From positions 1 to 34,225 of the forward strand of contig JAHEDY010000022.1 in assembly GCA_024640985.1 (NCBI GenBank): DNA of 34,225 nucleotides. Reading direction: 5' to 3'. The position numbers and the translations under genes were made by a program. This document shows positions 1 through 34,225 of this stretch, in pieces. Positions within the stretch are counted from its first letter, which is position 1, and the number at the start of each line of letters is the position of its first letter. The stretch comes from Gammaproteobacteria bacterium. Lineage in GTDB: Bacteria > Pseudomonadota > Gammaproteobacteria > Pseudomonadales > Litorivicinaceae. Below the pieces are notes generated by a model that worked only from the letters and a program-made list of their open reading frames with translations, searched no databases and was not told the DNA's origin.

Positions 1-7
1 TATCCAA

Positions 8-331
8 TTATGCGTTTGAGTCTTTCAAAGTACCCTTTGGGAGCAATACGGCAACCGCTGGCTTTTGCACCAACACTTCAACGCCGTTCGCGATTTCAAC
101 TGTGATCACATCATCGGTCACTTTGGTGATACGACCCATTAAACCGCCACCTGTCGCGATCTCATCACCTTTCGCTAGATTTTCGATTAGGTTTTTGTGC
201 TCTTTTGCACGCTTCTGCTGTGGACGCCACAGTAAGAAGTAAAAGATGGCAATGAAGCCAACCAACATCAGAATTTGAAACATTGGATCCGGCCCAGCTG
301 GCGCCGTGTTCGCGTATGCACTCGAAATCAT
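8..331 (-). CDS. yajC: YajC, Sec translocase accessory subunit
   Basis: YajC is a small single-pass inner-membrane protein that associates with SecDF and SecYEG in protein export. The 107-residue product has a short N-terminal segment, one hydrophobic helix at about residues 18-35, then the family-typical RPQQKR motif right after the membrane segment and a soluble domain with KGDEIATGGGLMGRI and a C-terminal LPKGT. Length and layout match the E. coli protein. The start is an ATG at 329-331. secD would be expected next, beyond the left edge. In E. coli yajC follows tgt closely; here about 400 non-coding bases lie between them, so yajC probably has its own promoter. Identification is firm. Confidence 0.96.
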   Translation of the reverse strand: MISSAYANTAPAGPDPMFQILMLVGFIAIFYFLLWRPQQKRAKEHKNLIENLAKGDEIATGGGLMGRITKVTDDVITVEIANGVEVLVQKPAVAVLLPKGTLKDSNA

Positions 332-727
332 ATCAACATCATCCAGTGAAGTTTTGAAAGTCGCGTAAAACTACAGGGTGCGAGGCTCTTAGGCAACCTT
401 GATCAGTCTTAAGTGGCCTACGGCAATGATTCATAAGATAGATTCAAGTCACTGCTAAAAAGCTTTGAGGACCTAAAAAAGCCTTGTTAATTCATGACCG
501 TCCATTTCGATACAGCGGAAATGCTGTCTATCCTGTTCGCTTAGCTTCCTATCAAACGATGAACAATCAGAATAGTCACGACACTGAGTAAATTTACTCA
601 ATCAACTGAGTAAATTGTAATTCGCGAACAAAAAGACCAGTCAGAAACATCTCAAGTAGCTGTTATCTAGAACTTTAATTTTGAACTGAATACTAAGTGA
701 CTGAGCAAAGACAACTTAAGAAATCGT
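332..727. other. Long non-coding gap between tgt and yajC with a palindrome and direct repeat
   Basis: No convincing gene is visible in this gap of roughly 400 bases. Its one clear structure is a perfect 16-bp palindrome, TGAGTAAATTTACTCA, at 585-600. The 12-mer ACTGAGTAAATT occurs at 583-594 and again at 605-616, 22 bp apart, about two helical turns. A weaker partial copy (ACTGAGCAAA) is at 700-709. This looks like a tandem operator controlling yajC-secDF, but the binding protein is unknown. I saw no clear rho-independent terminator after tgt. Confidence 0.5.
585..616. promoter_or_regulatory. Tandem operator-like palindrome upstream of yajC
   Basis: Perfect palindrome TGAGTAAATTTACTCA at 585-600. 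The left half plus flank (ACTGAGTAAATT) repeats at 605-616, so two sites lie on the same face of the helix. It sits about 255-285 bases upstream of the yajC start. The sequence is seen directly; its role as a protein-binding site is inference. Confidence 0.45.
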
Positions 728-2909
<2,182 letters not shown>

Positions 2910-2955
2910 ATCCAAAGGCCCGGAGTCTAGGGAGTTTGAAAAAATTGGCAAGGCG

Positions 2956-3555
2956 TTAGGATCGGACAAAATCTAACAACTTCTGATAGTCGTGCCGATC
3001 CGCACGCTTCAGTGCTTGAATGTAATCCGAACGAATCGTTCTTGGGTCCTTTGCGTTCCGAGCGCCCCAAGTAAACCGAGGACAGCCTCTCGAGACGAGG
3101 AGCACATCTGCAGCGAGACGTGCATGCCTCCCGTTACCGTTTGGGTAACAGTGAATGAACACGAGCCGGTGATGAAATCTTGCAGCAATCTCATCTATCG
3201 AATAAACCGCGTGCTCAAGCCAGAAGTTGCAATCATCACAGAGGAGCTTCAACTCGCCAGGGATACGATACGCATCGACCCCAATATTTTTTCCTGATTT
3301 TCTGAATCGTCCGGCCCAGTTCCAAACCCGTCCAAACATGCGTTGATGCAATGCATTCAAAAAATCGATCTGCGTAACATCACGATCTCTTTTAAAGACC
3401 CACTCTTCAGCTGCGAGAATGTTCGCTTGCTCGGAACGGTTCAGTTCGCCCCGAGACATGATATGTGACTGAATCAGCCCTTCCTTCTCTTCTACGGATA
3501 ACAGCGTTGCATCTTGTGCAGATTGAAAAATATCGTTCGTCACTCTCCTTCCCAA
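2956..3555 (-). CDS. Mobile mystery protein B: Fic-domain protein
   Basis: Fic proteins usually transfer AMP or another nucleotide moiety to a target side chain. This 199-residue protein carries the Fic active-site loop at residues 135-146 as HCYPNGNGRHAR: the catalytic His and the GNGRxxR anion-hole/phosphate residues are intact, while the usual HPF is HCY. The upstream helix segment (ALHQRMFGRVWNWAGRFR, about residues 68-85) is also typical. Length and its HTH partner match the 'mobile mystery protein B' family, which I recall as nearly always adjacent to protein A. It overlaps the partner gene by 16 bases. The start is uncertain: a TTG at 3553-3555 is used here, while a GTG at 3541-3543 forms a GTGA overlap but has AAGGAG too close. 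No canonical SxxxE(G/N) inhibitory motif was seen; SVEEKEG at residues 20-26 is only a near match. Confidence 0.85.
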   Translation of the reverse strand: MGRRVTNDIFQSAQDATLLSVEEKEGLIQSHIMSRGELNRSEQANILAAEEWVFKRDRDVTQIDFLNALHQRMFGRVWNWAGRFRKSGKNIGVDAYRIPGELKLLCDDCNFWLEHAVYSIDEIAARFHHRLVFIHCYPNGNGRHARLAADVLLVSRGCPRFTWGARNAKDPRTIRSDYIQALKRADRHDYQKLLDFVRS

Positions 3556-4007
3556 ATATCTGAACGTGCGCTCATCTTCATCTTCTGAATCAATTGTTCA
3601 AGCTGCACCGCTGTCGTGTCATCGGCAACCGCCTGATCTTCGAGCATCATCGAGTGAGAAATGGCTGCGATTGAGTTGGACGCTTTCTGTTTCACACGTT
3701 GTTCAACCATCTCTTGGAGCGAATGCCTTGGAACGAGAGCGTAGACCAATTCACAATCAAGTGCGTTAGCTGCTCTCGCGAGATTTTTAATGGTCAATGA
3801 CCCCGTCTGCTCAGCGACTTCCATGGCAACGACTCTCGACTGTGATACACCGAGCCTTGAACTTAGCTGCGTCGTAGTCATCCCCAAAGCTTCTCGAATC
3901 GCTCGCACCCATCCGCGGTTCGGCTTATGTCTCGTTGGCAATAACCGCCACCGCTCAAGTATGGAGTCTAAATGCTCTCTTGCATTGAACCGCTCTTCTG
4001 AATTCAT
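3540..4007 (-). CDS. Mobile mystery protein A: XRE-type HTH partner of the Fic protein
   Basis: A 155-residue protein with an XRE-like helix-turn-helix in its middle (RAIREALGMTTTQLSSRLGVSQSRVVAME, roughly residues 34-62), followed by TIKNLARAANALDCELVYALVPR and a Gln/Met-rich C-terminal helix. This layout, including GW(V/I)RAIREALGM and CELVYALVP, is what I recall of mobile mystery protein A, the obligate neighbour of the Fic-domain protein B. It probably represses its own promoter and may act as the antitoxin-like partner; neither is shown by sequence. The chosen start is ATG 4005-4007, with AGGTGA five bases before it; a GTG at 4014-4016 would add three residues. It overlaps the Fic gene. 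Confidence 0.83.
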   Translation of the reverse strand: MNSEERFNAREHLDSILERWRLLPTRHKPNRGWVRAIREALGMTTTQLSSRLGVSQSRVVAMEVAEQTGSLTIKNLARAANALDCELVYALVPRHSLQEMVEQRVKQKASNSIAAISHSMMLEDQAVADDTTAVQLEQLIQKMKMSARSDIWEGE

Positions 4008-4025
4008 AAAAATCACCTATATATG

Positions 4026-4063
4026 ATAATTTGGCGAATTATAACCATTTATAAGTGATAAAT
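4026..4063. promoter_or_regulatory. Paired inverted repeats over the promoter of the HTH-Fic module
   Basis: Two perfect inverted repeats with identical 6-5-6 geometry: ATAATT-tggcg-AATTAT at 4026-4042 and ATTTAT-aagtg-ATAAAT at 4047-4063, with centres 21 bp (two helical turns) apart. A consensus -10 box read on the minus strand (TATAAT, plus coordinates 4038-4043) overlaps the first repeat, 31 bases before the ATG. This is a textbook layout for autorepression by the XRE-type protein encoded immediately downstream. Binding is inferred. Confidence 0.6.
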
Positions 4064-4163
4064 AAAAATAAAAATATCATTTATATATACTAAATACAGT
4101 AATTTCTACGCAGTTTAGATGACTTCGATAGAGACAACATTTCACGATAACCTTGGAAAGCAG

Positions 4164-4192
4164 ATGACAACGAGGTCCTCTTTGTTTAGTAT
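4164..4192 (+). promoter_or_regulatory. Sigma70-type promoter for tRNA-Leu
   Basis: ATGACA (-35, 4164-4169, 5 of 6 to consensus), a 17-bp spacer, then TAGTAT (-10, 4187-4192, 4 of 6). Transcription would start near 4199, a few bases before the mature tRNA. Confidence 0.55.
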
Positions 4193-4204
4193 TCGCCTCC
4201 CGTT

Positions 4205-4291
4205 GCCGAAGTGGTGGAACTGGTAGACACGACGGATTCAAAATCCGTTGCCTTTGCGGGCTTGGGGGTTCGAGTCCCCCCTTCGGTACCA
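4205..4291 (+). tRNA. leuX: tRNA-Leu, anticodon CAA
   Basis: An 87-base class II tRNA with CCA encoded. The acceptor stem is GCCGAAG with CTTCGGT, the anticodon stem ACGGA/TCCGT with loop TTCAAAA (anticodon CAA, reads UUG), a long variable arm, and a T arm GGGGG-TTCGAGT-CCCCC. The 5' half closely resembles E. coli leuX. The 1:72 pair is G-U rather than the usual G-C. This tRNA type is a common integration site for mobile elements in enterobacteria; here no integrase or duplicated 3' end was seen nearby. Confidence 0.97.
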
Positions 4292-4318
4292 AATTCCCAA
4301 CAGCGAAAAGATGCGCCC

Positions 4319-5119
4319 GTGTCAAAAGTCAGCTGCTACATCATCGCCTTCAACGAAGCCAACAAAATCCGCCCCGCCATCGAGAGTGTGATCGAGTGGG
4401 CCGATGAAGTGATTCTTTGTGATTCGCACTCGACCGATGAGACAGCCAGTATTGCCGAATCACTAGGTGCACGTGTTGTTCAAATCGACTTCCACGGCTT
4501 TGGGAAATTACGTAATGACGCGATCGCAGCTTGTCAGCATGAGTGGATTTTCTCATTGGATTCCGATGAACGCTGCACACCTGAGGCCCGCGATGAAATC
4601 CTCTCGATTGTTCGGAAGAATAAGGCAGACGGTCCGGTTGCCTATTTTATGCCGCGACAAAATTATCTGCTGGGCCGCTGGGTAAAATACTCAGGCTGGA
4701 ATCCCGATTATCGGCAGCCTCAATTATTTCGACGAGGTCATTTGAGCTACACCCTTGAAGAGGTCCACGAAGGTTTTATCTGTGACGGTCCAATTGGACA
4801 TCTCTCACAACCCATTTGGCAGTTCCCTTTCGAGAATCTTGAGCAGATGCTTCATAAAGCACAGCGATACTCCACACTCGGTGCGCAAAAACTCCTCCGA
4901 AACCAGAAAAAGGGTGGCATGGGACCTGCGTTGATCCATGGGCTTTCGATGTTTTTGAAAATCTATCTGCTGAAAAGTGGCTGGCGTGATGGACGCGCAG
5001 GGTTTGCAATTGCCATTGGTGGATTTATCGGTGCGTTCTATAAGTATGCGAAACTAGCAGAACTGCAAAACGATTGGACGGAACCAAACATGCCTAAAGT
5101 CGGAAAGCCCAAGTCATGA
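4319..5119 (+). CDS. Family 2 glycosyltransferase, WaaE/KdtX-like (LPS core or envelope glycan)
   Basis: A GT-A fold family 2 glycosyltransferase. The N-terminus has the nucleotide-binding strand YIIAFNEANKI (residues 7-17), then LCDSHSTDETASIAESLG, and the metal-binding DxD as LDSDER (Asp81, Asp83). The region RNDAIAACQHEWIFSLDSDE and the later GRWVKYSGWNPDYRQPQLFRRG are characteristic of the LPS-core beta-1,4-glucosyltransferase (WaaE-like) group. The start chosen is GTG at 4319-4321, because translation from any upstream start would run through the tRNA. It begins 28 bases after the tRNA, so read-through from the tRNA promoter could express it. It overlaps the next gene by ATGA. The exact acceptor is unknown. 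Confidence 0.88.
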   Translation: MSKVSCYIIAFNEANKIRPAIESVIEWADEVILCDSHSTDETASIAESLGARVVQIDFHGFGKLRNDAIAACQHEWIFSLDSDERCTPEARDEILSIVRKNKADGPVAYFMPRQNYLLGRWVKYSGWNPDYRQPQLFRRGHLSYTLEEVHEGFICDGPIGHLSQPIWQFPFENLEQMLHKAQRYSTLGAQKLLRNQKKGGMGPALIHGLSMFLKIYLLKSGWRDGRAGFAIAIGGFIGAFYKYAKLAELQNDWTEPNMPKVGKPKS

Positions 5120-5904
5120 TCAAACACGCGGCACTGGTCACAGTCGTCGCGACCGCCGGGTTACTTTACACAGCGCTAACCCGAGAAACCGATTTAGCCG
5201 AATTTGACCGAAAAGAACTTGAGGCGTTGATTGAATCACCCCGCCCTGCCTTGACTGTCAATCCTCTAGTTGAAGACCATCGGCAACAATTTGCGCGACT
5301 GATGATGGATTATGCCGAACAAGAAAATGAACGACTTCGAGCAGCGCGTGCCTTTATCCCTGGGATCATCGAACGCCAGACGAAGAGTATCGAGCCAGAT
5401 CCAGCGCTTGAACTGTTGATGACCCACTTTGAAATCGATCCGGATACCTCGCTCGATTACATCGAAGCGGAGCTCTATCTGCGAGTCGACGGCTTACCAC
5501 CCGCTTTGGTCGCAACCCAAGCAGCCATCGAGTCGGCTTGGGGCGAATCGCGATTTGCGATCGAAGGCAATAACTACTTCGGTCACCAATGCTATGAACA
5601 AGGCTGTGGTATCAAACCCCAACAGAGCAAGAAGAAAGCGCTTGAAGTCAGACGCTTTGAGACCATCGGTGACTCTGTCGCCGCTTATTATCAGAACATC
5701 AACACCCATCGAGCCTATCGAGATCTCCGCAAGTTACGGCTTGATCTACGAACCCAGAACCAACCGTTGACCACCAAAGCACTGATTCCAACGCTCAGTC
5801 GATATTCCGAGCTTGGTCAAAAGTATCTGAGGATCCTCAGATCGGTCTTTCGGTCTGACTACATCCAACTCGCGCAACAAGTCGAGCCTTATGCAAGTCA
5901 GTAG
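5116..5904 (+). CDS. Bax-like glucosaminidase-family cell-wall protein
   Basis: A 262-residue exported or membrane-anchored protein of the E. coli Bax / N-acetylglucosaminidase (GH73-like) family, expected to act on peptidoglycan. Residues about 4-20 are hydrophobic (signal or anchor). The catalytic domain covers about 110-255 with PPALVATQAAIESAWGESRF; Glu139 is the likely acid. It is followed by GNNYFGHQCYEQGCG, VRRFETIGDSVAAYYQNINTH, and LSRYSELGQKYLRILRSVF, all typical of Bax. The ATG overlaps the glycosyltransferase stop (ATGA), indicating translational coupling. The biological role of Bax is poorly defined. Confidence 0.88.
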   Translation: MIKHAALVTVVATAGLLYTALTRETDLAEFDRKELEALIESPRPALTVNPLVEDHRQQFARLMMDYAEQENERLRAARAFIPGIIERQTKSIEPDPALELLMTHFEIDPDTSLDYIEAELYLRVDGLPPALVATQAAIESAWGESRFAIEGNNYFGHQCYEQGCGIKPQQSKKKALEVRRFETIGDSVAAYYQNINTHRAYRDLRKLRLDLRTQNQPLTTKALIPTLSRYSELGQKYLRILRSVFRSDYIQLAQQVEPYASQ

Positions 5905-6316
5905 TGCACCGATTTGGAAACGCCTATTGGCCTTGATCTACGATGCGTTAGTGGTCACGGCTCTGATATTAATCTCAGGCCTCATTGCATCAGTCATCGC
6001 TCAAGGTGAAGCGCCTTCTTGGCTCACGCAACTCCTCATCGTCTTATCGGTGGGCGGCTATTTCTGGCGGTCATGGTCACGTGGTGGGAAGACGGCTGGT
6101 ATGAGAGCCTGGCGGCTTCGCGTGGTGGGAATGGACGGAGAACCACTCACGAGTCAATTGGCGATGAAACGATTGATGATGTGCATTCTGACCTTAGCCC
6201 CAACAGGGGTTCCCCTATTAACCGGTTGGTTATCACCCATTGGTCAAACGGTCTACGACTCCCTATCAAACACTCGAGTAGTCGCTGAGCCCAAGCCGCC
6301 CAAATCAACGCAATAA
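5891..6316 (+). CDS. RDD-family inner-membrane protein
   Basis: A 141-residue membrane protein with the RDD-family N-terminus (APIWKRLLALIYDALVV: the Arg and Asp of the family name are Arg11 and Asp18). It has hydrophobic segments at about 13-36, 43-58 and 95-115, and the conserved GGKTAGMRAWRLRVV loop at about 65-79. The function of this family is generally unknown; some members are linked to ion or solute homeostasis. The start overlaps the end of the Bax-like gene by 14 bases, and the stop overlaps the 3' end of lptG, which is transcribed toward it. Confidence 0.87.
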   Translation: MQVSSAPIWKRLLALIYDALVVTALILISGLIASVIAQGEAPSWLTQLLIVLSVGGYFWRSWSRGGKTAGMRAWRLRVVGMDGEPLTSQLAMKRLMMCILTLAPTGVPLLTGWLSPIGQTVYDSLSNTRVVAEPKPPKSTQ

Positions 6317-7342
6317 TCGCGGCGTTAACAGTAACGGTATGCAAAGCGGCAGAATGATCGCCAGTGACGGATGACCGCCCGCTAAAAAGACAGCTGGCGA
6401 TGCCATGTCCATCGCATATTTAAACACCAGTCCGATCAAGACTGCGATAAACACCCGTGTCGACATTCCGAGTGAACGCATGGATCCAAAGGCAGTCGCT
6501 GAAGCCAGCAACGCCAATGCAATCAAGGTCACAGGAAGCAGTAATCGCTGCCAAAACAGTTGGCTGTGTGCTCGTGCGTTCAGTCCTTCGTCAGTCAAAT
6601 AAGAAGCGGCATCCCAAAGTTCACTCAGTGACAAGGCATCCGGATTTTGCACTAACCAGCGCACCTGTCGTTCAGTGAGGTTCGAGGCCTGGCTTAATGC
6701 TCGATTCTCAGCCAGGATCCGATCCCCCGCAAAGGTCAACACTCGCGCATCGGCAAGCTCGACTTGATTGCCTTGGAAAGACACTGCTTGCGATGCCGTC
6801 AATTGTGCAATCTCGTCACGGCTTTCATTCATTTCAATTTGCTTCCAGAGTCTCACCGAGCCATCGGCCGCACCTTCGACAAAGACATATCGACCAGATT
6901 CTCGAGTCCAAATTGAGTCTTTGACTCCACCTGAGACGTTGGCATCTTTTAAGGCTTGGCTAAACCGTTCGGCATTCGGCATCCCAACCTCTGCAACGAC
7001 AATGGAGCCGATAAGAATGGGGGACAACACCCAGATGATCTTCAAAAAAATTTGTCGGATACTCAGTCCTGCAGCTCTTAAGATGGTTAATTCGCTCGAC
7101 TGGGCCAATCCACCGAGTCCAGCGGCGACAGCAATTAACACCATCAATGGCAGATCCAGATACAAACGCCTTGGCATCCCTGACAGGGAAACTAAAGCAA
7201 TCTCCTCCGCGGAGTAGTTGGTGTGCGGCAACTTGGCTTCATCCAAGATACGGAACACCAGTTCAAGACCAAAGAACACTAAACAGACGATGAAAAAGGA
7301 GACCCAAATGGCGCGTGCCAAGAGCCAGGTAGAACGATTCAT
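6305..7342 (-). CDS. lptG: LPS export ABC transporter permease LptG
   Basis: LptG pairs with LptF to form the transmembrane part of the LptB2FG machine that extracts LPS from the inner membrane and feeds it to LptC/A. The 345-residue protein begins MNRSTWLLARAIWVSFF at ATG 7340-7342, forming an ATGA overlap with the lptF stop; starts further upstream lie in lptF and have no family support. It has transmembrane helices near both ends flanking a large periplasmic jellyroll region. Family motifs include LPLMVLIAVAAGLGGLAQSSELTILRAAGLS and, near the C-terminus, GMSTRVFIAVLIGLVFKYA. It converges on the RDD gene with a 12-base overlap. Confidence 0.95.
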   Translation of the reverse strand: MNRSTWLLARAIWVSFFIVCLVFFGLELVFRILDEAKLPHTNYSAEEIALVSLSGMPRRLYLDLPLMVLIAVAAGLGGLAQSSELTILRAAGLSIRQIFLKIIWVLSPILIGSIVVAEVGMPNAERFSQALKDANVSGGVKDSIWTRESGRYVFVEGAADGSVRLWKQIEMNESRDEIAQLTASQAVSFQGNQVELADARVLTFAGDRILAENRALSQASNLTERQVRWLVQNPDALSLSELWDAASYLTDEGLNARAHSQLFWQRLLLPVTLIALALLASATAFGSMRSLGMSTRVFIAVLIGLVFKYAMDMASPAVFLAGGHPSLAIILPLCIPLLLTPRLLR

Positions 7343-8409
7343 CGAATCCCCCAGAGCCGCCCAAGCCGACCAAACCCGATGAGCAGAACGACGACTGCGA
7401 GAACCACCAGATGCACCCAAAATAATCCTGGCCAAGGTAGCCATTGACCCAAGGTGATGGCTTTTTGGGCGAAGGATAAGGCCGTGATGTAGCTAAACTG
7501 GATCAAAATAATCGGAATCACCCAAATGAACCGGCTTTGTCGAGGCGATCCCCTTCCCATCAAAAATGCCCAAGGCAACATCAGAAGACACACAATCGGT
7601 AACGAGATGCGCCAAGACGCAATCGCTAACTCAGGGGGCTTACCTGATGCGATCAGCGCTTCTGTGGATTTGGTATCTAACGAGTCGGGTCGGTTTTCCG
7701 TTTCTGGACTCAATCGGATGAGGTAACGATCAAACTTCGAGATCTCCCAATCGAGTGCGGTTTCTGTCCCGATGTGACGATAGCCATCAAACAGCACCAA
7801 ATACTTTTCCCCATCGTTGAGTTCCTGACGCGCGGTCTGGCCGGTTAAAAAGACCTCCGTCTGTTTGCTCTCAGATGGCTCGACGATAAATACATCAATT
7901 AAGGATTCGCGATCTTCAGAGATGGATTCGGCATAGATGAGCCGCCCTGACTTATCGGTCTGAAAGCGTCCTGGAACGACCGTATCAAACACCGTCAGGT
8001 TTTCTTTGGCGACGACTTGCCGATCAAGTTCGCGGGCCACTTCAGGTGACAAAACCAATGATAGCCATCCGACCAATACAGCCACCAGGGCTGCTGGCAC
8101 CAAGACGATGGAAAATAAACGCGTATTGGAATAGCCGGCCGCGCGCAAAATTGTCAGCTCTGATTCCTGATTCATCCGGCTCATCACCAACAGCACGGAT
8201 AGGGTCAAGGCTAAGGGTAAAATCAGCTCCAGTGATGACGGAACCCGCCATAAGATCATGGTCAGCATCAGTTCGACCGAGAGCTCGCCGTTGGCTGCTT
8301 TTTCCAAGAACTGGATAAATCGACCACTTAACACGACTAATAGAAGAATGAGGGAAACACCCGCGGTGGTTTCCAGAATCTCGCGACTGAAGTACCTCAG
8401 AATGATCAA
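7339..8409 (-). CDS. lptF: LPS export ABC transporter permease LptF
   Basis: LptF is the second permease of the LPS extractor. The 356-residue protein starts MIILRYFSREILETT, as E. coli LptF does (MIIIRYLVRE). It has six predicted helices, the coupling segment MNQESELTILRAAGYSNTRLF after the third helix, and a periplasmic domain at about 120-255. The start codon is TTG (8407-8409), with GTAGGG four bases before it as a weak ribosome site; no alternative ATG preserves the family N-terminus. Divergent from pepA with only 44 bp between starts, so the two promoters must overlap or lie within each other's leaders. Confidence 0.95.
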   Translation of the reverse strand: MIILRYFSREILETTAGVSLILLLVVLSGRFIQFLEKAANGELSVELMLTMILWRVPSSLELILPLALTLSVLLVMSRMNQESELTILRAAGYSNTRLFSIVLVPAALVAVLVGWLSLVLSPEVARELDRQVVAKENLTVFDTVVPGRFQTDKSGRLIYAESISEDRESLIDVFIVEPSESKQTEVFLTGQTARQELNDGEKYLVLFDGYRHIGTETALDWEISKFDRYLIRLSPETENRPDSLDTKSTEALIASGKPPELAIASWRISLPIVCLLMLPWAFLMGRGSPRQSRFIWVIPIILIQFSYITALSFAQKAITLGQWLPWPGLFWVHLVVLAVVVLLIGFGRLGRLWGIR

Positions 8410-8453
8410 ATGCCCTACACTTCCATGCTTATTAAACCATCAAGGAGCCACCC

Positions 8454-9908
8454 ATGGAGATTCGCCTGAACACAACCTCTCTCACCGAACTTGAGACCGA
8501 CTGTCTGGTCATCGGTGTCTCCGAAGATACCAGTGTAGAGGGAAGAGCCAAGGAACTCGACACACTGATTGCAGATTGTCTCGATTCTGGGGACTTTAAA
8601 CCCAAATCTGGAAGCCAGATTACGTTGAGGAAACCGCAGGGACTGAAAGCTAAGCGCGTTGTCTTGCTGGGTCTTGGCAAAGCCGATGCCTTTGATGCCT
8701 TAGCCCAAAACGACGCCTTTGTGGGTCTTGGCAAAACACTGAAAGGATTGCCGGTTACTGAGGCCACCTTAGACCTCACCTCGCTGACCCAAGGACATGC
8801 AGGTACCTTAGAACGCTTAGGCTATGGTCTGCAGTGGGCTTCCTACGAGTACACCACCACCAAACCGAAACCTGCAGACAGTGAGGCGAAGGAGTTAAAC
8901 ATCCTGTCGTTAATTGGCTCTGAATCCGAGAAGAAGCACTTTGAAACCGGACTCACCATTGGTGAGGGAGCGAATCTCACCCGTGAATTAGGCAATCTTC
9001 CGGGCAATACCTGTACGCCCCGCTACTTGGCCGACCAAGCCGTGCACTTAGCGGAGCGTTTCCCGAAGCTATCTTGTGAAGTCTTTGATGAAGATGCCAT
9101 GGCTGAGATTGGTATGCATTGCTTACTGTCGGTCTCACACGGCAGTGACGAGCCTGCGCGCTTTATCATTTTAAAGTACCAAGGAGCGAAAGACGCGACA
9201 GCCAAACCGAAAGTGTTAGTCGGCAAAGGGGTCACCTTTGATACCGGCGGGATCAGCTTAAAGCCTGGCGCCGGGATGGATGAGATGAAATTTGACATGT
9301 GTGGAGCAGCAACCGTGATGGGTTGTATGCAAAGCATTTGCGACATGAATCTCGAGGCCAATGTCATTGGTGTGATTGCCGCTGTTGAAAATATGCCGTC
9401 TGGAGCTGCCACCAAACCTGGTGACGTGGTGACGACACTTGCGGGTAAAACGGTCGAGATCTTAAATACCGATGCCGAAGGCCGCTTAGTTCTCTGTGAC
9501 GCCTTGACCTATGTTGAGCGCTTCGATCCGGAGGCTGTGGTCGATATCGCGACGCTGACTGGCGCTTGTTTGATTGCTTTGGGGAAACACAACACCGGTC
9601 TTCTCAGTACCGATGATGCTTTGGCTGATGAACTCTTTCAGCTCGGTAAGGAAACAGGTGATCCTTGTTGGCGATTGCCGATTGAGGCGCCTTATCAGAA
9701 GTTACTGGATTCTAATTTCGCGGATATGGCCAATATCGGTGGACGCGATGCAGGCACCATTACAGCGGCCTGTTTCTTATCACGATTTACCGAGAGCTAT
9801 CGCTGGGCGCACTTGGATATTGCCGGGACCGCTTGGTTCAGTGGTGGTAAAGCCAAAGGGGCCACTGGGCGTCCCGTTCCATTGTTGGTGAATTGGCTGC
9901 GCGCGTGA
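8454..9908 (+). CDS. pepA: Cytosol (leucyl) aminopeptidase PepA, family M17
   Basis: A di-metal aminopeptidase that removes N-terminal residues; in E. coli PepA is also a DNA-binding accessory protein for Xer recombination and carAB control. The 484-residue sequence has the full M17 active site: Lys258, Asp263, Asp281, Asp340 and Glu342 as metal ligands, and Lys270 and Arg344 as catalytic residues, the latter in the signature NTDAEGRL. The N-terminal macro-like domain spans about 1-150. AAGGAG six bases before the ATG gives a strong ribosome site. Ends in a GTGA overlap with holC, as in other proteobacteria where pepA-holC-valS are contiguous. Confidence 0.97.
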   Translation: MEIRLNTTSLTELETDCLVIGVSEDTSVEGRAKELDTLIADCLDSGDFKPKSGSQITLRKPQGLKAKRVVLLGLGKADAFDALAQNDAFVGLGKTLKGLPVTEATLDLTSLTQGHAGTLERLGYGLQWASYEYTTTKPKPADSEAKELNILSLIGSESEKKHFETGLTIGEGANLTRELGNLPGNTCTPRYLADQAVHLAERFPKLSCEVFDEDAMAEIGMHCLLSVSHGSDEPARFIILKYQGAKDATAKPKVLVGKGVTFDTGGISLKPGAGMDEMKFDMCGAATVMGCMQSICDMNLEANVIGVIAAVENMPSGAATKPGDVVTTLAGKTVEILNTDAEGRLVLCDALTYVERFDPEAVVDIATLTGACLIALGKHNTGLLSTDDALADELFQLGKETGDPCWRLPIEAPYQKLLDSNFADMANIGGRDAGTITAACFLSRFTESYRWAHLDIAGTAWFSGGKAKGATGRPVPLLVNWLRA

Positions 9909-10327
9909 CTAAGGTATCTTTTTACATCTTGGCTGAAGAGTCTCTGGAAGCCCGGGCACGCTTTGCGGTGAAGTTTGTGCGACAATCCTTCCGAAAGGGG
10001 TTAGATGTCCACTGTCATGTGGCATCTGCCTCTGAGGCCGAGGTTTTCGATCAACTCTTGTGGGATGATGATGAGAGTTTCATCCCGCACGAGGTGGATC
10101 AAGACGACTCACCGAAAGCACCTGTGGGAATCGGTTGGCAAAATCCAACCGATCGGCATGGTGTTTTGGTCAATTTAGGTGGCGAACTGCCCCCGTGGTT
10201 TTCACACTTCGACCACTTAGTCGAAATTGTGGTGCAAGAACCCAAGGTTTTGGACACCACCCGGAACACTTGGAAACAACTGAAATTTGACGGATATCCG
10301 ATCACACAACACGATCTGCGTAAATGA
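9905..10327 (+). CDS. holC: DNA polymerase III chi subunit
   Basis: HolC (chi) bridges the clamp loader to single-stranded-DNA-binding protein. The product is 140 residues from the GTG at 9905-9907, which overlaps the pepA stop. The N-terminus [13 protein letters not shown] matches the chi fold start, and the core [15 protein letters not shown] and [24 protein letters not shown] fit the family, with an acidic insert (DQDDSPKAP) typical of it. A TTG twelve bases upstream is a less likely start. Overlaps valS by ATGA. Identification rests on both sequence and the conserved pepA-holC-valS order. Confidence 0.93.
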
Positions 10328-13098
10328 CTGACACTTTAGACAAAACATACGATCCTTCTGCCATTGAAACGCGTTGGTACGACTTCTGGGAATCCCAAGG
10401 ACACTTCGAACCTTCCGGGAATGGTACACCCTACTCCATTATGATCCCGCCACCGAATGTGACCGGATCCCTGCATATGGGCCACGCCTTCCAAGACACC
10501 ATCATGGATGCCCTAATTCGCTACCATCGGATGCTTGGGCACGACACGCTTTGGCAGGTCGGCACTGACCACGCAGGCATCGCTACGCAAATGCTGGTCG
10601 AGCGCCAATTGTTGGCATCGAATATTTCTCGGCATGATTTGGGGCGTGAGAAGTTCTTAGAGAAAGTTTGGGAATGGAAACACACGTCAGGCGGCATGAT
10701 TACCCAGCAGCTACGTCGCATGGGTGCCTCTGTGGATTGGTCACGAGAGCGCTTCACGATGGACGAGGGTTGCTCTCGAGCGGTCCAGGAAGTCTTTATT
10801 CGGCTGTTTGATGAGGGCCTGATTTACCGCGGTCAACGACTGGTGAACTGGGATCCGGTCCTTCACACCGCGATTTCCGATTTGGAGGTGGTTAGCGAAG
10901 AAGAACAGGGCTCTCTGTGGCATTTCCGTTACCCATTAGCGGATGGATCCGGACATTTGGTGGTGGCGACCACTCGTCCTGAAACCATGCTTGGCGACAG
11001 TGCGGTTGCTGTTCACCCTGAGGATGAGCGCTATAGCCATTTGATCGGAAAGACGATTGCGCTGCCACTGACAGACCGTGAAATCCCAATTATTGCCGAT
11101 GACTATGTCGATCCTGAATTCGGAACTGGATGTGTGAAGATCACACCAGCGCATGATTTCAATGACTACGCCATGGGTGAACGTCATGGTCTGACCATGA
11201 TCAATATCCTCACCAAAGACGCGAAACTGAACGATGAGGTCCCTGATGCCTATCGAGGTCTGGATCGCTTCGAGGCGAGAGCACAGATCGTCACTGATCT
11301 GGATGCCTTGGGATTATTAGAGAAAATTGACCCACACACCTTAAAGGTCCCACGTGGTGATCGCTCAGGTGTGGTGATTGAGCCACTGCTGACCGATCAA
11401 TGGTTTGTTGCAGTCGAAACGCTCGCCAAACCGGCAATCGAGGCTGTTGAAAACGGATCGATCCAGTTCGTTCCCAAACAGTGGGAAAACACCTACTTTG
11501 CCTGGATGCGAGATCTGAAGGATTGGTGTATTTCCCGCCAGCTGTGGTGGGGCCATCGAATTCCGGCATTTTATGATGACGCTGGTCGGATTTATGTGGC
11601 TGAAAACGAAGAGGCAGCACGGACGAAGTACCAGCTCAGTGCCGAGGTAACACTCACCCAAGACGATGATGTCCTGGATACCTGGTTCTCTTCAGCCCTT
11701 TGGACCTTTTCAACACTCGGCTGGCCAGATGATACTGACGCACTCAAGCGCTATCACCCGACCAGTGTTCTGGTGACCGGCTTTGACATCATTTTCTTCT
11801 GGGTAGCCCGGATGATCATGATGACCCTGAAGTTCACCGATCAAGTGCCCTTTAAAACCGTCTATGTTCATGGTTTGGTGCGTGATGCGGAAGGCCAGAA
11901 AATGTCGAAATCCAAGGGCAATGTGCTGGACCCGATTGATCTGATTGACGGGATTTCTCTGGATGATCTGGTTGCCAAACGTACCGGCTCCTTGATGCAG
12001 CCAAAAATGCAACAAGCCATTGAGAAAGCGACACGTCGACAGTTCCCAGATGGATTGCAAAGCTACGGGACTGACGCCTTACGGTTTACTTTTTGTTCAC
12101 TGGCGTCCACCGGTCGAGATATCAATTTTGATGTGGGTCGGATTGAAGGCTATCGAAACTTCTGTAACAAGCTCTGGAATGCGACGCGCTTTGTGATGAT
12201 GAAGATCGATGGGCATCAGCTGACCGAGCTTGATGCATCACAGATGACAGTCTTTGATCGTTGGATTCGCTCGAGCCTTCAAGCCACCGAAGAGAAGGTT
12301 GCGCAAGCGGTTGCGTCTTATCGATTGGATTTGGCGAGTCAGGCGATCTATGAATTTGTGTGGAACGAATACTGCGATTGGTATCTTGAGCTCACAAAAC
12401 CGATTTTGGCCGAGGGTGGCGCAAGCCTCGAGACTCAGGCCGCAACGCGGCGCACCTTAGTTGGGGTCTTGGAAACCATCTTGCGATTAGCCCATCCATT
12501 GATGCCCTACATCACCGAAGAGTTATGGCAACAGGTCGCTCCACTCATCGGTCGCGGTGGCGACACCATCTCTAAAGCGCCGTACCCGGTCGCTGATGAG
12601 TCAAAAGTGGATCGAGAGGCTGAATCCGATGTGGATTGGATGAAAGCAGTGATTGTTGCTGTAAGAACCATCCGCGGCGAAATGAACCTCTCACCGGCGA
12701 AAGAAATCCCGATGATGCTCGCCGGTGGGTTTGATGAAGATCGAGTGCGTCTAACGCGCTTAGAGGCGTTGATCGTGCCGCTCGCCAAGCTTTCTGATGT
12801 GCATTTTGTGGATGAGGGAGAAACTCTTCCGGCATCATCCACACAACTGATTGGAAAACTCGAAGTGCATGTGCCTATGGCAGGCCTGATCGATGTCGAC
12901 GCCGAAGTCGCACGCCTTGAAAAACAGTTGAAGAAGCTCGACGGTGAGATCAAAGGATTAAGTGGCAAACTGGATAATCCAGGCTTCACCGATAAAGCTC
13001 CGGCTGAGGTGGTCGAACGTGAGCGCGGACGGTTACAGGACGCGCAAGCACAGTTCACGAAAATCACTGTCACGATAAGCGAACTGAAACAGGGTTAA
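10324..13098 (+). CDS. valS: Valyl-tRNA synthetase
   Basis: A class I aminoacyl-tRNA synthetase that charges tRNA-Val and edits mischarged threonine. The 924-residue protein has the HIGH motif as HMGH (residues 51-54, within [14 protein letters not shown]), the CP1 editing domain around 190-345, KMSKS at 526-530, an anticodon-binding domain at about 640-790, and a C-terminal coiled-coil arm ([22 protein letters not shown], about 860-920). Length is close to E. coli (951). It ends the pepA-holC-valS operon and is followed by a strong terminator. Confidence 0.98.
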
Positions 13099-13169
13099 AA
13101 CCGGACAAGAAATTGAATCGAAATGGTTTGTTCAATGAAAAAATTCTATCGAAAATCGTGATTCTGAAT

Positions 13170-13178
13170 TTATCCACA
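13170..13178 (+). promoter_or_regulatory. Consensus DnaA box, upstream of nrdA
   Basis: TTATCCACA, an exact match to the consensus DnaA box, 95 bases upstream of the nrdA -35 hexamer and before the valS terminator. DnaA boxes near the nrdAB promoter regulate it in E. coli; the same role is inferred here. Confidence 0.55.
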
Positions 13179-13190
13179 GCCAAATAAAAC

Positions 13191-13223
13191 CCAAAGCCAG
13201 AGTTTCTCTGGCTTTGGCGTTTT
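13191..13223 (+). terminator. Rho-independent terminator of the pepA-holC-valS operon
   Basis: A perfect 12-bp stem, CCAAAGCCAGAG (13191-13202) with CTCTGGCTTTGG (13206-13217), a three-base TTT loop, then CGTTTT. It begins about 92 bases after the valS stop. Confidence 0.85.
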
Positions 13224-13244
13224 CAAGCACGAGTTCTCCCCAAT

Positions 13245-13253
13245 TTATCCACA
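13245..13253 (+). promoter_or_regulatory. Second consensus DnaA box, adjacent to nrdA promoter
   Basis: TTATCCACA in the same orientation as the first box and 75 bp from it, ending 11 bases before the nrdA -35 element. Two exact copies within 84 bp are unlikely by chance. Confidence 0.62.
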
Positions 13254-13264
13254 AAAATTTTGGA

Positions 13265-13296
13265 TTGACTTAATGGTCAACCACAGTATCTTGTGT
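13265..13296 (+). promoter_or_regulatory. nrdA promoter with overlapping NrdR-like box
   Basis: TTGACT (-35, 13265-13270) and TATCTT (-10, 13287-13292) with a 16-bp spacer make a credible sigma70 promoter. The 16-mer CCACAGTATCTTGTGT at 13281-13296 matches 13 of 16 positions of the NrdR box as I recall it and covers the -10, which fits repression by NrdR. A degraded second box (13249-13264) would lie one NrdR spacing upstream and overlap the DnaA box. Transcription start is predicted near 13299. Confidence 0.6.
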
Positions 13297-13310
13297 CCGA
13301 TATTCATTGA

Positions 13311-13330
13311 AACCCCAACATCTTGGGGTT
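13311..13330 (+). other. Hairpin in the nrdA leader
   Basis: AACCCCAA (13311-13318) pairs perfectly with TTGGGGTT (13323-13330) around a CATC loop. It lies within the predicted 5' leader of nrdA, about 40 bases before the start codon, and has no U-run. The 3' arm can instead pair with the following CCCAA (13333-13337), giving two mutually exclusive folds. Confidence 0.5.
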
Positions 13331-13369
13331 AACCCAAAAATTAGTAACCAGGGACTTGGTGGAGGCCGC

Positions 13370-16243
13370 ATGTATCAATCAAGCCGTGTTAGCGGGCAAC
13401 AAGAAGAACAAACAGTCGCGCCAAAGGCTGCGCCGGTGTCACCTCAGGCGACACCAGCGCCCGGTGAAATCCGGGTCATGAAACGAAACGGTTCTGTGGT
13501 CGGCTTTGATGCTACAAAAATCGTCGTCGCGATGAGCAAAGCGTTTTTGGCCGTTGAAGGCAATACTGCTGCTGCCAGTAACCGAATCCACGAAACTGTT
13601 GAACGGTTAACCGCCCAAGTGGTCGATACATTCCGTCGTCGCATGCCTTCAGGTGGCATCGTGCACATTGAAGACATCCAAGACCAGGTCGAGCTTTGCT
13701 TAATGCGGAACGGTGAACACAGAGTCGCTCGGGATTACGTGCTGTACCGTGAAGAAAGAAAGCGTATGCGCTCTGAAAAGATCGAAACGCCACGCGAAGA
13801 CCATCCTGAAATTAAAATTGTCAAAGACGATGGCACCAGAGAGCCATTGGATGTCGGTCGCTTAAAAACAGTCATTGCTGAGGCCTGTGAGGGCTTAGCG
13901 GACGTCGATGGCTCAATCGTCTTGTCTGAAACGTTAAAGAACCTCTATGACGGTGTGACACAACATGATGTCAACACCGCGTTAATCATGAGCGCGCGGA
14001 CGTTGGTTGAGAAAGAGCCGAACTATACCTATGTCACGGCTCGATTGTTATTGGATGATATCCGAGCGAAGTCGCTGACGCGTCTGGGAGTCGCTGAAAA
14101 GGCCACTCAGTTTGAGATGGAAACGCTCTATCCACAGGCCCTGAAAGCGTTTTTGCAACTGGCGGTCGAGAGCGAATTAGTCTCTGCGGAGTTATTGGAC
14201 TACAACATCGATCAAATGGCCGCAGCACTGATTGCCGAGCGCGATAACCAGTTTACTTACTTGGGCTTGCAAACATTGTATGACCGTTACTTCATCCACA
14301 AAGATGAAGTCCGAATTGAATTGCCCCAGGTGTTTTTTATGCGGATCGCGATGGGTCTCGCACTGAAAGAAGACAACCGGGAAGAGCGTGCGATTGAATT
14401 CTATCAGTTGCTTTCAAGCTTTGATTACATGGCCTCAACGCCGACATTGTTTAACTCAGGAACATTAAGAAGCCAGCTGTCGAGTTGCTACCTCACCACA
14501 GTTCCAGACAACCTTGATGGCATCTATGGCGCGATTCGCGACAATGCGATGTTGTCAAAATGGGCCGGTGGATTAGGTAACGACTGGACACCTGTTCGCT
14601 CACTGGGGTCTTACATCAAAGGCACCAATGGCAAGAGCCAAGGGGTGGTTCCGTTCTTGAAAGTCGTCAACGACACGGCTGTCGCAGTCAATCAAGGCGG
14701 AAAGCGCAAAGGGGCAGTCTGTGCCTACTTAGAAACCTGGCACATGGATATCGAAGAATTCTTAGAGCTTCGCAAGAATACCGGGGATGACCGTCGTCGA
14801 ACGCATGACATGAATACCGCCAACTGGGTTCCTGATTTGTTCATGAAGCGGGTCTTTGAAGATGCTGAGTGGACACTGTTCTCACCATCGACCTGCCCAG
14901 ATTTGCATGATCTGTTCGGTCAAGCCTTTGAAACGCGCTACAACGAATACGAAGCCATGACCCATAGTGGTGAGATCACTCATTTCAAGCGGGTCCAAGC
15001 GAAAGATCTATGGCGGAAGATGTTGTCGATGTTGTTCGAAACAGGCCATCCATGGATTACCTTTAAAGATGCGTGCAATTTAAGAAGCCCGCAGCAACAT
15101 GCCGGTGTTGTGCACTCATCGAACCTTTGTACAGAGATCACGCTCAATACATCGAACGACGAAATCGCAGTCTGTAACCTTGGCTCTGTTAACTTAAGAC
15201 AACACGTCACAAAAGATGGTGGTCTAGATCGAGAGAAACTCGGCAAAACCGTCAAGACAGCGGTACGGATGCTCGATAACGTGATCGACATTAACTACTA
15301 CGCGGTCCCTCAGGCTGAAAATTCCAACATGAAGCACCGACCTGTCGGTCTTGGCATCATGGGTTTCCAGGATGCCTTGTATGAGCTTGGGATTGCGTAC
15401 GGATCTGACGAAGCGGTGCAGTTTGCTGATGAATCGATGGAAGTGGTTTCATACTACGCGATCGAAGCCTCAGCGGAACTTGCCCGTGAACGCGGAGCGT
15501 ATTCAAGTTTTGATGGAAGCCTCTGGTCACAGGGCATCCTGCCAATTGATTCCATTGAGAAATTGAGGGAAGAACGTGGAGCTAATTACCTTAACATGGA
15601 CACCTCCGCACAGCTTGACTGGACGGAACTCCGAGAAAAAGCCAAAGGTGGAATGCGGAACTCAAACGTCATGGCCATCGCACCAACAGCCACGATCGCA
15701 AACATCACTGGCGTGTCGCAATCGATTGAACCCACCTACCAAAACCTCTACGTAAAATCGAACCTGTCGGGCGAATTTACCGTGGTCAATCCCTATCTTG
15801 TCCGGGATCTGAAAGAGCGCGGACTCTGGGATAATGTGATGGTCAACGACCTGAAATATTATGACGGATCAGTGCAGCAAGTCGCACGGATTCCAGATGA
15901 TCTGAAAGCGCTGTATGCCACCTCGTTTGAGCTGGAAACGCGCTGGATTGTGGAAGCAGCAGCCCGTCGCCAGAAATGGATCGATCAGGCCCAAAGCCTC
16001 AACATTTATATCGCCAATGCCAACGGGAAGAAGCTCGATGTGACGTACCGGATGGCTTGGTTCAGTGGTCTGAAAACAACCTATTACCTCCGCGCACTCG
16101 GCGCAACGCAAGCGGAAAAATCCACCATCAACAAATCGAACCTGAATGCGGTCACCGCAACTCAGGCCGCACAGGTTGCCGAACCTGCTGCTGTACCTAA
16201 GGCGTGCAGTCTGGATGATCCCGATTGTGAAGCCTGCCAGTAA
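13370..16243 (+). CDS. nrdA: Class Ia ribonucleotide reductase, alpha subunit
   Basis: The catalytic subunit that reduces ribonucleoside diphosphates to deoxyribonucleotides. At 957 residues it is about 200 longer than E. coli NrdA because the N-terminus carries two ATP-cone domains: one at about residues 30-130 (IRVMKRNGSVVGFDATKI...), a second at about 140-240 (KIVKDDGTREPLDVGRLKT...). This is the layout I recall for Pseudomonas NrdA. The catalytic barrel includes TPTLFNSG, SSCYLTT, NLCTEI and NSNVMAIAPTATIANI. The C-terminus ends CSLDDPDCEACQ with the redox-active Cys pair. The start is ATG 13370-13372 with GGTGGAGG just before it; a TTG at 13307 would translate the leader hairpin and is rejected. 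Cotranscribed with nrdB. Confidence 0.96.
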   Translation: MYQSSRVSGQQEEQTVAPKAAPVSPQATPAPGEIRVMKRNGSVVGFDATKIVVAMSKAFLAVEGNTAAASNRIHETVERLTAQVVDTFRRRMPSGGIVHIEDIQDQVELCLMRNGEHRVARDYVLYREERKRMRSEKIETPREDHPEIKIVKDDGTREPLDVGRLKTVIAEACEGLADVDGSIVLSETLKNLYDGVTQHDVNTALIMSARTLVEKEPNYTYVTARLLLDDIRAKSLTRLGVAEKATQFEMETLYPQALKAFLQLAVESELVSAELLDYNIDQMAAALIAERDNQFTYLGLQTLYDRYFIHKDEVRIELPQVFFMRIAMGLALKEDNREERAIEFYQLLSSFDYMASTPTLFNSGTLRSQLSSCYLTTVPDNLDGIYGAIRDNAMLSKWAGGLGNDWTPVRSLGSYIKGTNGKSQGVVPFLKVVNDTAVAVNQGGKRKGAVCAYLETWHMDIEEFLELRKNTGDDRRRTHDMNTANWVPDLFMKRVFEDAEWTLFSPSTCPDLHDLFGQAFETRYNEYEAMTHSGEITHFKRVQAKDLWRKMLSMLFETGHPWITFKDACNLRSPQQHAGVVHSSNLCTEITLNTSNDEIAVCNLGSVNLRQHVTKDGGLDREKLGKTVKTAVRMLDNVIDINYYAVPQAENSNMKHRPVGLGIMGFQDALYELGIAYGSDEAVQFADESMEVVSYYAIEASAELARERGAYSSFDGSLWSQGILPIDSIEKLREERGANYLNMDTSAQLDWTELREKAKGGMRNSNVMAIAPTATIANITGVSQSIEPTYQNLYVKSNLSGEFTVVNPYLVRDLKERGLWDNVMVNDLKYYDGSVQQVARIPDDLKALYATSFELETRWIVEAAARRQKWIDQAQSLNIYIANANGKKLDVTYRMAWFSGLKTTYYLRALGATQAEKSTINKSNLNAVTATQAAQVAEPAAVPKACSLDDPDCEACQ

Positions 16244-16272
16244 ACCGAACGATTTGAAGGAGAAGAAAGAGA

Positions 16273-17523
16273 ATGCTGAATTGGGACGCGTTTAACGAAC
16301 CTGAAGAGCACATCGCCCCGCCACCCCCAAAGCAGGCGAAGCCCGAAGAACCACAACAGCAGCTCGCGATTGAGCCTGCCCCTGTGACTGAAGTGGCCGA
16401 CCCGACACGCTTTGAGCCAACCGGTTCTGCTGCCTTTGAGGCGGCACAGCAGGCGCTCGAGCAGTTGGATGTTGCACCTGGACTTGAAGAACTCGAGATG
16501 GGTGCGGATCGTGTACAAGTCGATCAAAAGCGGATGATCAACTGCCGCGCTGATTTGAACCAGTTGGTGCCTTTTAAATATGAGTGGGCTTGGACCAAAT
16601 ATCTGGATGGGTGCGCCAACCACTGGATGCCACAAGAAATCAACATGACGCAAGATATCGCGTTGTGGAGATCCAATGATGGTTTGTCAGAAGATGAGCG
16701 GAAGATCGTGATGCGAAATCTCGGCTTCTTCTCGACAGCCGATTCACTGGTCGCGAATAACCTGGTGTTGTCAATTTACCGTTTGGTCACAAATCCAGAG
16801 TGTCGTCAGTACCTGTTGCGTCAAGCGTTTGAAGAAGCGATTCATACGCACGCCTATCAGTATTGCATTGAATCGTTGGGAATGGATGAAGGTGAAATCT
16901 TCAACATGTACCGAGAAGTTCCAGCGGTGGCGAAAAAATCGGCCTGGGCATTGAAGTATACCCAAGCCATCGGCAATCCACAGTTCCAAACAGGAACGAC
17001 GGAAAACGACCAAGAACTCTTGCAGAACTTGATCGCGTTTTACTGTGTGTTGGAAGGTTTATTCTTCTACTGCGGTTTCTCTCAGATTCTGTCGATGGGC
17101 CGCAGAAACAAGATGACCGGTGTTGCAGAGCAATTCCAGTACATCCTGCGAGATGAATCGATGCACGTGAACTTTGGTGTCGATGTGATCAACCAGATCA
17201 AAAACGAAAATCCAAAGCTTTGGACTGAAGAGTTCCAGGCGAAGATGACGCAGATGATTTTAGAAGGCCTCGCCTTAGAAATTGAGTATGCACGTGACAC
17301 CATGCCACGTGGAGTGCTCGGGATGAATGCCCAGATGATGGAAGATTATCTGAAGTTCATCACTAACCGTCGTCTGACTCAGATTGGTTTGTCAGAGCAA
17401 TTTCCTGGGGTGGAAAATCCATTCCCATGGATGAGTGAAATTATGGACCTTCGGAAAGAGAAGAACTTCTTCGAAACCCGGGTCACCGAGTATCAGGTCG
17501 GCGGCGCGCTGTCCTGGGACTAA
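16273..17523 (+). CDS. nrdB: Class Ia ribonucleotide reductase, beta subunit
   Basis: The small subunit that houses the diiron-tyrosyl radical cofactor. The 416-residue protein has an N-terminal Pro/Glu/Ala-rich extension of about 75 residues before the conserved fold (from about [25 protein letters not shown]), as in Pseudomonas NrdB. The metal ligands and radical Tyr lie in [12 protein letters not shown] (about residues 191-202): Glu and His ligands and the Tyr four after the His, matching E. coli Glu115/His118/Tyr122. Later ligands are in [12 protein letters not shown]. An AAGGAG ribosome site precedes the ATG; the gap to nrdA is 29 bases. A clear terminator follows. Confidence 0.96.
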
Positions 17524-17544
17524 ACCTCAACCGAGGATGATTTT

Positions 17545-17571
17545 AGCCCAGACTTCGGTCTGGGCTTTTTT
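17545..17571 (+). terminator. Rho-independent terminator of nrdAB
   Basis: AGCCCAGAC (17545-17553), a UUCG tetraloop, GTCTGGGCT (17558-17566), then a T-run. It starts 22 bases after the nrdB stop. Confidence 0.92.
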
Positions 17572-17692
17572 ATACCCAAAATACACGCGATACCGCCACA
17601 AGATCTCTATCGACGTCGATGAGTTCTGCACGATTGTCGACGCGACAACTCGAACGTGGCGAGTTCTTTGCTCAAAGAGGAAGAATCATCGC

Positions 17693-17698
17693 TATACT
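17693..17698 (+). promoter_or_regulatory. -10 box placed for a leaderless transcript of the aldolase gene
   Basis: TATACT ends only six bases before the ATG at 17705, and no Shine-Dalgarno lies close to that ATG (the only purine run, AGAGGAAG near 17677, is too far). If this -10 is used, transcription begins at or next to the start codon. The -35 is weak (TTGCTC with a 19-bp spacer, or nothing clear at 17 bp). Confidence 0.4.
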
Positions 17699-17704
17699 CA
17701 TTCC

Positions 17705-18370
17705 ATGAACTTATTTCTCGATACAGCAAACACCGAATGCTGGGCCGCGCTTGCCAAAACAGGCTTGTTTACAGGAATCACAACAAATCCCCTCTTGCTT
17801 GAGCGCAGCGGTCTCAACACGTCGATCGAAACCTATCATGAGCTCTATACCAAAGCGCTGGATCTCGGTTATCCAAGCATCCAGTTCCAGGTATTTGGAA
17901 GTGATTGGCTTCAATGCGCCCAAGCCATCCAAGCGATTGGTCCAGAGGTTGTGATTAAAATTCCAGCAAATGAGACTGGATTTTCAGTCGCCGCACAACT
18001 GGAACTTCCAAAACGAATCACACTGACTGCGGTTTACTCTGAGGGTCAAGTGATGGCAGCAGAGGCGCTCGGGGTTGCCTATACAGCGCCCTACTATGCT
18101 CGACTCAAGGACGCCGTCGACAATGCTGATGCGCTATTCGATCGGATGCAAGACATCGCCTTTGAAACCGAACTTTTAGTCGCCAGTCTTAGATCGGTTG
18201 ACCAACTATTTGACTTAGCTTCGCGAGGCTTTTTCACCTTCGCACTTCCTCAACCGATTGCGACTGAATTTTTCAAATCTTCGCTTGCTGATCAGGCCAT
18301 CAGCGCCTTTGAAGAGGCCGCTCAACGCGAGCCAAAAATCGTCACCACTTCCTCACGCGTCGGCGGCTGA
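17705..18370 (+). CDS. Fructose-6-phosphate aldolase / small transaldolase-like protein
   Basis: A 221-residue member of the small (FSA/MipB-type) transaldolase family, which cleaves fructose-6-P to dihydroxyacetone and glyceraldehyde-3-P or moves the dihydroxyacetone unit. It begins MNLFLDTANTECW and has GITTNPLLLERSG, VVIKIPAN containing the Schiff-base Lys, TAVYSEGQVMAAEALGVAYTAPYYARL and LLVASLRSVDQLFDL, matching E. coli FSA segment by segment. Sequence alone does not decide aldolase versus transaldolase. The start is ATG 17705; reading upstream runs back through the nrdB terminator. Its end overlaps the fructokinase gene on the opposite strand by 49 bases. The neighbour makes fructose-6-P, supporting a sugar-phosphate role. 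Confidence 0.87.
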   Translation: MNLFLDTANTECWAALAKTGLFTGITTNPLLLERSGLNTSIETYHELYTKALDLGYPSIQFQVFGSDWLQCAQAIQAIGPEVVIKIPANETGFSVAAQLELPKRITLTAVYSEGQVMAAEALGVAYTAPYYARLKDAVDNADALFDRMQDIAFETELLVASLRSVDQLFDLASRGFFTFALPQPIATEFFKSSLADQAISAFEEAAQREPKIVTTSSRVGG

Positions 18371-19263
18371 CAACCAGCGCGAGTGCAGTTCACGCCAGCC
18401 ACCCGAGACGCCAGCGTTAAGACCTCTCGAAGGCTCTCGGCATTCAGTTCGGACAACGCATGACCGGATAACCCAAGGCGATCAATCTCAGAGAGCAAGG
18501 TTCCATGTACCGAATCCCCAGCACCGACAGTATCTGACAGTGGCCCCGGCAAACTGGCCTCGACACTGACTGTGACTCCCTTTCCTGTGAATCCAGTGAG
18601 GCCTTCTGAACCACGGGTGTAAACACAGAGCTGTGGTGAATAGGTCTCGATAAAGCGACTGAGCGCTTGGTTGGTCCACTCAGGATGTAAATACTCAAGA
18701 TCTTCATCACTGAGTTTGACGAGATCAGCAACCTGCAAAAATCGCGCAATGCCCTTTCGGTAGCGATCAGGATCTGTGGTCATCGATGGCCGACAATTGG
18801 GATCAATGGAGATCAATGCACCACGCTCTTGAGCGGCTGCGACGACCTGAAGCCAAGCATCCTGATCATCAGCCGGAATTAATGCACAAGAGCCCACGTG
18901 AAAGATCGACATCTTCGGTGGAAAAGACGCGATCATCGCATCCACAGGAACCTCCCGATCAGCCGTTCCTTCCCGATAAAAGGCATAGCTTGGCTGATTG
19001 GTCTCATCCAGCGAGACCACCGCTAGAGAGCTGTAAGCGTCCGATCGTGCATCAGCTCTCAGTTTCACATGACATTCTTGTAAACGATCGATTAGCAAGT
19101 CACCGTAAGCATCCCGACTCAATGTCGAAACATAAAGGACATCAGATCCCAATTGACCAGAAGCCAGAGCACAATTTAATGTCGAACCACCAGGACAGGC
19201 TTCAAACAATCGTTGCCCGCGATCAATCAAATCCACAATGGCATCACCACCGATCACGATCAC
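18322..19263 (-). CDS. PfkB-family fructokinase
   Basis: A 313-residue ribokinase/PfkB sugar kinase, most likely phosphorylating fructose made by the polyol dehydrogenases upstream (the role of MtlZ in Pseudomonas fluorescens). It has the N-terminal GGDAIVDLI, PGGSTLNCALASGQLG substrate loop, ISIDPNCRP, VKLSDEDLEYLHP, and the catalytic/anion-hole motif DTVGAGDSVHG near residues 243-253. The start is GTG 19261-19263, overlapping the dehydrogenase stop as GTGA. It is the last gene of the polyol operon and converges on the aldolase gene. Confidence 0.92.
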   Translation of the reverse strand: MIVIGGDAIVDLIDRGQRLFEACPGGSTLNCALASGQLGSDVLYVSTLSRDAYGDLLIDRLQECHVKLRADARSDAYSSLAVVSLDETNQPSYAFYREGTADREVPVDAMIASFPPKMSIFHVGSCALIPADDQDAWLQVVAAAQERGALISIDPNCRPSMTTDPDRYRKGIARFLQVADLVKLSDEDLEYLHPEWTNQALSRFIETYSPQLCVYTRGSEGLTGFTGKGVTVSVEASLPGPLSDTVGAGDSVHGTLLSEIDRLGLSGHALSELNAESLREVLTLASRVAGVNCTRAGCQPPTREEVVTIFGSR

Positions 19264-20684
19264 TCAACTGCTCCTTCTGCCTGCCCATCAAAAACCTGTT
19301 CGAGATGTTCGATTTCATGGACCAATGCGTCAACAAACTCAGGACAACGGGTTGGCACATCACCCCACAAGTCTGGCTCAGAAGCAAAGACAGCCTCCTG
19401 ACCCGGCTCAAGCATCGGTGCAATCCAATCCCATTTCGGATCGACATAAGGAAACGGAATCCGTCCGGCTTGAGCCTGCCGCATAAACACATACCAAGAT
19501 GCAATCCCGTGAATAGAACGCATCGGTACCAAGCCACGATCCACAGTTCCTTGAATCGTTGGCAGGACAAAGATCGGGAACTTACTCACGCCGTCCATAC
19601 AAATCCGTTCCACCGTGTCACCGATATATTGATTGGAAAAGCGCGACTCGATGATATCCCGATAGGCGAACAGATCAATCGGCGAATTGCCGATCGCAGG
19701 AATCACTTCTTCTGTTTCATAAGCTCTAAAGAATGCACGTAATTCAGGATCTAAGATCCCGGCATCATAGGTACGATGCCCTTTCAAAGCCGCTAAGTAG
19801 GTCAAGATAGTGTGGCCACCATTTAACACCCGAATCTTTGCGTCCTCATAGGGCTCCACCTGATCGACGATTTCCACACCGACGGTCTCAAGTGGTGGTC
19901 GACCATTGGCAAAGTCATCTTCAAGCACCCACTGGATGTAGCTTTCGCCCATCACCGTCACGCGATCTTTGACCCCAAATCGCGCCTCCACATCAAGCGC
20001 ATGCGATGGATCAATTCGAGGCGTGATGCGGTCTACCATGCAACAAGGGAAGGTGACATGAGTCTTCACCCAATCCATGGAGGATTGATCACCAGACGCC
20101 TGTAAATACTGCAGCAGTCCAGCTTTCAGCTTGCCACCGTTATCCCGCAAATTATCACAACACAAGAAGGTAACCCCGCCTGACTCCTGATCCATCCGCG
20201 CCTTCACAACAGCATGCAAAAAGGTATAAATCGACGAGCCCATCCCTGCATTTAGACCCTCGACAATGGGTCGCGCGCGCAAGTCCAACACATCATGTTC
20301 ATCGAGGTGATAACCGCTTTCAGTCACGGTCATTGAGACGATACGGATCGCCGGATCAGCGGCTCGAGACACAGCATCTGCATAGTGAGCCGATGCATCA
20401 ATCAATTCGATGATCGAACCAATTTCTCGAAATTCAGTGTCACCGGAAGCCGACATGGTTTTCAGAACATACGACCCCTGCTGGGCCTTTAACGCATCAA
20501 ATAGCGGGCGATCCTCGGCTCTTAAATTCACCCCACAGATTCCCCACTCTGGATGTTGGTCGAGCAATTGATCGATATAAACAGCCTGATGTGCACGATG
20601 AAAAGCACCCACACCCACATGCATGATCCCGGCGGTCACGCGCTGCCTGTCATAGGGAATTCGCTGCAATTGCTCTGTTGCCAT
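19260..20684 (-). CDS. mtlD: Mannitol/arabinitol dehydrogenase, long-chain polyol family
   Basis: An NAD-dependent long-chain polyol dehydrogenase that oxidises D-mannitol to fructose and often D-arabinitol to D-xylulose or sorbitol to fructose. The 474-residue protein has the nucleotide-binding start IMHVGVGAFHRAHQAVYID (residues 20-38) and the family catalytic motif KxxxxNxxH as Lys283, Asn288, His291 within KIRVLNGGHTILTYL. Residues 219-221 DRI and SDNL-like CCDNLRDNG (176-184) are also conserved. No zinc site is expected. Located between xylulokinase (5-base gap) and fructokinase (4-base overlap), which consume its two likely products. The symbol follows P. fluorescens; in Rhodobacter the homologue is mtlK. 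Confidence 0.93.
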   Translation of the reverse strand: MATEQLQRIPYDRQRVTAGIMHVGVGAFHRAHQAVYIDQLLDQHPEWGICGVNLRAEDRPLFDALKAQQGSYVLKTMSASGDTEFREIGSIIELIDASAHYADAVSRAADPAIRIVSMTVTESGYHLDEHDVLDLRARPIVEGLNAGMGSSIYTFLHAVVKARMDQESGGVTFLCCDNLRDNGGKLKAGLLQYLQASGDQSSMDWVKTHVTFPCCMVDRITPRIDPSHALDVEARFGVKDRVTVMGESYIQWVLEDDFANGRPPLETVGVEIVDQVEPYEDAKIRVLNGGHTILTYLAALKGHRTYDAGILDPELRAFFRAYETEEVIPAIGNSPIDLFAYRDIIESRFSNQYIGDTVERICMDGVSKFPIFVLPTIQGTVDRGLVPMRSIHGIASWYVFMRQAQAGRIPFPYVDPKWDWIAPMLEPGQEAVFASEPDLWGDVPTRCPEFVDALVHEIEHLEQVFDGQAEGAVE

Positions 20685-20689
20685 GGCTG

Positions 20690-22132
20690 TTATCCTTCTC
20701 GCGCACGTATCTGCTGCATTGCTTGATACGTCTGTCTGTAATTGATTAATTTAGATTGGTAGTAATCACGTCTCGCACCCGTTGGTACTGAGCGATCGGT
20801 CATCTGTTCCGTGGGATAGGCCAACTTCTGGTTTTTCATCGCCAGTCGAGCCGCACCTAAACTAGGCCCAATCATCGAGCTGTCTGAGGTGTCGACACGA
20901 ATCTCCAGGGCGTTGGCCATCATCTGAAGCCAATACTTCGATCGAGTTCCGCCTCCAATCGAGAGTGTCGATTCAATTTGAGCACCAGCCGCTCGAAGCG
21001 CATCCAGGCCATCGCAAAATGAAAAGGCAACGCCTTCAAGAACTGCCAGACACAAATCATCCACAGTGGTCGACGACGAGAGATTGGCAAACAACCCTCT
21101 CGCATCAGGATCATTGTGCGGTGAACGCTCGCCATTCAAATAGGGAAGAAACTGAACTTGGGTTTCGGTTTGATTCGACACCGATACTCGATTCACCATC
21201 TCGGTCACTGATTGCCCGGTAATGGTCGATAACCAGGTGAGCGAATGCGCGGCGCTTAAAGTGACCGTCATTTGATGCCATCGATCGGGGACTGCGTGGG
21301 CGAAAGCATGGACTGTTTTTTCAGGGCAGGTCTGATGCGTCTCACTGACCGTAAAAATGACACCAGATGTGCCAAGGCTAATCAGCGTTTGTCCTGGCTG
21401 AGAAATCCCAAGAGCAAGCGCCCCACAGGCATTATCACCGCCACCTGCAACCACGGGAACGCGAGGAAGGCCATATTTTCGGCTCGCTTCTGTGGTCACT
21501 GACCCTGTCTCTTCAGGACCCTCAAATACCTCAGGTAACCAGTCGCGTTGGGCATCAGTCATTTCAATTAACGTGTCATCCCACTGTCTGGTTGCCGGAT
21601 TCATCCATAAAGTTCCAGAGGCATCTGATGGATCCGTCGCGAAGACCCCAGTCAGCAACCAACGCAAATAATCTTTCGGCAACAACACCTGCCGAATCCT
21701 CTGAAACACCTCAGGCTCGTGCCGCTTCAGCCACATCAATTTGGGAGCGGTGAAGCCCGGCATCGCCAAATTCCCAGAATGCGCAGTCAATTGTTCCATC
21801 TGTTGATTCAACAAGAGGCATTCATCGGAAGCTCGGCCGTCATTCCACAAGAGGCAGGGCCGTAACACCGAACCCTGCTCATCCAAGCAGGTCGCACCAT
21901 GCATTTGACCTGTCAGCCCAATCCGCTCCACTTGATGCAGTGGAATTTGGGCGGCCAAGGCTGAACACACCTGAATCAGGGCTTGATCCCAATCCGCTGG
22001 GTTCTGCTCAGACCAATTGGCTTTTGGATGACTGACTGTGAGATCGGCCTCTGCGGTTGCACGCACCTGATGCAACTGATCGATCACAACCGCTTTTAGT
22101 GAGGAAGTTCCTAAATCAATCCCTAAAAACAT
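20690..22132 (-). CDS. xylB: Xylulokinase
   Basis: An FGGY-family kinase that phosphorylates D-xylulose to xylulose-5-P. The 480-residue protein has GIDLGTSSLKAVVID at the N-terminus (phosphate loop 1), GLTGQMHGATCLD (72-84), PCLLWNDGRA, DPSDASGTLW and the catalytic GGGDNACGAL with Asp233, the same number as the E. coli base. The C-terminal lobe has LSIGGGTRSKYWLQMMAN. In this operon it handles xylulose formed from arabinitol or xylitol (MtlY in P. fluorescens). The ATG overlaps the stop of the AraC gene (TGATG), so it is translationally coupled to it. Confidence 0.94.
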   Translation of the reverse strand: MFLGIDLGTSSLKAVVIDQLHQVRATAEADLTVSHPKANWSEQNPADWDQALIQVCSALAAQIPLHQVERIGLTGQMHGATCLDEQGSVLRPCLLWNDGRASDECLLLNQQMEQLTAHSGNLAMPGFTAPKLMWLKRHEPEVFQRIRQVLLPKDYLRWLLTGVFATDPSDASGTLWMNPATRQWDDTLIEMTDAQRDWLPEVFEGPEETGSVTTEASRKYGLPRVPVVAGGGDNACGALALGISQPGQTLISLGTSGVIFTVSETHQTCPEKTVHAFAHAVPDRWHQMTVTLSAAHSLTWLSTITGQSVTEMVNRVSVSNQTETQVQFLPYLNGERSPHNDPDARGLFANLSSSTTVDDLCLAVLEGVAFSFCDGLDALRAAGAQIESTLSIGGGTRSKYWLQMMANALEIRVDTSDSSMIGPSLGAARLAMKNQKLAYPTEQMTDRSVPTGARRDYYQSKLINYRQTYQAMQQIRAREG

Positions 22133-23043
22133 CAGGCACCCTCGGGAGCGATATGCGCTGCGGTCCCTGGACTGAGATTCGCTCTGACGACTCGTCGGAA
22201 CTCAGAGGGCGTTACGCCTTTAATCTTCACGAAATGGCGATTGAAATTCGCCACGTTATTAAAGCCAACCGAATAACAGATGGTTGAGATTTGATCGTTG
22301 CTTTCAGTCAGTAGCACGCAGGCCTTACCAATCCGAACTTGATTCACGAAGTCGACAAATTTGTTCCCAGTCGATTTCTGGAAATGCCGTGAGAAGGCGC
22401 TAGCACTCATATCCGCCCTCGCAGCCATGCGCTCAAGTGAGATCTCTTGTGAAAAATTCTCCACCACATAATCCACAGCATCATTGATCTTGGTCTCAAC
22501 GACCCCGGTTAAGGTGGAGTGAATTTTCGCGGTACTGAGCGCCCGCTTATTGGGCCACTCATGCAGTTGCTGTAATACGTTGAGGAATGCCAAAACGCGA
22601 GCGATCCCGTGCGTATCGCGCACCGATGCTAACAACGTTTGTGCTTTTGATTGATCAAAGCCAACAAACTCAACACCGGATCGAGCCATCTCTAACATTG
22701 GTGTGACGTTTTTAAATTCTGGAAAGGCCTCGGCCAGCATTTTTAACGACTCAGGCCGAAATTGGATGACCATATCGCGTAACGAAATGGGATCTGAGGA
22801 ACCGACTTCAGTCACCCAATTATGTGGCAGACGAGGTCCTGTGAGCACAAATTGCCCGGGCTGGTAGCGTCCGATGTAGTCCCCAACGAACACTTTCCCA
22901 GTGGATGCAACCATCAGGTGCAATTCATATTCTTCATGCGCATGCCAACGAATCAAATCGCAAGGCCATCCGTGCTCTAAGTAACGGATACTCCCAAATT
23001 CAGGTGGGACAACTTCAAACTGAGGAACCGTTGCAATCGACAT
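22132..23043 (-). CDS. AraC-family polyol operon activator, MtlR-like
   Basis: A 303-residue AraC/XylS-type regulator. The N-terminal cupin-like sensor (about 20-160) has WHAHEEYELHLMVASTGKVFVGDYIG and PGQFVLTGPRLPHNWV. The C-terminal double HTH (about 190-295) has ISLERMAARADMSASAFSRHFQKSTG and ISTICYSVGFNNVANFNRHFVKIKGVTPSEFRR. Size and operon match MtlR, the mannitol activator of P. fluorescens, but here the gene sits inside the operon between smoS and xylB rather than beside it, so activation would be self-reinforcing. Two bases separate it from smoS. The effector is presumed to be a polyol. Confidence 0.9.
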   Translation of the reverse strand: MSIATVPQFEVVPPEFGSIRYLEHGWPCDLIRWHAHEEYELHLMVASTGKVFVGDYIGRYQPGQFVLTGPRLPHNWVTEVGSSDPISLRDMVIQFRPESLKMLAEAFPEFKNVTPMLEMARSGVEFVGFDQSKAQTLLASVRDTHGIARVLAFLNVLQQLHEWPNKRALSTAKIHSTLTGVVETKINDAVDYVVENFSQEISLERMAARADMSASAFSRHFQKSTGNKFVDFVNQVRIGKACVLLTESNDQISTICYSVGFNNVANFNRHFVKIKGVTPSEFRRVVRANLSPGTAAHIAPEGA

Positions 23044-23045
23044 GA

Positions 23046-23819
23046 TCAGCTCATCCAGTTTCCGCCATCGACGTTGTAGGTCTGTGCAACCACATAGTCC
23101 GAGGCACTGGAGGCCAGAAATAAGGCCATCCCGATTAAATCTTCCGCCGTTCCCATGCGTCCAAAGGGAACCGCCTCACCCACTTCTTTCTTTTTTTGAC
23201 CCGGCTTTTTACCTTCGTATCGAGCGAAAAACGCATCCACACCATCCCAATGCTCACCATCCACCACTCCAGGCGCGATGGCATTGACATTGATTCTATG
23301 AGGAATCAGATTCAAGCCAGCCGATTGCGTCAAACTGATCACCGCGGCCTTGGAAGCGCAATACACCCCTACTAGGGATTCGCCGCGCCGACCTGCTTGG
23401 CTCGCCATATTGATGATCTTGCCGCCACCACCACGTTCAATCATGTGTTTGGCCACAGCCTGTAGCGTGAAGAGCGTGCCTGCGACGTTGATGGAAAAAC
23501 ACCGCTCAAAATCCGCGCGTTCAATCTCCACAATCGGCGCCGCAGTAAAAATCGCAGCATTATTGATCAGCACATCGATCCGACCGAACCGGTCGATCGT
23601 TGTCTGGACGGCCTGCTCAATACTTGATTGATCTGAGACGTCCATCAACACCGCAGCACAACGTTCACCGAGCGACTGGGCGGCCGTTTCTGCCCGCTCG
23701 ATATCTCGATCCGCAATCATCACGGATGCCCCTTCATCCACAAAGGCACGGGCAAAGGCATATCCGATGCCTCGCGCCGCACCGGTGATGAGCACCTGCT
23801 TGCCGCGGATATCATTCAT
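23046..23819 (-). CDS. smoS: Sorbitol (polyol) dehydrogenase, short-chain family
   Basis: A 257-residue classical short-chain dehydrogenase with TGAARGIG (12-19), NNAA (86-89) and the Ser140-Tyr153-Lys157 catalytic triad ([21 protein letters not shown]). Long stretches such as [15 protein letters not shown] and [14 protein letters not shown] are, from memory, nearly identical to Rhodobacter sphaeroides SmoS, which oxidises sorbitol to fructose and galactitol to tagatose. Its ATG overlaps the stop of the transporter ATPase gene (ATGA), tying catabolism to uptake. Confidence 0.93.
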
Positions 23820-24817
23820 ATCCTCAATCCGTTCGCATCAAATCGATGAATCATGTCGTCACGCGGCGTCAGATACACTGTGTCACCGTGATCAAAGGAT
23901 ACTTCGCCATCCACTCGCACTGTGATGGTCTCGGCAAGGCCCGTGTCGTGCACATGGAAAAAGGTATCCGACCCTAAATGTTCAGACACACTGATGACTC
24001 CTTTCCAGGCACCTTCGGTGGCAGACACCTTGATGTGTTCTGGTCGCACGCCAATGGCATGTGCGCCTTGTTTGGCTGCTTCATCGCCTTCAATAAAGTT
24101 CATTTTGGGCGACCCAATGAAGCCCGCGACAAAGCGATTGCAAGGCGCACGATATAACTCCAGAGGGCTTCCGACCTGCTCGATGAAACCTGCTTGTAAC
24201 ACGACGATCTTGTCAGCCATCGTCATGGCTTCGACCTGGTCGTGCGTGACGTAGATCATGGTGGTCTTGAGTCGCTTATGCAGTTCACTAATTTCAAGAC
24301 GCATACCAACGCGAAGTGCTGCGTCGAGATTCGACAAGGGCTCATCGAAGAGAAAGGCTGAAGGCTCGCGGACAATCGCACGCCCAATGGCGACTCGTTG
24401 ACGTTGACCACCCGACAACTGCCCGGGCCTGCGATCCAAATAATCTGTCAGATTCAGGACGTCAGCGGCTGTGGTCACCCGTCGATCAATCTCCGCTTGG
24501 TCCATTTTCGCCATCTTTAACGGGAAAGCGATATTCTTCCTAACCGTCATGTGTGGATATAACGCATAGGACTGAAACACCATGGCCAATCCACGTTGCG
24601 CGGGTGGCAGGCTCGTGGTCTCTCGACCATCGATGCAAATACTTCCGCTCGTGACGTCCTCTAGCCCCGCGATTAACCGAAGAAGGGTTGACTTACCGCA
24701 CCCTGAAGGGCCGACAAATACCGTAAACTCACCCTCTTCAATCGTCAGATCGAGCGGCGGAATGACTTCGACATGCTCAAATTTCTTGGTGACTTTTTCT
24801 AAAACAATGCGTCCCAT
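23816..24817 (-). CDS. smoK: Polyol ABC transporter ATP-binding protein
   Basis: The ATPase of a MalK/UgpC-type (CUT1) importer. The 333-residue protein has Walker [10 protein letters not shown] (36-44), Q-loop Gln82 ([14 protein letters not shown]), signature LSGGQRQR (134-141), Walker B FLFDEP (155-160), an H-loop in YVTHDQ, and a C-terminal regulatory beta domain from about 235 with IGVRPEHI. One ATPase gene serves both half-sites. It follows smoG by 9 bases, with AAGGAA as ribosome site, and overlaps smoS. Exclusive match to the smo/mtl polyol system is inferred from context. Confidence 0.94.
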
Positions 24818-24826
24818 GTATTTTCC

Positions 24827-25657
24827 TTATTTGACAGCGCCAAACGTGAGTCCTCGGACGAGTTGCTTCTGACTGAACCAACCGAGGACCAAAATTGGCG
24901 CGATCGCCATTGTTGATGCTGCACTGAGTTTTGCGTAAAAAAGGCCCTCTGGGCTTGAATAACTGGCGATAAATGCGGTTAAGGGTGCCGCCTGGGCCGC
25001 TGTCAGATTGAGCGTCCAAAAGGCTTCATTCCAGGCAAGGATGAAATTCAGCAAGATGGTTGATGCAATACCGGGAATCGCCATTGGAGTGAGTACATAA
25101 AGAATCTCCGAGCGAAGGGACGCACCATCCATACGTGCCGCTTCAAGAATTTCTGACGGAATTTCTTTGAAGTAGGTGTAAAGCATCCAGACGATGATCG
25201 GCAGGTTAATTAGCATCAACACCACCACGAGACCGATTTTGGTATCCAACAACCCAAGCTCAATGAAAATCAGATAGATCGGGTAGAGGACGCCAACCGC
25301 TGGAAGCATTTTGGTCGATAGCATCCACAATAAGATGTCTTTGGTCCGCTTCGAAGGCACAAAAGCCATCGACCAAGCGGCGGGGACAGCGACTAGGATA
25401 CCTAGCAAGGTCGATCCGCCGGCGATGATCACCGAGTTCGTCAGAAACTTTAGATAGTCCGAGCGCTCTTGAACGATCGCATAGTTCTCAAGCGTCCAGT
25501 CAAACATCAAAAAGATTGGCGGATCAGCGATCGCCTGACCTTCGGTCTTAAAGCTTGTCAAAATCGTCCAGAGAATCGGAAAAAAGATCAATAAACCGAT
25601 CGCCCAAGCGAGAGCTGTGTTGACTGTTTTCCGATTGAAAGAAACCGCGCGTGCCAT
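24827..25657 (-). CDS. smoG: Polyol ABC transporter permease, MalG type
   Basis: Inner-membrane permease of the CUT1 importer, 276 residues from ATG 25655-25657 (AGGAG six bases upstream; a TTG one codon earlier is less likely). Six transmembrane helices are apparent, starting with LAWAIGLLIFFPILWTILTSF. The cytoplasmic coupling helix has the EAA motif as EAARMDGASLRSEILYVLTPMAIPG at about residues 182-206. Pairs with the MalF-type permease encoded just upstream. Confidence 0.93.
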   Translation of the reverse strand: MARAVSFNRKTVNTALAWAIGLLIFFPILWTILTSFKTEGQAIADPPIFLMFDWTLENYAIVQERSDYLKFLTNSVIIAGGSTLLGILVAVPAAWSMAFVPSKRTKDILLWMLSTKMLPAVGVLYPIYLIFIELGLLDTKIGLVVVLMLINLPIIVWMLYTYFKEIPSEILEAARMDGASLRSEILYVLTPMAIPGIASTILLNFILAWNEAFWTLNLTAAQAAPLTAFIASYSSPEGLFYAKLSAASTMAIAPILVLGWFSQKQLVRGLTFGAVK

Positions 25658-25666
25658 CAACTGCTC

Positions 25667-26533
25667 CTATTTATCAAGGTTTTGGCCGACGATCCGCATC
25701 AGGAAGATCGCGACGATATTGGCCAGAATGATGGCGTAGACACCACCGGCTGAGCCTAGCCCCACGTTTTGGCTTTCCAAAACGCGTTGGAAAATGAGAT
25801 AGGTGAGGGTTTTCGATCCAAACGCACCGGCTGTGGTGACAAAGATTTCGGCAAAAATCGACAGCAAGAAAATTGTTTGGATCAACAACACCACGGTGAT
25901 GGCGCGACTTAGGTGAGGCAACACGATGTGCCAAAAGCGCTTTAAGGTCGTTGCTCCATCCATTTCGGACGCCTCAAGTTGCTCATGATCCAGCGACTGA
26001 ATCGCTGTGAGCAGGATCAGGGTCGCAAAAGGTAACCACTGCCAACTCACAATGGTAATGATTGAGGTCAAAGAGGCCTGAGACATCCATTGAATCGGTT
26101 CAGCCCCAAAAAACTCCCAAAGATAGGAGAGCAAACCGTAGTTCGCATCCATAAACATATTTTTCCAAACCAATGCCGAGACCGTCGGCATCACAAAGAA
26201 GGGTGCGATCACGAGGATCCGAACCACACCTTGACCCCACATCGGTTGATCCAGCAATAACGCCAGTAAAGTGCCAAGGACCAGAGTAATGAGAAGAACA
26301 CCGCCCACGATGATCAATGTGGTCATCACGCTCGGCCAAAATGAGCTCGATGACACGAATCGAATGTAATTATCAAAACCCACCCAACCCAAATCTCCAC
26401 CGCGCAGCGGGAGATATTTCTTAAAAGAGAACATGAGGGTCATGATGAGGGGAACGAGCATCCAACCGAGGAGCAACATGACAGCTGGTGCCATCATCAA
26501 TCGGGCTGCAGATCGAGAGTGTTGAGTCGCCAC
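25667..26533 (-). CDS. smoF: Polyol ABC transporter permease, MalF type
   Basis: The second permease of the importer, 288 residues, with six hydrophobic segments and the EAA-like loop LEASEMDGATTLKRFWHIVLPHL at about residues 191-213. It starts at GTG 26531-26533, preceded by a modest AAGGGA. It is separated from the binding-protein gene by 80 bases containing a stable hairpin, and from smoG by 9 bases. Confidence 0.92.
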   Translation of the reverse strand: MATQHSRSAARLMMAPAVMLLLGWMLVPLIMTLMFSFKKYLPLRGGDLGWVGFDNYIRFVSSSSFWPSVMTTLIIVGGVLLITLVLGTLLALLLDQPMWGQGVVRILVIAPFFVMPTVSALVWKNMFMDANYGLLSYLWEFFGAEPIQWMSQASLTSIITIVSWQWLPFATLILLTAIQSLDHEQLEASEMDGATTLKRFWHIVLPHLSRAITVVLLIQTIFLLSIFAEIFVTTAGAFGSKTLTYLIFQRVLESQNVGLGSAGGVYAIILANIVAIFLMRIVGQNLDK

Positions 26534-26573
26534 AACGGAATCCCTTCGTCAAAAAGTGGTTAGAATGAATGAA

Positions 26574-26596
26574 TCGGGGCGGTCAAACCGCCCCGA
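26574..26596 (-). other. Stable stem-loop between binding-protein and permease genes
   Basis: TCGGGGCGGT (26574-26583) pairs perfectly with ACCGCCCCGA (26587-26596) around a CAA loop: a 10-bp GC-rich stem. There is no T-run after it on the minus strand, so it is more likely an mRNA-stabilising or partial-termination element that raises the level of the binding protein above the permeases than a full terminator. Confidence 0.75.
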
Positions 26597-26613
26597 CTCG
26601 CTAGCATCCGGAA

Positions 26614-27942
26614 TTAACGGTAACCCGCTGCTTCCATCGCTTCGTTAGTGATGTCTTGAGCTTTACCAAGTGCTTCTTCAACAGACTGCTGTCCTGCATA
26701 GGCTGCTGAAAACTCTTGGCTGACTTGTGTCGCAATTCCAGCAAACTCAGGAATAGCCGCAAACTGAATCCCCACATAAGGGCTTGGTTCAACGGTTGAG
26801 TTGTTTGGATCTGCTGACAAAATCGAATCCAAGGTCATCTGTGCGAAAGGCACTTTCTTGTAGTTGTCGTTTTCATACAACGACACACGTGCTCCTGGAG
26901 GAACGTTAGCCCAGCCTTCTTTAGCGGCAACGAGCTCGATGTAATCTTTCGAAGTCGCCCACTCGATGAACTGAAGTGCTGCTTTTTCCTTCTGAGTTCC
27001 TGCTGGGATGGCAAGAGCCCATGCCCAAAGCCAGTTAGAACGCTTACCAAGACCAGTGTCTGGAGCCAGTGCAAAACCGACTTTATCGGCGACTGTTGAG
27101 TCTTTTGGATTGGTCACAAAAGACGCAGCAACGGTCGCGTCGATCCACATGCCACACTTGCCTTGCTGGAACAATGACAGGTTTTCATTGAAGCCATTGG
27201 TTGCGTAACCTTTAGGACCTGAAGCGTCCATCATATTCTTGAAGAAGTTCAGAGTGTCAGCCCATGGCTTGGTGTCGAACTGCGCATTCCAGTCCATATC
27301 AAACCACCGTGCACCGAAGGAGTTGGACATGGCAGTAATAAATGCACCGCCTTCACCCCATCCAGCTTTACCGCGCAAACAGACACCATTGATGTCATTT
27401 GAACGATCTGTCATGGCTGCCGCCGCTTTTGCGATGAATTCCCATGTTGGCGCATCTGGCATTGACATGCCGGCCTTCGCCATCAGATCCGTCCGGTACA
27501 TGATCATCGAGCTCTCACCATAGAATGGCGCCGCATAAAGCGTACCCTCATGGCTCAAGCCACCACGCATGGCTGGCAGAAGATCATCAACGTCATAGGC
27601 TGCTGACAAGTTATTGGTGTTGAAGTTCACGTTTTTATGCAGTGGCACCAACCATCCATTTGCACCCCAGATTGGTGTTTCGTACATGCCGATTGTCATG
27701 ATATCGAACGCACCACCTTTGGTTGTGATGTCAGTTGTGACACGCTGGCGAAGGACGTTCTCTTCGAGAGTGACCCACTCAACGTTAATGCCCGTTTGCT
27801 GTGTGAACTGATCGGTATAGCCCTGCATCCGAATCATGTCGCCGTTATTCACAGTGGCGATTGTGATTGTTTCTGCGAGAGCCGCGGTTGACGTAGCGAG
27901 TGAGACTGCAAGTGCAACACCCAAAGACGTTTTACGAATCAT
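26614..27942 (-). CDS. smoE: Periplasmic polyol-binding protein of the ABC transporter
   Basis: A 442-residue extracellular solute-binding protein (family 1, CUT1). It has a signal peptide with cleavage expected after the ALA at about residue 23 (STAALA-ETITI), then the mature domain with DIMTIGMYETPIWGANGWLVPL, YAAPFYGESSMIMYRTDLMAKAG and NWLWAWALAIPAGTQ. From memory this resembles SmoE/MtlE of Rhodobacter and Pseudomonas. The AAGGAGT ribosome site is strong. It is the first gene of the polyol operon; the 265-bp region upstream must hold the regulated promoter. Confidence 0.93.
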   Translation of the reverse strand: MIRKTSLGVALAVSLATSTAALAETITIATVNNGDMIRMQGYTDQFTQQTGINVEWVTLEENVLRQRVTTDITTKGGAFDIMTIGMYETPIWGANGWLVPLHKNVNFNTNNLSAAYDVDDLLPAMRGGLSHEGTLYAAPFYGESSMIMYRTDLMAKAGMSMPDAPTWEFIAKAAAAMTDRSNDINGVCLRGKAGWGEGGAFITAMSNSFGARWFDMDWNAQFDTKPWADTLNFFKNMMDASGPKGYATNGFNENLSLFQQGKCGMWIDATVAASFVTNPKDSTVADKVGFALAPDTGLGKRSNWLWAWALAIPAGTQKEKAALQFIEWATSKDYIELVAAKEGWANVPPGARVSLYENDNYKKVPFAQMTLDSILSADPNNSTVEPSPYVGIQFAAIPEFAGIATQVSQEFSAAYAGQQSVEEALGKAQDITNEAMEAAGYR

Positions 27943-28207
27943 TTTTAGACTCCTTGTTATGTTTGTCTATCCACCAAGTGGATGTCGCCATTAAATCGAT
28001 CCGAGATCACGAAGAATAGCGTCTTTCTTGCTCTTATTGATACTATTTTGCATTGTGCATCGCAATAAAAGATTTTTTGTCTCAAAAAAGTATCAACAAT
28101 GGTGGCAAAGTTGATTTTTTCGATCGGTTGATTTCGGTGCCAACGCACGCTCAATAAAATCTTGATAGCATCGCGACGATGAACGAAAACTTTTGGAAGG
28201 GCTTCCA
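27943..28207. promoter_or_regulatory. Divergent control region between smoE and the FrcK-like kinase gene
   Basis: This region contains several copies of a TTGAT half-site. TTGATACT at 28037-28044 has an exact reverse complement AGTATCAA at 28089-28096 (centres 52 bp apart), and further TTGAT copies lie at 28111, 28128 and 28162. A separate dyad, TTGCATTGTGCATCGCAA, is at 28048-28065 and may be an operator for a second regulator. A -10-like TAGTAT (minus) lies next to it. The most likely user is the operon's own AraC-type activator. No single promoter stands out on either strand. Confidence 0.45.
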
Positions 28208-28891
28208 TTGAACAATCGAATTAAGGCTTTGATTGACCATATTCAGACTCGACCCACTGCTCCGTCAGAACGTCTGCTGGTCGCAATCGCCGGCGTTCCT
28301 GGGGTCGGCAAGACCACCTTCGCTCGACAACTAGCACAAGCGCTCCCGAATTGCTCACGCGTATCGATGGATGGATTTCATCTCGATAATCAGATCCTCA
28401 AAGACATGGATCTGCTCGATCGCAAAGGGGCGCCGGAAACCTTTGATCTGGATGGGTTCGCAGCCCTGCTCAATCGCTTAAAAGCGCGAACTGAAATCTA
28501 TGTTCCAGACTTCGATCGAGACACTGAGCGATCCATTAATTGTGCACAATGGATTCCAGGTCACCATGACACCTTGGTGGTTGAAGGCAATTATTTATTA
28601 TTGGATGAGACCGGCTGGCGTGAGCTGCAATCCTACTGGGATGTCTCGGTTTTCTTGACCGCGGATTTGAGCGTCATTGAAGAACGCCTCATCGATCGCT
28701 GGCTATCGTTTGGATTCAGTGACCAGCAAGCACACCACAAAGCCCATCTGAATGATATCCCCAATGCCAAACGGATCCTCGATCATGCACTCGCTGCCGA
28801 TTGGGTGATCCAAACAGACGAATCCTCCACCGAATCGTCAACGTCAGACGCCTCTCGCCCCCTTGGTAATCACAATATTGTTAAACAGTAA
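28208..28891 (+). CDS. FrcK-like P-loop sugar/nucleoside kinase
   Basis: A P-loop kinase of the PanK/uridine-kinase fold. It has Walker A GVPGVGKTT (residues 29-37 from the chosen start), SMDGFHLDN (substrate Asp), RKGAPETFDLDGF and the lid-like DRWLSFGFSDQQAHHKA. This set matches the kinase (FrcK) linked to the fructose ABC transporter of Sinorhizobium meliloti, as I recall; its substrate is not settled. The chosen start is TTG 28208-28210, with GGAAGG seven bases upstream; a TTG at 28193 would overlap that ribosome site. The last 20 or so residues are Ser/Thr-rich and low-complexity, and that stretch overlaps the 3' end of the convergent mutarotase gene. Confidence 0.8.
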   Translation: MNNRIKALIDHIQTRPTAPSERLLVAIAGVPGVGKTTFARQLAQALPNCSRVSMDGFHLDNQILKDMDLLDRKGAPETFDLDGFAALLNRLKARTEIYVPDFDRDTERSINCAQWIPGHHDTLVVEGNYLLLDETGWRELQSYWDVSVFLTADLSVIEERLIDRWLSFGFSDQQAHHKAHLNDIPNAKRILDHALAADWVIQTDESSTESSTSDASRPLGNHNIVKQ

Positions 28892-29245
28892 AGAATCAGT
28901 GGTAGCAACGATTGCAAAGGCCTGCTTGACCGATTGATAGAACTCCGAGTCTTGTAGTCGGGTAATTTCTCCACCCAATGCATGCACTTGTGTCATGAGA
29001 TCCAAGTGGATATCACGTTCAGTCTCAGGCATCCAGCCGGTGACTTGGTCTGTCTCGATCGGAAACACCGTTAATACAGCCTCAAGAACGGATGACACCG
29101 TGTGCCCACTCATTCGAACGAGGCGCTTGGCATCACGCTCAGCGGGATAGTTGCCGTCAACAATAGCTAAGGTATCGCCATGCCCCATTGATGCCAGGAC
29201 ATGCAACAAATCAGGACCCAAGCGTGAATCAATTCCAATGAGCAT
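28844..29245 (-). CDS. RbsD/FucU-family sugar mutarotase
   Basis: A 133-residue protein of the RbsD (D-ribose pyranase) / FucU (L-fucose mutarotase) family, which interconverts sugar anomers or ring forms so that transport and phosphorylation are not limited by the spontaneous rate. It starts MLIGIDSRLGPDLLHVLASMGHGD, with the catalytic His of MGHGD at residue 22, then IVDGNYPAE, and ends with the family C-terminal strand NNIVITKGA. It resembles FucU more than RbsD. The gene is 8 bases after the permease and thus in its operon. Which sugar it acts on is unknown; given the cluster, a ketose or pentose is plausible. Confidence 0.88.
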   Translation of the reverse strand: MLIGIDSRLGPDLLHVLASMGHGDTLAIVDGNYPAERDAKRLVRMSGHTVSSVLEAVLTVFPIETDQVTGWMPETERDIHLDLMTQVHALGGEITRLQDSEFYQSVKQAFAIVATTDSLLFNNIVITKGARGV

Positions 29246-29253
29246 GGATCACC

Positions 29254-30777
29254 TTAATGTACAGCTTTGGCGCGCTGAAAGAGGTCATCGGTCATCAGCG
29301 ATCCAAGAACGGTCACCAAACCGAGCATCAATACCGGGAAGCCAGGCAGACCTTGAAGCATCAAACCAACAGCCGACGCCACAATCACACCACCAAGAAC
29401 CAACGCGCGCATTCGGCTCGGCGAGCCGACCATGACAAAGCCTGCAATCGTTGCAATCAATAGCCCCCAAGCCAACAGGGCTTGTGAACTCACCACCGCC
29501 TGGACCGCGATCAAGGCATCACTGTCCAGTAACCGAGTCATCTGATTGGGTGCGAGTTGACCGCCGGCATCTAAAATCGCCTGCATGCTTTGATGTTCAT
29601 GTAGCGCGATTAAACTTCCAAAATAACTGGATGCTGGATGCATGGCTGCAAACAGGAGTGTTGCCGCACCAATCGCAAACAGGACTTGCTTGATCCGCTC
29701 TGGCGAGGCATTTTGCCGCACAATATCAATACCAACCGCGAGCAAAATGATCATGCCAAGGACGATCATTTGCCAGAACGTATTGAGTTGCGCAAGCGTC
29801 AGACCGTTATTGATGAGCTTTAAGAGAATCACGCCTAAAAACGTTCCCAGAATCGAGCCGCGCCCACCAAATAACGAGGTGCCGCCAATTACCACGGCGG
29901 CAATAGCATCCAACTCCCACATTTGACCGTAGTCGCTTTTGGCATAAGGCGCTCGACCGAGGAACATGAGGGCGCCGAAGGCTGCTGTGAATGAGCAGAT
30001 CACGTACGCGAGTGTCTTATACAGACGTACATTGATTCCCGCTTGACGTGATCCTTGCTCATTCGATCCAATCGCATAGGTGTATCGACCGAGCTTGGTG
30101 TGTTTAACGATCAGACCAAGAACGATAAAAAAGACAATAAAGATCACCAAACTCATTTGGAAGGTTCGGAAATATTCAAGCCAATTCGCATCGACCCACT
30201 GGCCAAGTGGCATCAAGAACTCAGGGAGAGTTGCCTCTCTATACCCTTCACGCAGGGGTGACAAGGGGTTGTAACGGCCAAAAAAATCAAACAATGAATC
30301 GAGCTTCGGTGTGGCTTGAGCACCGGTCGTCAGATGGCCTGTACCACGCCAGATCGACAGGCCGGCCAAGGTCACGATAAAGGCTGGCATCCCAAACCTG
30401 GCGACCAAGGTCCCATGGATCAAACCGATCGATAGACCGAGGCCGATGCCGAAGAGCACAGCCAATACTGGAGGGAATCCCCAATAGGACGCCACATATC
30501 CTGTCAGTGCCGCAGTCATCCCCATGACTGATCCCACCGACAAATCAATTCCGGCAGTCAGGATGACAAGCGTCATTCCGCCTGCAATCACCCCTAAGGC
30601 TGCCGAATTATTCAAGATCGTCATCAGATTGGACGGGTGGAAAAATGAACGTCCATCAGTGACCAGTTCAATCGCGATCGCAAGGATCACCACTGCCAAC
30701 AGGGCGCCAGACCAATCTTTTTTAAAGTAGCCTGCCAGCGTTTGCGCAAACCAGTCATAAAAGGTTTTGTTATCCAC
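29254..30777 (-). CDS. Sugar ABC transporter permease with long C-terminal membrane extension
   Basis: A CUT2 (ribose/xylose/fructose-type) permease. Residues about 25-353 form the usual domain: LTAGIDLSVGSVMGMTAAL (74-92), IHGTLVARFGMPAFIVTLAGLSIWRG (120-145), YAIGSNEQGSRQAGINVRLYK (234-254), AIAAVVIGGTSLFGGRGSILGTFLGV (291-316). Two features are odd: a long hydrophilic loop at about 155-200, and about 155 extra residues (354-507) after the normal end, with roughly four further hydrophobic helices. Family members are usually 320-400 residues. The start is GTG 30775-30777 with AGGGG upstream. A partial terminator separates it from the binding protein. One gene likely forms a homodimeric channel. 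Confidence 0.88.
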   Translation of the reverse strand: MDNKTFYDWFAQTLAGYFKKDWSGALLAVVILAIAIELVTDGRSFFHPSNLMTILNNSAALGVIAGGMTLVILTAGIDLSVGSVMGMTAALTGYVASYWGFPPVLAVLFGIGLGLSIGLIHGTLVARFGMPAFIVTLAGLSIWRGTGHLTTGAQATPKLDSLFDFFGRYNPLSPLREGYREATLPEFLMPLGQWVDANWLEYFRTFQMSLVIFIVFFIVLGLIVKHTKLGRYTYAIGSNEQGSRQAGINVRLYKTLAYVICSFTAAFGALMFLGRAPYAKSDYGQMWELDAIAAVVIGGTSLFGGRGSILGTFLGVILLKLINNGLTLAQLNTFWQMIVLGMIILLAVGIDIVRQNASPERIKQVLFAIGAATLLFAAMHPASSYFGSLIALHEHQSMQAILDAGGQLAPNQMTRLLDSDALIAVQAVVSSQALLAWGLLIATIAGFVMVGSPSRMRALVLGGVIVASAVGLMLQGLPGFPVLMLGLVTVLGSLMTDDLFQRAKAVH

Positions 30778-30810
30778 AACACACCCCTGAAGAATTCGAT
30801 CAATCCAATG

Positions 30811-30839
30811 AAAAAGGGCCCCAGAGGAGTCTCTGGGGC
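30811..30839 (-). terminator. Terminator-like hairpin between binding-protein and permease genes
   Basis: Read on the minus strand, GCCCCAGAG pairs with CTCTGGGGC (plus 30831-30839 and 30818-30826) around ACTC, followed by CC and five Ts (plus 30811-30815). It lies 8 bases after the binding-protein stop. Partial termination here would make more binding protein than permease. Confidence 0.82.
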
Positions 30840-30846
30840 ATTTGGT

Positions 30847-31791
30847 TTACATACCAATCAGCTTTTTGTATTCCGCTGATGTATCTGGAGTCACCAGGAA
30901 GGTTCCTGTATCGATACGCTTAGAAACGGTCTCGCCTTTCGCTGCAGCAACCGCGGCCTTCACACCCTCGTAGCCCATTTTATAAAGCATCTGAGCTGTG
31001 TCGACATGCACCCAGCCTTCGTCCATTGCGACGATGGCATCAGTCGCACCATCAAAACCGACAAGCTTCACATCACCGGCGCCATAGCCAAGATTCTCAA
31101 GCGCAGCTTTGGCACCCATGGTGCCACCATCCCACGCGTTAACGATCATTTTGACATCCGAATGGTTGTTGATCAGAGCTTCAACGCCTGCCTGTGCTTG
31201 GTTCGAATCCCACTCAGTTGGAACGATCAAGATTTCCGAATTCGGACGAGACTGCTTAAAGCCTTTCATAAATCCGTCGCGACGTTCTTGACCTGTGGAC
31301 TGTGCCTGGTTGCCTGTGACATAGATGATTTTGTCACCGTCTTGGATGAGCTTAGCAGCTTCTTGACCCTGAATTTCCGCAACTGCTTCATTGTCTGTCG
31401 CAACAAAAGAAGTCACTTCAGCGCCAGAGACACCAGTGTCAACAGCGACAACAGGAATTCCTGCATCCATCGCAGCTTTCACTGCAGGTGCAATTCCAGA
31501 CGAATCCACAGGAGCGACGGCAATGGCACTGACACCCTGAGACGTTAAGTTTTCAAAGACTTCCAGTTGTGATGAGAGATCACCTTGGAATGCGGGACCA
31601 ACGGTAATCAGCTTGGCACCAACCTCTTTGGCAGCATCGGACGCGCCATTGTTGATCATGATCCAACCCGCGTTGGTTGCTGATTTCGTGATGTAACCCA
31701 CGGTGATTTTGCTATGACCGCCAGCCAGTGCTGTCAACGAGACTGATGCAGCGACTGCGCCAGCAGCGATCATTTTTACGAATGATTTCAT
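30847..31791 (-). CDS. Periplasmic sugar-binding protein (CUT2/ribose-type)
   Basis: A 314-residue periplasmic binding protein of the RbsB/LacI-like fold. The signal peptide MKSFVKMIAAGAVAASVSLTALA is cleaved after residue 23. The mature domain starts KITVGYITKSATNAGWIMI and has the family segments LEVFENLTSQGVSAIAVAPVDSSG, GIPVVAVDTGV, FVATDNEAVAEIQGQEAA, IYVTGNQAQSTGQERRDGFMKGF and LVGFDGATDAIVAM. It is not especially close to the S. meliloti FrcB I recall, so fructose is only one option; ribose or another ring sugar is possible. AGAGGA lies seven bases before the ATG. It is the first gene of its operon. Confidence 0.9.
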   Translation of the reverse strand: MKSFVKMIAAGAVAASVSLTALAGGHSKITVGYITKSATNAGWIMINNGASDAAKEVGAKLITVGPAFQGDLSSQLEVFENLTSQGVSAIAVAPVDSSGIAPAVKAAMDAGIPVVAVDTGVSGAEVTSFVATDNEAVAEIQGQEAAKLIQDGDKIIYVTGNQAQSTGQERRDGFMKGFKQSRPNSEILIVPTEWDSNQAQAGVEALINNHSDVKMIVNAWDGGTMGAKAALENLGYGAGDVKLVGFDGATDAIVAMDEGWVHVDTAQMLYKMGYEGVKAAVAAAKGETVSKRIDTGTFLVTPDTSAEYKKLIGM

Positions 31792-31876
31792 CGAGTTATC
31801 CTCTGGTTATTAATGATTATTTTTCCCGCGAGCGTGGCGGTTGAGCATACTTTCGCAAAATTTCCAAACCGATGTC

Positions 31877-31905
31877 AATAAATAAATTCATTTGATTTAA
31901 TTATT
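31877..31905. promoter_or_regulatory. 29-bp inverted repeat, candidate ROK repressor operator
   Basis: AATAAATAAAT (31877-31887) and ATTTAATTATT (31895-31905) are inverted with one mismatch over 11-bp arms and a 7-bp spacer. It sits between the divergent binding-protein and ATPase genes. Operators of NagC/Mlc-type ROK repressors are AT-rich dyads of similar size. The left arm overlaps a perfect TTGACA (minus strand, plus 31873-31878) and the right arm overlaps the plus-strand -35, so one bound repressor could block both directions. Confidence 0.6.
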
Positions 31906-31920
31906 ATCAGCAGGTAGATT
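31892..31920 (+). promoter_or_regulatory. Sigma70-type promoter for the ATPase-ROK operon
   Basis: TTGATT (-35, 31892-31897), a 17-bp spacer, and TAGATT (-10, 31915-31920; 4 of 6 to consensus). The -35 lies in the right half of the inverted repeat. Confidence 0.5.
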
Positions 31921-31951
31921 GCCGAAGATGTCATAACAACAGAGAACGCTG

Positions 31952-32755
31952 ATGAACTACATTCTCGAAACACAGGGTTTAACCAAGCATTACGGAGGCG
32001 TGCACGCGCTCAACGATGCGGATTTTTTCCTGGAGCCTGGCGAACATGTGGCCGTGGTTGGTGACAACGGCGCAGGAAAGTCAACGTTTGTCAGAAATAT
32101 CACCGGCGTTGAGCAGCCCACCGGCGGCCGCACTTTGTTTTATGGCGAAGAGGTCAGTTTCTCGTCCCCACTGGATGCCCGCCAGGCAGGGATCGAAACG
32201 GTTTACCAAAATCTCGCTCTAGCCGATCATTTGGATGTTCCTGCGAATATTTTCCTCGGGCGCGAAGATGCGTACGACGCAATCAAAATTCCGGGTCTTC
32301 CACTATCAATTCCGCTCGGACCCTTTGCATGGATGAAGGCTGGGTCGATGCGCGATCATGCGGCTGCGCTGTTAGAGAAAACCGGAGTAAAAATTCCTGA
32401 TCTCTCTGAATCCTTAGCTGGGATGTCTGGCGGTCAGCGACAGTGTGTCGCGATTGCACGGGCAGCCGGATGGGGGAAGAAGCTGATCATCATGGACGAA
32501 CCCACCGCGGCACTTGGCATCCAAGAAACAACGCGCGTTGAGAACATCATCCGAGGCCTGAAAGAACAAAAGATTCCTGTAATCATCATCTCGCACAATC
32601 TACGACAGGTCTTTAACTTAGTGGATCGGATTTGGGTCTTCAGGCAAGGACGGATTGTCGGTCACCGGAAAACCTCAGAAACCGAGCCCAACGAGATCGT
32701 CTCGATGATCACCGGTTTGGATCAGGGTGTGCATGATAACGCGAGTTACATCTAA
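31952..32755 (+). CDS. Single-domain sugar ABC transporter ATPase, FrcA-like
   Basis: A 267-residue ABC ATPase with Walker A GDNGAGKST (37-45), Q-loop in VYQNLALADHLDV, signature MSGGQRQCVAIARA (158-171), Walker B LIIMDEPTAALG (178-189) and an H-loop in IIISHNL. Most CUT2 sugar importers use a double-length ATPase (RbsA-like, about 500 residues); this half-size form matches FrcA of the fructose system. It is the only ATPase near the permease and binding protein, and lies divergent from them, cotranscribed with the ROK gene (TAATG overlap). Together these make one split transporter locus. Confidence 0.92.
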   Translation: MNYILETQGLTKHYGGVHALNDADFFLEPGEHVAVVGDNGAGKSTFVRNITGVEQPTGGRTLFYGEEVSFSSPLDARQAGIETVYQNLALADHLDVPANIFLGREDAYDAIKIPGLPLSIPLGPFAWMKAGSMRDHAAALLEKTGVKIPDLSESLAGMSGGQRQCVAIARAAGWGKKLIIMDEPTAALGIQETTRVENIIRGLKEQKIPVIIISHNLRQVFNLVDRIWVFRQGRIVGHRKTSETEPNEIVSMITGLDQGVHDNASYI

Positions 32756-33942
32756 TGCAGTCTCGAGCCACACAGTCCCGAGGATCGAACCAAGTTGCCG
32801 TTCGCCAATACAACGAACGACTGGTGTTACAAACGATTCGTCTCAATGGCGCATTACCAAAAGCGGAGTTAGCGCGATTAATTGGCCTTACTCCACAGAC
32901 AGTTACCCATATTGTTCGCGATCTAGAAGCGGATGGGTTGCTGGTTCGTGGTGAGCCAGAGCGTGGACGCGTTGGTCAACCCTCGGTTCCGTTTGACCTC
33001 AACCCGGACGGGGCACAGTCCATCGGGATTCACATTGGGCGGCGTTCAACAGAGATTGTACTGATCAATCAAATTGGTCATATCCTCGCCAAACTGAATA
33101 CGGTGTACGCCTATCCAGAACCTGAAGCAATTCTGTCATTCATTACTGCCAGTTATCGCTCACTGACCAAACGAAAAGCCTGCCATCCAAATCGTCTGAT
33201 GGGCGTGGGCGTGTGTGAACCTGGCAACATCGCAGGGTGGCAGCAACTTCTTGGGGCACCTCCTGACATTATCGATCACTGGAATGCACTGGATCTTGGC
33301 CGCGCTATCGAGCGAGCGATTGGTGTTACCCCGCTCTTTTGCAATGACGCAACAGCGGCCTGCGGCGCAGAACTCTTATTTGGCCAAGGTCGTCACTATG
33401 CGAATCATCTCTACACCTACATCGGCTCATTTATCGGCGGAGGCTTAGTCATTGATGGAAATTTGGTCATTGGTCGTGGCGGCAATGCGGGTGCGATTGG
33501 CTCCATGCCATTATCCCCCTCGTCGCGCGAGCAACTGATCGACCGCTCAAGCTTATTGCAGCTAGAGGAGGCACTGGTCGCATCCGGCCTTGATCGCACA
33601 ACCCTATGGAAAGATCCTCAGGGTTGGGAGGAACATCAAGGACTCGTATCTAAATGGATTCGTGATGCAGCGCCTGGTATCGCAATGGCAGCGCTCTCAG
33701 CGACTGCGCTTTTAGAGCTTGATGCACTGATTATTGATGGCGCATTCCCGGACTGGGTCAAAACGGAGTTAGTCATTGCTATCGAACAGGCCGCCAACAA
33801 CTTAAACTGGGAAGGGATTGAGCGAACGTTCATTGTCGAAGGAACTTGCGGCTTCCATGCACGCGCCATGGGCGGTGCATCACTGCCACTGCTGTCGCAG
33901 TTTGCAGCCGATCATCAGAGTTTAATGAAAGCACCTGCCTGA
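32755..33942 (+). CDS. ROK-family transcriptional repressor
   Basis: A 395-residue ROK regulator. The N-terminal winged HTH (about 20-80) has LPKAELARLIGLTPQTVTHIVRDLEADGLLVRGEP, then the ROK domain with GIHIGRR, CNDATAACGAELLFGQG and GRGGNAGAIGSMPL. The kinase phosphate loop DxGGT is replaced by IHIGRRST and the CxCGxxGCxE zinc motif is absent, so catalysis is unlikely and it is probably a pure sensor-repressor, like FrcR-type proteins. It is coupled to the ATPase gene by a one-base overlap. The likely ligand is the sugar carried by this transporter, and the likely operator is the inverted repeat at 31877-31905. Confidence 0.9.
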   Translation: MQSRATQSRGSNQVAVRQYNERLVLQTIRLNGALPKAELARLIGLTPQTVTHIVRDLEADGLLVRGEPERGRVGQPSVPFDLNPDGAQSIGIHIGRRSTEIVLINQIGHILAKLNTVYAYPEPEAILSFITASYRSLTKRKACHPNRLMGVGVCEPGNIAGWQQLLGAPPDIIDHWNALDLGRAIERAIGVTPLFCNDATAACGAELLFGQGRHYANHLYTYIGSFIGGGLVIDGNLVIGRGGNAGAIGSMPLSPSSREQLIDRSSLLQLEEALVASGLDRTTLWKDPQGWEEHQGLVSKWIRDAAPGIAMAALSATALLELDALIIDGAFPDWVKTELVIAIEQAANNLNWEGIERTFIVEGTCGFHARAMGGASLPLLSQFAADHQSLMKAPA

Positions 33943-34225
33943 AACGGCAGTGAATGAAAGTCTTCGAGCATTAAATTCGACATCCTTGTCGATGCCCGAA
34001 TCCTTCCTTAAGTTCCCAATCCTTCGGGATACCGGAGACCGGCGTTTTGTCCTATTTCTGAAGTATATCACGATATTTTTTTAGACAAAAAGATCCCGAG
34101 AGGCAAAAACTGCCGATCTTTGATCATAAATATCTATCAATTATTTTGATCAATTTTCGTTTACTCTATGGACGGGTTATCTTCAGCATCGAGTAGCGAT
34201 CCACAACATCCGTTCATGCAAGCCG
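33943..34225. other. Gene-free right end with a structured, GGA-rich minus-strand segment
   Basis: No coding region is apparent. Between 33963 and 34000 there is a long dyad: TTCGAGCAT (33963-33971) with ATGCCCGAA (33992-34000; one G-U), enclosing CGACA (33978-33982) and TGTCG (33987-33991). Read on the minus strand the inner loop is AGGA. Nearby minus-strand hairpins (TCCC..GGGA around 34013-34028) also expose AAGGAT. A minus-strand TATACT (-10) lies at 34062-34067 and a terminator-like fold with a T-run at 34087-34119. The rest (34070-34160) is very AT-rich. These fit a small RNA transcribed leftward from about 34055, but this is speculative. Confidence 0.35.

What the first reader, a model, noticed from the sequence alone, without database searches (positions are those of the whole stretch)
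2956..4063. Mobile mystery A/B (HTH + Fic) module between a leuX-type tRNA and queA
The two overlapping genes match the paired families called mobile mystery proteins A and B, whose function is, to my knowledge, still undefined. The Fic motif is HCYPNGNGRHAR: the catalytic His and GNGRxxR are kept but Pro-Phe is replaced by Cys-Tyr. No canonical inhibitory-helix motif is seen in the Fic protein, so control may come from the HTH partner. No integrase or relaxase is nearby, so the module stands alone in a housekeeping operon. This is the best candidate here for an undercharacterised toxin-antitoxin-like or defence system.
Basis: partly seen in the sequence, partly recalled or inferred. Interest (0 to 1): 0.65.

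Follow-up and report, generated by a model that had tools for sequence, protein, structure and literature searches.

The report
HTH-Fic toxin-antitoxin pair, brake identified

Summary
In detail: A (3540-4016, minus) and B (2956-3555, minus) score over the TIGR02612/TIGR02613 cut-offs and lie between tRNA-Leu(CAA) and queA. The module is not core: 0 of 21 other genomes of the genus has a B over the cut-off. Of 11 relatives whose queA/tRNA-Leu slot could be read, two keep A and share an in-frame internal deletion of B (one has also broken A), four hold other cargo, five hold no ORF of 100 aa. In 39 of 39 sampled genomes with B, A lies beside it; A without B occurs.

New point: after its HTH, A has five invariant residues in 104 pairs; four form [S/T/H]-M-x-L-E-x-Q, resembling the inhibitory motif (S/T)xxxE(G/N) of class I Fic antitoxins. 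In one of two AlphaFold models of A-stop-B read-throughs, A's Glu falls where class II Fic enzymes hold their inhibitory Glu; the second model did not dock A. B has Asn at the metal-ligand position in 103 of 104 copies, a variant that one published AMPylase shares.

Best reading: a type II toxin-antitoxin module that works like class I FicTA, with brake and repressor joined in A. Toxicity, target and trigger are untested.

The parts
3540..4016 (-). mobile mystery protein A (HTH, proposed antitoxin and repressor); GTG 4016 or ATG 4007 start
   Evidence: TIGR02612 149.8 bits, HTH_3 33.7 bits
3744..3908 (-). HTH_3 domain of A (residues 37-91)
   Evidence: Pfam PF01381
3633..3653 (-). proposed inhibitory motif of A, S-M-M-L-E-D-Q (residues 122-128)
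   Evidence: M, L, E, Q invariant in 104 of 104 pairs; S/T at -4 in 94 of 104; +1 is Asp here, not Gly/Asn
2956..3555 (-). mobile mystery protein B (Fic domain, proposed toxin); start TTG 3555 or GTG 3543
   Evidence: TIGR02613 238.6 bits, PF02661 43.4 bits
3118..3153 (-). Fic active-site motif HCYPNGNGRHAR
   Evidence: His 104 of 104, GNG 104 of 104, first Arg 103 of 104, last Arg 104 of 104, Asn at position 5 in 103 of 104
4017..4086 (.). candidate operators of A: three TATAWRTGATA sites at 4017-4029 (+), 4049-4061 (+), 4074-4086 (-)
   Evidence: 3 of the 4 matches in the window, 0.28 expected, but the pattern was written after seeing the sites; related sites upstream of A in G009 (1 site) and G021 (3 sites)
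2924..2951 (-). candidate ancestral queA promoter TTGCCA-N16-TAGACT
   Evidence: 9 of 12 consensus matches; TAGACT kept in 10 of 11 relatives by eye
4205..4291 (+). tRNA-Leu (CAA), boundary of the variable slot
   Evidence: ARAGORN
1848..2909 (-). queA (from likely ATG 2909), other boundary of the slot
   Evidence: listed from TTG 2969; relatives' reading frames align from the later start

Best explanation
A and B form a mobile type II toxin-antitoxin module that works like class I FicTA pairs. B is a Fic enzyme that, when free, transfers a nucleotide part (most likely AMP) to a target protein of its own cell and stops growth. A is made first from the same mRNA, represses the operon through its HTH, and inhibits B directly: the end of A's long C-terminal helix (S-M-M-L-E-D-Q in the window) inserts into B's ATP site so that its invariant Glu binds the last Arg of the Fic motif. 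Loss or displacement of A frees B and the promoter together. Shown here: family membership, strict linkage, the order of loss (B before A), patchy presence, and conservation of the tail motif. Supported by one model only: docking of that motif at the inhibitory site. Inferred: toxicity, nucleotide transfer, target, autorepression, trigger.
For: Linkage and polarity: in 398 Pseudomonadota genomes B is over the cut-off in 18 and all 18 have A beside it; in 385 genomes of another class of the phylum B is in 23, all 23 with A; two genomes are in both samples, so 39 of 39. Of the 80 best loci (of 543 confirmed, capped) from genome contigs, 80 of 80 have A upstream. B goes first: G009 has whole A and a B remnant; G021 has the same in-frame internal deletion of B and a stop in A; G612 has A and a decayed B. 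Tail motif: M, L, E, Q and a Trp are the only residues invariant in 104 of 104 pairs after residue 97; S/T stands 4 before the Glu in 94 of 104; a further 21 loci keep M.LE.Q in 21 of 21, with S/T in 12 and His in 9. Published brake: (S/T)xxxE(G/N), supplied in class I by a protein encoded just upstream, its Glu outcompeting the gamma-phosphate for the last Arg (PMC3667792, passages); [quoted passage not shown]). Register: with L113 read-through model residue 103 or 109 on FICD 215 or 221, E122 falls on 234 in 14 of 14 FICD rows, on SoFic 73 in 3 of 3 and FIC-1 274 in 2 of 2 rows, on C. difficile Fic 35 in 1 of 3 (34 in the other two) (3zec E73G, 5jj7 E274G, 4x2d E35A are from entry titles, FICD E234 is recalled). 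In G548 and G794, A stands alone and the motif segment is deleted while HTH and tail Trp stay. Activity: CccR, with the same Asn at position 5, AMPylates FtsZ (PMC9755527, passages).
Against: The second read-through model (L134, pTM 0.61) did not place A's helix on the Fic site: all 50 listed rows start at model residue 157 or later, and three class II rows start with B's own residue 166 on the inhibitory position. The window's motif has Asp, not Gly/Asn, after the Glu, and a sub-clade has His at -4. Solitary A in G144 (two copies), G531 and G700 keep the motif without any B nearby. A profile of 60 A tails finds no solved antitoxin (0 hits at E <= 10). Covariation between A and B was uninformative (effective 75.5 sequences; half of the top 200 pairs in the tail, which has 60 of 151 columns). 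Asp/Glu to Asn removes a magnesium ligand, and in Fic-1 the change E139A abolished AMPylation (PMC13327609, passages). No toxicity data were found.
Confidence: 0.7

Rival explanations
1. Toxin-antitoxin pair as above, but A inhibits only by repressing the operon or by binding B elsewhere; the conserved M.LE.Q segment serves A's own dimer or folding.
For: Second model without docking; four solitary A copies keep the segment; the +1 residue is mostly not Gly/Asn (A 37, D 25, N 24, Q 6 of 104 as the four commonest).
Confidence: 0.15
2. B is not primarily an AMPylating toxin: the Asn-variant Fic site does another reaction (another nucleotide, or mainly removal of the modification as a complex with A).
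For: Asn at position 5 in 103 of 104 copies and in 19 of 20 further motifs read, Asp in one. Fic-1-AntF is a deAMPylase that needs AntF Glu28; Fic-1 E139A and R143A lost AMPylation but kept deAMPylation (PMC13327609, passages).
Against: CccR has Asn at the same position and AMPylates FtsZ. All other motif residues for transfer are kept.
Confidence: 0.12
3. B restrains itself by an N-terminal helix (class II), e.g. its conserved T-x-R-x-E segment, and A is only a regulator.
For: [T/A/S] at B column 30 and Glu at column 34 in 87 of 101; in the second model B's N-terminal stretch reaches the inhibitory position in three rows.
Confidence: 0.08
4. An anti-phage abortive-infection system rather than a plasmid- or island-stability module.
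For: PADLOC candidate family PDC-S04, 76.8 bits; TIGR02613 listed among Fic/Doc systems in Tn7-like cargo (PMC8649781, one passage). The class II Fic protein Sofic is reported as a defence system (PMC12249575, passages).
Against: PDC-S04 is a candidate label, not a test; broad occurrence on plasmids (246 records) fits stabilisation equally well. The two roles are not exclusive.
Confidence: 0.3

Closest known systems
Class I FicTA pairs: VbhT/VbhA, EcFicT/EcFicA, Fic-1/AntF
   Same: Small gene directly upstream of a compact Fic gene; proposed brake motif with a conserved Glu at the end of a helix; B's model aligns to VbhT (Z 16.4 and 18.0), Fic-1 and EcFicT.
   Different: A is about 155 aa with an HTH domain, not a small helical protein (AntF residues 5-47 resolved; EcFicA two helices); no sequence match between the tails; +1 residue often not Gly/Asn; Asn at motif position 5 in B.
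Xre-Fic/Doc operons of Makarova et al. 2009
   Same: Fic/Doc gene beside an Xre-type HTH gene is listed there with 22 occurrences (PMC2701414, passages).
   Different: No inhibitory mechanism is given in the passages seen, and 'mystery' does not occur in that text.
CccR, class II Fic protein and transcription factor
   Same: Asn at motif position 5; brake motif; Fic activity and DNA-binding function combined (PMC9755527, passages).
   Different: One secreted chain, not a two-gene toxin-antitoxin pair.
[quoted passage not shown]
   Same: Both window proteins are over the cut-offs.
   Different: The families are annotated without function; the present reading supplies a mechanism.

Membership tests
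mobile mystery A/B (TIGR02612/TIGR02613) | score over the curated cut-offs | tested here: met
   149.8 vs 122.6 and 238.6 vs 124.4 bits
mobile mystery A/B (TIGR02612/TIGR02613) | A directly upstream of B | tested here: met
   39 of 39 sampled genomes with B
Class I Fic toxin-antitoxin (FicTA) | antitoxin gene immediately upstream of the Fic gene | tested here: met
   overlapping genes, A first
Class I Fic toxin-antitoxin (FicTA) | (S/T)xxxE(G/N) in the antitoxin | tested here: inconclusive
   Ser and Glu present in the window, next residue Asp; exact in a subset of relatives (24 of 104 have Asn at +1)
Class I Fic toxin-antitoxin (FicTA) | the antitoxin Glu meets the last Arg of the Fic motif | tested here: inconclusive
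   register agrees in one read-through model, not docked in the other
[quoted passage not shown]
   HCYPNGNGRHAR: Tyr for Phe, Asn for Asp/Glu; so B is not filed as a canonical AMPylator
Type II toxin-antitoxin | DNA-binding antitoxin encoded first, pair overlapping | tested here: met
   HTH_3 in A, GTGA or TTG overlap
Type II toxin-antitoxin | toxin not kept without antitoxin, antitoxin kept without toxin | tested here: met
   0 of 39 genomes with B lack A; A without recognisable B in G144, G531, G548, G700, G794 and G009
Type II toxin-antitoxin | B toxic alone, A neutralises by binding | not testable with these tools
   needs an expression assay
Class II Fic (brake in the Fic chain) | N-terminal (S/T)xxxE(G/N) helix in B | tested here: inconclusive
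Anti-phage defence system (PADLOC PDC-S04) | protection against phage | not testable with these tools
   sequence match only, 76.8 bits

The most novel reading that the evidence does not exclude
Mobile mystery A/B is a separate FicTA lineage in which one antitoxin chain is repressor, active-site brake and, through the same Glu, cofactor for undoing the modification: the Asn-variant Fic site works as a switch that modifies its target when A is lost and restores it when A returns, with operon repression tied to the same event.
Probability: 0.2. Interest if true: 0.7.

Novelty: new variant of a known kind. Interest (0 to 1): 0.52.

Why it matters
The two families are annotated widely (246 plasmid records have a B match) under a name that admits ignorance; in the library searched only six papers hold the names or model numbers, and the five of these whose passages I saw use them only as annotation or a table entry. 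If the reading holds, these genes become a testable Fic toxin-antitoxin lineage with one decisive residue to mutate (A Glu126), and they show a Fic brake joined to a DNA-binding domain, which links enzyme inhibition to gene control in one chain.

Tried and rejected
Integrative element at the tRNA 3' end: the module lies on the 5' side of tRNA-Leu, which reads away from it, and relatives show simple exchange of the interval, so no tRNA-borne integration was inferred. Phage origin: 1 phage record with a 31% partial match; 0 relatives in viral contigs with the window B alone; 6 with an alignment query. Sequence kinship of A's tail with solved antitoxins: 0 hits; Pfam: none for the window's tail, and only scattered matches, each in at most 2 of 60 members, best E 0.0039. 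Covariation: uninformative. No fold family is called absent from the Z lists. The whole A found only a chance match in the PDB (E 0.81).

Rows dropped before counts: I left out repeated views of the same loci, L004 (same contig as L054), L023 and L024 (no B), pairs with B under 150 or A under 90 bits (among them broken B in L006, and L141), then 3 identical pairs (107 to 104). The A tail motif was therefore counted on mostly intact pairs. Thresholds differed in the genome counts (B 1e-25, A 1e-12), which favours finding A; nearby B remnants were looked for only in the locus flanks. G650 counts as A without B in the tally but is a contig end with the start of B present; G095, G185 and a second place in G270 are A-type HTH domains fused to a nucleotidyltransferase-like domain, not true A.

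Full report
1. Check. The two ORFs, their strand and their families are as described. The single copy of B in the 1.63 Mb genome is this one. tRNA-Leu(CAA) and queA bound the interval. PADLOC gives B a candidate label, PDC-S04, 76.8 bits.

2. Presence in relatives. Of 21 other genomes of the genus (many incomplete), none has B over the cut-off; one has a weak Fic match. queA was found in 13 of the 21. With, the queA/tRNA-Leu slot could be read in 11: G009 and G021 keep A; G018 has a frameshifted Gp49-like/HTH pair; G001 a 57-aa piece resembling the start of that HTH protein (by eye); G005 and G014 each one ORF of over 200 aa that looks like a methyltransferase (by eye, not searched); G019, G008, G002, G012 and G020 no ORF of 100 aa in the interval. 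In G009 an intact Gp49-type toxin (PF05973, 75.2 bits) and HTH partner lie next to A. So this interval is a variable slot that has taken at least two kinds of toxin-antitoxin pair.

3. Order of decay. In G009 and G021, B is reduced to its first few and last dozen codons, joined in frame at the same place; A is whole in G009 (157 aa) and has an internal stop in G021. A differs from the window copy with dN/dS 0.36 (G009) and 0.14 (G021), so A stayed under some constraint; these are small counts on one gene. The B deletion leaves queA's upstream region in place.

4. Polarity over many genomes. In 398 Pseudomonadota genomes, B (over cut-off) occurs in 18, A (E <= 1e-12) in 21; all 18 B genomes have A beside it. 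In 385 genomes of another class of the phylum, B in 23, A in 29; all 23 with A. Two genomes recur, giving 39 of 39. A-only genomes by tally are 3 and 6; after inspection two are HTH-nucleotidyltransferase fusions, one is a contig end, one has a decayed B, and five (G144 with two copies, G531, G548, G700, G794) hold A with no B found in the flanks. Among the loci I saw whole A beside a broken or cut B (L006, L057, L069, L097) and no whole B beside a broken A, except L122, where the contig ends inside A. This is what a toxin that needs its antitoxin would leave.

5. Mobility. 246 plasmid records hold a B match (conjugative 103, mobilizable 24, non-mobilizable 119), mainly Agrobacterium (101) and Rhizobium (53). 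A tree of 81 B proteins puts the window's B outside a well supported 15-row clade (100/96) that holds B of G022, a genome of the same family; the two are therefore not one inherited copy. The window's own place (90/91, long branches) is unsure.

6. The brake candidate. In 104 unique pairs, the residues of A after position 97 that never vary are Met123, Leu125, Glu126, Gln128 and Trp155; four residues before the Glu stand Thr 62, Ser 32, His 8; after it Ala 37, Asp 25, Asn 24, Gln 6 as the four commonest. A further 21 loci keep M.LE.Q in 21 of 21, with Ser/Thr in 12 and His in 9 at -4. The published inhibitory motif of Fic proteins is (S/T)xxxE(G/N), found in antitoxins encoded immediately upstream (class I), its Glu competing with the ATP gamma-phosphate for the last Arg of the Fic motif (PMC3667792, passages), and in EcFicA it ends the first helix and enters the active site (PMC5033356, passages). 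The likeness is in spacing, place and invariance, not in detectable sequence kinship.

7. Structure. A and B of the window overlap in different frames, so six loci in which only one stop codon separates in-frame A and B were read through. The model for L113 has mean pLDDT 89.9 and pTM 0.74; A's helix 96-120 runs into the motif T118-N123. In VIA-align, 28 of 50 listed rows begin their alignment inside this A helix, and E122 then falls on residue 234 of FICD in 14 of 14 rows, 73 of SoFic in 3 of 3, 274 of FIC-1 in 2 of 2, and 35 of C. difficile Fic in 1 of 3 (34 in two), if there is no gap before the motif. The second model, L134, has pLDDT 89.2 and pTM 0.61 and does not show this: alignments start at model residue 157 or later, and in three rows B's residue 166 takes the inhibitory position. 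So docking is supported in 1 of 2 models. B's fold itself is clear in both (VbhT Z 16.4 and 18.0).

8. Solitary A as a natural test. If the motif serves B, A without B should be free to lose it. In G548 and G794 (one genus) the segment is deleted while HTH and terminal Trp remain. In G144 (twice), G531 and G700 it is kept, and in G009 too, where B was lost lately. The test is thus mixed.

9. B's chemistry. His, GNG and the last Arg are kept in 104 of 104 and the first Arg in 103, but position 5 is Asn in 103; in the later set Asn in 19 of 20 read motifs and Asp in one. The canonical residue binds magnesium (PMC3667792). CccR, with Asn there, AMPylates FtsZ (PMC9755527), so Asn does not exclude AMPylation. 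In Fic-1, E139A abolished AMPylation but not deAMPylation, which needs the antitoxin's Glu28 (PMC13327609); hence the novel reading.

10. Regulation. Three TATAWRTGATA-like sites lie within 70 bp upstream of A (3 of 4 matches in the window; 0.28 expected), with related sites at the same place in G009 and G021; the pattern was written after inspection and the region is AT-rich. Mesorhizobium loti mll2066, annotated mobile mystery protein B, is among the 50 genes with the highest M-values in a heat-shock study (4.02; PMC3989490, one passage), as a derepressed pair would be.

11. Known or new. Searches for the names and model numbers found six papers; in the passages of five (and, for the Tn7 cargo table, 57) the names are annotation or table entries; PMC3936711 and PMC4886054 I saw only in the listing. 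Searches on Fic with XRE/HTH antitoxins listed no paper whose title or shown passages describe this family; subscription papers, among them the 2012 classification of Fic inhibition (recalled; cited), are not in the library, so an earlier mention there cannot be excluded. Xre-Fic/Doc neighbours as a class were listed in 2009 (PMC2701414). I therefore call it a new variant of a known kind.

Noticed in passing
L165 (G009) 4297-4952: Gp49-type toxin (PF05973, 75.2 bits) and HTH partner stacked beside A in the same queA/tRNA-Leu slot; a frameshifted version of the pair in G018 (L025/L166).
   Followed up: partly
L161 1162-1791, L162 1453-2064, L164 1171-1827: Stand-alone proteins of about 204-219 aa join an A-type HTH (TIGR02612, about 91-96 bits, below cut-off) to a nucleotidyltransferase-like domain (PF01909 or PF18765; weak HalB/MntA matches; families scanned for L161 and L162 only). 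Their role is unknown.
   Followed up: partly
L210 and L213 1492-1959: Solitary A in one genus with just the M.LE.Q segment deleted, HTH and terminal Trp kept.
   Followed up: partly
L157 1450-1941 and L163 1456-2031 (G144): Two solitary A copies in one genome, both with the motif; no B over the threshold in that genome.
   Followed up: partly
L003 (G022) 129-1234: Another genome of the same family carries an A/B pair of a different lineage, upstream of a gene that looks like prfC (by eye).
   Followed up: partly
window 2924-2951: Promoter-like site between B and queA whose TAGACT is in place in 10 of 11 relatives; suggests that the module sits upstream of queA's own promoter.
   Followed up: partly
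L030 and L032, queA/tRNA-Leu interval: Single ORFs of 251 and 227 aa that look like methyltransferases occupy the same slot in G005 and G014.
   Followed up: no
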